A stretch of DNA of 64,000 nt from Hoplostethus atlanticus (lineage: Eukaryota > Chordata > Actinopteri > Trachichthyiformes > Trachichthyidae), in NCBI GenBank assembly GCA_034670405.1, contig JAXDDX010000327.1, forward strand, positions 62,001-126,000. The letters are read 5' to 3'. The notes under the pieces were generated by a model. The model ran no database searches. It saw nothing but the letters and a program-made list of their open reading frames with translations, and was not told where the DNA came from. Positions 1-64,000 of this stretch are shown here, in pieces. Positions within the stretch are counted from its first letter, which is position 1, and every line of letters starts with the position of its first letter. Both the position numbers and the translations under genes were made by a program.

Positions 1-579
1 ATTCCTATGGGGCCAGAATATTGCAAATAAAATTCAATTGCAGAAAAAGTACAAGTGTAATCAAAAATTTGAATAAGACTTTGTGATTCCAGACTATGAT
101 GAATTTCTTTAAGTTTGAACGGCGTTGATAGCTTAAATGGTGTGAAAGTAGTTGAGTCAAAAAGTTTTGGGGGCGGAAGAAGGGGGAATAGTGATAATAA
201 TAAAGACGTAAGTACGAGAAGCAAGCACACTAATAAATCGGCACAAATTCAATAGGGTTCTACCCCTTCGGGGTTTGAACCCTAATAAAACAACAAATAA
301 AGGGTTTTCATCAAATAAATCATTCTCAAAACACCATGTCAGGACTCGACTACTGCTGGATTTCTGGTTTGTGTTTAGTTTGCTGTAAAACATGAAATCA
401 ATTTTTCATCACTAAGCTTGTGTGTTCAGTGTGACGAAGCTGATCAAGAGCCACCAAGGTCTGAAAATCTACAATCATGGCATCACGTTTTAACCATCAG
501 GTTGGTTTGTGATGTAGCAAAGTCCTGCAACTCATCATCACATTAGCAAGCAAAGACTTAACCTTAGACTTAAAGGTTA
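1..579. other. AT-rich intergenic sequence, no gene seen
   Basis: No splice-bounded coding frame, RNA gene or recognisable repeat could be supported here. The only open frame (157-393, minus) is short, with no family resemblance. The sequence passes directly into the minisatellite that follows. Confidence 0.5.
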
Positions 580-1712
580 CCCTGAGTTAGACCTAAGTTA
601 CACCACAGTTGACCTGAGTTAGACCTGAGTTAACCCTGAGTTAGACAGGTTAACTGTGACTACTGATGGACTAACCAGACCACTGAAGGACTAACCAGTT
701 AACTAACCAGACTCCTGATGGACTAAGCAGACTACTGATGGACTAACCTGAGTTAGACCTGAGTTAGACCTCAGGTTAACTGACTACTGAAGGACTAAAC
801 AGTTAACTAAGCAGACTATTGATGGACTAACCAGACCACTGAAGGACTAACCAGTTAACTAACCAGACTACTGATGGACTAACCACACCACTGAAGGACT
901 AACCAGACGACTAATGGACTAACCTGAGTTAGACCCGAGTTAGAGCTCCGGTTAACTGTGACTACTGATGGACTAACCAGACCACTGAAGGACTAACCAG
1001 TTAACTAACCAGACTACTGATGGACTAAGCAGACTACTGATGGACTAACCTGAGTTAGACCTGAGTTAGACCTCAGGTTAACTGTGACTACTGAAGGACT
1101 AAATAGTTAACTTAAGCAGACTATTGATGGATTAATCAGACCACTGAAGGACTAACCAGTTAACTAACCAGACTGCTGATGGACTAAGAAGACTCCTGAT
1201 GGACTAACCAGACCACTGAAGGACTAAAGTGTTAACTAACCAGACTCCTGATGGACTAAGCAGACTACTGATGAACTAACCTGAGTTAGACCTCAGGTTA
1301 ACTGTGACTACTGAAGGACTAACCAGTTAAATAACCAGACTACTAATGGACTAACCAGACCACTGATGGACTAACCTGAGTTAGACCTGAGTTAGACCTC
1401 AGGTTAACTGTGACTACTGAAGGACTAACCAGTTAAATAACCAGACTACTAATGGACTAACCAGACCACTGAAGGACTAACCTGAGTTGGACCTGAGTTA
1501 GACCTCAGGTTAACTGTGTCTACTGAATGACTAACCAAACTGTTGATGGACTAACCAGACCACTGATGGACTAACCTGAGTTAGACCTGAGTTAGACCTC
1601 AGGTTAACTGTGACTACTGAAAGACTAACCAGTTAACTAACCAGACTACTGATGGACTAACCAGACCACTGAAGGACTAACCAAACTGTTGATGGACTAA
1701 CCAGACCACTAA
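580..1712. repeat. Minisatellite of GACTACTGATGGACTAACCA-type units
   Basis: Tandem, diverged units built from three blocks: 'ctgagttagac', 'ggttaactgtgactactga' and 'aggactaaccagttaacta'. The blocks recur about every 20-70 bp in a higher-order order for more than 1.1 kb. Copies differ by substitutions and missing blocks, so this is an old array. It ends where an L2-like LINE fragment begins. Confidence 0.9.
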
Positions 1713-1800
1713 TGGATGCAGCGCCTCCTTGTGACGAGTTGTTATTGTTACGATTAATGTTGTTATTGGGATTATTGTTATTAATAACAATAATAATTTC

Positions 1801-2496
1801 CAGACTCCTTCACTCACCGACTCCGTGGCAGAGACCCTCATTCACACCTTCATCACCTCCCGTCTGGACTATTGCAGCGGAGTCTTATCCGGGGTCCCAA
1901 GCAAATCCCTGGATAGGCTCCAGTACGTTCAGAACTCTGCTGCCACGGTTCTCACCTGCACCAAAGCCTGGCAGCACATCACCCCCACCCTCATCCACCT
2001 CCACTGGCTCCCAGTCAAGTACTGCATCACCTTTAAAATCCTGCTCCTCACCTATAAGTCCTTCCACACCCTTGCTCCCCAGTACCTATCAGACCTTCTC
2101 ACCACTTACACCCCTTCCCGAAATCTCCGTTCCTCCGACACAGGACTACTCACCACCCCACACCAGGTTGGGACTCTCGGGGACAGAGCCTTCAGAGTGA
2201 CTGCCCACACCCTCTGGAACTCACTCCCTGTGGAGATCTGCAATGCTGGTCCATTGAAGTTTTTAAACAGCGCTGAAGACCTTCCTCTCCAGCCAGGCCT
2301 TTGGAGAGGAAGAGCTGCTGAATTGTGGCCCTCTGCTTTTTTGCCTTTTTGTCCTTTGTTTGTCGTATTGTCTTCCTCCTTGTTAGCCGGTTGTTTTTTT
2401 GTTTTGTTGTTTTTCACCTTATCTAGTTGTTATCTAGTTATCTCTCTTCTATTGTTAAGTGCCTTGGGTACCTTGAAAGGCACTCTAAAAATGAAA

Positions 2497-2533
<37 letters not shown>
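1801..2533 (+). mobile_element. 5'-truncated L2/CR1-like LINE, C-terminal ORF2 and (ATT)n tail
   Basis: The plus-strand frame from about 1801 to 2280 reads through the C-terminal part of a non-LTR retrotransposon ORF2. Motifs in order are SRLDYCSGVLSG, LQYVQNSAA, HLHWLPV, FKILLLTYKSFH, LAPQYLSDLL and LWNSLPVEI, all typical of the post-RT region of L2/CR1-group elements. The C-terminus is degraded after about 2280. The element ends in a (TTA)n tail at 2499-2533, the usual 3' end of such LINEs. No RT active site is present, so this is a dead 5'-truncated copy. Confidence 0.8.
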
Positions 2534-2535
<2 letters not shown>

Positions 2536-3164
2536 AATACTATCTAATACAACGGGGCCAGTTCTAGGCATGGGCACAGGGGGGGCAATGCCCCACCAAA
2601 TGCTCAGCCTGCCCCACGAACACCAAGCATCCCCGCCGGGCCCGGATCTGTTCTGCACATTTTTAAACCAAAACAAATCACCCCTGTAGTGTATTGGCCG
2701 TAACTGTGTGCCATAGTCCTGATTTCCGATTGGTTAGTGTGACAGTATAAAACTCGGAGACAACGAAACTTTGCTGTCACTTTTACAATGTGTTTGTCAC
2801 AGCCTGTCACACTTGAGAGATTAGCTTGTAGAGAAAAACTTGAGTACACTTTTGGTAGTAAATGTAAATAATTTGATTTAATATTCATGATTAATTGCAT
2901 GTGTATTTGTTATTATCGATTTGTTATTGTTTGCTGTAGTGTTGCACTGCATTAGGAGCTTTGCTGTTGGTGGTTTTAGGGTTAATGTTACTTGGCGAGC
3001 GTTAGCTACCAAGTACACCGAAGCACAACTTGTCAGACAGTTGGTTAATTTCAACATCGTTCTTGTAGCTATCATTACCGGGTTAGGTAACGTTACAGCG
3101 TTATTAAACTGAATAGATATCATGCACCGATTTTTGGTTCCTAAACCAAAACAAAGTAATGCTG

Positions 3165-3926
3165 TTTTCAAGATTCAAGATTCAAGAAGATTCAAGAACT
3201 TTATTTGTCACATACACACACGGGGTGTGTAGTGAAATGAAAAGTGGCAATGCTCATTGGGAATGTGCAAAAGGGCAACAGTACACAGTATTTACAGTAA
3301 AAAAACAACACAATATTTACAGTATTACAGTAATTACAGTAAGAGCTCTTATATTAAAAAAACAACACAATATATACAGTAAGAGCACTTTGGAAATGGT
3401 AAGGGAAATCGTATGAATGTAATATACTATAAATTATGTGTAGTCATTACCTAAGTGTGTGTGTGTGTGAGTGTGCATAAGAGGGGCAGTGTGTGTGGGT
3501 CTTGGTGGGGGCCCTGGTGAGGTCAGAGTTCACAGTCCTGATGGCCTGAGGAAAGAAACTCCGTCTCAGTCTCTCTGTTTTGGCAGCGTGACTACGGAGG
3601 CGTTTGCCTGACCGCAGCAGCTGAAACAGTCCGTTGTTGGGGTGGTGAGGATCCTTCATGATCCTGCAGGCTCTGGTTCTGCACCTCCTGGTGTATAAGT
3701 CCTGCAGGGTGGGGAGTGTAGTTCCAATAGTGCGTTCAGCCGAACGCACTACTCTCTGCAGAGCCTTCCTGTCCTGAGTGGAGCTGTTGCCAAACCAGGC
3801 AGTGATGCTTCCTGTCAGGATGCTCTCTACAGCTCCAGAGTAGAAGGACTGAAGGATCCTCCGGGAGACTTTACTGAAGGATCCTCCGGGAGACTTTGCG
3901 GAGCTACCACGACGGCGTCTAGACAC
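3165..3926 (-). mobile_element. LINE ORF2 C-terminus and 3' end (Rex/jockey-like), minus strand
   Basis: The minus frame 3926-3447 contains FYSGAVESILTGSITAWFGN, DRKALQRVVRSAERTIG, RACRIMKDPHHPNNGLFQLL, SGKRLRS and RLRRSFFPQAIRTVN. This is the signature C-terminal tail of a common fish non-LTR retrotransposon, after the RT domain. Its 3' end lies at the low-coordinate side, with repeats of 'gattcaa' at about 3165-3200 and 'ctttatttgtcacatacaca'. It is 5'-truncated and lies inside the hAT-type element. Confidence 0.75.
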
Positions 3927-4129
3927 GGCCGCGCCATCAGTGTATTGCAGCTGCTGCTAGCTGGGCTCCGGGACCGCCGGCTCCCTCGCATCAAGCCCCC
4001 AGTTCAAGCAGCTCAACTTCCCCGCCCACCTCGCACTAACACCGGGCAGTTAGCAGTGCTGCTACTGATTCTAGTGAGTTAAATAATAGCGCACCATACC
4101 AACCGATATTAAATTCATTTCCTAAACAA

Positions 4130-4426
4130 ATGTTTAGCCAAACGGCTTGTTTAAGCCAAGCTGGTATCGGTCACGGCCGTGTCTGGAATACTCGACAAGT
4201 TTGCAAGTTTTCCGGCACGAATGACAGAGATATCGTTTTTTACCAAGATGGGGTTTACTATTGGAAAGCAGCATTAGAAAAGGACAGGGAGATTCCAGAA
4301 GCATCTAGCCATTGCCATTTGAACGCTGCACAGAAATGGGCAGAAGTGAAACAGAGAGTGGAAACTGGTGAGACCATATCTATCATATATAGACCATATC
4401 TTGTCTATTGGGACAAACACAGGTAG
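4130..4426 (+). pseudogene. hAT transposase N-terminal (TTF-type zinc-finger-like) fragment
   Basis: A 98-residue open frame contains GRVWNTRQVCKFS, VYYWKAALEKDREIPEASSH, LNAAQKWAEVKQRVETG and ETISI. The order resembles the start of ZMYM/TTF-zinc-finger hAT transposases, where 'K...REIPEAS..H..A...W.E...R...G.SI' is conserved. It stops before any catalytic region. It probably belongs to the surrounding hAT-type element (2553-5282), which would fit its TSD. The family call is by motif memory only. Confidence 0.45.
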
Positions 4427-4554
4427 AGCCACTACTATTAACATGACATCATCTACCAGAGACAACACTTAAAGGAGCCTCTCTCCAGTATAAAACCAAT
4501 GTGACAAAGTGAATTATAATCCAGTGTCCCTAAGGGGTAACCCCCACAAGTTCA

Positions 4555-5140
4555 TACTAATGTGTTCATGTATATAGTTCATAATAATGTGTCCATGTAT
4601 GTAGTTCATAATAATGTGTTCATGTATATAGTTCATAATAATGTGTTCATGTGTATAGTTCATAATAATGTGTTCATGTATGTAGTTCATAATAATGTGT
4701 TCATGTATATAGTTCATAATAATGTGTTAATGTATGTAGTTCATAATAATGTGTTCATGTAGTTCATAATAATGTGTTCATGTATGTAGTTCATAATAAT
4801 GTGTTCATGTAGTTCATAATAATGTGTTCATGTATGTAGTTCATAATAATGTGTTCATGTATGTAGTTCATAATGTGTTCATGTAGTTCATAATAATGTG
4901 TTCATGTATATAGTTCATAATAATGTGTTCATGTAGTTCATAATAATGTGTTCATGTATGTAGTTCATAATAATGTGTTCATGTAGTTCATAATAATGTG
5001 TTCATGTATATAGTTCATAATAATGTGTTCATGTAGTTCATAATAATGTGTTCATGTATGTAGTTCATAATAATGTGTTCATGTAGTTCATAATAATGTG
5101 TTCATGTAGTTCATAATAATATGTTCATGTATATAGTTCA
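4555..5140. repeat. Minisatellite, unit about 24-27 bp (GTTCATAATAATGTGTTCATG)
   Basis: About 24 tandem copies of 'gttcataataatgtgttcatgta' with a variable 'tgta/tata' insertion that makes long and short units alternate. Copies are nearly identical, so the array is younger than most in the window. It lies inside the hAT-type element. Confidence 0.95.
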
Positions 5141-5299
5141 TGCATGTTGCCTGTAGTAATAACATTTAAATAAGGAAAACACCCTGTAGACTGTAGTACA
5201 ACATACTGTGATATCAATAAAAAGTTGCCCACCCAAAATCTGTGATTGCCCACCCAACCAAAGCAGTCTAGAACCGGGCCTGTAATACAACAACTCAGA

Positions 5300-5455
5300 C
5301 ACACACACACACTAAACACACACACACACACTAAACACTAAACACACACGAAACACAAACACTTACCTGAGTCGGAGTCGGTAGTTTCCAGTCCATTTCT
5401 CCCCTCTTCTGTCAATCTGGTCACACACACACACACACACACACGCGCGCGCGCG
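5300..5455. repeat. (CA)n / (CG)n microsatellites
   Basis: Short (CA)n runs at 5300-5330 and 5421-5455, the latter ending in (CG)n. Between them sits unique sequence with a strong minus-strand splice donor (see the next entry). Confidence 0.85.
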
Positions 5456-6050
5456 CACAGGTCCTGAAAATCTCCAACATCCACGGTTTGGTCCAATTTA
5501 ATTTCTACGTCTCGTGTCGGTCAGACCCGGGATAAATCAGACGGATTATGATCCACAATACAATGATACAATAACTATTTCTTCCCAGGATAAAGAAAGA
5601 GACAGTTAGCACGGGTCCAGGAGTAGTCCGGGTTCTTCTAGATTCTCCTGTACTCACAGTTACCACGGGTCCGGTCCAGGTTAAACTCAGGCTCGTCCGG
5701 GTTCTCTAGTTCCTTGGGATTAATTAGCCTGCAGCGATAATCAAGCGGTTATCACGGGTTAGTCCGGATTAGTCTGATAAATCATCAAGCAGCAATAGTT
5801 AGCACGGGTCCCGGGTTAGTCTTAACATTTATAATATAATATTGAATATAAAGGCTCTATTACATTAGAATGCAATAGAATACAATAGTGGGATATCGTG
5901 GGACAGAAGCCGTGTGATGTGGTCGCTCCGTCCTTGTCCCGGTGTCACTGCTGCAGCCACGAGCTCCTCCGGTCCGCTCGTGCAGCAAACTGCAGCTCAT
6001 ACTGATAACGGAACTGAATCCGATAGAGGGCGGTAGAGAGACATGGACAG
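5365..6050 (-). other. Possible untranslated first exon with consensus donor, minus strand
   Basis: On the minus strand, 'gactcag|gtaagtgt' places a near-perfect donor with the exon ending at 5367. The upstream 0.6 kb is richer in CpG than its surroundings, for example about 5920-6050. No coding frame was found. It could be the 5' exon of a gene running off to the left, but no downstream exon was recognised, so this remains a weak suggestion. Confidence 0.2.
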
Positions 6051-6062
6051 ATAACTGGAGAG

Positions 6063-6125
6063 CGAGAGAGCGAGAGAGAGAGAGAGAGGCAGAGAGAGAG
6101 AGGCAGAGAGAGAGAGAGAGAGTTC
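6063..6125. repeat. (GA)n microsatellite
   Basis: Runs of (GA)n interrupted by 'ggcaga'. The open frames over it are translation artefacts. Confidence 0.9.
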
Positions 6126-6839
6126 AGTTCAAAACACAAACACAAAAACAAAAAAAGCTATCCACACTACAACAGCCTCATATTACAGTTGTTCTCGATT
6201 GCTTAAACACAAAAAATGGTTCCTGTAGCACCAAAACCCAAACCCATAACCGTGAACACTATTCACCTGTTTCCACATGTTTCCATATTCAAAACTCTTT
6301 CTGCAAACCCTTACACAAAAGTGGCCAACTAAATCATTCATTGCACCATATGTTCGTTCAGCAAACACATCAATCAATGTAATTACAGTTTTTCTCAATT
6401 GATTTGGGAAATTCCTCCAAACTACGGTCCATGCTCTCAAAACAGTTAACACAGCCATCTGAACAGACTGCTAAATGAAGTATTACTTTCATTTCAGACA
6501 ACATCTTTATACAAAATGAATACTGTCATCAAAACTATACACACGTGTCATCTATTGATTAGATATATATTCAGCTATATCCACTCAGGAGCACTAATGC
6601 TAACATGTGTTCATCAGAACGTTCAGCCGTCCCTTTTTTCATCAACTGATTGTTTTCTTTTTACCATAATTTGTTGATAAACATGTTTTTCTTTATGCAA
6701 AACATACTGCAGTATGTAATATGTCAATTCTGGTAATGTCACATCTCTCATGTATATTTAGGATACAGGAGGAAGGTAGCGATATTGATCTATTGATTTA
6801 CACATGAAAAAAACAAACATGTTTACTGTTTATTCATCA

Positions 6840-7615
6840 TCCATCTTTCCTCCCATACCTCCTCTTCCTCCTCAATGTCCTCTACCTCCCATACCTCCTC
6901 TTCCTCCTCCATGTCCTCTACCTCCCATACCTCCTCTTCCTCCTCCATGTCCTCTATCTCCCATACCTCCTCCATGTCCTCTACCTCCCATACCTCCTCT
7001 TCCTCCTCCATGTCCTCTACCTCCCATACCTCCTCTTCCTCCTCCATGTCCTCTACCTCCTCTTCCTCCTCAATGTCCTCTACCTCCCATACCTCCCCTT
7101 CCTCCTCCATGTCCTCTACCTCCCATACCTCCTCTTCCTCCTCCATGTCCTCTACCTCCCATACCTCCCCTTCCTCCTCCATGTCCTCTATCTCCCCTTC
7201 CTCCTCCATGTCCTCTACCTCCCATACCACCTCTTCCTCCTCCATGTCCTCTACCTCCTCTTCCTCCTCCATGTCCTCTACCTCCCATACCTCCTCTTCC
7301 TCCTCCATGTCCTCTACCTCCTCTTCCTCCTCCATGTCCTCTACCTCCCATACCTCCTCTTCCTCCTCCATGTCCTCTATCTCCCCTTCCTCCTCCATGT
7401 CCTCTACCTCCCATACCTCCTCTTCCTCCTCCATGTCCTCTACCTCCCCTTCCTCCTCCATGTCCTCTACCTCCCATACCTCCTCTTCCTCCTCCATGTC
7501 CTCTACCTCCTCTTCCTCCTCCATGTCCTCTACCTCCCATACCTCCTCTTCCTCCTCCATGTCCTCTACCTCCTCTTCCTCCTCCATGTCCTCTACCTCC
7601 CATACCTCCTCTTCC
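6840..7615. repeat. 36-bp/27-bp pyrimidine-rich minisatellite
   Basis: The unit is 'tcctctacctcccatac' plus 'ctcctcttcctcctccatg' (36 bp), alternating with a 27-bp form lacking 'tcccatacc'. Both lengths are multiples of three, so every frame stays open. The minus strand reads acidic MEEEEEVWEVED repeats (7587-6823) and the plus strand reads Pro/Cys or Ser/Thr repeats. No promoter or flanking coding sequence supports a gene. The array is interrupted at its right end by the solo LTR. Confidence 0.9.
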
Positions 7616-8155
7616 TGTCACGGCTACAGCCCCGACCCCGGGGTTTCCCTATGTTTTTACCTCCCCTGTCTGTCTCTATGTCTGTCTGTCTGTGGTTGTG
7701 TGTGTGTGTGTGTGGGGCGTGGGTGTGGCTTCCTCTCCCGGCCCTGCCTCTCCTCCACACCTGCCGTCTATCAAGCCATCAGCCCTGCAGTATTTATACC
7801 CCGGCTCCTCAACCAACTCTTCGCCAGATTGTTCCACCAACTACCATTGTAGTCACTCTCTCGGCCGCTCTTGATCATTATCAGAGTTTATTCCCTTGTG
7901 TGCCTTCGGGTTGTCCTAATTGTTTGTTCTTGTCTCCTAAGATCCCTTGTATGCCTCCTTCCTCGTGTCTCCCCACCGAAACCCACCAGCCTGCCGGTCT
8001 CCCTCGTTCCTGCCTCATCTGCTTTCCCCAGCTCCATCCAGCCCAGCCTCTGCACCCCCCACCTTCCCATTACCTGCTTCCTCAATAAATCCTCTTTTTC
8101 ATACTCCCTAGTCATGGTCTGCATTTTGGGTCCAGATTCAACCCCAATCCTGACA
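7616..8155 (+). mobile_element. Solo LTR (540 bp) with 5-bp target-site duplication
   Basis: It starts TGTCACGG and ends CCTGACA (TG...CA, with TGTCA/TGACA inverted termini). The 5-mer CTTCC directly flanks both sides (7611-7615 and 8156-8160). A TATA-like 'tatttatacc' lies near 7791 and a polyadenylation signal 'aataaat' at about 8084, in the order expected for an LTR's U3-R-U5. No internal retroelement sequence is adjacent, so it is a solo LTR left by recombination. It inserted into the minisatellite, whose pyrimidine-rich sequence resumes at 8156. The family was not determined. Confidence 0.85.
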
Positions 8156-8632
8156 CTTCCTCCTGCATCCCTTCTTCCACCTCCACCTACTCTACCTACT
8201 CTCATTCTTTGGCTCCATATCTGTGACTCCTTTTGTACATAATGAAGTGCAGGAGCTGATTATTGAGTGAACAATTTAACAATTAGCACTTTGTGTGTTG
8301 TGCTTTACTAACCCACCTGACATCAATATGCTGGAAACTGAGCACGTCTTGTGATTGTGATGTGATATGGCAAATTTAAATGAAATTTGAACTTTATGTA
8401 GTATGTATGTATTTTGTTTGTAATGTTTGGCAAAATGATGTATGTAGTTTTGTAGTTTGTGTGAAAACAATGAAAATGTACTATTAGTTTTGCAAAATTA
8501 CCAAGTGTTTAGATGGCTGTGTTAACTGTTTTGAGAGCATGGACCTTAGTTTGGAGAAATTTGCCAAATCAATTGAGAAAAACTGTAAGACACTGACAAA
8601 TAAAACCCAGGTGAGAAGCCAGTGTAGCAGCA

Positions 8633-9066
8633 TCATCCAGGTTCGGCCCAGACAGCTTGTTCCAGTGTGGTCACCCCCGCCATGCAGAACTGCTTCTGGA
8701 CTGTGGGTCTGGCCCGGCAGACCACATCCAAACGACTTCCATGTACAACTGGTTCCTTTAGAAGCCAGTAAAGAGAATCAGTAGACTCCAGTCTCTCCTT
8801 TTTAAAAAGACTCCACACTCTGAACAGTCCACGATGAAAAGCAGGTAATCCATTAAAACTGGGATTTTAAAAATCCATTAAAAACAGCGATCTGCTCAGC
8901 CCCAGGCCACCAAGACGATTCAGTATGGCACAGGCTAGAGGTCTCCAAACCAGGTCTCTAGGCCCATGAAGCAGTCTTTGGATGAACTGGAGCCGGACAG
9001 CAGCACCCCTGCTGGCCAGGTGGATTACTCCCTGGCCTCCTTCATCCTTGGGAAGATACAGCAGGC
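8633..9066 (-). mobile_element. Tx1-like L1 ORF2 C-terminal fragment
   Basis: The minus strand reads, with one break, LYLPKDEGGQGVIHLASRGA, VRLQFIQRLLHGPRDLVWRP, ACAILNRLGGLGLSRSL, then GLFRVWSLFKKERLESTDSL and a short tail. 'P..EGGQG..DL..R.AA.RLQ..QRLL' followed by 'GGLG' is characteristic of the C-terminus of Tx1-group L1 retrotransposons. No RT core remains. It directly abuts the right TIR of the preceding element. Confidence 0.7.
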
Positions 9067-10064
9067 TCTGATACCTGCATCCACTTATATGTTGTGATTA
9101 TGATAATAACAGAAGATGTTCTCTGTTTATGAGTCACATTCCTGTTTCTCCACATCTCCATCTCATTGGGTATATATTGAATATATATTCACATCTGTAT
9201 ATGTTTCCATTTGCTGCATATAGTTCATACTGAAGGACAAATGCAGAAGGGAAGAAGAGTGGGAAGAGAGATGTATTAATGAGGACAGGAGGTGTTGGCA
9301 TCACAACAGAACACCAACCATTTCAATGTCTACACAGTGTGTGTGTGTGTGTGTGTGTGTGAAATTTCTCCAAGCTGATGTTTCATTCTGACACTAATGA
9401 GACCAAACCTGTCAGAGAGAGAAATCTAGTTGCTTCCAAGTCAAACCCTCAATACTACTACTACTGATACTACTACTACTACTACTACATCTACAGATAA
9501 TAGTACTACTACACCCCCTAGAGCTAGAACCAGCCCACTAGCTGAATTCTCTCCTACGCCAGCCTACGCCTCACACCCACCATCCCCATCCACCATCCAT
9601 TAAGTTCGTAGGGATGAAACCCTGTAATCTTTGTATTGCTTTGTTGTTGTTCTTCTTCTTCTTCCTCTTTTTCCATTTATTAAATTGTCATGAGATGGTA
9701 AATCATACAGAAATTAAATTTGGCAGAATGAAAGATAATGACTTGCAAATTCCTCACTAGAAATGTGATCCCAGTCAACTGGTACGGACATGCATCTGTC
9801 CTTGCTCTACAAAGACCACCCAAGTCCGCCATATTGGATTTGTTGTTGTCTTATTGTATAAAACAATATGGCCACCATCGACCAATGAACTTGACAAAGG
9901 ATGTGGCATAGCACAAAATTGGCCATAACTTACAGACCGTTTGTTCAATCATCACAAAACTTGGTAAACATGTTCAGTAGATGCCCAAATATATCAGCAA
10001 AAGTATTTCTAAATTGCCAAATAGGAGACACCAAAAATGTTTCCTAATCTTCTAATGTAATTGA
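9067..10064. other. Intergenic, microsatellites only
   Basis: Contains (GT)n at 9340-9360 and (TAC)n near 9455-9490, otherwise anonymous sequence. A stretch near 9905-9975 ('taacttacagaccgtttgttcaatc...') reads like a dispersed repeat, but I cannot name it. Confidence 0.4.
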
Positions 10065-12000
10065 TGGTTGGTCACACACCAACCAACCAACTCACATAAA
10101 GAGTCACACACCAACCATCCAACTCACAGAACGAGTCACACACCAACCAACCAACTCACAGAACGAGTCACACACCAACCAACCAACTCACAGAAAGAGT
10201 CACACACCAACCAACCAACTCACAGAACGAGTCACACACCAACTCACAGAACGGGTCACACTCAACCAACCAACTCACAGAACGAGTCACACACCAACCA
10301 ACCAACTCACAGAAAGAGTCACACACCAACCAACCAACTCACAGAACGAGTCACACACCAACTCACAGAACGAGTCACACACCAACCAACCAACTCACAG
10401 AACGAGTCACACTCAACCAAACAACTCACAGAACGAGTCACACACCAACCAACCAACTCACAGAAAGAGTCACACACCAACCAACCAACTCACAGAACGA
10501 GTCACACACCAACCAACCAACTCACAGAACGAGTCACACACCAACTCACAGAACGAGTCACACACCAACTCACAGAATGAGTCACACACCAACCAACCAA
10601 CTCACAGAACGAGTCGCATTCAACCAACCAACTCACAGAACGAGTCACAAACCAGCCAACCAACTCACAGAAAGAGTCACACACCAACCAACCAACTCAC
10701 AGAAAGAGTCACACACCAACCAACCAACTCACAGAACGAGTCACACACCAACTCACAGAACGAGTCACACACCAACCAACCAACTCACAGAAAGAGTCAC
10801 AAACCAGCCAACCAACTCACAGAAAGAGTCACACACCAACCAACCAACTCACAGAACGAGTCACACTCAACCAAGCAACTCACAGAACGAGTCACACACC
10901 AACCAACCAACTCACAGAACGAGTCACACACCAACCAACCAACTCACAGAAAGAGTCACACACCAACCAACCAACTCACAGAAAGAGTCACACACCAACC
11001 AACCAACTCACAGAAAGAGTCACACACCAACCAACCAGCTCACAGAAAGAGTCACACACCAACCAACCAACTCACAGAAAGAGTCACACACCAACCAACC
11101 AACTCACAGAACGAGTCACACTCAACCAAGCAACTCACAGAACGAGTCACACACCAACCAACCAACTCACAGAAAGAGTCACACACCAACCAACCAGCTC
11201 ACAGAACGAGTCACACTCAACCAAGCAACTCACAGAACGAGTCACACACCAACCAACCAACTCACAGAAAGAGTCACACACCAACCAACCAGCTCACAGA
11301 AAGAGTCACACACCAACCAACCAACTCACAGAAAGAGTCACACACCAACCAACCAACTCACAGAACGAGTCACACTCAACCAAGCAACTCACAGAACGAG
11401 TCACACACCAACCAACCAACTCACAGAAAGAGTCACACACCAACCAACCAACTCACAGAGTCACACACCAACCAAACAACTCACAGAACGAGTCACACTC
11501 AACCAAGCAACTCACAGAAAGAGTCACACACCAACCATCCAACTCACAGAAAGAGTCACACACCAACTCACAGAACAAGTCACACACCAACCAACCAACT
11601 CACAGAACGAGTCACACTCAACCAACCAACTCACAGAACGAGTCACACACCAACCAACCAACTCACAGAAAGAGTCACACAACAACCAACCAACTCACAG
11701 AACGAGTCACACACCAACCAACCAACTCACAGAAAGAGTCACACAACAACCAACCAACTCACAGAACGAGTCACACACCAACTCACAGAACGAGTCACAC
11801 ACCAACCAACCAACTCACAGAACGAGTCACATTCAACCAACGAACTCACAGAACGAGTCACAAACCAGCCAACCAACTCACAAAAAAAGTCACACACCAA
11901 CCAACCAACTCACAGAAAGAGTCACACACCAACCAACCAACTCACAGAAAGAGTCACACACCAACCAACCAACTCACAGAACGGGTCACACACCAACTCG
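10065..12000. repeat. 32-bp minisatellite, about 60 copies
   Basis: The unit is 'gagtcacacaccaacc' plus 'aaccaactcacagaac' (32 bp). Deletion variants lack the 'caaccaac' core, and there are AAC/AAG and 'cacacc'/'cactcaacc' sub-types. Because 32 is not a multiple of three and the unit has no stop, all plus-strand frames stay open for long stretches. They read as a rotating peptide repeat (HTPTNQLTERV / THQPTNSQNES / HTNQPTHRTS). The open frames 10068-10580 and 10577-12169 are consequences of this, not genes. Confidence 0.95.
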
Positions 12001-12333
12001 AGTCACCAACACCAATAACAAGGTCTCTTTGAAACATCTCTGGAATAGCAGTGATGCTTTTCTCTATTCTCCTCCATCCTCCCTCTCTCCTCTCAGTCTT
12101 GAATTGAATGTTTTTTTAGTGGCTACTTCAACTCCTCCTCCTCCTATAATATTAATAAAATTATATTAACAAGAAAAAACAGGAGGAGGAGGAGGGAGAG
12201 GATGAGATTGAGGAACTAATGAGTAGTTATTGTCACAGGGTGATGGTGTGTGTGTGAGGGGATGTATGTGATGGCTGGTCCTGGTGGTGGCGCTGTATTG
12301 GGGGGGGCTCTCTGGGCTTTCTCGGGGGTTTTA

Positions 12334-13093
12334 TGTCGGGATCAGACTACACGATATCTTTGTCTGTTACGATGGTCACTGTGTCAGATTAGGCGATATA
12401 GAGTGATAAATTTGTGCCGTGTCTTGGCCGACAGACATGACAGACTACACGTTGGTCACCGACCAATAATCGCTTGCCGACATGCGTGATGTCATCGGAA
12501 AGCAGGTGCTAGGCAACAAGAATGTAAACAAACAATGCCGTCCGAAGCGGTATGCATGATATTAGCTGTCTTGTGTTCTGAAAAGCCTAAAAAAAGAAAA
12601 AACGACTGTGGACCCGTTCTTGGGTCGCATGAAGAGAACAGTATGGGTTGTCAATCCTTCAAAGAGAACTTGAGGTAAAAATAACGATGTTTTAGCCTGT
12701 AGTGAAACCTAAATGTAGCTAGCTGGCTAGCCTCCACAGGCTAGCCAGCCACAGGAGCCAGAGCACGACAAAGAGCTCCTCTGTTTCATAGTTCCACCTA
12801 GCGGCACCAACAACTTCATTTCTTTTTCGCTTCGCCATGTTTGTTTATAGCGCTCCGTGCTCCTATTGGTCAACGTCACGGACTAGACGGAACACGTCGT
12901 GGACGGCAAAAAAAAATTTTGTCGGGACGTCGTGAGGCGTCCCAGATGCGGCGTCGGTTGTCGTCCACTATGTCACACTACACAACATAAAACGATCGAT
13001 TGTCGCACCCTGTCGTTCCCGACTCGACCCGACGCCCTACGTCTGCCGAATCGGGCTATAATCGGCCTGATATTGTGTAGTCTGAACCCGACA
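12334..13093. mobile_element. PIF/Harbinger-type non-autonomous element (MITE), 760 bp
   Basis: The left end TGTCGGGATCAGACTACACG and the inverted right end TGTCGGGTTCAGACTACACA match over about 24 bp. The trinucleotide TTA flanks both sides (12331-12333 and 13094-13096), the 3-bp TSD typical of PIF/Harbinger. There is no transposase frame; internal sequence is GC-rich near the ends with many 'cgac' motifs. Confidence 0.75.
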
Positions 13094-13224
13094 TTACATT
13101 GACCTGGAAAGACACTTGAGTTCAGCGTGTTGTGGTTGGTGCACTGGGCTCTGTCGGGTTTTTCCACCTCTCTCCTGACAGCTAATAAACAGGTGCAGCG
13201 CAATGAAAGTATATGATATTTATT

Positions 13225-13725
13225 TGTTAAATTAAATTCTGGGGTTGCAGCAGCATAAAAGTATCGAAGAATGTAGAAAATACAAGACAAGGATGAATTA
13301 TGAAATACAAAATACACAATAAAAAATACAAAAAACAAGGTACTAAAAAAAGGAAAAAAAAAGAAAAACTAAAAGACAACATATAAATAGCAGAGCGAAT
13401 GGATGGATGCTACATGTATACAGAGTTAAAGAATGGGAATGGGTGAATGAATGTGAAAGGGGGTTGAAGTGGCTAAAGTGGCTAAAGTGCAGAGCAGTGA
13501 ATGAGTGTGAATGGGAATGGATAAAGTGGATAAAGTGGATAAAGAGGATAAAGTTAATGCCGAGGATGCCAACACAGCGAACCTGGCGCCCATACCTGTG
13601 TTCCAAGTCCAGAATACACAGAGGATTACCAAATCAAGGTTCAAGGTTCAAAGTTTTATTTGTCACATACACAGTTATAGAGATACAAAAGTGCAGTGAA
13701 GTGCACTGTGGTATACTTGGTCTAC
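13225..13725. repeat. Decayed LINE/SINE 3' ends in reverse orientation
   Basis: 'ctggggttgcagcagcataa...aagaatg...gggaatg' closely resembles 20145-20280, so it is a dispersed repeat. It contains short tandem 'ggataaagt' and 'gaatg' units. A second repeat end follows at 13638-13725: 'aaggttcaaggttcaaag' then 'ttttatttgtcacatacaca', the same LINE tail seen at 3165-3230. Confidence 0.55.
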
Positions 13726-14131
13726 TGTTGCAAGTCTGATTACATGGATCTGTGGATTTGTGTCTGCCAAATTGCTGGGCACAAAGCCACTGATGACAGT
13801 TTGGCCGAGGATACAAGTGAGAGCTGGATCTCCTTCTCTTCCTCCACTGGATCACCTCTCCTCCTCCACTGGATCCCCTTCTCCTCCTCCACTGGATCCC
13901 CTCTCCTCTCTGAACTATCAACATTTACTGCTGCAGTTTCCTTTCGCCATTCAATATATTTGATCTTGTTTAAAGGCCTCCAAATAATAGCCTTTTTCTT
14001 TTTGCAATTTCTCCAACCATTACTTCAACGTCACATTCTTCACCAATCTCTTTTGCCATTTCAAATGAACAACAACCCATCAGGGAGAAATTAATACATG
14101 TGCTTGATAATTTCTCTTCATGTCTTCATAG

Positions 14132-14252
14132 ATCTACTGCTGACCTCAGATCAGAACCACATCCTGATGGATGCCAGTGACACTTCTCTACCAACAGTTC
14201 TGTTCACTGCCCTACAACTTTCACTGCAACAGGCCACCAAAGGGAACAAAAT
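14132..14252 (+). CDS. Candidate orphan coding exon (121 nt)
   Basis: The block is bounded by 'tcttcatag|at' and 'aaaat|gtgagta', both good splice consensus. One frame is open throughout (phase 1 in, phase 2 out), encoding about 39 residues including LLTSDQNHILMDASDTSLP and TVLFTALQLSLQQATKGNK. The other frames have stops. I do not recognise the protein. A polyadenylation-like 'aataaat' lies at about 14470. It could be one exon of a host gene, a remnant of a transposase, or chance. Confidence 0.3.
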
Positions 14253-14816
14253 GTGAGTATAATTTGAACTTAAAGTTCATATGAAGTCCATGACTAGGAA
14301 TGTCCACCGGAAGCAACACTGACATGCATAATGTCCTAACTCACTGATTGTCTGGATGTAGCCTCACTGTCTAGGTGGTTCTGTCGGAGCTGAGCATGCA
14401 GGGGAATACAAGAGAGGAAATATCTTCTACCTTGCTGATGATGTATTTTATCACTTGTGTGTAGTCTCAATAAATATATTGTAAAAATGAGAACATGGTT
14501 TTATCAATTGTCTTTATTGTTTTGCTTTTGCTGTTATTCGTTCCCCTTTGCAGTGGTAGGAACACAAGAGTGTTTGTAAAAAGGTATAATGCATGCTGAA
14601 TGTGATACTGAGGTTTTGATGCCCTGATGCCCTGTTGGTGTCACAGTCCAGGACAAGGGGGGCTGGTTGACTATGGAGTGATTTATCTTGTAAATATAAA
14701 TGATCTTTGACTGGGAGGAGCTGGAGAATATAAATACATAAAATTGAATCAATACTGAATGGTAATAGTGTAGTAGAAAAAGGTAGTGGTCTGTCTCTGT
14801 CTCTCTCTCTCTCTCT

Positions 14817-14856
<40 letters not shown>

Positions 14857-14908
14857 TTGCTCTATAAACAGTATCTATTTTTAGCAGGCTGCTTGTCTCA
14901 GAATTCTG

Positions 14909-14940
<32 letters not shown>

Positions 14941-15359
14941 AGCAGCTTTTTTTCCCCAGAGTTTGTGGTTATATGTGCGAATGCTCCTCAGCTACAGCCG
15001 GGTAACAACCTGGAGACATACTCAGACAGACATGACCAATCAGAGGACAGGAGCAGGTAGACCAGGAGAATAGGACATGTAGGCAGGATGCTAGTATCCA
15101 TCAGGACCCTGAGCTAGGATGAGCTAACTGGTCTAGCCTTACTCTGAGAAGAGACTGAGCCACTCCCTCAAGGCTGTTTGGTCAAATGATGAAGAGAATA
15201 AAATGTTTTTTAGCCTTGACTTAAAGAAGAAAAGGCTCTGTTACCTGCTGGGATAGACAGGTAGCCAGCGTCCTGGGATCTGAATCTGGAATTGGGAGTG
15301 ATCGTTCAGTTTAACTCATACGTAAAGTTGAGTATTGTCAGCTTAGCAATGAAAATGAA
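14253..15359. other. Intergenic with (CT)n and (CA)n microsatellites
   Basis: (CT)n at about 14795-14855 and (CA)n at 14911-14939. No supported gene. Confidence 0.5.
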
Positions 15360-15450
15360 TGCCGACAGATTTGAAAGAGTGGTAGCATATATATAGAGAA
15401 TAGCAGCGGGCCCAAGACAGAGCCTTGTGGCACACCAAAGTCCACATTGC
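15360..15450 (-). mobile_element. LINE RT fragment ([10 protein letters not shown] motif)
   Basis: The minus strand around 15448-15400 reads [16 protein letters not shown], the RT motif-B region of CR1/L2-type LINEs. Flanking codons are degraded. Confidence 0.55.
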
Positions 15451-15929
15451 AACACTGTTGAGGTCGTGTGGTTGTGGAAGATGTGGTGTTCTATCCAGTA
15501 GTTTGGATATTAAAGGTTGGGCTCACGTCAAGTAACAATAGTGCTGAGTGCTGAATCGATAGCTAACAGGAGATCGTTGGTCACTCTTATGAGTGCAGTT
15601 TACGTGATCAGATTAAACGATGACCTGTGTAAGGCAAACAGCTAGTAATAATCAAATTAAACTATGGCCACTTTAGGGCTCTGACGACATTTACATGTTA
15701 GTCATTTAGCTGATTAAAAGATATGTAGAGGAGAAGGTGGAGAATGAGGTAGAGATGGAGAAGGAGGCGATGAGACAGAGAAGGAGGAGAAGGAGAAGGA
15801 GATGTCATAATATCTGAGAGTTATTTATATAGGAAGACTTCTAACTTGTCTGGAAAGTTACAGGGAGACTGTCTGTCAAAGCTAGTTCACACTGACCTCA
15901 AGACTGACAGGGTTAGGGGCTACCTAACC

Positions 15930-16010
15930 TATACCCTGTATATTGAGAACAGAATGGGACCAAGAATTGACCCTTGAGGGACACCACATGAGGAGGGAGC
16001 TGAAGAAAAT
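15930..16010 (-). mobile_element. Second LINE RT fragment (GVPQGSILGP motif)
   Basis: The minus strand reads CGVPQGSILGPILFSI across about 15990-15945, again the RT motif-B region. It differs in codons from the copy at 15.4 kb, so it is a separate insertion or a diverged paralogue. Confidence 0.55.
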
Positions 16011-16077
16011 GTGACATTTCCAACACCCACTGAGGAGGTTCTGTTTTCAAGGTAGAAACCAATTCAGATGTGCTGAC

Positions 16078-16172
16078 AGCAAGGGTAGAAGAGACTTAAA
16101 AACAAGGGTAGAAGAGACTTAAAAACAAAGGTAGAAGAGACTTAAAAACAAGGGTAGAAGAGACTTAAAAAC
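16078..16172. repeat. Short tandem repeat, 23-24-bp unit x4
   Basis: Four near-identical copies of 'aagggtagaagagacttaaaaac'. Confidence 0.9.
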
Positions 16173-16249
16173 AATTGCTTTATGATCTGACACGCAAACA
16201 TCTATCATTTCCACATCGCCAGGGTAAAACCAGAGGACTGGCCCCTTTA

Positions 16250-18070
16250 AAGGTCCCATATTATGGAAAACGGCTTATTCCTGGCGCTTATACATGTTCC
16301 ACAGGAAATCATTTACCTAAGCAGCTGAGGAAATTTTAAATCTGGAAGTCAACCCGTTTTTCTGTATTTTCCTTTTTCCAAAAACGGTGCCAAAGATAGG
16401 AGAAAAACAGGCCGTTTCAGAAAGTGGTTCCTTTGGACGTCATAACGGGCGCTTCTTAACATAATCCAGCCCCTCTCAGAGCATGCCCACGCCCAGGTGA
16501 ACAACCAATCCCATTTACGGCATTACCAATCCCATTTACGGCATTACGGCAGCGCCGCAAGCCGTTGTTTATGGTGAATTCCATTGTACTCGGAAATCGA
16601 TAATTCCGAGTCGGTATTCCTAACTTCCAATCTAAATGTGTTCCAGTGCATCTGCTCGGTAAAACATAATCGCCCTCAGCAAACTCATGTCTGTATGGTA
16701 AGTCTCAGAATGTTACAAGCATCTAAATTCAACATCAACTACTACAGCGCCATTAGTGAATAGAATCGGCTCATATCACATTCGGACGCCGTTTTTTCCG
16801 AGTACACTGGAATGCACCATTACTTTGCGACGAGTGAAGCTAAAACAACAACATATCTTCGGCGATATATCAACTCTCCAGTTATTATTTTGTAGGATGC
16901 AGGCAGCAACATAGATCCCTGCACAGTCTCCCAACACGCGAAAATGCCAGAACAGAGCGGATTAATTTTATTTTTAACGGCAACGCTACAGTTTTTTCTT
17001 TGTGTGATGATCAGTCCTCAGACTGCTTGAGCAACGGCAGGATTAGCATCTAAATTGAAGCTTAAAGATGGAGCAATTCATAAGGTACGTGACCCATCTG
17101 CAAACTTGGAATCTGTAAGTGTCACCATGTTTTGATTTAATTTACCAAATTAGTCTGGTTAGTATATTCGACTGCTGGTTAGCTAACAAGCTAGCGGGGC
17201 TAGCCACGGGCTTGTTGGGCGTGGAAGAAGTAAGAAAACTAAAGCTGGAGTCATTAAAAGTAAAGTAAAGTAAAAGTAAAGTTATTGGTTGGAGTCAGGA
17301 CTCATCTTAAAGTTATTTGTTGGGACCAGTGTCTGTTTTATAAGTCTGTCAAACGTGTCAGGCTTGGTAAACTTTAGCCACCATTAGTACAATCGCATTT
17401 GGTTGTTTGGCTGCGATGTTTGGATGCAAATAGGTTGCATCCAATAATATATTGGCTAACTAGCTCAACAAAATTGTCAATCCTAGCTTGTCTGCAAGTT
17501 GTATTCAATAAGCTTATGGACATGAGCCATAAACAGACCGGCTACAGCAGAGAGAGCTCACACACCCACATACACAAAACAAAGTACAATATTACACAGA
17601 ATTGTTATCATTGAGAAACTAAGTGGAACCGCCTCAGCTGCCTCTTCCCATTCTGGGTCAGACTCCGGCTCAAACATGTCCGGTCTGGAGCTGTGTTGGT
17701 TCTGGAGCGGCCGCCATGGTTATGGTAGATTTCTGCGTCAAGCTTATTCGTTTACCTTGAGCAGCATGAGCGCTCTGCTCTACGCCTCCGCCAGGCGATT
17801 GCGTGGAGGCTGTATGTAATGAGCACTGCTCTGATTGGCCGCTTCACGCCTCACTCACGGTGTGAGGCGGCCAATCAGAGCAGTGCTCATAACATACAAC
17901 CTCCACGCCCTCAAAACAGCCTGTTCTTTACAATGGAGAAAATGAGAGACTGAAACACACACCACAGAAGCTGGTTTTAGGATTTTTGTTTTATATAGAC
18001 TTCACAAACGTCTTGTAAAGACCCCCAGGAACAGTTTAAATAGCCCAAAATGAGTACAATATCCCCCCTT
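16250..18070. mobile_element. 1.8-kb TIR element (AAGGTCCCATATTATGG...), uninterrupted copy
   Basis: It begins AAGGTCCCATATTATGG and ends TACAATATCCCCCCTT. The ends are imperfect inverted repeats flanked by TTTA/TTA. Nearly the whole element recurs inverted at 57280-60176, so both boundaries are supported by two copies. It has no transposase frame. It contains a strong internal hairpin near its right end. This copy lacks the L2 insertion found in the other. The superfamily is uncertain. Confidence 0.75.
17803..17908. repeat. Hairpin: about 45-bp inverted arms
   Basis: The arm 'gtggaggctgtatgtaatga' + 'gcactgctctgattggccgc' is followed after about 20 nt by its near-perfect reverse complement. 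It contains a CCAAT/ATTGG pair. It lies inside the TIR element. Confidence 0.8.
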
Positions 18071-18219
18071 TAACTGACATAAGATTTAAACATCCCGATT
18101 CATAAAATCCACTGAAAAAGGAGTTCAGAAAACTCTTGAATAAAACCACTACGCTGTTTCTGGAGTCTGTAAACCAGGACACCGTGTGAGATGATTGATT
18201 AAAAAAGAGAGAATGGCCT

Positions 18220-18542
18220 TGTAGCAATGCTCGCTACAGCCAGAGACAAGGCAGGAGGGCGGAGTTAATGGGCCAGCAGGCCGCTTTATTTGCTCACAGC
18301 AATATAAATACGATCCGGTGTTGACGGCAGGTTTTTAGCACCATCTCCTTCCCCTCTGTCCCGGCAGGTCAGCCGCGGAGCACCAAGGCTGCCAGTCGGC
18401 CAGGCTTCATCCTCCATGGACCTGGTTGGTGGCCGCTGCCGGTCCATGCAGCTGACCCTCGATCCTCTCGATCTCCTGCCGACTCAAGCACTCGCTCAGA
18501 CTCTCACTCTGACTCAGATGCTCTTGTTCATACATGGTTACA
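18220..18542 (-). mobile_element. Possible LTR-like fragment, minus strand
   Basis: Read on the minus strand it begins TGTAACCATG and ends GCATTGCTACA (TG...CA). It has 'gtatttatat' followed by 'aataaa' about 30 nt later, an LTR-like order. No matching target duplication was seen, so the boundaries are uncertain. Confidence 0.3.
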
Positions 18543-18918
18543 GGTTAAAAGGGCCCGGCTGCAATCGGCCTTAATTGGCCGCAGTGCTGGATCCAGGGAG
18601 AGTCAGTCCACTGACTCAACTCTCTCCTGGAGCCAGCCTACGCCTCACCCCCACCCTCCCCCAGTCTGGTAAAGTAGGATGGTAGAGGTTTTTAATACCT
18701 TAACAGTTTCTGAGGCCTGGACACCTAACGAGCAAATAATATAATATCAATAATGAGAAGATGAGGAGTGCAATAAAACGTACTTCCTGGGGTTAAAAGA
18801 GAATGGAGGCCAACCCTGCACACACACACACACACACCCACCCACACACACACACACCCATTAGAAGTGTTAGGAGGATAAAGAGAATTTCAGATGACAA
18901 GAAGTTTGTGAGAGAGAG

Positions 18919-18972
<54 letters not shown>

Positions 18973-19559
18973 TGAGGTGTTGCGTTGCCCTCTGGCTCTT
19001 TCAGACAGGAAGTGTCAACAGCAGCCTTCCTTAACGAAGATCTCCTTAACAAGGGGGAAAGGAAGCCTCCTCTCCTCTCCTCTCCTCCTATTTGCTCCTC
19101 CTTTCTTGTCCTTCCTCATTTCTCCTCTTCTTTAAAATTGAATCCATTGCGAGAGGAGGCATCGATCTTGTCTCCTGATCAATAGTCAATCAGCCTCAGA
19201 CCATGATCTATTACTGAACACACCTTGCTGGGTGTGTGTGTGTGTGTGTGTCTGTGTGTGTGTCAGGTCTAGCCTTGAGTTGAGTTAATGGAGGTGAAGG
19301 ATTGGAATTGGAAATTGATTCCTTTTTTAGGATGCGTGTGATGATGCAACACCAAGTTTCATGTCGATGTGTCAAGTCCTGATTTTAACAACTCCAAGTG
19401 TCAAATCTCCAGTATCCAGCTCTGACTACTGCATTTCCTGTATTCTCGTACTGTTTTACATCACTTGCAAGTCCGCTACACCCCAGCAGTCCTGATGCAG
19501 TCGAAGCCCAGCTGTTCAGTAATCCTCCTCTTGTTAACCATTCAAGGTCAGGCGGTCTC
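18543..19559. other. Intergenic with (CA)n, (GT)n microsatellites
   Basis: (CA)n at 18820-18858, (GA)n/(GT)n at 18911-18971 and (GT)n at 19232-19262. The segment 'ccagcctacgcctcaccccc' (about 18636) recurs near 9560. No gene supported. Confidence 0.45.
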
Positions 19560-20000
19560 CAGACTTGCTGCTGTGTGCTGATACTTTTGACTTTTCCAGA
19601 GATGGACGGGATGAAGCTTTTTTCCATGTTGCACACCCTGCATGACCACGGGAAGGAAGACCAAATGCGTTGGTCTGCTCAGTGACTAAGAAGAAATATT
19701 CCATCAGCAAGTTCATCACATGCAGTTCAAATAATGAGACATTCCTTCTTACTTGCCCCTGTGGCCTACAATGCTTTGATAAGACCTGACAATTGCCTAC
19801 CTGTATCAAGTCTCCCATGCAGGAAGTGAGGAGAAAGTCGTTGGATGTGGTTGCATGTTGTCCAGCTATAGGTACTGCAATGAGGAGGAACACCTAATCT
19901 GAAACATGCTGCACTTTCTACATGCACGCCCTGAAGACATGGACCTGCCACATTAGAAGAGTAGTAGCTTCCACTAAATAAAGATTGACCATTCATGAAA
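19560..20000 (+). pseudogene. Penelope-like GIY-YIG endonuclease fragment
   Basis: The plus frame near 19685-19790 reads KYSISKFITCSSNNE then TFLLTCPCGLQCFDKT. This resembles the GIY-YIG entry motif of Penelope-like elements (C...VVYLL.CPCG..YVGKT), with Y-V-G mutated. A stop follows at once. Downstream 'HALKTWTCHIRR' may correspond to the later 'W...L' region. It is heavily decayed and the call rests on one motif. Confidence 0.4.
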
Positions 20001-20114
20001 GACTGGCCACAAGTTAAGATATCTTCAGGAGGAACATGAGAATTAAAATACTACAGTTCAATTGGACGTACAGATGAAGTTGAGATGCAACAAAGGATGT
20101 ATGAAAATGCTGCA

Positions 20115-20350
20115 AGATAGATAGATAGATACTTTATTGATCCCAGGGGGGATGCAGCAGCATAACAGTATCAAAGAATGCACAAAATACAAAGGCAAGG
20201 TACAAAATACAAAAAAGAAAAGGCCTAAAAAACGAAATACTAAAGAATGGTAATGGATGAATGAATGTGAAAGGGAATGAAAGTGTAGGGTGCTAGGTGA
20301 TAAGTGGTGAGGTCCTCAGTTGAGTTGTCCTCAGTTGAGCTGTAGAGGGG
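20115..20350. repeat. LINE 3' end with (GATA)n tail, reverse orientation
   Basis: 'agatagatagatagata' followed by 'ctttattgatcccagggggg' is the common reversed 3' terminus of fish LINEs. The adjoining sequence is related to 13230-13440. Confidence 0.65.
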
Positions 20351-20369
20351 GAGGGGAGGTGTTACAAAG

Positions 20370-20492
20370 TCTGATGGCACACAAACACTACTGGAAACCT
20401 CTCACATAAACTACTGGAAACCTCTCACAAACACTACTGGAAACCTCTCACATAAACTACTGGAAACCTCTCACAAACACTACTGGAAACCG
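20370..20492. repeat. Short tandem repeat, about 22-bp unit
   Basis: Five copies of 'ctactggaaacctctcacaaa' with 'cacat/caca' variants. Confidence 0.9.
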
Positions 20493-21184
20493 GGAAACCA
20501 AAACTCTTAATCCAGTCTGCATTACCAACATGCATCTTGGCCAAACAGTTAATCTCACCTCCAAAACTCACTCAGACCACCAAAACACTTCATACATGTT
20601 TCAAAATAAATAAATAAATTAATAATAATATTAATAATAATAATAATAATAATAATAAGCTCCTTCCACCTGAACACTGGAGACACTTCACTCACAGCAT
20701 ACAGTCACTCATAACACACTAACCTGAAAAACACTAACAACAGGGAGCATAAATGATGAACTTTTATGCTTGAAGTTTGAATGATTTTTCACATAAATCA
20801 GTATTTCATTATAGAATAAGCATAACACCTTTTCACTTTGACTGTACTACAGTTTCTGCTAAGATTCTCTATATATTTCAATATGGTAAATGCAGAAATC
20901 ATTCTGTTTTGAATGTGTTTTTAACAGTTTTGAAAACACTGTTAGCATTTGAAATGTGCTGCTAATATAAAGTGTTCTGCAGGTAGTGGAGTATGAATGA
21001 GAAAGGAGTTCATGGATTTTGCAGAATGTGGTCACTGAATGCATTTTGTGTGAAATGAAAACGGATTCACAGTTTGGTCCACATGGACTTCTGTTTCTCT
21101 GACTGTGTGAAGAGTTTTGACAATGTGACTTCAGTTTTGACCAATGCTTGATAGCAATCGAAAAAAACTGTAATCCCTCCTTTA

Positions 21185-21622
21185 TGTGAGTGAGAGTGAG
21201 AGAGAGAGAGAGAGAGAGACAATAGAGAGAGAAGTTGTGTGTGTTTGTGACTGAGGGAGAGAGAGTGTGTCTCGTTTATCCCTGGTGATTTCTATAACAC
21301 CGCCACAGGTGTGTGTGTGTGTGAATTCCAGTGAAGTCAGGGGGAAAGAGAGACAGAATATATCCATTATCACAGTTTGAAGTACACACTCACACACTGT
21401 GGCTGCAGGATAAAAGATTTACACCACTTACTTACTTAACATCATCCCTGTCTGTCTGTGTGTCTGTGTGTCTGTCTTTCTGCCTGTCTGTCTGTCTCTC
21501 TGTCTGTCTGTCCGTCTCTCTGTCTGTCTCTCTGCCTGTCTGTCCCTCTGTCTGTCTGTGTCTCTGTCTGTCTGTCTTTCTGCCTGTCTTTCTGTCTGTC
21601 TGTCTGTCTCTCTTTCTGCCTG

Positions 21623-21654
<32 letters not shown>

Positions 21655-21735
21655 CCTCTCTTTTCAGTTTGTTTGCTTTATTGGCTTTGAAAAAATGAGA
21701 TTAAAATAATAATAATAATAATAATAATAATAATC
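21185..21735. repeat. (GA)n, (CTGT)n and (AAT)n microsatellites
   Basis: (GA)n at 21190-21220, (CTGT)/(CTCT)n at 21450-21660 and (AAT)n at 21707-21735. The Cys/Leu/Ser-rich open frames over them are artefacts. Confidence 0.9.
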
Positions 21736-21789
21736 AATTAAAATAACATTAAATTGATCATAAATACAGTCTAGACATTGTTAATGTGG

Positions 21790-22000
21790 TAAATGACTAT
21801 TATAGCTGGAAACGGCTGATTTTGGAATATGTACATCGGCTACAGAGGCCCATTTTCAGCAACCATCACTCCTGTGGTCCAATGGCACATTGTGTTAGCT
21901 AATCCAAGTTTATTGTGTTAAAAGGCTAATTGATCATTGAAAACTGTTGTGCTGATTAAAGAAGCAATCAAATTGGCCTTCCTTAGGCTAGTTGAGTATC
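21790..22000. mobile_element. Tc1-like transposon 3'-region fragment
   Basis: The blocks 'agaggcccattttcagcaac', 'aatggcacattgtgttagct' and 'gctgattaaagaagcaatca' match, from memory, the widespread non-coding part of fish/salmonid Tc1-like elements. No TIR or transposase is visible. Confidence 0.45.
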
Positions 22001-22199
22001 TGGTTGTATTGCGGTAGATCGGGGTAGTTTGTGTTTATTTTCTTAGTGTTGTATTGCCGTAGATCGGGGTAGTTTTGTGTTTTCATAAAACACAAAACTA
22101 CCGTGTTTCATATTCATAAACACGGCATCAAGGTGTGTGCTGCGTCTCAGAGGACGAGGTGGGGTTGGCGGTGGGAGAGGTTGTCGGCCACAGCAGCAT

Positions 22200-23178
22200 T
22201 AGGTCCGCTAGGAGGATGAACAGCGCTGTGGTCATTTTCCTTGTATCAGGTAGAGAAAGTTAACACCGTAGTTGAGTGGGGCTTCACAGTCAGCGGGTCT
22301 TTCGTCCACGTTTTGCCGCTCACACAACCGGCAACAAGGATTACGCTGTCTAACGTCCCCCCGTTCATTAGTGATGAGTTCCTCAGAAGGGAACTATCTA
22401 GACATGGGAAGATAGTCTCTCCAATAAAGAAGTCTCCTTTGGTGAAACATGTAGTGTCTCACAGAAGGAACCTTTACATGATCCTGAACAACAGGAGGAG
22501 TTGAATCTGAGGTTCCATGTGAAGGTAGATGAGTTCAAGTATGTGTTGTTTGCAACATCAGTGACCATGAGGTGTTTTGGTTGTGGGGCAGAGGGACACG
22601 TGGTCAGCTTGTCCTTCCAGGAAGGACCAGCAGACATCTGACCCAGGAGAGGGAACCAGTGGACAGAGCCAGGCTGGGACACGACCCAGTGCTGGAAGCT
22701 CTACTGGCCAGACCAGTGGACAGACAGATGGTGGCAGGGAGGAAAGGACAGGAAGGCTCAGGTGAGGAGGAGATACAGGAGACAACCAACAGTGGTGTGG
22801 GTGGTGGACAGGAGACAGGTAGCAGTATGGTGGGTGGTGGACAGGAGACAGGTAACAGTATGGTGGGTGGTGGACAGGAGACAGGTAGCAGTATGGTGGG
22901 TGGTGGACAGGAGACACTGAAACCTAAGACAGAGAATAAAAATGGTGCAGCCCAAGCTAAGAAGGTCCCGGCCGACAACAGCCAGACCAGAATATGAAGG
23001 GGGTGAAACTAGAGGAACACTTTCCAAACAAGGAAGTCTTCTGTAACTCAGCCAGGTTTTACATGAGAAACAGGAGGAATCTGGTTTCACCTAACAAAAA
23101 GGTATACAGGCTGAAGGTCAAGAGAGAACTCAAACATGACGATGGAAAAGCCAGTGAAACTCTTTTTATTGTTTGAGT
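22200..23178 (+). pseudogene. Tx1-like L1 ORF1 (RRM-like plus CCHC zinc knuckle), frameshifted
   Basis: The order matches ORF1 of Tx1-type L1 elements. First comes a nucleic-acid-binding part (ITLSNVPPFISDEFLRREL, VKHVVSHRRNLYMIL). After a frameshift near 22498 follow LRFHVKVDEFKYVLFAT and MRCFGCGAEGHVV, the start of a zinc knuckle. A Gly/Thr-rich linker is expanded by a 33-bp tandem repeat (22795-22920). The C-terminus FYMRNRRNLVSPNKKVYRL ends at a stop near 23176. Frameshifts make it non-functional. ORF2 follows within 40 bp. Confidence 0.75.
22795..22920. repeat. 33-bp tandem repeat inside Tx1 ORF1
   Basis: About four copies of 'gtatggtgggtggtggacag' + 'gagacaggtaaca'. The unit is a multiple of three, so it extends the linker frame (GGGQETGSSMV). 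Confidence 0.9.
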
Positions 23179-23214
23179 TGCTCTTTCTGTTTTTTACTTC
23201 TTTTCATCCCTCCA

Positions 23215-23490
23215 TGGACAATTTTAAAGTGGGAACTTTGAATGTGAATGGAGCGAGTTAAGTGAGGAAGCGGGGCATGACATTTGAGATGGTCAGACTG
23301 AAACACATTGATGTTCTCTTTCTACAAGAGACTCACAGTGACATGGACATGGGGGGTGATTTTAACTGCACTCAGAATGAAGTGTTGGATAGGAACCACA
23401 CTGAACCCCACCCAGCCTCACAGCATGCCCTTATACAGCTGGTTCACACACATGGCCTGGTGGATGTGTGGAGGAGGCTACACACCAACT
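23215..23490 (+). pseudogene. Tx1-like L1 ORF2, apurinic-type endonuclease 5' part (internally deleted)
   Basis: The frame starts MDNFKVGTLNVNGAS, then after a stop reads MTFEMVRLKHIDVLFLQETH, a large internal deletion, GGDFNCTQNEVLDRNH and QLVHTHGLVDVWRRLHTNC. These are the N, Q-E-T-H and G-D-F-N motifs of the APE-like endonuclease of L1/Tx1 elements. The frame breaks at about 23490, where foreign sequence begins. Its apparent continuation lies at 25800 (separate entry). Confidence 0.75.
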
Positions 23491-23895
23491 GTAAAGGGAA
23501 AGTAAAGTTGGACCCAGGTGCAGACACAAAGAGGCAGATAGTGTGTGAGTCCAAGACTTGGAGTGGAAAGAATGCAATATAGGCAACCACACCAGGCAAG
23601 GGTCGGGCAAGGCAGGGTAACCAGAATCAGAGGCAAACGAACCAGACAAGGATCAGGCAAAGCAGAGTCAGGCAGAACAGAGATCAGCTAACCGGGAGAC
23701 CAAGACATGAACCGTGAGAAAGTAGGGCATTTGACAATCTGGCAAACAAGAGTGGGAGACAGACTGGTATATACACACTGCTAGGGACTGATGGGAAATG
23801 GAGCACAGCTGATGAGGGGAGGAGCGAGGTTGATGTGGAACAGGTGAGTAGTGGCAGAAGACACTGGGAACCCTGGTGGGCATAACAGGTACCAC
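23490..23895 (-). mobile_element. LTR-like insertion, minus strand
   Basis: On the minus strand the segment begins TGTTATGCCC and carries 'gtgtatataccag' (TATA-like). It ends 'gtctgcacctgggtccaac', a phrase also seen near the 3' end of the solo LTR at 8130. It interrupts the Tx1 endonuclease frame. Boundaries and TSD were not resolved. Confidence 0.35.
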
Positions 23896-24171
23896 AGGAC
23901 CTGAAACAAAACAACACAGAACAGAGAGGAGACATCCGGGGGGTGTTCCACAAAGCAGGCTTAGAAAAGCGGCGATTAACCTCGCAAGCCTGGTTTGAAT
24001 TAACCTAACAAATCAATCGGGGCTAAAGCGGTTCCACGAAGCCCAAGTCAAGCTACCGTGATCGGGCTAAACCGAACCAGGCTCAAGCAATCCAGATAAT
24101 TGCGCGTGCACATTTATACGCAGTTTATTTAAGCAGCCTGAGAGGTCGATCATGGATCTGATCGATTCATC

Positions 24172-24344
24172 ATGGCGAAAAATGACGGTAAAGACAGAGC
24201 CGCAATGTTCACGGCCACTGAACAGCGACTTTTAGTGGAGGTCTATGGAGAATTCAGCCATATTACAATGAAAAGGGAAATATTTATTGCCATAAATAAA
24301 GGGAGAGAGAAAGATTGGCAACGAATTGCTGCTAGATTGAATGC
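24172..24344 (+). CDS. Harbinger Myb/SANT-like DNA-binding protein, first exon
   Basis: ATG at 24172 opens a 57-codon frame that ends at a consensus donor 'atgc|gtaagt' (24344/24345). It encodes AMFTATEQRLLVEVYGEFSH, then ITMKREIFIAINKGREKDW and QRIAARLNA. This is the helix-turn-helix pattern of the Myb/SANT-like (MADF-related) protein carried by PIF/Harbinger transposons, with the tryptophan at 'DWQRIA'. It would bind transposon ends with the transposase in the nucleus. No second exon was recognised downstream, so it is probably a relic. Confidence 0.55.
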
Positions 24345-24574
24345 GTAAGTAATTGTTGAATTAAAAACGAACAAATTGTATAGACCTTATTAAATATCAT
24401 GTGTTCCAACAATATTAAAGAACTGAAAAGCTGTGTTAAAAATATTATAAATGAAACCATGCCATATATGAAACCTCAAGACTGTAAATGTACTATCTAT
24501 CGCCATAAATGATGTAGTAAAGGCTGTACGTAAGGTTTCATCTTACTACATTACAATCATCGTACTGTACTGGA

Positions 24575-24645
24575 CCCTATATGGGGATCGAACTCACAAT
24601 CTTAAGACTGAGAGTCTCATGCTCTACTGACTGAGCTGTTTGGGC
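24575..24645 (-). pseudogene. tRNA-derived pseudogene (Lys-like)
   Basis: The minus strand reads GCCCAAACAGCTCAGTCAGT, then AGAGCATGAGA, loop CTCTCAG, TCTTA and GTTCGATCCCC. The A box (AGCTCAGTCAGTAGAGC) and B box (GTTCGATCC) are clear, and the stem TGAGA/TCTTA matches tRNA-Lys(CTT). The anticodon position reads CTC instead of CTT and the acceptor stem pairs poorly. It is best seen as a decayed tRNA copy or SINE head. Confidence 0.5.
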
Positions 24646-25324
24646 TGGTTCTTTCTTCTATTATATTTTTATGAAATCGGTTGTTTCCATCCTGGAAATT
24701 GATTGGCTGAAAGTGAGTTCTACAGTGACTGTAAATCCCATACAGTAACAGTGAATGCGTCTCCTAGCAACCGCGGAAACATCTTGACATATATTCAAGA
24801 TATTCAAGATACTTTATTATTTCAATGAATTTGTTAAATAAAAATAATTTAGAAAATAAAATAATATTGTGTCATCAAATAATTATTTCTATAAGTTGTA
24901 ACCGTTTTCTAAAAGCAATACGGCACTTGAGGTCCTGCTGGACACTCATGGTTAAATGGGGTTGCCTAGCAACGCTCTGAACCGTGACTGTATCCCCGAT
25001 ACAGCCTACATCATTTTATATTTTTTATTTTCTATTAACGTTACATTTTATGTCTGATAGTGTAGGTCTAGGGTAATAGTGTTGAACATTAGGATGGTGG
25101 AACCTTGTTTGAAAATCATTGCGTTTCAGTCGGATCAGTGTTACGGGAGTACTGATTAAGCTTCAACTGTGGTTTAGCCTGATATCTAGTTTGGAAGCAT
25201 AAGTTGCCACAGCAACTTGGCTTGAACTATGCTGAGCTTGCTTTGTGGAACCGAATAAACCTGAAAATGAGCCAGACTAAGTGAAATAAGCCTGGATAAG
25301 TGGTAAGCTCGCTTCGTGGAACAC

Positions 25325-25715
25325 CCCTCCGATCTGGATGTCCCACCATAATAAACTTTTATGCATTGTGTATACGCTGCTTGCCCAAACGCGGCATCTA
25401 TTGCACGCCCAACCGTCCTGGTAGGGGGATCCCTCTCTGAGTAGCCCCTCCCACTCTGAGTAGCCCCTCCCTCTCTGAGTAGCCCGTCCCTCTCTGAGTA
25501 GCCTCTCCCAAGGTTTCTCCCATTTTTTCCTAAAAGGTTTTGTGGGAGTTTTTCCTTGTCCTTTGTGAGGGTCTAAGGCTGGGGGATGTCGTGTACTAAC
25601 CATTTATTGTTTTCACATGTTGGGCACTGTGAAGCCCTTAGAGACTGTAACGGTGATGAAGGGCTGTACAAATAAATGTGATTTGATTTGATTTGACTAG
25701 GGGGACTGGGAAGAG
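25325..25715 (+). repeat. LINE/SINE 3' region with (GATTT)n tail
   Basis: 'ggtttctcccattttttcct...ggagtttttccttgtccttt...gtgagggtctaaggctggg...gaagcccttagagactgt' followed by (gattt)n at 25679-25696 is a common fish non-LTR 3' end. Its first 60 bp (gatctggatgtcccaccata...) recur at about 43990 and 48560. An internal 'ctctgagtagcccctccc' repeat occurs four times (25436-25510). Confidence 0.6.
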
Positions 25716-25799
25716 GATGGAGAGAGAGAAAGGGAGAGAGAGGAAGAGGAACTTGAGGCTGCAGGTGGGTCAGGAGGGATGGCAGGCGGGATGACAGCC

Positions 25800-25985
25800 T
25801 TCCTCATGACACCAATGACCAAGATTACACATGGTTCTCACATTAGAGATAATGTTATCTCCCTGGCTAGACTTGACCGTTTTTATTGTTTTAAACACCA
25901 TTTTAACATCTTTAAAACGTGCACAATAATGCCTGTTGGTTTTACGGATCACTCTCTAGTCGTATGTAATGTTCTGATCAGGAAT
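25800..25985 (+). pseudogene. Tx1-like L1 endonuclease, 3' part
   Basis: The frame reads SHIRDNVISLARLDRFYCFK, then HHFNIFKTCTIMPVGFTDHS and LVVCNVLIRN. The S-R-L-D-R-F and F-T-D-H-S motifs are the C-terminal catalytic D and H region of the APE-like endonuclease. It follows logically on the part that ends at 23490, so the 2.3 kb between are probably nested insertions. The frame ends at a (TA)n run at 25984. Confidence 0.7.
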
Positions 25986-26285
25986 ATATATATATATATT
26001 TTTTTTTACAATATGTTTATTGAGTTTTCAACATTTTAAACAAAAATATAAAACAAAAAAATGTATTATAAAAAAAGTCATAAAAAAATGAAGGAAAATA
26101 CCATTATGTATGCATATTTACAAATATCCAGTATCATAATAATACAAACATATACATGATACATACATATTATTGAACAAACAGTATTAAAGTGATTGAA
26201 AATGAATCAATTAAATTAACTGAACTCCCGTTACATAATTGGTGAAATAATATTAATGCCTATAATTGTGAAAGAGAGAAAAAAC

Positions 26286-26320
<35 letters not shown>

Positions 26321-26420
26321 CATAGAGGGTACATTACAATAGACGCATTTACAGCACTTAGATATTCATCACTTATATTGCACTACAGTCATCTGCAACA
26401 AAAAACTTAAATGACCTCAA
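25985..26420. repeat. AT-rich LINE 3' end (reversed) and (TA)n
   Basis: (TA)n at 25984-26000 and 26291-26318. 'atgtttattgagttttcaac' followed by A-rich sequence resembles a reversed L1/Tx1 3' terminus. No coding frame. Confidence 0.45.
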
Positions 26421-26589
26421 TTACAGAGGCTTTAAATATCCGGTGGCCCCCCAAAAGTCATATAAATCCCAAAGGATATATGTGAAACAATCTAATGAAT
26501 TCGTAGAATTAGAATTAAAATGTTTTGGTTGTGAATTAATAGTTAGGTTTGCTCTCTGCACCCCACACCTCCATCCATGAAAACAGCCA

Positions 26590-26940
26590 GTGATTGCCAG
26601 ACGCACCTACTCACTCACCTACCTACACATTATCAAAATTGTAAACCACATCCACTCAACCTCCAGTCTACAACACCGGCTCTTCAAAATGCTGCTTCAG
26701 GGGCAAGAAGCCGAATATGCAGACCTCTTGCAGCACAACGACGTCCAGTGGTTGAGCAGGGGGCGTGTTTTGGATCCTACGACTTGTGTCATGAGGTGGC
26801 TTTACTTCTCTCTTAACCAGAAATCCACCAGGGCAGACGAGTTAATCGACCTCTTGCAACACTGTGATTTCATGGCCCGTGTTGCTTTCTTATGCGACAT
26901 TACAACTCATCTAAACAAACTTACATTACATTACATTATT
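26590..26940 (+). pseudogene. hAT (Charlie/GTF2IRD2-like) transposase fragment
   Basis: The frame includes HRLFKMLLQGQEAEYADLLQ, HNDVQWLSRGRVLDPTTCVM and DFMARVAFLCDITTHLNKLT. 'Y.DLL.H..V.WLS.G.VL' and 'W...LAFL.DIT.HLN.LN' are hallmark phrases of hAT transposase C-terminal regions and of the domesticated GTF2IRD2/ZBED relatives. Substitutions and internal gaps suggest decay. It ends at a 'ttacattacatta' stretch, next to the Harbinger fragment. Confidence 0.7.
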
Positions 26941-27146
26941 TCATCAAGACATCTTAAGGCTAAAAGTAGCTCCCAACTTGCTGATTTAGGAGAAACTCTT
27001 AAAAATAATGGGTGTGTCAGTCCTAATTTTAGGACTCCTACATTTTTGGTCTAAGAGTATTTCACAAAACTCCTAAATCTGTGAAAAGTTAGGGGTAGTC
27101 AAGAGGACTCCTAAGTCACTAAGACCAAATCACAAACAATCCTAAA

Positions 27147-27475
27147 ATGGCTGCTGCTGGCAATCCGCCTCATAATCAAGTCAACATTTTAGAAACATTT
27201 AATGATACTGAGCTTTTAAAAAGGTATCGCCTTAATCGCGAGGGTATTATGATCGTAGTAGAGCTAGTCAGGGATGCAGTCACTTCACCAACAAACAGAA
27301 ACAACCCAATAACACTGGAGATCAAGATTGTGACAACTCTACGCTACTTGGCCACAGGGGAAATGCAGCTATGCAGCGCAGACGAACAAGGTATATCTCA
27401 GTCATCTGTCAGTAGAATATTACATCAAACAATAAATGCCCTCTCCAGCCCCGTTATGCTGGTGTCTGAGTGCCC
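27147..27475 (+). pseudogene. PIF/Harbinger (HARBI1-like) transposase N-terminal fragment
   Basis: The frame from the ATG at 27147 reads NILETFNDTELLKRYRLNRE, GIMIVVELVRDAVTSPTNRN, then LEIKIVTTLRYLATGEMQLC and EQGISQSSVSRILHQTINAL. 'F.D.EL..RYRL.R..I', 'LRYLATG..Q', 'G.SQ.SVSR' are diagnostic of Harbinger transposase N-termini. The DDE domain is missing, replaced about 27.5 kb by L2-derived repeat. The preceding 150 bp ('tcctaattttaggactccta') has small inverted units and may be the element's 5' end. Confidence 0.75.
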
Positions 27476-27554
27476 AAGGACACTGTACACCACTGAGGCA
27501 ATAGGCAATAGAGCCTTGGGTGCTGAGCCTCCTCCTAATAAATGCAATAACCCT

Positions 27555-28000
27555 AACCTCTTCAAGAAACACTACCCTGACCCTTCCTTTTCAAGAAAAA
27601 CTACCCTGACCCTTCATCTACCAGAAACACTACCCTGACCCTTCCTCTTCAAGAAACACTACCCTGACCCTTCCTCTTTAGAAACACTACCCTGACCCTT
27701 CCTCTTCAAGAAACACTACCCTGACTCTTCCTCTTCAAGAAACACTACCCTGACCCTTCCTCTTTAGAAACACTACCCTGACCCTTCCTCTTCAAGAAAC
27801 ACTACCCTGACCCTTCCTCTTCAATAAACACTACCCTGACCCTTCCTCTTTAAGAAACACTACCCTGACCCTTCCTCTTCAAGAAACACTACCCTGACTC
27901 TTCCTCTTTAGAAACACTACCCTGACCCTTCCTCTTCAAGAAACACTACCCTGACTCTTCCTCTTTAAGAAACACTACCCTGACCCTTCCTCTTAACACT
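27555..28000 (+). repeat. Minisatellite made from the last codons of an L2 ORF2
   Basis: About 14 tandem copies of 'cttcaagaaacactaccctg' + 'acccttcct' (29-30 bp). This is the same sequence that encodes the C-terminal FRKHYPDPSS of the L2 element at 41959-41985 and 58508-58535. The array is followed directly by normal L2 3' UTR sequence, so the expansion took place inside an L2 copy. Confidence 0.9.
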
Positions 28001-28215
28001 TGCCTATTTGTCTTCACTTATTTGTCTCATTTGTTTAATTAAAAAGTAGGTAGATAACTTATTGATCTTCTACCTCATCACTGGTTCTGCTCTTAGTTGC
28101 TTGTTTAGGAAGGAAATGCACTTCTGATTTCTGGTGACTAGTAGTTCTCTACTTATGTTGAATGCACTCATTGTAAGTCGCTTTGGATATTAGCTATTGC
28201 TATTGTGGACAGTTT
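28000..28215 (+). mobile_element. L2 3' UTR remnant
   Basis: 'ttgcctatttgtcttcactt...tagttgcttgtttaggaagg...tgtaagtcgctttggatatt' is collinear with the 3' UTR at 41990-42300 and 58540-58900. The final 'taatg' tail is lost. Confidence 0.8.
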
Positions 28216-28739
28216 CTAGATGCCATGGTGTCATGTTTCATATGTTAGTTAAAGAAGGAAAACTTCTTCTGTTGCTGGTATGCTTATTGGTAAAAATACA
28301 TTTTAAAAGGGAAGGAGATTGAAATGAAACGTTACTGCTATTGTGGACAATTATGCCATGATATGTAATATGGTGCTTACACCAGCAGAACAAATGATTG
28401 TGATATACTGTTGGTGGTGCTATTTGGTAAAAATAAAAGGAAAGAAGTCAATGTCATTACTGCTAATAGGTGATTTATCCACCGACCCTACATTCTGCAA
28501 AACTGGCACCTGGACAGAATTATTATTTTTTTTTTTATTTATCCTTTATTTAACCAGGGTAATCACATCATTATTTCAGTATTACTGTCCTATAATCTAC
28601 TTACCTGTACTATGACCCATACTATGACCCATGGTCAACAGGGACCACAAGGATGCCAACCTGTGACTTCAGGTTTAGATGAGTTAAGTTTGGGGACAAG
28701 GTGTTTTATGTCGCATAGAGCAGGAGGCACTGGCATTGT
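28216..28739. other. Intergenic, no gene seen
   Basis: The only recognisable item is 'tttatcctttatttaaccag' (28539-28558), a common reversed LINE/SINE terminus. Confidence 0.4.
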
Positions 28740-28945
28740 CTGGATAATATTGTCTTATGACAGGCCACTCCCCTCTCCCCCTTCTCTAGAGGAGGAGGGA
28801 CCCGCTGACAGGCCACTCCCCTCTACCCCTGCTCTAGAGGAGGAGGAGGGATCCGCTGACAGGCCCCTCCCCTCTCCCCTGCTCTAGGGGAGGTGGGACC
28901 AGCAGACAGGCCCCTCCCTCTCCTCCTCTCTAGGGGAGGAGGTGC
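28740..28945. repeat. Minisatellite, about 50-bp unit x4
   Basis: Units of 'gacaggccactcccctctcc' + 'cctgctctagaggaggaggg' + 'acccgct'. Each unit has a self-complementary core (cccctc...gagggg). Confidence 0.85.
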
Positions 28946-29709
28946 TGTGGTCCGACTGGCCTCCTATGTTTCAAAACCGTTTCCAGTTGCCTTTTAATAA
29001 TATTAGGGTGTTAGTAGGTTTGTCCATTTAAATGTTACACATTATATTATAGTTTGCGTAGCTCATCAGTTTATGTTAGTTTACTGCCTCATGTCATATA
29101 TGTGTTGATGTTTGGCCCCTGGTGGATGTGGAGTGCAGTTTGTGGTACCAGGATGTGGTACCAGCCCCGGCTGACGTGGGAACTATATAAACTATATACT
29201 CCAATCTATTTGGCCCCTGGACGATTGAGGACACTGACATATGACCTGCACTATATACACTGAACTATAGCGGCCCTGGCTGAACAGGATATTGAACTAT
29301 TTGACTGAACTATATACACAGTAGTATATGGCCCGCTCTATACTTTGTCCTGTTATCTATTACATGCCTAGCCGTCCTGTTGGGAGGAGCCTCTTTAAAT
29401 TGCCCCGCCCAAGGTTGGCCCTCCACATGCGTTGAGTCTGATTGGACAAGCAGGCAACATATATAATAAATAATTGAATAATAGCAATAATAATAATGAA
29501 TAATCGACAGGAAACTGTTTACTGAAGCTGACAGGTGTTTAATTCATCAGTGTAAATGGTGTAGGTGGCAGTGATGTTCTGTGTGGTGGAGATGGTTAAT
29601 TCAGCAGTGAATGTGTTTGTGCAAGCAATGTGTGTGGTGGCGATGGTGTTGTGTGTTGTTAAATTCATCAGTGACTGTTCCGTTGTAGGGTGTGGTGTTA
29701 ATCATCCAA
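28946..29709. other. Properdin 3' flank / intergenic
   Basis: On the minus strand an ATTAAA polyadenylation-like signal lies at 29543-29538, about 170 nt after the properdin stop. 'aattcatcagtg' occurs three times at 29520-29690. No other gene seen. Confidence 0.35.
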
Positions 29710-29848
29710 TCAATCATCCCTTTGAGGGCAGGCAGGCACGTTGAGGCAGGACTGGATTTCGGACGTCTCGTTTCTGGGCAGCCAGCTGCAGATGGCTGTC
29801 GGCTTACCGAAGAATGTCGCTTTCTTCTTCTCGCGACCAATGGTACGC
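29710..29848 (-). CDS. cfp: Properdin exon 11: second half of TSR6 and stop
   Basis: The acceptor 'ttccag|g' follows (GT)n. Encodes RTIGREKKKATFFGKPTAIC to LNVPACPQRDD, stop at 29710-29712. It matches the properdin C-terminus (NVTFWGRPLPRC...CLHVPAC). An N-E-T sequon is present. Confidence 0.93.
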
Positions 29849-29852
29849 CTGG

Positions 29853-29908
<56 letters not shown>

Positions 29909-30787
29909 AAGAGAATGATACTGCATGTTAGAACATTACTTGTGTTGTTCCGCTGGGAGCTGACCAGTACAACCAGTCCTCTGCTGGTTCCACTGGTTCT
30001 GAATGACGGTATCCATGGTAACAACAGATGGCGGGGATATGTACTGCTGGATGTTAGACAGTTAATCAATTAGTTAGTCAGTGAGCTGGTTAGCTGGGTG
30101 GGTAGTTAGCTGGTTGGTTAGTTAGCTGGTTGGTCAGTTATCTGGTTTGTTAGTCTGTCAGCCAGTGAGCTGATTAGCTGGGTGGTTAGTTATCTGGTTG
30201 TTCAGTTAGCTGGTTGGTTGGTTGGTTGGTTAGATAGCTGGTTGGTTAGTTAACTGGTTTGTTAGTTAGTTTGTCAGTCAGTGAGCTGCTCATATGATTG
30301 GGTAGTTAGCTGGTTGGTTAGTTAGTCAGCCAATGAGCTGGTTAGTTGGTTGGTTAGATAGCTGGTTGGTTAGTTAGCTGGGTGGTTAGCTAGTCAGCCA
30401 ATGAGCTGGTTAGTTGGTTGGTTAGATAGCTGGTTGGTTAGTTATCTGGTTGGTTGGTTAGTTAGTAGTGGTGACTTACGGGTACTTTGACAGATCGGGG
30501 TCACAGATCCTCATCCTGAGCCTCCTGGAGTTTCCTCCGCAGGATGGATTACACAAACTCCAGTCTGACCAGCCGACCCAGCGACCAGGTACTGGAATTC
30601 AGACAGACAGGCAGGCAGACAGACAGACAGACCGACAGACCGACAGACCAACAGACAGACCGACCGACCGACAGGCAGACAGGCAGACAGAAAGACCGAC
30701 AGACAGACAGACAGACCAACAGATGCACACACACACACATACAACATATACACAAGTGTAAGTGTATATCTGTCTGTGTGTATGTAT

Positions 30788-30865
<78 letters not shown>

Positions 30866-31128
30866 CCCACGTTCACAGCGAGTGATGTCAAAGCAGACCC
30901 GTCTGTCTGTCAGGTTGTCTCCGGTGCAGATGGAGCCGTTGTGAGCGAGGAACTGACAGCGACGGTCGCGTTTCTGACTGCCGCCGAGCAGACGACAGCG
31001 GATTTCCCTGGTAGGGGTCAGATGTTTACACTGTCCCCATGACGACCACTCTGACCACACCCCATCCACTGCAGACACACAGACAGACAGGATGTTTACA
31101 CTGTCCCTGTGTGTGAGTGTGTGTGTGT

Positions 31129-31166
<38 letters not shown>

Positions 31167-31355
31167 ACCTGGACAGTGCACGTTGGTCTTACAGATGCTG
31201 GTTCGACTCTCAGCTCCAGCACATGACTGACCACCATGTTTGGGGGCGGGACTGTCACATTTCCTGATCGACTGCTGAAGCCCCACCCCACAGGAAACAG
31301 AACAGGAAGTGAAGGGACCCCAAGACCCCCAACCCCCATCCACTGGTCGAGAGAC

Positions 31356-31395
<40 letters not shown>

Positions 31396-33571
31396 TAATT
31401 AACTTATACTGCCCACTGATAGAGACAGAGACTGGCAGTCAGACAGACAGGTGTACCTAGGCACTGAGGCAGGTGGTCACAGGATGCTGTCTGTCTGTTG
31501 TCACCAGGGCAACCTTTACCAGGTGGGTTGGAGGAAGGGGCGGGGTTAGAGCAGGAACGGTAACGAGTCCTGAGAGAAGCATGGCCTTCTGGGATACAGG
31601 AAGTAGAACACTCCCCCCAACTGGACCAACCAGACCAGGCGCCGTCCACTGGTAGAGAGACATAGAGTCACACAGGGAGAGAGAGAGAGAGAGAAAAAAA
31701 ACCAACACAACAGAATAAAGCAAATTATGAATCAGTCAAAAGATATTTAGATATTTAGAACATTGGAGACACTAGAGTGTTATTTGGCCCTGAACAGAAC
31801 CTAAATCCACTCTGTCAGAGATAGGATCAGATCCTGACTAGATCCTGACCTGATCCAGGCTCAGTGACCAATTGGCTGTAGAAAAAGGAAGTTGTGTGTG
31901 TGTGTGTGTGTGTGTGTTACCAGGACATGTGCTACGACAGACGGTGGTTTGATCACTCGGTCCCTCACAGAGCTTGCCGCCATATTTGGGGGCGGGGCTA
32001 TCACATTTCCTGGTTGATATCCGAAGCCCCTCCCCACAGGAGACAGAGCAAGGCCCAGGGGGAAGCCACCCCCCCCAACTTCCAGCCACTGGAAAGACAG
32101 CCAATCAAAACAAATCCAGACTTTTAATATACATTTTACTTTCCAACAATAATGTTTGTATTCATGTCAGTTTGAGTTAAAAAAACATATGAACTCATTT
32201 TTGTAAATAAATCAACCAATCAAAGAGTCAGCCAACCAACCAACCGACCAACTAATCAATCAATCAATCCCTCTGTTGTAGTCATTAAGCCATACGTATG
32301 TTGGTGTGTGTCATAGCCAGGGGGAGTTTATTGGAGTTGTGGTTTGCTTGGTTCGACAGCTAATTGTTGAGGAAGGTGAGCGTGGTAATGTATAATCAAT
32401 CAGTCAACCAATCAATCAACCAATCAATCAGCTCCTCCCTCCTACCTGGACAGTTGGGTAGCTCACTACAGTTCTGGGTCTGGTTGTTGTCTCCAGGGCA
32501 ACTGTTGCCAGGCGGCACAGTGTCAGAGGAAGGGGCAGGGCTTGAACAGGAACGTTGACGGGTCTTGGTTGGGTAGGCCACACCCCCATCACCTGGTTGC
32601 CCCGGGATACAGGGAGCAGAACACGCCCCCCACTGTGACCAGCCAGACCAGCGGCCATGTACTACAGACATACAGACAGGTAAACCATGTTGGAAGTGAG
32701 ACAGGCTCTAGAGAGAGGGGTTAACATCTGGTCAGTGAGAAAGGCTGTAGAGAGGGGTTAACATCTGGTCAGTGAGACAGGCTGTAGAGAGGGGTTAACA
32801 TCTGGTCAGTGAGACAGGCTGTAGAGAGGGGTTAACATCTGGTCAGTGAGACAGGCTCTAGAGAGGGGTTAACATCTGGTCAGTGAGACAGGCTCTAGAG
32901 AGAGGGTAGTCAGACAGACAGGCAGGTTACCAGGACAGGCTGTCGTTCCACAGGTCTCATTCTGGGCTGCAGGTTAACAGACAGACAGGTAGTCAGACAG
33001 ACAGACAGACAGACAGGTTACCAGGACAGGCTGTCGTTCCACAGGTCTCATTCTGGGCTGCAGGTTAACAGACAGACAGGTAGTCAGACAGACAGACAGA
33101 CAGACAGACAGGTTACCAGGACAGGCTGTCGTTCCACAGGTCTCTGTCTGGGCTGCAGGTTAACAGACAGACAGGTAGTCAGACAGACAGACAGACAGAC
33201 AGACAGACAGGTTACCAGGACAGGCTGTCGCTCCACAGGTCTCTGTCTGGGCTGCAGGTTAACAGACAGACAGGTAGCCAGACAGACAGACAGACAGACA
33301 GGTAGTCAGACAGACAGACAGGTTACCAGGACAGGCTGTCGTTCCACAGGTCTCTGTCTGGGCTGCAGGTTAACAGACAGACAGGTAGTCAGACAGACAG
33401 ACAGACAGACAGACAGGTTACCAGGACAGGCTGTCGTTCCACAGGTCTCATTCTGGGCTGCAGGTTAACAGACAGACAGGTAGTCAGTCAGACAGACAGA
33501 CAGGTTACCAGGACAGGCTGTCGTTCCACAGGTCTCTGTCTGGGCTGCAGGTTAACAGACAGACAGGTAGT

Positions 33572-33602
<31 letters not shown>

Positions 33603-34670
33603 GTTACCAGGACAGGCTGTCGCTCCACAGGTCTCTGTCTGGGCTGCAGGTTAACAGACAGACAGGTAGTCAGACAGACAGACAGACAGGTTACCAGGAC
33701 AGGCTGTCGCTCCACAGGTCTCTGTCTGGGCTGCAGGTTAACAGACAGACAGGTAGTCAGACAGACAGACAGACAGACAGACAGTTAGTCAGACAGACAG
33801 ACAGGTTACCAGGACAGGCTGTCGCTCCACAGGTCTCTGTCTGGGCTGCAGGTTAACAGACAGACAGGTAGACAGACAGACAGACAGACAGACAGGTTAC
33901 CAGGACAGGCTGTTGCTCCACAGGTCTCTGTCTGGGCTGCAGGTTAACAGACAGACAGGTAGTCAGACAGACAGACAGACAGACAGACAGACAGGTTACC
34001 AGGACAGGCTGTCGCTCCACAGGTCTCTGTCTGGGCTGCAGGTTAACAGACAGACAGGTAGACAGACAGACAGACAGACAGACAGGTTACCAGGACAGGC
34101 TGTTGCTCCACAGGTCTCTGTCTGGGCTGCAGGTTAACAGACAGACAGGTAGACAGACAGACAGACAGACAGACAGGTTACCAGGACAGGCCGTCGCTCC
34201 ACAGGTCTCTGTCTGGGCTGCAGGTTAACAGACAGACAGGTAGTCAGACAGACAGACAGACAGACAGACAGGTAGTCAGACAGACAGACAGGTTACCAGG
34301 ACAGGCTGTCGCTCCACAGGTCTCTGTCTGGGCTGCAGGTTAACAGACAGACAGGTAGACAGACAGACAGACAGACAGACAGGTTACCAGGACAGGCTGT
34401 TGCTCCACAGGTCTCTGTCTGGGCTGCAGATTAACAGACAGACAGGTAGTCAGACAGACAGACAGACAGACAGACAGGTAGTCAGACAGACAGACAGGTT
34501 ACCAGGACAGGCTGTCGCTCCACAGGTCTCTGTCTGGGCTGCAGAGCCGCTGCAGGTTGAGCGACATTCAGGTTGGATGTGGGAACAGACTCTCTCTCTC
34601 CTCTTCACTCCTCCACCTCCACAGCTCACTGAGCAGGAAGACCAGGGGAGCCAGGGCTCCCACTGTCCCT

Positions 34671-34741
<71 letters not shown>

Positions 34742-35366
34742 AGGGCCGTCACTGTCAGCCTCTTTTTATATTGTTTTTCTTTGCTTGAAGCTAGAAAGGC
34801 TGTTTATTAAATGTTCATAAACATTTATAAACATTTATAAAACACTCAAACACTAATAAACATTTATAAACATTAATAAACATTTATAAATGTTTATTAG
34901 TGTTTATTAGTGTTTGAGTGTTTTATAAATGTTTATAAATGTTTATTAATGTTTATAAATGTTTATAAATGTTTATTAGTGTTTGAGTGTTATAAATGTT
35001 TATTAATGTTTATAAATGTGTATAAATGTTTATTAATGTTTATAAATGTGTATAAATGTTTATTAGTGTTTGAGTGTTTATAAATGTTCATAAATGTTTA
35101 TTATGTTTGAGTGTTTATAAATGTTCATGAATGTGTATAAATGTGTATTAGTGTTTGAGTGTTTATAAATGTTTATAAATGTTTATGAACATTAATGAAC
35201 AGCCACTATACAACTGAATTTGAATCACGTGGTTTAATAATTTATATTGTTTTGTTACTTAAACAGAAACAACGTTTCATATTGTACAAACCGGTTTCAA
35301 ACTGTGGCCTCTTTCTCTGGAGATCCTCTCTAGTGGATTGAGGATCTAACACTGACAGCACAGAAC

Positions 35367-35405
<39 letters not shown>

Positions 35406-35565
35406 CGTCACAGCAGTTAGCAGTGCAGGGTTCGGTCTGCAGGTTGTTCTTGGCATCCGGACATTCTGGTTGGCCGAAACACTTCCTGCTTCTCTGCCTC
35501 ACCCCCTCTCCACACAGAACAGTGCACGGTGACCATGACGACCAGGGAGACCACACCGGAGGACT

Positions 35566-35596
<31 letters not shown>

Positions 35597-35886
35597 GCAA
35601 AAATATTGGTGAATCAGAATAAAGAATGGTTCCAGTATGGTTCTTAAAACGTTTCAAGTACCACAATGTTCTCTGTGGAACCATTAGAGAACCATCAGGG
35701 TTCTGCTGTGGTCCTACAGAACCATGTTCTAGTTCTGGTCTACTTACCCGCATGACCTGCAGCCCCTGTCGGCCTGGTATCCATACTGAGGGTTCTGACA
35801 GCAGTCGTCTTCGTCCTCCACCTCACCAAGCTCTTCCTCACACTGACCTGAGACCAGGTTAAAGTGGCTGAAGCACCGCACACATG

Positions 35887-35928
<42 letters not shown>

Positions 35929-35975
35929 TATACTGCATGTTAATACATACATTTTTTTGTGGTGTTACGTTTCCA

Positions 35976-36014
<39 letters not shown>

Positions 36015-36722
36015 TGACTTCTGGTTTTCCAATATTGCAATAGAGTTTCCAGGAAGTCAACCAACAGCCAATCAGCAGTAACTCTGAATATAGAACAAGC
36101 CATCGACTTGTTCTTTCAACTAACCCTAACCCTTTGTTGTAAATAGTTGTATGTAGCTTGATTTCATTTCAATTTTACCTTTATATGTTCACATTTGCAA
36201 CTTGTGTTTACATTTGCAACCTCTAAAATGCTTCATTGAGCATGTTTGTGTTTTTTATAGTAAAATAAACATTTTCCAAATCCGATTTTATGTGTTTTGG
36301 GTGTTTTGGGGTCCAATATGTTGACACAGTATGTCAAAATGAAAAAATAATTGTCAGGTATATAGGTGATGTTGTGCTGAAAAAAAGATACCAAACATTG
36401 GCATGGTAAACATTTTTTAACGTGGTATATAAAGGCAAAATCAAAAGTATTCAATTAGCCCAACACTCCTAAGGGTTAAGTTTAGCCCAAAGCTTCGTCT
36501 TCTTAACCAAGCAGCTTTAAGTTTAGCCCAAAGCTTCGTCTTCTTCACCAGCAGCTTTAAGTTTAGCCCAAAGCTTCGTCTTCTTCACCAGCAGCTTTAA
36601 GTTTAGCCTAAACAAGGTGGTGAAGGGTGACAGTCAGGGTCAGAGGTCACAGTAGAACAGAACAGTCACTGACCTGACGGCTCCACAGAAACCAGCAGGA
36701 GAACCAGAACCCACAGCCTCAT
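29710..36722 (-). CDS. cfp: Properdin (complement factor P), 11 coding exons
   Basis: Secreted positive regulator of the alternative complement pathway; oligomers stabilise the C3bBb convertase. The joined exons are 36674-36722, 35748-35886, 35406-35563, 34503-34670, 32446-32661, 31921-32088, 31457-31648, 31169-31342, 30871-31068, 30480-30591 and 29710-29848. They give 1713 nt (570 residues plus stop) with every GT-AG site and phase consistent. The protein has a signal peptide, an N-terminal Cys-rich TSR0 domain (CFSHFNLVSGQCEEEL, EDDCCQNPQYGYQ), eight TSRs with WxxWxxW and paired Cys motifs, and a split TSR6 ending LNVPACPQRDD. Mammalian properdin has six full TSRs and 469 residues in human; the extra length here is a second TSR3-TSR4 pair. 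TSR4 and its copy lack the third Trp, as in human TSR4. Assignment rests on domain order and near-identity of key phrases to properdin as I know it. Confidence 0.95.
29855..29906. repeat. (CA)n; (GT)n before the exon 11 acceptor
   Basis: On the transcript strand this is (GT)n ending 6 nt before the acceptor AG of properdin exon 11. Confidence 0.95.
30070..30465. repeat. Minisatellite of GGTTAGTTAGCTGGTT units (properdin intron 10)
   Basis: Diverged 4-mer/16-mer mixture of 'ggttagttagctggttggtt' and 'agatagctggt'. It fills most of the 629-bp intron. Confidence 0.9.
30480..30591 (-). CDS. cfp: Properdin exon 10: first half of TSR6
   Basis: Encodes PGRWVGWSDWSLCNPSC to RMRICDPDLSKYP (residues 488-524), aligning with human 'GSWSEWSTWGLCMPPC...LPKYP'. 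Acceptor ttccag|ta; donor cc|gtaagt (phase 2). Confidence 0.93.
30600..30864. repeat. (CAGA)n and (GT)n microsatellites (properdin intron 9)
   Basis: (CAGA/CCGA)n at 30600-30720 next to the exon 10 acceptor, and (GT)n at 30793-30863, which is (AC)n right after the exon 9 donor on the transcript strand. Confidence 0.95.
30871..31068 (-). CDS. cfp: Properdin exon 9: TSR5
   Basis: 198 nt, phase 1-1. Encodes VDGVWSEWSSWGQCKHLTP to VCFDITRCE (residues 422-487). The extended region between the first and second Cys groups matches human TSR5. Two sequons (NGS, NLT) are present. The donor c|gtgggttac is followed by a very long (AC)n. Confidence 0.95.
31169..31342 (-). CDS. cfp: Properdin exon 8: second TSR4-like repeat
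   Basis: 174 nt, phase 1-1. Encodes VDGGWGSWGPFTSCSVSCG to ICKTNVHCPG (residues 364-421). It shares RKCDSPAPK and the missing third Trp with exon 6. The donor g|gtacgcacac is followed by (AC)n; the next intron is only 100 nt. Confidence 0.95.
31457..31648 (-). CDS. cfp: Properdin exon 7: second TSR3-like repeat
   Basis: 192 nt, phase 1-1. Encodes VDGAWSGWSSWGECSTSC to SCDHLPQCLG (residues 300-363). It is most like exon 5 (shared RYRSCSNPAPSSNPPGKGCPGD-type loop and 'LPxC' ending). With exon 8 it forms a duplicate of the exon 5-6 pair. Confidence 0.95.
   Translation of the reverse strand, partial: WTAPGLVGPVGGSVLLPVSQKAMLLSGLVTVPALTPPLPPTHLVKVALVTTDRQHPVTTCLSA
31921..32088 (-). CDS. cfp: Properdin exon 6: TSR4
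   Basis: 168 nt, phase 1-1. Encodes VAGSWGGWLPPGPCSVSCGE to TTVCRSTCPG (residues 244-299). The third Trp is absent, as in human TSR4 (WGPWGPVSPC). The donor g|gtaacacac leads into (AC)n. Confidence 0.95.
32446..32661 (-). CDS. cfp: Properdin exon 5: TSR3
   Basis: 216 nt, phase 1-1. Encodes VHGRWSGWSQWGACSAPC to QNCSELPNCPG (residues 172-243). The long loop (PGQPGDGGVAYPTKTRQRSC) matches the insertion seen in human TSR3. Sequons NQT and NCS are present. Confidence 0.95.
32690..32915. repeat. Minisatellite, about 38-bp unit x5 (properdin intron 4)
   Basis: Units of 'gtgagacaggctctagagag' + 'gggttaacatctggtca'. It lies next to the exon-derived array. Confidence 0.9.
32917..34500 (-). repeat. 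Exon-derived minisatellite, 16 units of about 85-118 bp (properdin intron 4)
   Basis: Each unit on the transcript strand contains (CTGT)n, TTAACCTGCAG, a 36-nt piece of the TSR2 exon, then the donor gtaacc. In all units I checked, the spacing between the AG and the GT is exactly 36 nt and the frame is open. It would read AQTETCGATACP, or AQNETCGTTACP in units near 32930, 33020 and 33420. The units probably arose from the exon 4 / intron 4 boundary by loss of 11 nt between two CTGCAGC words. Whether any unit is spliced is unknown. Confidence 0.9.
34503..34670 (-). CDS. cfp: Properdin exon 4: TSR2
   Basis: Encodes EGQWEPWLPWSSCSVSCGGG to TETCGATACPG (residues 116-171). The acceptor follows a (TG)n run of about 66 nt. 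The last 36-46 nt of this exon plus its donor 'cctg|gtaacc' are the founder of the 16-unit minisatellite in the next intron. Confidence 0.95.
34675..34740. repeat. (CA)n; (GT)n before the TSR2 acceptor
   Basis: A 66-nt dinucleotide run, (GT)n on the transcript strand, ends at the acceptor gcag of exon 4. Confidence 0.95.
34800..35190. repeat. Inverted/tandem TTTATAAATGTTTATTAGTG array (properdin intron 3)
   Basis: 34800-34888 carries 'cattaataaacatttataaa' units, and 34889-35190 carries the complementary 'tttataaatgtttattagtg' units. The array therefore reverses orientation at about 34888 and can fold into a long hairpin. Confidence 0.85.
35371..35403. repeat. (GT)n; (AC)n after the TSR1 donor
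   Basis: Directly abuts the exon 3 donor. It pairs in principle with the (GT)n at the other end of intron 3. Confidence 0.95.
35406..35563 (-). CDS. cfp: Properdin exon 3: TSR1
   Basis: Encodes VWSPWSSWSPCTVLCGEG to TEPCTANCCDG (residues 63-115), with an intact WxxWxxW C-mannosylation-type motif. The acceptor is preceded by (TG)n and the donor g|gtacacac runs straight into (AC)n. Confidence 0.95.
35748..35886 (-). CDS. cfp: Properdin exon 2: N-terminal Cys-rich domain (TSR0)
   Basis: Acceptor 'gtgcag|ca' is preceded by (GT)n; donor is 'gcgg|gtaagt' (phase 2). Encodes residues 17-62 including ACVRCFSHFNLVSGQC and EDEDDCCQNPQYGYQADRGC, matching the properdin-specific truncated first domain (LCF..Y....G.C...L.....EDCC.N..FAYQ). 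Confidence 0.95.
36473..36612. repeat. Tandem 40-bp repeat (AAGTTTAGCCCAAAGCTTCG)
   Basis: About three and a half copies of 'aagtttagcccaaagcttcg' + 'tcttcttcaccagcagcttt' in properdin intron 1. The same unit recurs at 37250-37375 beside the duplicate exon. Confidence 0.9.
36674..36722 (-). CDS. cfp: Properdin exon 1: signal peptide
   Basis: ATG at 36722 encodes MRLWVLVLLLVSVEPS, a short hydrophobic leader, and ends phase 1 at the donor 'tcag|gtcagtg'. A TATA-like box lies 44 nt upstream. An identical copy of this exon lies at 37527-37575. Confidence 0.9.
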
Positions 36723-36765
36723 CTTCCTACTCGTCTTCGCTCTCCGGTTGGCCAAACAACTTCCG

Positions 36766-36772
36766 ACTTATA
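36766..36772 (-). promoter_or_regulatory. TATA-like box of properdin exon 1
   Basis: Minus strand 'gagTATAAGTcgg', 44 nt before the ATG, with a pyrimidine/purine (CT)n tract upstream at 36780-36870. The position implies a very short 5' UTR. A CCAAT-like 'ttggccaaccgg' lies just downstream of it. Confidence 0.5.
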
Positions 36773-36830
36773 CTCTCTCGTTCTCTCTTTCTCTCTTTCT
36801 TTCTTTCTTTCTCTCTCTCCTCCCTGTCTG

Positions 36831-36874
<44 letters not shown>

Positions 36875-37053
36875 ATAAACTTACTTTCTGTTTCCTTGTT
36901 TCTCTCTGTTTTGTTATCCAGCAGCTCTGGGTTCCCTCTGAGTGAATATTTAGTTTGTGTGTGTGTGTGTGTGTGTACAGCATTTCCTCTAAGTTCAACC
37001 TCCCCATGATCCTCCCATGATGCAAGAGGTTCCCTGTTTTAACATTAGCTGAT

Positions 37054-37098
<45 letters not shown>

Positions 37099-37249
37099 AA
37101 ACTAACAAACACATCTCCTCTGCAGCTTCAGCCTGAGGCCACAGTCAAATCTAGAACCTGTTTCAGTCAGTTAAATAAAGACGAGGTGTGAGCAGGTCGG
37201 CTCTTTTAATTTAATTTGATTTAATTTAATTGGCTATTAATGCAACATG

Positions 37250-37375
37250 TCTTCTTCACCCAGCAGCTTTAAGTTTAGCCCAAAGCTTCATCTTCTTCAC
37301 CCAGCAGCTTTAAATTTAGCCCAAAGCTTCATCTTCTTCACCCAGCAGCTTTAAGTTTAGCCCAAAGCTTCGTCT
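37250..37375. repeat. Tandem 41-bp repeat, upstream copy
   Basis: Three copies of the unit described at 36473, with 'caccc' for 'cacc'. It belongs to the same local duplication. Confidence 0.9.
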
Positions 37376-37526
37376 AAGTGTTTAGAATAGAATAGAATAG
37401 AATATTTGTCTGTATACCAGTATTAGACTGGTGGCTGGTGTTCACTATTAAACATTGACCAATAGCAAGGTGGTGAAGGGTGACAGTCAGTGTCAGAGGT
37501 CACAGTAGAACAGAACAGTCACTGAC

Positions 37527-37575
37527 CTGACGGCTCCACAGAAACCAGCAGGAGAACCAGAACCCACAGCCTCAT
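37527..37575 (-). CDS. Duplicate properdin exon 1 (signal peptide), intact
   Basis: The 49-nt coding part is identical to exon 1: the same ATG, leader MRLWVLVLLLVSVEPS and donor 'tcag|gtcagtg'. Splicing to exon 2 would keep frame and give the same preprotein. It lies in a roughly 400-bp duplicated block that also contains the TATA box. It may act as an alternative first exon or be silent. Confidence 0.7.
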
Positions 37576-37618
37576 CTTCCTCCTCGTCTTCGTTCTCCGG
37601 TTGGCCAAACAACGTCCG

Positions 37619-37625
37619 ACTTATA
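37619..37625 (-). promoter_or_regulatory. TATA-like box of the duplicate first exon
   Basis: Same 'gagTATAAGTcgg' context and spacing to the ATG (44 nt) as the copy at 36766. Confidence 0.45.
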
Positions 37626-37686
37626 CTCTCTCGTTCTCTCTTTCTCTCTTTCTTTCTTTCTTTCTCTCTCTCTTTCTCTCTCTCCT

Positions 37687-37725
<39 letters not shown>

Positions 37726-37861
37726 GTTGTCCAGCAGCTCTGGTTTCCCTCTGAGTGAATATTTAGTTTGTGTGTGTGTGTGTGCAGCATTTCCTCTAAG
37801 TCCAACCTCCTCATGATCCTCCCATGATGCAAGAGGTTCCCAGCATTAGCTGATAAACACA

Positions 37862-37983
37862 AAGCTGTCTGTCTGCCTGTCTGTCTGTCTGATGATGAAA
37901 GGCTTATTATCCATTATGTCTCTGAGTGATTACAGTGACAGAGAGGAGACAACATGTGATTGATGTGTGATTGATCTCATTGT

Positions 37984-38024
<41 letters not shown>

Positions 38025-38954
38025 ATATTTTTTCACTTTTAAAACTATGAAATCTATACTTCCCCCCTACAATTACTTCTGTATGAGAATCTGAAGGCCT
38101 GTTGATCCTGTAATGAAGCCCTGATGGGGTCATGGGATCATGGGGTCATCCCTGCATTCCCTCAGCCATGTTTTCAGCCCCATGTTCCCAGATTTGAAAT
38201 CCTATGTTCCTTCAGTTTTATGTTCCTCCTTACTCCAATATTAACTGGGCTTTGACATTATAAGTTATGTTGAAGAAATATAGAGGATTGTTTGTGTTGA
38301 GGGAACATATGGCTTATGAAACATGAGACCTAAAAGGTGTTCAGGAAACTGGGAAAAGATAAGAATAGGTGATTCATTCATTCACCATTTGAGACTTCAT
38401 TGACTCACAACCAAAGACACCAACCCCCCAACTCTGATGAGGGTCACTCCATGTAATAATCAACACCACTCAACACTCAATCAACACCTAGAATACATTA
38501 GATAGTATGAAGAAACAGTACTCCAAGCCATAGCTCCATGTTACTGATCAAACAGAGAACTGATGTTATAAACTTTGTTGTTTGTTTGTTGTGATGGGAT
38601 TGGTGGGGGTTTGGGGGGGGGGCATGAGTGGATTTTCTCCATTTACTTGGATTCCTCATGTCTTAATCTTTATCCAGAAGCAGCTTGGTGCAAATAGGAT
38701 GTTGGGTACTTCCATAATATTATGTGAACCATACCAAAATAAAATGTCCAATTTGGGTGCCTCAATTAGCTTGATTAGCTTGATTAGCTTGATTTCTCAC
38801 AGATCAAACAATATTTTTACAAAATAATGTTACATGAACGCTTATCTGTTTCTAACTAGCCGAAACATTTTAGAATCGGAAATAGTGGGTGTCAAAATGA
38901 AATTACATGGAATGACCCATGAGCAACACAACCTGGCATATAATTGAGGATCCA
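37862..38954. other. Intergenic, (CA)n only
   Basis: (CA)n at 37985-38022. Otherwise unique-looking sequence without a supported gene. Confidence 0.5.
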
Positions 38955-39113
38955 TCAATCTGTCTTTAGTAGTTCCCGCATGAATTCATCTTTTTTGGCC
39001 AGTTCTTTGTCTGATTTCAATATTGCTATAGTTTCTTCTCTGAGTCGCCCTCGTTCGTTTTCTGCTTCCAGCTTAAGTTTTGTCAATGCCAGTTCATGCT
39101 TGATTGTAGGGCG
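38955..39113 (-). CDS. Candidate terminal exon encoding a charged helix
   Basis: The minus strand has an acceptor 'ttatcttgtgtgcag|cgc' and then 52 open codons to a TGA at 38957-38955. They encode RPTIKHELALTKLKLEAENE, RGRLREETIAILKSDKELAK and KDEFMRELLKTD. The composition and spacing suggest a coiled coil. No upstream exon was found and I do not recognise the protein; it could belong to a domesticated or relic transposon gene. Confidence 0.35.
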   Translation of the reverse strand, partial: RPTIKHELALTKLKLEAENERGRLREETIAILKSDKELAKKDEFMRELLKTD

Positions 39114-39780
39114 CTGCACACAAGATAACAGCACAGATCACAAACCAGTAGAAATTAGTTTAGCTTTATTATTTCAAAAATATAATGTTGCTACAAGAGG
39201 CAATTAGCAGGTTTCAAGCATCAAGCCTGAAAAAACGTTGTTAAAGGTTTTCAAGAGCTGATGGTAATGATAGTGTTGAAGGTTTTGACTGACATTAACT
39301 TTCAATGTGATATATGACATTCAAAAAGCTCAACAGAGTTTCTACGGTTACTCAATAGTTGAATTATTAATATGATGGAAGAGCATGCAGCTGATTGGCG
39401 GACATGTTGTAAAACTCTAAACTACCAATGTTGTTGAAATATGATGACAGGGATGGTATTCATGTTTTATTACATGCTGGGCCTGACTGGGCTTTAGATT
39501 TTCTACTGTATTCAATGGCTGAATTATGAGTACAATGAATCTTATTCATCATTATTAAAGTTGAATGTGATTTCTACTGTGTTCATTGGCTGTGTCTGAA
39601 ATATAATGAAACCAAATGCAGCTAGCTGACTGATTTTATAACTCATGAATACTTGGTTGTTATGATCTGCAACACATTAAATACGCTGAATGGAGTTGCT
39701 ACTGTAAGCGAACAATACTACCCCAGTGAACCACTGGCCACTGTGTTTGGTGTGGTGATTTTAATTGGAAAATAAAGACT
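39114..39780. other. Intergenic, no gene seen
   Basis: AT-rich sequence with no splice-bounded frame or clear repeat. Confidence 0.45.
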
Positions 39781-40216
39781 TGACATGGCTTTGATGATCA
39801 TTGTGTCTTACACTTTACTTGCAGCCAGCAAACACTGCTCATAAGTCCTCATAATTGTGTTATAGTATCATACAATTGCTGATAACCTTATACATTGCTG
39901 TCACTTGACTTAAAGCTCACAAAGTCATGCTATAGCGTATTATTGATGTTTATAAGACTTGATACATTAGAGCAGTTCTCTATGTGTCTTTATAACTGGC
40001 TAAAGTTTGGTAGTTATAATGGACTCAGATTCTTCTTTCAAACACTGTTGTCACTTGGCGTGGCGTTATAAAGCGTTATGAATGCTGAACTTAGAATACA
40101 TTATGTCCACCACTTATAATACTTTATAAACCTTGTTATAAGGTGTCATGCATGATTATAAACATTTATAACGCGTTTTATGAAGCCTTATAAATGCATT
40201 ATAATGTGTTACGAAT
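39781..40216. repeat. TTATAA-rich dispersed repeat
   Basis: Many 'cattataa', 'cttataa' and 'ttataatg' words at 10-25-bp spacing ('aaatgcattataatgtgtta', 'tgcttatgatgcattataga'). From memory this is a common fish interspersed repeat; its class is uncertain. Confidence 0.45.
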
Positions 40217-41989
40217 GTGCTTATGATGCATTATAGACATGACCTTCATAGAAATCAATTCATTAATTCTTCAGTTCTTCATATGGATGAACGCCAGACG
40301 CCAGACTCCCCGGCTGGTGCCCTGCGCACCAACCGCACCTATCTGCCTTCCACCCATCCCTCTCTACCACCCTCTCCACCTTTTCCCTTCCCACCTCCCT
40401 CCCTATCCCATTTTTCTCCCCTCTCCCCAGACGAGGTCCTTCACCTTGTTACATCTAGCCGCCCCACCACATGCTCCCTTGACCCGGTCCCATCCACTCT
40501 GCTTCAGTCTACTGCACCTGAACTCCTTCCCTTCCTGACCCACCTCATCAACGCGTCTCTGGTGTCTGGATGCTTTCCCTCTGCTTTCAAGACTGCCAGA
40601 GTCACCCCCCTTCTGAAGAAACCAACACTTGACCCCTCTGAGGTCAAGAACTACAGACCGGTTTCCCTTCTACCCTTCCTATCAAAAACTCTTGAACGTG
40701 CTGTCTTCAAGCAACTGTCCTTGTACCTCCACCAGAACAACCTCTTGGATCCCCACCAGTCTGGGTTCAAAGTGGGTCACTCGACCGAGACTGCCCTCCT
40801 GGCAGTGACGGAGTCGCTCCATGCCGCTAGAGCAAACTCTCTCTCCTCTGTCCTGATACTCCTGGACCTGTCTGCAGCGTTTGACACGGTGAACCACCAG
40901 ATCCTCCTCTCCACCCTTGAGGGGATGGGTGTCTCAGGCTCTGCACTCTCCATGTTTGCATCCTACCTAACGGATCGCTCCTACCAGGTGACGCTGAGAG
41001 GGTCTGTGTCAGAACCACGCAGGCTCACTACTGGGGTTCCGCAAGGCTCGGTTCTAGGCCCTCTCCTCTTTTCCCTCTACACAACATCTCTTGATTCTGT
41101 TATCCATTCACACAACTTTTCCTACCACTGCTATGCAGATGACACCCAGCTGATCCTGTCATTTCCCCCCTCTGACACACAAGTGGAGGCACGCATTGCT
41201 GCATGTCTGGCAGACATCTCGGAGTGGATGTCGATGCACCACCTGAAGCTCAACCTGGACAAAACTGAGCTGATGTTCCTCCCGGGGAAGGGCTGTCCGC
41301 ACCGAGACCTGGCCATCACCATTGATAATGCTGTGGTGACGTCAACTCAGACTGCGAGGAATCTGGGTGTGACCCTGGACGACCAACTGTCGTTCTCGGC
41401 AAACATCGCATCAGTGACACGCTCCTGCAGATTCCTCCTCTACAACATCAGGAGGATTCGCCCCTTCCTCACTGACAAGGCAGCGCAGGTGCTCATCCAG
41501 GCTCTTGTCATCTCCCGCCTGGACTACTGCAACTCCCTCCTTGCTGGTGCCCCGGCGTTTGCCATCAGACCTCTGGAGCTTGTTCAGAAAGCTGCAGCTC
41601 GTCTGGTGTTCAACCGCCCCAAGTTCTCCCATACAACTACCCTTCTCCGTTCTCTACACTGGCTACCTGTAGCGGCTCGCATCCAGTTCAAGACCCTGGT
41701 GCTAGCCTATAGGGCAGTGAAAGGAACAGCTCCTTCTTACCTCCAGGCTATGGTCAAGCCTTACACCCCCGCCCGACCACTTCGCTCTGCTGCCTCGAGG
41801 CGACTGGTTGCCCCGTCGCTCAGAAGGCCCTGCGGCCGATCTACACGGTCACGGCTCTTCTCTGTCCTGGCCCCGCAGTGGTGGAATGAACTCCCCACTG
41901 ATGTCAGGACAGCAGAGTCGCTGCCCATCTTTCGCCGCAGGCTGAAAACCCACCTCTTCAGGAAACACTACCCTGACTCTTCCTCTTAG
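40217..41989 (+). CDS. L2 LINE ORF2: reverse transcriptase, intact frame (5'-truncated element)
   Basis: A 590-codon frame with a full RT domain. Fingers VTPLLKKPTLDPSEVKNYRP; motif A LLDLSAAFDTVNH (about residue 220); motif [14 protein letters not shown] (about 275); motif C CYADDTQ with both catalytic Asp (about 307); thumb LNLDKTELMFLPGKG. Then come the L2 tail phrases SRLDYCNSLLAGAP, LLRSLHWLPVAARIQFK, PQWWNELPTDVR and a C-terminal FRKHYPDSSS. The endonuclease domain is absent, so the first Met is probably not the native start and the copy is 5'-truncated. The absence of stops or frameshifts implies recent insertion. Confidence 0.9.
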   Translation: MLMMHYRHDLHRNQFINSSVLHMDERQTPDSPAGALRTNRTYLPSTHPSLPPSPPFPFPPPSLSHFSPLSPDEVLHLVTSSRPTTCSLDPVPSTLLQSTAPELLPFLTHLINASLVSGCFPSAFKTARVTPLLKKPTLDPSEVKNYRPVSLLPFLSKTLERAVFKQLSLYLHQNNLLDPHQSGFKVGHSTETALLAVTESLHAARANSLSSVLILLDLSAAFDTVNHQILLSTLEGMGVSGSALSMFASYLTDRSYQVTLRGSVSEPRRLTTGVPQGSVLGPLLFSLYTTSLDSVIHSHNFSYHCYADDTQLILSFPPSDTQVEARIAACLADISEWMSMHHLKLNLDKTELMFLPGKGCPHRDLAITIDNAVVTSTQTARNLGVTLDDQLSFSANIASVTRSCRFLLYNIRRIRPFLTDKAAQVLIQALVISRLDYCNSLLAGAPAFAIRPLELVQKAAARLVFNRPKFSHTTTLLRSLHWLPVAARIQFKTLVLAYRAVKGTAPSYLQAMVKPYTPARPLRSAASRRLVAPSLRRPCGRSTRSRLFSVLAPQWWNELPTDVRTAESLPIFRRRLKTHLFRKHYPDSSS

Positions 41990-42345
41990 CCTTGCCTATT
42001 TGTCGTCAATTATGTGTCTGAGCTCTTGTTTATTGGCTCTTGTTCATTTGATACACTTATTTGTCTTAGCTCTTGCTTATTTGGTTCACTTATTTGTCTT
42101 AGCTCTTGTTTATTTGATTCTCTTATTTGTCTCATTTGTTTAAGATATAGTAGGTTGCTAACTTATTGCACTCTTACCTTAACACTAGTTATGCTCTTAG
42201 TTGCTTGTTTAGGAAGGAAATGCACTTACGATTTCTGGTGACTAGTAGTTTTCTTGCCTACCTATGTTGAATGCACTTATTGTAAGTCGCTTTGGATAAA
42301 AGCGTCTGCTAAATGACTGTAATGTAATGTAATGTAATGTTATGT
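41990..42345 (+). mobile_element. L2 3' UTR and (TGTAA)n tail
   Basis: Tandem 'cttatttgtcttagctcttg' repeats, then 'gtaagtcgctttggataaaa' + 'gcgtctgctaaatgac' and the tail (tgtaa)n. Collinear with 58540-58921. Confidence 0.9.
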
Positions 42346-43276
42346 TGCGTAACGCAGTAAGGTGATTGACACCTCTAAAACTCCTCCTACTAGATTAGCG
42401 CCTGTCTGTCACAGCTGAGAGCCGTTTCACTGACCAATCAGCTGTCTCTCTCTCTGAGGCGGAACATAGCACCCTGCTGGAAACACTGTGTGTGTGTGCG
42501 TGTGTGTGTGTGTGTGAGAGAGAGTGTTAACCGGAGATCTAGTTGTCAACAGGATCAAACTGATTTAGAGATCCAGTCTACTTCCTGTGTAATAACCAGA
42601 TAGTTCATGTTGTGGCTGTAGTCCTCAAAAAAGACACTTAAATTGACTCATTTCAACTGAAAGTGGTTCAAATAGAAAATAATAACTGAATGAAGTAATT
42701 TAAATGCATGTAATTTGTGTTCATGACACTGGTGCATTTCAATGTGTTTCATCTAAAAGACACATTTCCATCAAACTGAACTAATTCAAGTCAGTCTGGT
42801 TGCTATTGAACCAAACATCACCATCTGTGTTGCTCTACTTCATTGATTCTTACAATTTCTTCAAACTGTGTTCATAAGGAGAAAATCAACTTCATATGAG
42901 GGTCAATATTTCTATTGTGAGTCTGTCTTGTAGCCATCATGCCTCCATTATGGGTTATGGATGGTTTTATTACATAAACTATAGAGACTGTCTCTGGATT
43001 GGCAATGTGCTGTTGAGGAAAGCCGCCTTAGCATAGGTTATTAGGTTATATATAAATATTATATATATATATATATACAGTTCTATCTACTGATCCATGA
43101 TCCAGGACCAACACCTTAATGTCACATATGAATCTAACCCAGCGGCATCGGGAGCCTTGTTTGTCCCTGTCACATCCAGACCCACAGGCCTGCTGGGAAA
43201 TATTCAGTGGGATCTGTCAGCCAGTAGGTGTTTGGTTGAGTCATCACGGGGGTGGGGGGGGGCAGAAATAGACATT
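42346..43276. other. Intergenic, no gene seen
   Basis: (GT)n at 42490-42517 and (TA)n at 43057-43077. Nothing coding supported. Confidence 0.5.
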
Positions 43277-43551
43277 AGATTTTACTGACAGAAGAAGCAG
43301 CAGACTGCACATGTTCCTGCCAAACCACATGAATTAACTCTGCATCAAGGAACGTGTTAGCCAATGGGAGCAGCAGAAAGAGATGCCAGGTGATCGGTAC
43401 AGGAAGTAATGTGTAGTAATACTGCAGTAGTAATGGTACTAGCACAGTACAAGTCAGTATCTGTGGATGCAGACATGTTATTACAGCCTCTCTAATGGAG
43501 TACCTTCAGCCTAGTAGTACTAACGGTAGTAACACTAGTAGTAGTACTAGT
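43277..43551. repeat. Local duplication A, first copy
   Basis: Identical as far as I can read to 44064-44338 (offset 787). It ends in the first (AGT) units and then jumps to block B. Confidence 0.9.
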
Positions 43552-44063
43552 GAAAACTGGAGAATCTTTTTGTATAGAAGGTTCAACAAACTCTGGTTTC
43601 ATCTGCTGAGCTGCTTCATGTTTCATACAGTAATTTAAATCCTATGTTTTTAAAAATGAAAGACAATTTAAAATGTAATTGAAGTAAGACACCCTAAATT
43701 ATTAAGAGTGTGGTGAATCTACTGTTTAGGGTCAGTCTCTCTCTGTCTGTCTGTCTCTCTCTATCTGTCAGTGTCTCTCTGTCTCTCTCTCTCTCTCTAT
43801 CTGTCAGTGTCTCTCTGTCTGTCTCTCTCTCTCTGTCTGTCTGTCTCTCTCTATCTGTCTGTCTCTCTCTGTCTCTCTCTCTGACTGAGCGGGCGTTTGC
43901 GTTCTCCTATCTGGGCAGTGTTGGCGTCTGCGTGGTCCCTAGTCCTAGGACGATGCTGACTGAGCTGCCGTTGCTGTGATGCCTCATCAGATCTGGATGT
44001 CCCACCATAATAAACCTTTATGCATTGTGTATACGCTGCTTGCCCAAACTCGCAACCCAGTTT
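43551..44063. repeat. Local duplication B, inserted copy
   Basis: Matches 48121-48633 (offset 4570) without a visible difference, including the (CTCT/CTGT)n length at 43735-43885. It contains the 'gatctggatgtcccaccata' repeat. Confidence 0.9.
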
Positions 44064-44338
44064 AGATTTTACTGACAGAAGAAGCAGCAGACTGCACATG
44101 TTCCTGCCAAACCACATGAATTAACTCTGCATCAAGGAACGTGTTAGCCAATGGGAGCAGCAGAAAGAGATGCCAGGTGATCGGTACAGGAAGTAATGTG
44201 TAGTAATACTGCAGTAGTAATGGTACTAGCACAGTACAAGTCAGTATCTGTGGATGCAGACATGTTATTACAGCCTCTCTAATGGAGTACCTTCAGCCTA
44301 GTAGTACTAACGGTAGTAACACTAGTAGTAGTACTAGT
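44064..44338. repeat. Local duplication A, second copy
   Basis: Second copy of 43277-43551. Here it continues normally into the AGT-rich array. Confidence 0.9.
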
Positions 44339-44602
44339 AACACTAGTAAAACTACCGGTAGTAACACTAGTGGGTAGTACTAGTAACACTACTACTAGTA
44401 GTAATATTAGTAGTAACACTATAAGTAGTAGTAGTAGTAGTAGTATCGTAAGCCTTAGTAGTACTACCGGTAGTAACACTAGTTGTAGTATGAGTAACAC
44501 TAGTAACACTAGTAGTAGTAGTAGTAGTAATATTAGTCGTAGCACTATAAGTAGTAGTAGTACTAGTAGTAGTAGTAATATTAGTAGTAGCACTATAAGT
44601 AA

Positions 44603-44634
<32 letters not shown>

Positions 44635-44825
44635 CCTTCAGCCTTAGTAGTACTACCGGTAGTAACACTAGTTGTAGTACGAGTAACACTAGTAATACTA
44701 CCAGTAGTAACAGTAGTAGTAGTAGTAATAGTACCTTCAACAAAATAGTAATATGAGTAGTAGCACTATAAGTAGTAGTAGTAGTAGTAGTAATAGTACC
44801 TTCAACTTACTAGTAGTAGCACTAT

Positions 44826-44860
<35 letters not shown>

Positions 44861-45215
44861 CCTTCAGCCTTAGTAGTACTACCGGTAGTAACACTAGCTG
44901 TAGTACGAGTAATACTACCAGTAGTAACAGTAGTAGTACTATCAGTAGTAGTAATAGTACCTTCAACAAAATAGTAATATTAGTAGTAGCACTATAAGTA
45001 GTAGTAGTAGTAGTAATAGTACCTTCAACTTACTAGTAGTAGCACTATAAGTAGTAGTAGTAGTAGTAGTACCTTCAGCCTTAGTAGTACTACCGGTAGT
45101 AACACTAGTTGTAGTACGAGTAATACTACCAGTAGTAACAATAGTAGTACTATCAGTAGTAGTAATAGTACCTTCAACTTACTAGTACTACCGGTAGTAA
45201 CACTAGTAGTAGTAC
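44285..45215. repeat. (AGT)n-based minisatellite
   Basis: AGT triplets mixed with 'actaccggtagtaacactag', 'ccttcagccttagtagt' and 'agcactataagt' in a higher-order order repeated about every 150-180 bp. Open frames (Ser/Asn-rich or Leu/Val-rich) are artefacts. Confidence 0.9.
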
Positions 45216-45519
45216 TAAGGCCTTCATTTGTAATTGCTGAAATAACATTGGACTCCATACACACAAATACACATTTGTTATAATGAAACATTCTTAAAGT
45301 AAAGGTACTTCAATAAGTACTTCAATAGGTACTTCAATTTAGAATAATCACTTGTGATGGTGAAAGTCATTAAAGTAATCGTGCCTCAGTGCTGACAACA
45401 CTAAAGCCTCAGAAAATAGAAATAGAAAATAACAACATACAGTAGAAGAAATAAAGACAGAAATATGGTCTCATGGTTTGTTGCCAATGCATTGAGACGA
45501 TTGCTGCTAGTGAGACAAC

Positions 45520-46955
45520 GGTAGTTAGTTACTACCGGATAAATACTGGTTAGTTACCACCAGATAAATACTGGTCAGTTACTACCGGATAAATACTGGT
45601 TAGTTACTACCGGATAAATACTAGTTTAGTTACCACCAGATAATAGTGGTTAGTTACTACCGGATAAATACTGGTTAGTTACTACCGGATAAATACTAGT
45701 TTAGTTACCACCAGATAATAGTGGTTAGTTACTACCGGATAAATACTGGTTAGTTACCATCAGATAAATACTGGTCAGTTACTACCGGATAAATACTGGT
45801 TAGTTACTACCGGATAAATACTAGTTTAGTTACCACCAGATAATAGTGGTTAGTTACTACCGGTTAAATACTGGTTAGTTACTACTGGATAAATACTGGT
45901 CAGTTACTACCGGATAAATACTGGTTAGTTACTACCGGATAAATGCTGGTTAGTTACCACCAGATAAATACTGCTTAGTTACTACCGGATAAATACTGGT
46001 TAGTTACCACCAGATAAATACTGGTTAGTTACTACCGGATAAATACTGGTCAGTTACTACCGGATAAATACTGGTTAGTTACTACCGGATAAATACTAGT
46101 TTAGTTACCACCAGATAATAGTGGTTAGTTACTACCGGATAAATACTGATTAGTTACCACCAGATAAATACTGGTTAGTTACCACCGGATAATAGTGGTT
46201 AGTTACTACTGGATAAATGTTGGTTAGTTACCACCAGATAAATACTGGTTAGTTACCACCGGATAATAGTGGTTAGTTACCACCAGATAATAGTGGTTAG
46301 TTACTACCGGATAAATGTTGGTTAGTTACCACCAGATAAATACTGGTTAGTTACCACCGGATAAATACTGGTTAATTACCACCAGATAATAGTGGTTAGT
46401 TACTACTGGATAAATGTTGGTTAGTTACTACCGGATAAATACTGGTTAGTTACCACCAGATAATAGTGGTTAGTTACTACCGGATAAATGTTGGTTAGTT
46501 ACTACCGGATAAATACTGGTTAGTTACCACCAGATAAATATTGGTTTAGTTACTACTGGATGAATACTAGTTTAGTTACCACCGGATGAATACTGGTTAG
46601 TTACTACCGGATAAATACTAGTTTAGTTACCACCAGATAAATACTGGTTTAGTTACTACCGGATGAATACTAGTTTAGTTACCACCGGATGAATACTGGT
46701 TAGTTACCACCGGATGAATACTAGTTTAGTTACCACCGGATGAATACTGGTTAGTTACCACCGGATGAATACTAGTTTAGTTACTACCGGATGAATACTA
46801 GTTTAGTTACCACCGGATGAATACTGGTTAGTTACCACCGGATGAATACTGGTTAGTTACCACCGGATGAATACTAGTTTAGTTACCACCGGATGAATAC
46901 TGGTTAGTTACCACCGGATGAATACCAGTTTAGTTACCACCAGATGAATACTGCT
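45520..46955. repeat. 24-26-bp minisatellite (GGTTAGTTACTACCGGATAA)
   Basis: About 58 copies of 'ggttagttactaccggataa' + 'atact', with variants accacc/actacc, ataata, atgaat and tttag. Sub-types cluster (the 'gatgaatac' type from about 46555 on), showing local expansion. Confidence 0.95.
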
Positions 46956-47057
46956 AAAGACTGACAATCTAAAATAGTTCCCAGAGCAGGGAATGATTGA
47001 CAGTTGTTAAAGACGTTATGATGAAGATGAAGATGAAGACTAGCCTCCCCTGGCTCT

Positions 47058-47281
47058 GTGTGTGTAACTATGAGTGCATGTGAGGCGATTTGACAGACAG
47101 CTGTAGGCAAACAGCTTAATGAATTATGCAATTATGGGTGAATGTGTGTGTGTTGTTCATGCTAATGAAAGGAGAAAACACACACACACACATTCACCCA
47201 TAATTGCATAATTCATTAAGCTGTTTGCCTACAGCTGTCTGTCAAATCGCCTCACATGCACTCATAGTTACACACACACAC
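47058..47281. repeat. Foldback: two 95-100-bp inverted arms, 23-bp loop
   Basis: The left arm 47058-47153 (gtgtaactatgagtgcatgt...gtgaatgtgtgtgtgtt) and right arm 47177-47281 are reverse complements with no mismatch seen in the unique part. Spacer is 47154-47176. (GT)n/(CA)n lies at both inner and outer arm ends. Confidence 0.95.
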
Positions 47282-47499
47282 ACACACACACACACTCACT
47301 CCTTTGCCTACAGCTGTCGGTAGAATAGAATATAGCAGGAAGTCAACCTCTGGCCTGGTGTGTTAGTTTAGTGTTTGTTGTGTGTGTGTGTGTGTGTGCT
47401 CCCATTACATTTAAAAACCTCAGATTAGATTAGATTTCTCTTTCATTCATTCTTCGTTTTTCTGCTGCTGTTGTACACACTGTTTTTCATCCATATGTC

Positions 47500-47757
47500 T
47501 ACGGAGCTCAGTGGTTAGCTCCGCCTCCTTACAGCTGGAAGGTCCTGGGTTTAAGTCCCTTCCTGTTTCTTCCCAGTCTGAACACATGCAGGTCAGGTGG
47601 ACTGGAGATGCTAAATTACCCAAATGAATGAGAGTGTTAGTCTGTCTATATTTGAGCTGTATCCCTGCCTTCCACCCAGTGCATGCTGGGATAGGCTCCA
47701 GCCCCTCGAGGCCCAGAATAGGAATAAGCGGGCATGGTAAATGAATGAATGAATGTT
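47500..47757 (+). mobile_element. SINE-like element with tRNA-like head and (GAAT)n tail
   Basis: The head has 'gctcagtggttagctccgcc' (A-box-like) and 'ggtcctgggtttaagtccc' (B-box-like). The body has 'acatgcaggtcaggtggact' and 'tgcatgctgggataggctcc'. The end is 'aataagcgggcatggtaaat' + (gaat)n. This is a very common fish interspersed repeat; the central part is shortened here. Confidence 0.65.
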
Positions 47758-48120
47758 TCTACTAAAAGGAAAAATCCACCCTCAAACACTCTAACTGTTA
47801 AAAGCCGCTGCTGGCGATGTAAAGTCATGCTTGGTGACATCTCCTAAAGCCACTGATCTCTGATCAGTCTCTTCATCTTCCTGGAGGATTTCCTCCTACC
47901 CCTCCTGACAGAACTGGACCACCTCAGTGAGGTTTGAGGGTTTCAGGTCCTCCCCCCAAGCATCTCAGTTGGATTTAGGTCAGATCCAAAACACTAACCT
48001 TCTTTCTCTGGTAGATTTGTTTGAATGCTGTGGATCACCGTCTTGTTGAACAGCCACTTCCAGCTTCAGCTCTCAGGCTGATTCATGGCTCCCTTCCTTC
48101 ATTTGAAGACATTTTAAAGG
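47758..48120. other. Intergenic, no gene seen
   Basis: 'tctggtagatttgtttgaat...aacagccacttccagcttc' hints at an old DNA-transposon tail, but nothing can be assigned. Confidence 0.35.
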
Positions 48121-48633
48121 TGAAAACTGGAGAATCTTTTTGTATAGAAGGTTCAACAAACTCTGGTTTCATCTGCTGAGCTGCTTCATGTTTCATACAG
48201 TAATTTAAATCCTATGTTTTTAAAAATGAAAGACAATTTAAAATGTAATTGAAGTAAGACACCCTAAATTATTAAGAGTGTGGTGAATCTACTGTTTAGG
48301 GTCAGTCTCTCTCTGTCTGTCTGTCTCTCTCTATCTGTCAGTGTCTCTCTGTCTCTCTCTCTCTCTCTATCTGTCAGTGTCTCTCTGTCTGTCTCTCTCT
48401 CTCTGTCTGTCTGTCTCTCTCTATCTGTCTGTCTCTCTCTGTCTCTCTCTCTGACTGAGCGGGCGTTTGCGTTCTCCTATCTGGGCAGTGTTGGCGTCTG
48501 CGTGGTCCCTAGTCCTAGGACGATGCTGACTGAGCTGCCGTTGCTGTGATGCCTCATCAGATCTGGATGTCCCACCATAATAAACCTTTATGCATTGTGT
48601 ATACGCTGCTTGCCCAAACTCGCAACCCAGTTT
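48121..48633. repeat. Local duplication B, second copy
   Basis: Partner of 43551-44063; appears to be the source locus because its flanks on both sides differ from block A. Confidence 0.85.
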
Positions 48634-49541
48634 GAATAAGCTTTATTGCGTGAAAAGCTTATATTGCCAAATCAAACATATATAAACAGACAAAGAACAA
48701 CATTTACAACAATATGAAAGTACATGCCACAAGTAACAGGGCAGCACAGCAACACAAGTAAGAACAGCAATGAACACCCAAAAACACACACATACATGCA
48801 CATATACATACATACATACATACATACATACATACATACACATATACATACATACATACATATATATATATATACACAGGCACACACATACAAATATAAC
48901 AATAATAAACAAATACATTTGATAATAGTAATAAATGATAATGGTAACAAATAATAATAATAAATGAAATAAAATAATATAGATTATAGTAACAAAGACA
49001 ACAATTGAGGCTGGCGGTACTGGGGTTGGTGGTGCTGTGGTTGGGGCTGGGGGGTCCAGGGTGTTGATCCAGGGTGGCATCTTGGAGGTCTGAGGGGGGT
49101 GGAGGCTGCTCTACTGTGCCTGGGTGGAGCGGCCGGGCTGCGGTTCAGGACGGCATCCTTCAGGGTCTTGGTGAAGGTGGGGACTGTGTGCTTGTAGAGG
49201 TGGACATGGTCATACAGGCAGTCCAAGTCAAGGGTTGGATGGTGGGCCAGGTACACATTGGGCTTTAGGGCATAGTCCTGGGACAAGCTGGTGTTGATCC
49301 ACTGGATGGTGGCGGGGTGGAAGTCCTTCTGCTGTAGAAGGGTGGGCACCACAATCTGGGAGTTGGGGAAATTTCTGGAGGCCTTCTCAATCACTCCCCC
49401 CAGTGACATGGCCACCCTCTCCTGCTGAGCCAGTAGGTCATTGGTGCAGGTGTGGATGATGATGTGGCTGGGGGAATTGAGCTTGGCCTCAGTCAACATC
49501 TCCAAGGCTCTCTCTGGTGTCAGGCACCACATCTTGTCCAC
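48634..49541 (-). pseudogene. LINE ORF fragment with SGNH-hydrolase (esterase)-like domain
   Basis: The minus frame 49541-48984 reads KLNSPSHIIIHTCTNDLLAQ, IEKASRNFPNSQIVVPTLL, QWINTSLSQDYALKPNVYLA and LDCLYDHVHLYKHTVPTF. The 'IHTxTND' block and the 'D-H-V-H' block resemble SGNH blocks III and V; the usual Gly before TND is Cys here, and the N-terminal Ser block is missing. SGNH esterase domains occur in ORF1 of several CR1-group LINEs. The 3' side is a reversed LINE end (agctttattgcgtgaaaagc) and an (ACAT)n/(TA)n tract (48775-48880). Confidence 0.5.
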
Positions 49542-49599
49542 ACGGTGGTTTGGGAATAATTTCTTCTACATAATAAATTTCCCATTGGAGTCAATACAC

Positions 49600-50290
49600 C
49601 AACAGCTGCACCTCCAGTCACCAGTCCATCAAGCTCCTGAAGTTTGCAGATGATATGACCCTCATTGGATTAATTTCTGATGGGGATGAGTCTGCCTACC
49701 ACGGGGAGGCTGATTGGCCGGCTTCCTGGTGCAGCCTTAACAACCTAGAGCTGAACATTCTTAAGACTGTAGAGATGGTAGTGGACTTCAGGAGGAGCCC
49801 GGCCCCCACCCCATCCCTCACCCTGTGTGGCTCCCCTGTCAGCACTCTGGAGTCATTCAGATTCCATCACCAGGAAGGCCCAGCAGAGGATGTACTTCCT
49901 GTGGCAGCTGAAGAAGTTCAACCTGCCGCAGATAATGATGGTCCAGTTCTACACGGCCATCATTGAGTCCATCCTCACCACATCGATCACCGTCTGGTTT
50001 GCTGGTGCCACTGCCAGGGACAAAGCCAGACTGCAGCGCATCATCCGGTCAGCAGAGAAGGTGATTGGCTGTGACCTGCCACCGCTTCAGGTCCTGTACG
50101 CTGTAGGATCAGGAAGCATGCTGGAAGGATCATGGCTGACCCTTCTCACCCTGGACACTCCCTTTTCAAACTTCTCCCCTCTGGCAGGAGGCTGCGGTCC
50201 AAACCCCCGCGGCACTTAAACAGCTTCGTCCCCATGGCAGCTTCTCGTTTGTGGAGTGTGCTTCGGAGAGCGACTGAAGGTTTTCTCTTC
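49600..50290 (+). pseudogene. LINE ORF2 C-terminal fragment, frameshifted
   Basis: Plus-strand phrases in two frames: KFADDMTLIGLIS (motif C, 'FADD'), LNILKTVEMVVDFRR, then after a frameshift ITRKAQQRMYFLWQLKKFNL, VQFYTAIIESILTTSITVWF and LQRIIRSAEKVIGCDLPPLQ. This is the RT-to-C-terminus of the same broad LINE group as 3447-3926. The remainder (SHGGRL... side chains of the tail) is broken at about 50100-50220. Confidence 0.75.
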
Positions 50291-50646
50291 TAAGGTTTGG
50301 TGTATTAATGCATTTTCACTGGTGTTTTGCACAATAAATGTCACAGTTTTCTTAAAGCATTTTGAGCACAGTTTGTTGGTGGTTTGGGGTTTGTCGGGTA
50401 TCGGGGCTTGTAGCAGGGAGGAAGCGGAGGGCGGCCAGGTGCGCAGTGAGGCACAAGGGGGTGAAGGGAGGCAGGCGGAAGAAGGGGAAGAAGGGGGGGG
50501 GGGTGGTATTGTATTTTCTAAAAATTTCAAACCAAGTTCATGTGAGGTAGAGGAAATAATACATGGATGCTTGATGGTAAAAACACAGCATGAAAATGTG
50601 AAAATAACTTTTATGAATGTGTATGTTCCTACCTGAAAATAAAAAA

Positions 50647-50677
<31 letters not shown>

Positions 50678-50684
50678 GTTTATC

Positions 50685-50717
<33 letters not shown>

Positions 50718-50817
50718 GTTTGTCTGGCTCTCTATCTCTGTCTCTCTCTCTCTGTCTCACTCTCTTGATTGACAAGAGAAGCCAAAGCCAGATCACTGAT
50801 GAGTCCAACATCTACTG

Positions 50818-50860
<43 letters not shown>

Positions 50861-51040
50861 TGACAGGCAGTGTGGCAGCCAGGCAATTATTACTTATATA
50901 TCACTAATATATCACTTGGTGGTCATCTGTACCTTCTCCCTTCAATATGGATGCCACAGTCACATTTAGCTCATTTGACAGACTTTTGGGGCCATCTAGT
51001 GGCTGTTTGGTAGAAATACAGGTCATACTGTAGGCCTACG
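50291..51040. other. Intergenic with (CT)n, (CTGT)n, (CAGA)n
   Basis: Pyrimidine microsatellites at 50650-50765 and (CAGA)n at 50820-50862. No gene supported. Confidence 0.5.
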
Positions 51041-52735
51041 ATAGATAGATAGATAGATGGATGGATGGATGGATGGATGGATGGATGGATGGCTCTTTGT
51101 TGTCCCCAAGGGGAAATTGCATGCAGCAGTACAAAGCAAGAGAGAGGCACACATCACTATACAATAAACAAGTTCGGATAAAGGTTGTATAAAAAATCCC
51201 CAAAATTCGAGCTTCTCAGCCCGTTCATCTCATCATAGAGGGGGCTCTCCAAGATGGATCTGATTTTAGACCTCATCCTCCCCTCAGCTCCTCCAGGCTG
51301 TCCAGGCTTTCCCACAACTGAACCAGCTTTCTTGACCAGTTTGTTGATCTTGTTGGCATCCTTTGCCTTGATGCCACCTCCCCAATAGACCACAGCAAAG
51401 AAGAGTGCACTGGCCACCACAGTCTGGTAGAACATGGAGCAGCCTGTTGCACACATTGAATGATCTGAGTCTCCTCAAGAAGTACATTCTGCTCTGACCT
51501 TTCCTGTAGAGGGCATCAGTGTTGTCTGACCAGTCCAGTTCATTGTTGAGGTGCACCCCCAGGAACTTGTACGATTCCACCACCTCCACCTCCTTGCCCT
51601 GGAGGTTCACAGGTGGTGGTGGTTGCCTCTTGTTCTGACGGAAGTCCACCACGAGCTCTCTTGTCTTGCTGACATTGAGCTGTAGGTGGTTGTCGTCGCA
51701 CCATCAGACGAGCCTCTCCACCAGACTCCTGTACTCATTCACATTGTCCTCGTTGATGCAACCCACGATGGATGAATCATCAGAGAACTTCTGAAGATCA
51801 GTAGACCCAGAATTGAATCTAAAGTCTGAGGTGTAGAGGGTGAACAAGAATGGCGACAGTACTGTTACCTGGGGTACACCCGTGTTGCTCACCAGCGTAT
51901 CCGACATGTTGCTCTGTAGACGAACAAACTGCGGCCTGCTGGTGAGGTAGTCCGTAATCCAATGTGCTATGGCATGGTCTACCTGCATGGCTGCAAGCTT
52001 CTCTGCAAGCAGGAGATGCTGGATGGTGTTGAATGCACTGGAGAAGTAAAAAAACATGGGCCCCAGGCCTCTCCAGGTGAGAGTACGCCTTATACAGCGT
52101 GTAGGCGATGGCATCATCGAAGGGGTGCCTGGTATGCGAACTGTAGGGGGTCCAGAGAGGCTGCCACTAGTGGTTTCAGGTGCTGCAGGACGAACCTCTC
52201 AAGGGTCTTCATAATATGAGAGGTCAGTGCCACTGGTCTGGTCATTGAGGGCGCTGGGGCATCCCTTCTTGGGCACGGGGATGATGCATGATGTCTTCCA
52301 CAGCGGGGGTACCATTTGTAGGTCCAAAGAGAGGTTGAAGAGGTGCTGGAAGACAACACCCAGCTGGTCGGCACACCCCTGCAGCACTCTGGAACAGACG
52401 CCATCAGGGCCAGCAGTCTTGCCGGGGCAGAGCCTCCTTACCTCCCTTCTCACCTGGCTGGTTGTGATAGGCTGGCTGGTCTTCATACCATTCCACACCT
52501 CCTTCACACTGTTCTTCTGAAGTTGGTTCTCAGTCCTCTCCCTGTATGTGCCCTTGGCCTCCCTAATCTTCCTCTTTAGCTCTCTTTGGATACATGTGAC
52601 CTTCAGCAGCAGTTTGATGTCTCCATTAATCCAGGGTTTATTGTTGGGGAAGCAGTGGATTGTTTTGGAGGGGACAATGTTGTCTGTGCATAAGTTTATG
52701 TAATCAGTAATACAGTCTGAGACCGTTGCAATGAG
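51035..52735 (-). mobile_element. Rex1/CR1-like LINE, RT region, minus strand, decayed
   Basis: Read on the minus strand from 52735: ITTSQVRREVRRLCPGKTAG, PDGVCSRVLQGCADQLGVVF, MVPPLWKTSCIIPVPKKG, then FYFSSAFNTIQHLLLAEKL (motif A region), TGVPQVTVLSPFLFTLYTSD (motif B, mutated), KFSDDSSIVGCI (motif C F-S-D-D), VVESYKFLGVHLNNELDWSD, RMYFLRRLRSFNV and ALFFAVVYWGGGI. Multiple frameshifts break it. The 3' end at the low-coordinate side has 'gtccccaaggggaaattgca' and a (GGAT)/(GATA)n tail at 51040-51090. The clade label is from memory. Confidence 0.8.
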
Positions 52736-53239
52736 GGGTCAAAGGTTGAGCCTCCTATCGTGATAATGAGTCACTAGAACCTCACTAGAACCTCTGTAGA
52801 ACCTCACTAGAACCTCACTAGAAACTCTGTGGAACCAATGTGCTTTGTAGTATTTCCATCTACTTTGGCCTTTGGCACAGTTGTAGTCAAGGAGTTGGAG
52901 AACAGATCCAGGAGCATCTCTGACCATGGGGTTATTGTTATCATGGTGGTATTAACTTAGGCCAGGATATTTCTCCTCAGTTTACTTGGGCATGGTAATA
53001 GTTACCAGGATAACTGATGTAGGCTCCCAATGGTATTATATATGCAGAGAGGCCAAGGTCATGCGTATAGGCCTATTCTTGATTTGTTTTGGGCGTCATT
53101 CCAGGGAGGACACCCTGAAACCCGAGGATGGAGGGGGATAAGCAGCATACACCTGGCCTCAAAGCTAACATCATGAAGTCCCTTTCATAGGTGTCATCTA
53201 CTGAGATGTGTAAGCTCTGAACTCAATTCTGGTAAATGT
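52736..53239. other. Intergenic; short CTAGAACCTCA repeat
   Basis: Five copies of an 11-13-bp 'actagaacctc' unit at 52770-52830. Nothing else supported. Confidence 0.45.
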
Positions 53240-53445
53240 GTACATTATCAACAGATTATCAATAGCCTTATTAACAGATTACCAATAGCCTTATCATCAG
53301 GTTATCAATAGCCTTACTAACAGATTACCAATAGCCTTATTATCAGGTTATCAATAGCCTTATTAACAGGTTATCAATAGCCTTATTAACAGATTAGCAA
53401 TAGCTGTATTAACAGGTTATCAATAACCTTATTAACAGATTAGCT
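53240..53445. repeat. Tandem repeat, about 21-bp unit
   Basis: About nine copies of 'aacagattaccaatagcctt' with 'ggttatc' variants. Confidence 0.9.
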
Positions 53446-54019
53446 GCTGCATCCACTACTGGACCAAAATATAAAATCAGTCACATATTGATGAATGTAT
53501 TGTCCAAACTTCATCTACATTGAATACCCAGGTTGTCACCACAGCAACGTCTGGTCTGTCTACCGGCACAGAGACACACGCCAATGGTACCAGTTTGGAT
53601 AAAACATGTGATACAGGTCAACTGGGAGGGGTCACATGAAAACGTACCAAATACTGGTCTGCCTTTGCAAGTTCTCTGATGTCCTAGCGTTACATGAATG
53701 AATCTCTCAGATGTTACAACAGAAGCCAGTCCCAAGAGGTATTTTGGCCACGTGGTATGCCGTACCCAAAACAAAACGTAGGGACAGAGAGAGCCTTGTG
53801 CTACTGTGACTAGCGTTTTCCTCTTACATTAACTGGGAAACGTAAACGTAAACAAGTTAACTTGTGAAATGTTCACATTTACCAGAAGAGAGGGAAATGT
53901 ACACATTTAACTTGGAAAATGTTCACATTTACCATGAAACAGTAAATTTGTATGTATTGTGAAATGAATACATTTCAATGTATACATTTACCAATTTCCT
54001 AGATTTACTGTAACATATA

Positions 54020-55020
54020 CACCGATCAGCCATAACATTAAAACCACCTGCCTAATATTGTGTAGGTCCCCCTCGTGCCGCCAAAACAGCTCTGACCCGT
54101 TGAGGCATGGACTCCACAAGACCTCTGAAGGTGTCCTGTGGTCTCTGGCACCAAGACCTTAGCAGCAGATCCTTTAAGTCCTGTAAGTTGCGAGGTGGGG
54201 CCTCCATGGATCGGACTTGTTTTTCCAGCACATCCCACAGATGCTGGATCGGATTGAGATCTGAGGAATTTGGAGGCCAAGTCAACACCTTGAACTCTTT
54301 GTCATGTTCCTCAAACTATTCCTGAACAATTTTTGTAGTGTGGCAGGACGCATTATCCTGCTGAAAGAGACCACTGCCATCAGGGAATACCGTTGCCATG
54401 AAGGGGATGTACTTGATGTAAAAGAAAATGAGACCAGGCCACCTTCTTCCATTGCTCCATGGTCCAGTTCTGACGCTCACGTGCCCATTGTAGGCACATT
54501 CGCTGCTTTCGCAGCATGAGTACTCTGACCAGTCTGCGGCTACGCAGCCCCATACACAGCAAGCTGCGATGCACTGTGTGTTCTGACACCTTTCTATCAT
54601 AGCCAGCATTAACTTTTTCAGCAATTTGTGCTACAGTAGCTCTTCTGTGGGATCGGACCAGACGGGCTAGCCTTCTCTCCACACGCTCCCTTGGGCGCCC
54701 ATGACCCTGTCGCCGGTTCACCGGTTGTCCTCCCTTGGACCACTTTTGGTAGGTACTGACCACTGCATACCGAGAACACCCCACAAGACGTTTTGGAGAT
54801 GCTCTGACCCAGTCATCTAGCCATCACAATTTGGTCCTTGTCAAAGTCTCTCAGATCCTTACGCTTGCCCATTTTTCCTGCTTCCAACACATCAACTTCA
54901 AGAACTGACTGTTCACTTGCTTCCCAGTATATCCCACCCCTTGACAGGTGCCTTTGTAACGAGATAATCTATGTTGTTCACTTCACCTGTCAGTGGTTTT
55001 AATGTTGTGGCTGATCGGTG
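54020..55020 (-). mobile_element. Tc1/mariner-type transposon, complete ends, dead transposase
   Basis: The inverted ends CACCGATCAGCCATAACATT and CACCGATCAGCCACAACATT are flanked by TA on both sides (54018-54019 and 55021-55022), the canonical Tc1/mariner target. Length is 1001 bp, close to intact size. A degenerate transposase frame occupies 54052-54872 on the minus strand. Confidence 0.9.
54052..54872 (-). pseudogene. Tc1/mariner transposase pseudogene
   Basis: The start MGKRKDLRDFDKDQIVMAR is followed by an in-frame TGA and then frameshifts. Helix-turn-helix part: GCSRYAVVSTYQKWSKGG, GHGRPRERVERRLARLV, ATVAQIAEKVNAG. Catalytic part: FQQDNASCHTTKIVQE with the second Asp and SSDLNPIQHLWDVLEKQ, where the family's usual Glu (IEHLWD) is Gln. 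It ends RAVLAARGGPTQY and a stop at 54052. The stop, the frameshifts and the changed catalytic residue each make it inactive. Confidence 0.85.
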
Positions 55021-55039
55021 TATATGTCATTATCAATAC

Positions 55040-55750
55040 CCTCCATACCATCTAAACCTGTCCAAACCGTTCTAAACCATCCAAAACTGTCAAAACCTTC
55101 CAAACCATTTAAATCTGTCCAAACCCTTCCAAAACATCTTAACCTGTCATAACCATCTAAATCTGTCAAAACCCTTCTAAACCATCTGAATCTGTCCAAA
55201 CCCTTCCAAACCATCTAAACCTTTCCAAACTGTTCTAAACCATACAAATCTGTAAAAAACCTTCCACACCATCTAAACCTGTTCGAACCCTTCCAAACCA
55301 TCTAAATCTGTCCAAACCCTTCAAAACCTTTCCAAACCCTTTCAAACCATCCAAACCCTGCCAAAGCATCTTAATCTGTCAAAACCCTTCTAAACCCTTC
55401 CAAAGCCATCTAAAACATGTCCAAACTCTTCCAGACCATCAAAATCTGTCCAAACCATTTAAACCTTTCCAACTCATTCTAAACCATCCAAATCTGTCAA
55501 ACACTTCCAACCCCTTCCAAACCATCCAAACCTGTCCAGACACTTCCAAACCATCTTAACCTGTCCAAACCCTTCCAAACTATCTAAACCTGTCAAAACC
55601 CTTCCAAATCATCCAAATCTGTAAAACACCTCCAAATCCTTCCAAACCATCTAAATCTGTCCAAGCCCTTCCAAACCATCTAAATCTGTTCAAACCCTTC
55701 TAATCCATCTAAACCTGCCCAAGCCCTTCCAAACCAACCTGTCCAAATCG
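55040..55750. repeat. Minisatellite of CCAAACCCTTCCAAACCATC units
   Basis: About 28-bp units 'ccaaacccttccaaaccatc' + 'taaatctgt', diverged, with the sub-word 'aaacc' every 10 bp. Confidence 0.9.
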
Positions 55751-55846
55751 GTTCAATCTCTGCTGTCAAACAACATCATTTAGTGTCATGTTGAGTCTTA
55801 TAATCAGATTTTTCTGCGAGGGATTTTGTTTTGATGTGCAAGTAAC

Positions 55847-56320
55847 ATGTCTGGTTGTCTTGCAGGAGCCCAGGCTAAACTGGATTTGATTTTGCAAGAG
55901 GTTGCCAGGGAGATGCGTCTTGTGGCAGATACACAAAATTTTGTGCAGGGCATTTCAGTTGCAATAGGGGAATCATCCAAATGCAAGGCACTGTTCCGGT
56001 CACTTTTTGGAGTGGAGGAGGTTGTTTTCAACTTATTATCATTGTGCCCAACAAGATGGGCTGTGCGAACAACGGTTATTAAACATGCGTGTCCATCATA
56101 TGCAGTTGTTTTGGAGACGCTTAAACTGCTAGAGCAAGACAAAAGAGTGAGTTATCTTGCCTGTACCGACAGGCAATGGAGGCAAGGACATATTTGTTTG
56201 AACCATGTGAAGCGGTGGCCAAAACACTCCAACACAAACAGGCAAGTGCCAGGGGTGCACTGGAGTGTATTGTTGCCCTCAGACAACACATGGATGACAT
56301 GAGAAAAAATTAATGTGTAT
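55847..56320 (+). pseudogene. hAT transposase (ZMYM1-like) fragment, one frameshift
   Basis: The frame reads AQAKLDLILQEVAREMRLVA, LFRSLFGVEEVVFNLLSLCP then TRWAVRTTVIKHACPSYAVV and LETLKLLEQDK. 'L-C-P-T-R-W-x-V-R' is a hallmark of hAT/ZMYM1-like transposases. At about 56145 the reading shifts by one and continues as ARTYLFEPCEAVAKTLQHKQ and ALECIVALRQHMDDMRKN to a stop near 56311. N-terminus and BED/TTF fingers are absent. A 'tgtcttgcag' just before could be a native acceptor. Confidence 0.75.
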
Positions 56321-57279
56321 AAGAAATTGTGACTAAAGTGAAAACTTTTGTACGTTTGGAGCCTTCAAAAAAGGTAGGACATCATTTTGGTATTGTTGGT
56401 TAGTTAAATTGTTATTACTTTAGAACGTGAATGATCATTGTATTAAATGTTGGTGATCCCCAAGTTATGAATTAACACCCTTCCACCATCCATATCTAAT
56501 GAACAAGGGATACAAATTTGATTTGGATCTATTAACGTAATTGGGATGCACAGTGTCAGTGTGTGTGCCTATGTGCAACAATGCACGTCCATATAGTGCT
56601 GATAAGTATAAGCTGCTGCTGTGCTCTCGTCTTGATATTGTGGAGACCAGCTTCCTGCTTTAGGAGGTCATGTGTAAGTGTATTTACGCTACCATGCGCG
56701 TTACCACCACACACACCAGTCAGAAACTGGTCGCTGTTGGCTGAAGTATTATGGGATGTACTGTAGTCATGCACTTTGGTCGGTGGAAGAAAATGTTTCC
56801 TGTCCTGGGCAAAGGATTGATGACAATATGAGCAGGACACACACATACGCATACCGCACACACACACACACACACACAAACTAAGGTCATGTCGACAGAA
56901 ACAAAGGCAGCTCAGTCTGGCTAGTTCTGTTGACACACTGACAACAGAATATATGGACTGGTAGAGAGAACACACACACACACACACACACACATACATA
57001 CAGCCCAGCAGTCAGACAGTAAACACAACTTTATTAGTGACACAATGCTTCACACAAAACAATAAGAAATAAAAGCTAAAATAGATTATACATATGAAAA
57101 ATATAAATTGTACATGTAATAGAATAATAATCTAGATTAATAGAATAGAGAAAATGCTGATTCGGCACCAGAAAGGCCGGTGGATGTTGAGGTCTAAGAG
57201 AAGCTGCACATTAGATTAATAACTTCCTGGTTTGAACAGGAAGTTCATTTTCAACTAAGAAACATGAGATGAAACTTTA
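56321..57279. other. Intergenic with (CA)n, no gene seen
   Basis: (CA)n at 56858-56878 and 56970-56994. A short frame at 56999-56556 is low-complexity. Confidence 0.5.
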
Positions 57280-60176
57280 AAGGGGGGGTATTTTACTCAT
57301 TTTGGGCTATTTAAAACTGTTTCCAGGGGTCTTGACAAGATGTTTTTGAAGTCTATATCAAACAAAAATCCTAAAACCAGCTTCTGTGGTGTGTGTTTCA
57401 GTCTCTCATTTTCTCCATTGTAAAGAACAGACTGTTTTGAGGGCGTGGAGGTTGTATGTAATGAGCACTGCTCTGATTGGCCGCCTCACGCCTCACTCAC
57501 GGCGTGAGGCCGTACATGTTTGAGTCTGACCCAGAATGGGAAGAGGCAGCTGAGCGGTTCCACTTAGTTTCTCAATGATAACAATTCTGTGTAATATTGT
57601 ACTTTGTTTTGTGTATGTGGGTGTGTGAGCGACACTCTCTGCTGTAGCCGGTCTGTTTATGGCTCATGTCCATAAGCTTATTGAATAGTGACACCCAGCT
57701 GATCCTGTCATTTCCCCCCTCTGACACACAAGTGGAGGCACGCATTGCTGCATGTCTGGCAGACATCTCGGAGTGGATGTCGATGCACCACCTGAAGCTC
57801 AACTTGGACAAGACTGAGCTGGTGTTCCTCCCGGGGAAGGGCTGTCCGCACCGAGACCTGGCCATCACCATTGATAATGCTGTGGTGACGTCAACTCGGA
57901 CTGCGAGGAATCTGGGTGTGACCCTGGACGACCAACTGTCGTTCTCGGCAAACATCGCATCAGTGACACGCTCCTGCAGATTCCTCCTCTACAACATCAG
58001 GAGGATTCGCCCCTTCCTCACTGACAACGCAGCGCAGGTGCTCATCCAGGCTCTTGTCATCTCCCACCTGGACTACTGCAACTCCCTCCTTGCTGGTGCC
58101 CCGGCGTCTGCCATCAGACCTCTGGAGCTTGTTCAGAAAGCTGCAGCTCGTCTGGTGTTCAACCGCCCCAAGTTCTCCCATACAACTACCCTTCTCCGTT
58201 CTCTACACTGGCTCCCTGTAGCAGCTCGCATCCAGTTCAAGACCCTGGTGCTAGCCTATAGGGCAGTCAAAGGAACAGCTCCTTCTTACCTCCAGGCTAT
58301 GGTCAAGCCTTACACCCCCGCCCGACCACTTCGCTCTGCTGCCTCGAGGCGACTGGTTGCCCCGTCGCTCAGAGGTCCCTGGGGGCCGATCTACACGGTC
58401 ACGGCTCTTCTCTGTTCTGGCCCCGCAGTGGTGGAATGAACTCCCCACTGATGTCAGGACAGCAGAGTCGCTGCCCATCTTTCGCCGCAGGCTGAAAACC
58501 CACCTCTTCAGGAAACACTACCCTGACCCTTCCTCTTAGCCTTGCCTATTTGTCATCAATTATGTGTCTGAGCTCTTGTTTATTGGCTCTTGTTTATTTG
58601 ATACACTTATTTGTCTTAGCTCTTGTTTATTTGGTTCACTTATTTGTCTTAGCTCTTGTTTATTTGGTTCACTTATTTGTCTTAGCTCTTGTTTATTTGA
58701 TTCTCTTATTTGTCTCATTTGTTTAAGATAAAGTAGGTTGCTAACTTATTGCACTCTTACCTTAACACTAGTTATGCTCTTAGTTGCTTGTTTAGGAAGG
58801 AAATGCACTTACGATTTCTGGTGACTAGTACTTTTCTTGCCTACCTATGTTGAATGCACTTATTGTAAGTTGCTTTGGATAAAAGCGTCTGCTAAATGAC
58901 TGTAATGTAATGTAATGTAATGAATACAACTTGCAGACAAGCTAGGATTGACAATTTTGTTGAGCTAGTTAGCCAATATATTATTGCAGCGCAGCGCACA
59001 CAACCAAACGCGATTGTACTAATGGTGGCTAAAGTTTACCAAGCCTGACACGTTCGACAGACCTATAAAACAGACACTGGTCCCAACAAATAACTTTAAG
59101 ATGAGTCCTGACTCCAAGCAATAACTTTAAGATGAGTCCTGACTCCAACCAATAACTTTACTTTTACTTTACTTTACTTTTAATGACTCCAGCTTTAGTT
59201 TTCTTACTTCTTCCAAGCCCTACAAGCCCGTGGCTAGCCCCGGCTAGCTCGTTAGCTAACCAGCAGTCGAATATACTAACCAGACTAATTTGGTAAATTA
59301 AATCAAAACATGGTGACACTTACAGATTCCAAGTTTGCAGATGGGTCACGTACCTTATGAATTGCTCCATCTTTAAGCTTCAATTTAGATGATAATCCTG
59401 CCGTTGCTCAAGCAGTCTGAGGACTGATCATCACACACAGAAGAAATGAGCTAACTGTAGCCGAGCTAACTGTAGCCGTTGAAGTTAAAAATAAAATGAA
59501 TCCGCTCTGTTCTGGCATTTTCGCGTGTTAGGAGACTGTGGATCTATGTTGCTGCCTGCATCCTACAACATAATAACTGGAGAGTTGATATATCGCCGTA
59601 GATATGTTGTTGTTTTAGTTCCACTGGTCGCAAAGTAATGGAGCATTCCTGTGTACTCGGAAAAAACGGCGTCCGAATGTGATATGCGCCGATTCTATTC
59701 ACTAATGGCGCTGTAGTAGTTGATGTTGAGTTTAGATGCTTGTAACATTCTGAGACTTGCCATTCAAACATGAGTTTGCTGAGGGCGATTATGTTTTCCC
59801 GAGCAGATGCACTGGAACACATTTAGATTGGAAGTTAGGAATACCGACTCGGAATTATCGATTTCTGAGTACAATGGAATGCACCATAAACAACGGCTTG
59901 CACTGCCGAGAGCTGCATTTTGAGACGAGGTAAATGGGAGTGGTTGTTCACCTGGGCATGGGCATGCTCTGAGAGGGGTTGGATTATGTTAAGAAGCGCC
60001 CGTTATGACGTCCAAAGGGGCTACTTTCTGATTTTGCACCGTTTTTGGAAAAAGGAAAATACAGAAAAACGGGTTGACTTCCAGATTTCATATTTTCTCG
60101 GCTACTTAGGTCAACGATAACCTGTGGAACATGTATAAGGGCCAGGAATAAGCCGTTTTCCATAATATGACCCCTT
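57280..60176 (-). mobile_element. Second copy of the 1.8-kb TIR element, inverted, with L2 insertion
   Basis: 57280-57687 and 58922-60176 are the reverse complement of 16250-18070. They start AAGGGGGGGTATTTTACTCA and end CATAATATGACCCCTT, with TTTA/TTTAA outside. The hairpin near 57440-57510 is shorter here. An L2 copy splits it at 57689-58921. Confidence 0.85.
57689..58921 (+). mobile_element. 5'-truncated L2 LINE with 6-bp TSD
   Basis: It begins inside RT motif C (TGACACCCAGCTGATCC, just after YAD) and runs collinear with 41137-42340 to the (TGTAA)n tail. TGAATA flanks it at 57682-57687 and 58921-58926. The intact ORF2 tail reads LNLDKTELVFLPGKG to SLRGPWGPIY, then shifts frame near 58375 before resuming ELPTDVRTAESLP to FRKHYPDPSS (stop at 58537-58539). 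Two or more extra 'cttatttgtcttagctcttg' units occur in its 3' UTR relative to the 41-kb copy. Confidence 0.92.
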
Positions 60177-60354
60177 TAATGATCCCTGTGCTCAAAATGA
60201 AATGATTCAGTTTGGTTTGAAGTGGGATCAAAGATGATCTGTAGAATATCGATCAGTGGAGATCATTAAGAACACAATACACAGACTCATAATGTAGAAT
60301 AGGTCATATTGACCTATTGGTATTTTAATGTCAAAAAGTTCCATATTGTTGCTT
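60177..60354. other. Short unique spacer
   Basis: No feature recognised. Confidence 0.4.
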
Positions 60355-60810
60355 TAACAGACAGACAGGGAGACAGACAGACAGGTAGACAGACCAAAAG
60401 ACAGACAGACAGACAGGTAGACAGACAGACAGACCAAAAGACAGACAGACAGACAGACAGGCCAAAAGACAGACCGACAGAGAGACAGACAGACAAAAAG
60501 ACAGACAGACAGACCAAAAGACAGACAGGCAGACAGACCAAAAGACAGACAGACAGACAGGCCAAAAGACAGACAGACAGAACAAAAGACAGACAGGTAG
60601 ACAGACAGAGAGAGACAGACAGACAGACCAAAAGACAGACAGACAGACAGACAGACATACCAAAAGACAGACCGACAGACCGACAGAGAGACAGACAGAC
60701 AGGCCAAAAGACAGACAGACAGAGAGACAGAGAGACAGACAGACAGGCCAAAAGACAGACCGACAGAGAGACAGACAGACAGGCCAAAAGACAGACAGAC
60801 AGAGCAAACT
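60355..60810. repeat. (CAGA)n with CCAAAAGACAGA units
   Basis: Long (CAGA)n interrupted by 'ccaaaag', 'gtag' and 'gagag'. The Lys/Arg/Asp/Gln-rich plus frame (60309-60821) and Cys/Leu/Ser minus frames are artefacts. Confidence 0.95.
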
Positions 60811-60861
60811 ACCTGCTCTGATATCTGACTGAAGGTTACAGGTAGCTGTGTGTGTGTGTGT

Positions 60862-60977
60862 CTGTGTGTGTGTTGTCATGCAGTCAGCTTAGTTGGAGGA
60901 ACAGGAGACACGCTTATAGAAACGCTTTCATGAAGTCGCTAACATTCACTGTCCTTCATACTCACTGCAACCTGAGC

Positions 60978-61008
<31 letters not shown>

Positions 61009-61081
61009 AGTTTTATCCCTCCATTAGCAAACCGGAGGTGAGGTTTACGTTTCTGGGAAGCACAGAGATTTACACACTTAG

Positions 61082-61112
<31 letters not shown>

Positions 61113-61228
61113 GGCTTAGAGAAATATTTCCTTTAAGTGGTAGAATAAGGTTAAAACAGGAGATGTTTGTCATTCTTTGTCCTTAAATGTCAGTTTATCG
61201 GCCAAACTGTTAGAATATACCTTCATCT

Positions 61229-61259
<31 letters not shown>

Positions 61260-61385
61260 GCTCAGGTTGCAGTGAGTATGAAGGACAGTGAATGTTAGCG
61301 ACTTCATGAAAGCGTTTCTATAAGCGTGTCTCCTGTTCCTCCAACTAAGCTGACTGCATGACAACACACACACACACACACACAG
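60862..61385. repeat. Foldback: about 125-bp unique inverted arms within (GT)n/(CA)n
   Basis: The unique core 60871-60978 (gttgtcatgcagtcagctta ... caacctgagctg) is repeated inverted at 61257-61364 without visible mismatch. Both arms are bounded by (GT)n or (CA)n. Spacer about 225-250 bp. Confidence 0.93.
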
Positions 61386-62125
61386 TATATATGTAATATG
61401 CTATTAGCTATGTTAGCTAACGTTACTGTATTCTATGTATGTAATATGCTATAAGCTATGTTAGCTAACGTAACTATTCTATGTATGTAATATGCAATAA
61501 GCTGTTAGCTAATGTTACTGTATTCTATGTATGTAATATGCAATAAGCTATGTTAGCTAACGTAACTGTTCTATGTATGTAATATGCTATTAGCTATGTT
61601 AGCTAACGTAACTATTCTATGTATGTAATATGCTATAAGCTATGTTAGCTAACATTACTGTATTCTATGTATGTAATATGTATTCTATGTATGTAATATG
61701 CAATAAGCTATGTTAGCTAACGTTACTGTATTCTATGTATGTAATATGCTATTAGCTATGTTAGCTAATGGAACTATTCTATGTATGTAATATGTAATAA
61801 GCTATGTTAGCTAACATTTCTGTATTCTATGTATGCAATATGCTATTAGCTATGTTAGCTAACGTAACTATTCTATGTATGTAATATGCTATTAGCTATG
61901 TTAGCTAACATTACTGTATTCTATGTATGTAATATGTATTCTATGTATGTAATATGCTATTAGCTATGTTAGCTAACGTAACTATTCTATGTATGCAATA
62001 TGCTATTAGCTATGTTAGCTAACGTAACTATTCTATGTATGTAATATGCTATTAGCTATGTTATCTAACGTAACTATTCTATGTATGTAATATGCTATTA
62101 GCTATGTTAGCTAACGTTACTGTAT
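61385..62125. repeat. Minisatellite, about 50-bp unit (ATGCTATTAGCTATGTTAGC)
   Basis: About 14 copies of 'tatgtatgtaatatgctatt' + 'agctatgttagctaacgtaa' + 'ctattc'. The core 'gttagctaac' is palindromic in each unit. Spacers are not unique, so it is not a CRISPR. Confidence 0.93.
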
Positions 62126-62485
62126 TTTCCATAGAACAGATGAACTTAACTAGAGATCATATTCTAATAAACTGATCAATAATTACTAAACTTTTAGTAA
62201 TTAATAAAATGTGAATGAACTGTAAATGTATTATTACTTCAGACTGGATGATCTAAAAGCCTCCTCAGTAAAACAAACGTAAACATGTAAACCTGAACAT
62301 GTTCAAATGTGAGCTTCTCTTTTCTCTGTGTGAACAGACAGAATCTGATCTGCTGCTGGAGAGGAAACATGGCAGGACCAGATGATGAGTGACAGGATGA
62401 CCTGAGAAGGTGAGAGACTCGTTAGCAGGGCTGGCCCAGTGGCATTCTGGGTAACAAGACACCAGGTGACATTTAGCTTCTGAAA
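62126..62485. other. Intergenic, no gene seen
   Basis: AT-rich, then ordinary sequence. No supported exon. Confidence 0.4.
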
Positions 62486-62765
62486 CTTGAGGGAGCGACA
62501 GAGACAGAGAGACAGAGACAGAGGGACAGGGAGAGAGACACAGAGAGAGGCAGAGAGAGAGACAGGAAGAGAGGGAGAGACAGAGAGAGAGACAGGGAGA
62601 GAGACAGCCAGAGAGAAAGACAGGGAGAGAGAGAGAGACAAGAAGAGGGAGAGAGAGAGACAGACAGAGAGAAAGACAGGGAGCGAGAGAGAGACAAGAA
62701 GAGATAGAGAAAGAGGGAGAGAGAGAGAGAGAGACAGGGAGAGAGAGACAGACAGAGAGAAAGTG
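62486..62765. repeat. (GA)n-rich microsatellite
   Basis: GAGA/CAGA mixture of about 280 bp, followed by (GT)n at 62824-62850. Confidence 0.9.
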
Positions 62766-63004
62766 ATGAGCAAAAGAGGATGGATGCCAACATGTTGGCT
62801 TCATTTCCACACCTCCACCTCCTGTGTGTGTGTGTGTGTGTGTGTGTGTGACCACCCACCAGAGTTGTGTGTCACATCAGCCTCCCTGCTTGGCTTTATA
62901 AGACAACAAGACAACACACAGGTAGAGACACAGACAGACAGACAGATAGGCAGGACGTAGAGTTCCTCACCTTTGACCTTTGACGCACATCCTCTCGCTC
63001 TGAT

Positions 63005-63605
63005 TGGCTGACTGGTGATTGACAGGTAAAATCTGATTGTTCCTTGTTGGTTGGCTGTTTCTATTGGACTGTTGTTGGTTGACTGTTTCTATTGGACTGT
63101 TGTTGGTTGACTGTTGCTGTTTGACTGTTTCTATTGGACTGTTGCTGTTTGACTGTTGTTGGTTGACTGTTGCTGTTTGACTGTTGCTGTTTGACTGTTT
63201 CTATTGGACTGTTGCTGTTTGACTGTTGTTGGTTGACTGTTGCTGTTTGACTGTTTCTATTGGACTGTTGCTGTTTGACTGTTGTTGGTTGACTGTTGCT
63301 GTTTGACTGTTTCTATTGGACTGTTGTTGGTTGATTGTTGCTGTTTGACTGTTGTTGGTTGACTGTTGGTTGACTGTTTATATCGGACTGTTGCTGTTTG
63401 ACTGTTTCTATTGGACTGTTGCTGTTTGACTGTTGTTGGTTGACTGTTGCTGTTTGACTGTTGCTGTTTGACTGTTTCTATTGGACTGTTGTTGGTTGAC
63501 TGTTGCTGTTTGACTGTTGTTGGTTGACTGTTGTTGGTTGACTGTTTATATCGGACTGTTGCTGTTTGACTGTTTCTATTGGACTGTTGCTGTTTGACTG
63601 TTGCT
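63005..63605. repeat. Minisatellite of TTGACTGTTGCTGTTTGACT units
   Basis: Tandem 'gttggttgactgttgctgtt', 'tgactgtttctattggactg' blocks in a higher-order alternation. 'attggactgttg' contains repeated CCAAT/ATTGG words. Confidence 0.92.
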
Positions 63606-64000
63606 AGTATTTACAGCATAGTATGTTACAATATGATATGATCTGATTTGATAGTACGGTAGAGTACGGTACTCTGTTCTCCTAGCAGGATGTCATGGAC
63701 CCTCATCCTCCATTTCAGAACGGCTCCTTGTCCTCTTCTTCAGGTGCAAGTTACCCCCTCTGTTACTTCAGGTTAGCTTCCTAGCACTAATTAGATCACT
63801 TTTGAGTAATCTACCGTAATGCTCCGCAACTAGAATGACGTAACACTCATTGCGCCCTTTGACCTCTTGCTCTCTCGGTTGCTAGCAGTTCCCACTGGTC
63901 TGAGATGTGATGGATGTGAGTCAGTACTCTGACTTCATGGATGTGACAACAGTTTTCTTCACCTCCTCAGACAGCGTCAGGCCTGTGATTTCAGTAATGT
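63606..64000. other. Unassigned sequence at the window edge
   Basis: No repeat or open exon could be supported in the last 395 bp. Confidence 0.4.

What the first reader, a model, noticed from the sequence alone, without database searches (positions are those of the whole stretch)
32917..34670. Sixteen in-frame candidate micro-exons generated by a minisatellite from the properdin TSR2 exon
Seen: intron 4 of properdin is filled by 16 tandem units. Each holds (CTGT)n, 'ttaacctgcag', a 36-nt copy of the 3' end of exon 4, and the authentic donor 'g|gtaacc'. The AG-to-GT distance is exactly 36 nt (12 codons). Phase is 1-1, the same as the TSR exons, and no stop appears. Inclusion of any number of units would add n x 12 residues (AQTETCGATACP) at the end of TSR2, each with two Cys. 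Inference: the units arose from the exon 4 boundary by loss of 11 nt between two CTGCAGC words, then expanded together with the donor. At minimum there are 16 competing donors downstream of the true one; at most this is a length-variable, polymorphic exon cassette in a complement regulator.
Basis: partly seen in the sequence, partly recalled or inferred. Interest (0 to 1): 0.9.

Follow-up and report, generated by a model that had tools for sequence, protein, structure and literature searches.

The report
Exon-edge minisatellite in fish properdin intron
In a fish gene for the complement protein properdin, a repeat array copied the end of one exon together with its splice signals sixteen times into the next intron, so each copy looks like a tiny in-frame exon, but nothing found here shows that the copies are used.

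Summary
On the minus strand, intron 4 of an intact 570-aa fish properdin gene begins with 16 tandem units. Each has an AG acceptor, a 36-nt copy of the end of exon 4 and the same gtaacc donor; all 16 are phase 1-1 and open. In-frame, stop-free, 16-fold repetition is one founding event copied, not 16 coincidences. Five of 36 core sites vary against 1 of 20 flanking sites, so no coding constraint is visible.

Splice signals are good: donors equal exon 4's own, acceptors score above those of exons 4 and 5, and 11 of 16 have CTGAC 27 nt upstream. But 13 of 16 spacers are under 76 nt, the likely minimal vertebrate intron size (PMC9438311), so at most 9 units could be joined in series. Downstream donors used as exon 4 extensions all give a stop. 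Three searches listed no protein with extra units, none known to be from this species. Best reading: a mostly silent exon-edge minisatellite making pseudo-exons, possibly with leaky +12-residue splicing into unit 1 (79-nt intron). No RNA was available.

The parts
34503..34670 (-). properdin exon 4 (TSR2), 168 nt, phase 1-1; donor CTG|gtaacc
   Evidence: gene model; Pfam TSP_1 E 1.5e-15 on the TSR2-TSR3 stretch; homologs
34503..34538 (-). last 36 nt of exon 4, the coding member of the repeat family
   Evidence: identical to the cores of 6 of 16 units (variant list)
32931..34502 (-). array of 16 units in intron 4: spacer gtaacc(tgtc)n...ttaacctgcag, then 36-nt core with gtaacc donor
34388..34423 (-). 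unit 1 core, 79 nt from the exon 4 donor, the unit best placed for splicing (CTGAC 27 nt upstream)
32931..32966 (-). unit 16 core (last), 269 nt from exon 5
32446..32661 (-). properdin exon 5 (TSR3), phase 1-1
32695..32907 (-). separate 37-nt minisatellite (5.7 copies) containing GTTAACC, directly downstream of the unit array in intron 4
   Evidence: sequence

Best explanation
A minisatellite captured the exon 4/intron 4 boundary of a working fish properdin gene. A tandem duplication joined an intronic (CTGT)n/GTTAACC stretch to a CTGCAG word inside exon 4, so each unit carries a 3' splice site, the last 36 nt of exon 4 and its donor; slippage and unequal exchange then expanded it to 16 units and kept exon tail and units alike. 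The units are structurally complete pseudo-exons. Most are probably skipped because they are short and 13 of 16 spacers are below the minimal intron size; the most likely leak is exon 4 to unit 1 (79-nt intron), adding 12 residues. Shown: anatomy, frame, signals, intact reading frame of the gene. Inferred: origin steps, skipping, leak.
For: Exact 36-nt cores with AG and gtaacc in 17 of 17. Intact 570-aa ORF over 11 exons. Exon 4 tail identical to 6 of 16 unit cores; mean pairwise identity of the 17 cores 95.8%. 5 of 36 core sites vary against 1 of 20 flank sites (Fisher p 0.40); 2 of the 4 change types are synonymous (2 or more of 4 expected with probability 0.29 by chance), and no stop after 4 random changes has probability 0.82, so no coding constraint is needed to explain the cores. 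Spacers 51-79 nt, 13 of 16 under 76 (PMC9438311 passages). In one search, 114 of 117 alignable homologs (fish and some other animals) have 52-64 residues across the TSR2-TSR3 stretch (query 61); the outliers P0087, P0100 and P0108 show no such unit. Of the 3 unaligned rows P0001 and P0082 show none, and P0110 lacks TSR1 and TSR2 and says nothing. 26.7% of the window is tandem repeat, so capture of an exon edge is not surprising.
Against: Signals look usable: with a crude position matrix from recalled frequencies unit acceptors score 2.5-3.1, against -0.3 (exon 4) and 1.0 (exon 5) and 2.1-3.9 for exons 6-11; donors 1.1, equal to exons 4 and 6; 11 of 16 have CTGAC 27 nt upstream of the acceptor. 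The first spacer (79 nt) is close to the 76-nt teleost intron peak. A chain of 9 units with introns of 76 nt or more exists. RNA folding gave no silencing structure: z -0.31 for one unit, and several authentic AGs are also predicted paired. Absence from protein databases is weak, as no sequence known to be from this species was found.
Confidence: 0.72

Rival explanations
1. A used micro-exon cassette: intron-definition splicing strings together every second or so unit, so properdin chains of different lengths are made, each unit adding AQTETCGATACP (or a near variant) with two Cys at the end of TSR2.
For: All 16 units phase 1-1, open, with AG and GT; 11 of 16 with CTGAC at -27; acceptors better than those of exons 4 and 5. 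1-, 9- and 16-unit isoforms all stay in frame to the normal stop.
Against: 13 of 16 spacers under 76 nt. No protein with tandem units listed in three searches, though only P0001 (Diretmus, 77%) is at all close to this species. No visible constraint on the cores. The extra Cys pairs have no partner in the recalled TSR disulphide pattern.
Confidence: 0.15
2. A harmful or regulatory decoy: the extra donors and acceptors cause intron retention or exon 4 extension with a premature stop, lowering properdin output in proportion to copy number.
For: All 16 downstream donors give a stop at codon 189 if used to extend exon 4; the retained intron also has stops.
Against: No expression or copy-number data; exon 4's own donor comes first and has the same score.
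Confidence: 0.1
3. An assembly error: the copy number, or the array itself, was made by misassembly of reads.
For: Long arrays with near-identical units are prone to miscounting (general knowledge).
Against: Spacer lengths and core variants differ from unit to unit in an irregular order, and the gene's reading frame is intact.
Confidence: 0.03

Closest known systems
SmPoMuc polymorphic mucins of Schistosoma mansoni (PMC2576457, passages read)
   Same: A tiny exon (27 bp exon 2) repeated in tandem with flanking intron, up to 20 copies, microsatellites between units, high identity between copies, concerted evolution proposed.
   Different: There the unit is about 1 kb, so introns are long enough to splice, and cDNAs with variable repeat numbers are reported. 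Here spacers are 51-79 nt and no transcript is known.
[quoted passage not shown] it cites Rogers 1989, Hellsten 2011 and 24-bp AGGT repeats in fission yeast)
   Same: Tandem duplication of a segment spanning an exon edge copies ready-made splice signals; a multiple tandem duplication with AGGT is a reported form.
   Different: Here 16 copies lie inside an existing intron and splicing of the new introns is not shown.
Notothenioid antifreeze glycoprotein gene (PMC3449122, passages read, citing Chen 1997, itself not read)
   Same: In a fish, a short sequence straddling an intron-exon boundary was amplified into a repeat.
   Different: There the 9-bp repeat came to encode the tripeptide backbone; here each 36-nt copy is isolated by a spacer and would need splicing.

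Membership tests
Properdin (complement factor P) | N-terminal TSR-type domain, serial TSRs, homology to properdin | tested here: met
   PF18487 and TSP_1 hits; best hits fish properdins, 77% to Diretmus; PDB properdin chain 9u62_P E 1.6e-84; intact 570-aa ORF
Cassette micro-exon | Short, multiple of 3, same phase on both sides, open | tested here: met
   16 of 16 units 36 nt, phase 1-1, no stop
Cassette micro-exon | Flanking introns long enough to be spliced in series | tested here: not met
   13 of 16 spacers under 76 nt (size from PMC9438311); 3 of 16 are 79 nt, so single or skipped-unit inclusion stays possible
Cassette micro-exon | Inclusion in mRNA | not testable with these tools
   No RNA reads; protein searches listed none, but no sequence known to come from this species was found
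SmPoMuc-like tandem micro-exon array | Repeated exon plus flanking intron, microsatellite-separated, homogenised | tested here: met
SmPoMuc-like tandem micro-exon array | Transcripts with variable numbers of repeats | not testable with these tools
   no RNA data
Tandem-duplication intron gain | Duplicated segment supplies the GT and AG of new introns | tested here: met
   each of 16 spacers starts gtaacc and ends ctgcag
Tandem-duplication intron gain | The new introns are spliced | not testable with these tools
   no RNA data

The most novel reading that the evidence does not exclude
The array is a length-variable cassette: intron-definition splicing uses unit 1 and roughly every second unit, so individuals with different copy numbers make properdins with different extra Cys-containing segments at the TSR2-TSR3 joint, while exchange between array and exon 4 keeps rewriting the coding end of TSR2.
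Probability: 0.1. Interest if true: 0.8.

Novelty: new variant of a known kind. Interest (0 to 1): 0.42.

Why it matters
It is a natural, clean test of what decides whether an exon-like sequence is used: 16 near-identical pseudo-exons with the same donor and almost the same acceptor differ mainly in spacer length (51-79 nt) and in having CTGAC or not. It also shows a coding exon end that belongs to a mostly non-coding repeat family, so repeat turnover could change a complement protein. If units are spliced in, it would be a vertebrate counterpart of the schistosome tandem micro-exon mucins.

Tried and rejected
RNA hairpin silencing: the AG of the units is predicted paired, but the one unit tested folds no better than shuffles (z -0.31) and several authentic acceptors are predicted paired too, so dropped.

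A 12-exon gene model: my first model held a false exon at 30046-29940; homologs show exon 10 joins 29848 directly, and that gives an intact ORF.

Selection on the cores: neither constraint nor its absence can be proved from 5 variable sites.

Odontesthes P0108 (165 residues between the two anchor points) looked like a parallel, but its protein has several intron-like insertions, so it is probably an annotation effect. One search translated exon 4 in a wrong frame and was not used. An earlier count gave 55x6 spacers marked 'check'; the right count is 55x5.

Paper searches; none of the titles and abstract openings listed describes a minisatellite of this kind in properdin. Only PMC2576457, PMC4974935, PMC3449122 and PMC9438311 were opened, and of these only passages were read. 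Most subscription papers are not held.

Full report
What is there. By its protein matches the window is from a ray-finned fish (species not identified); the gene lies on the minus strand. The predicted protein's best hits are fish properdins, 77% identical to Diretmus argenteus, 68% to Polymixia and Myripristis, and it matches solved properdin chains. With exon 1 at 36722-36674 and exon 10 joined directly to 29848, eleven exons give an intact 570-aa protein. Exons 4 to 9 are all phase 1-1.

Intron 4 (1841 nt, the longest in the model) begins with 16 tandem units after the exon 4 tail. In 17 of 17 copies an AG lies exactly 36 nt before gtaacc, and 17 of 17 are open in the exon frame. 10 of 16 units encode AQTETCGATACP, 3 AQTETCGTTACP, 3 AQNETCGTTACP.

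How far it exceeds chance. The units descend from one founder, so they are one observation. The founder is open because it copies coding sequence; a length divisible by 3 has a chance of about one in three. Core variation (5 of 36 sites) is not lower than in the non-repetitive flanks (1 of 20; Fisher p 0.40), the four splice dinucleotide bases would stay invariant with probability about 0.64 at the observed rate, and four random changes would leave no stop with probability about 0.82. So neither frame retention nor intact splice sites need selection; with so few changes, selection is not excluded either.

Splice signals. With a position matrix from recalled human-like frequencies (not MaxEnt), unit donors score 1.1, as do those of exons 4 and 6; unit acceptors 2.5-3.1, against -1.1, -2.1 and -0.3 for exons 2-4, 1.0 for exon 5 and 2.1-3.9 for exons 6-11. 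CTGAC lies 27 nt before the acceptor in 11 of 16 units. At the same thresholds the seven other introns scored hold 3 pseudo-exons of 20-150 nt, none a multiple of 3, against 27 (21 multiples of 3) in the array. Among 20 minisatellites in the window read on both strands, three array-strands have any such pair (27, 13 and 2), and this one has the most.

What limits splicing. Spacers in order are 79, 55, 79, 55, 55, 63, 55, 79, 51, 63, 51, 59, 75, 63, 59, 55, then 269 nt to exon 5. A study of teleost introns puts the short-intron peak and likely minimal size at 76 bp, with frequency dropping rapidly below (PMC9438311, passages). 13 of 16 spacers are below that. Chains using only introns of at least 76 nt hold at most 9 units. 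Each of the 16 downstream donors used to lengthen exon 4 meets a stop at codon 189 (index 188 from zero). The place to look is exon 4 to unit 1, a 79-nt intron.

Search for use. Of 855 homologs the best 120 were listed; 117 could be aligned over the TSR2-TSR3 joint and 114 have 52-64 residues there (query 61). The outliers P0087 and P0100 (named Corticium and Mytilus) hold an extra TSR, and P0108 has read-through sequence. Of the three unaligned, P0001 and P0082 show no extra unit and P0110 lacks TSR1 and TSR2 altogether. Searches with isoforms carrying 4 and 2 extra units returned P0001 and P0051, and P0121; none has a repeated unit. Pattern checks over all 121 proteins found no tandem unit at the end of TSR2. 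None of these sequences is known to come from this species, so absence is weak evidence.

Origin (inference). Exon 4 reads CTCAACCTGCAGCGGCTCTGCAGCCCAG and the units GTTAACCTGCAGCCCAG. The GTTAACC could come from the neighbouring 37-nt minisatellite (32695-32907), which holds GTTAACC, joined through the shared AACC. The exon tail equals 6 of 16 unit cores, while 6 of 16 cores, all in the far half of the array, encode Thr where Diretmus also has Thr. That would fit an exon tail changed together with the near units, but rests on one relative's protein and no DNA.

Verdict. Observation confirmed; interpretation partly supported. Best reading: an exon-edge minisatellite producing pseudo-exons, mainly silent, with possible low-level +12-residue splicing.

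Noticed in passing
36674-36722 and 37527-37575: The signal-peptide exon 1 is present twice, about 850 nt apart, inside a duplication (256-bp piece at 95% identity); the 60 nt from the ATG through the donor are identical.
   Followed up: partly
window 1-64000: 26.7% of the window is tandem repeat (TRF), including an array with 62 copies at 10071-11997.
   Followed up: partly
P0001 (Diretmus argenteus properdin, partial): The annotated protein joins TSR2 (ACPG) straight into what is the middle of our exon 5 (DGGVAYPT), skipping the start of TSR3; our exon 5 has an AG at that place.
   Followed up: no
P0108 (Odontesthes bonariensis): Annotated protein has an insertion of about 100 residues with short repeats at the same exon 4/5 joint, plus other intron-like insertions; probably retained introns in the annotation.
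   Followed up: partly
40205-41989 +: 594-aa open frame that looks like a non-LTR reverse transcriptase (recalled resemblance, not searched); a similar partial frame lies at 57648-58439.
   Followed up: no
43731-43882 and 48301-48452: Two TRF arrays with the same period, copies and score (18-nt GTCTGTCTCTCTCTGTCT) 4.57 kb apart, suggesting a larger duplication.
   Followed up: no
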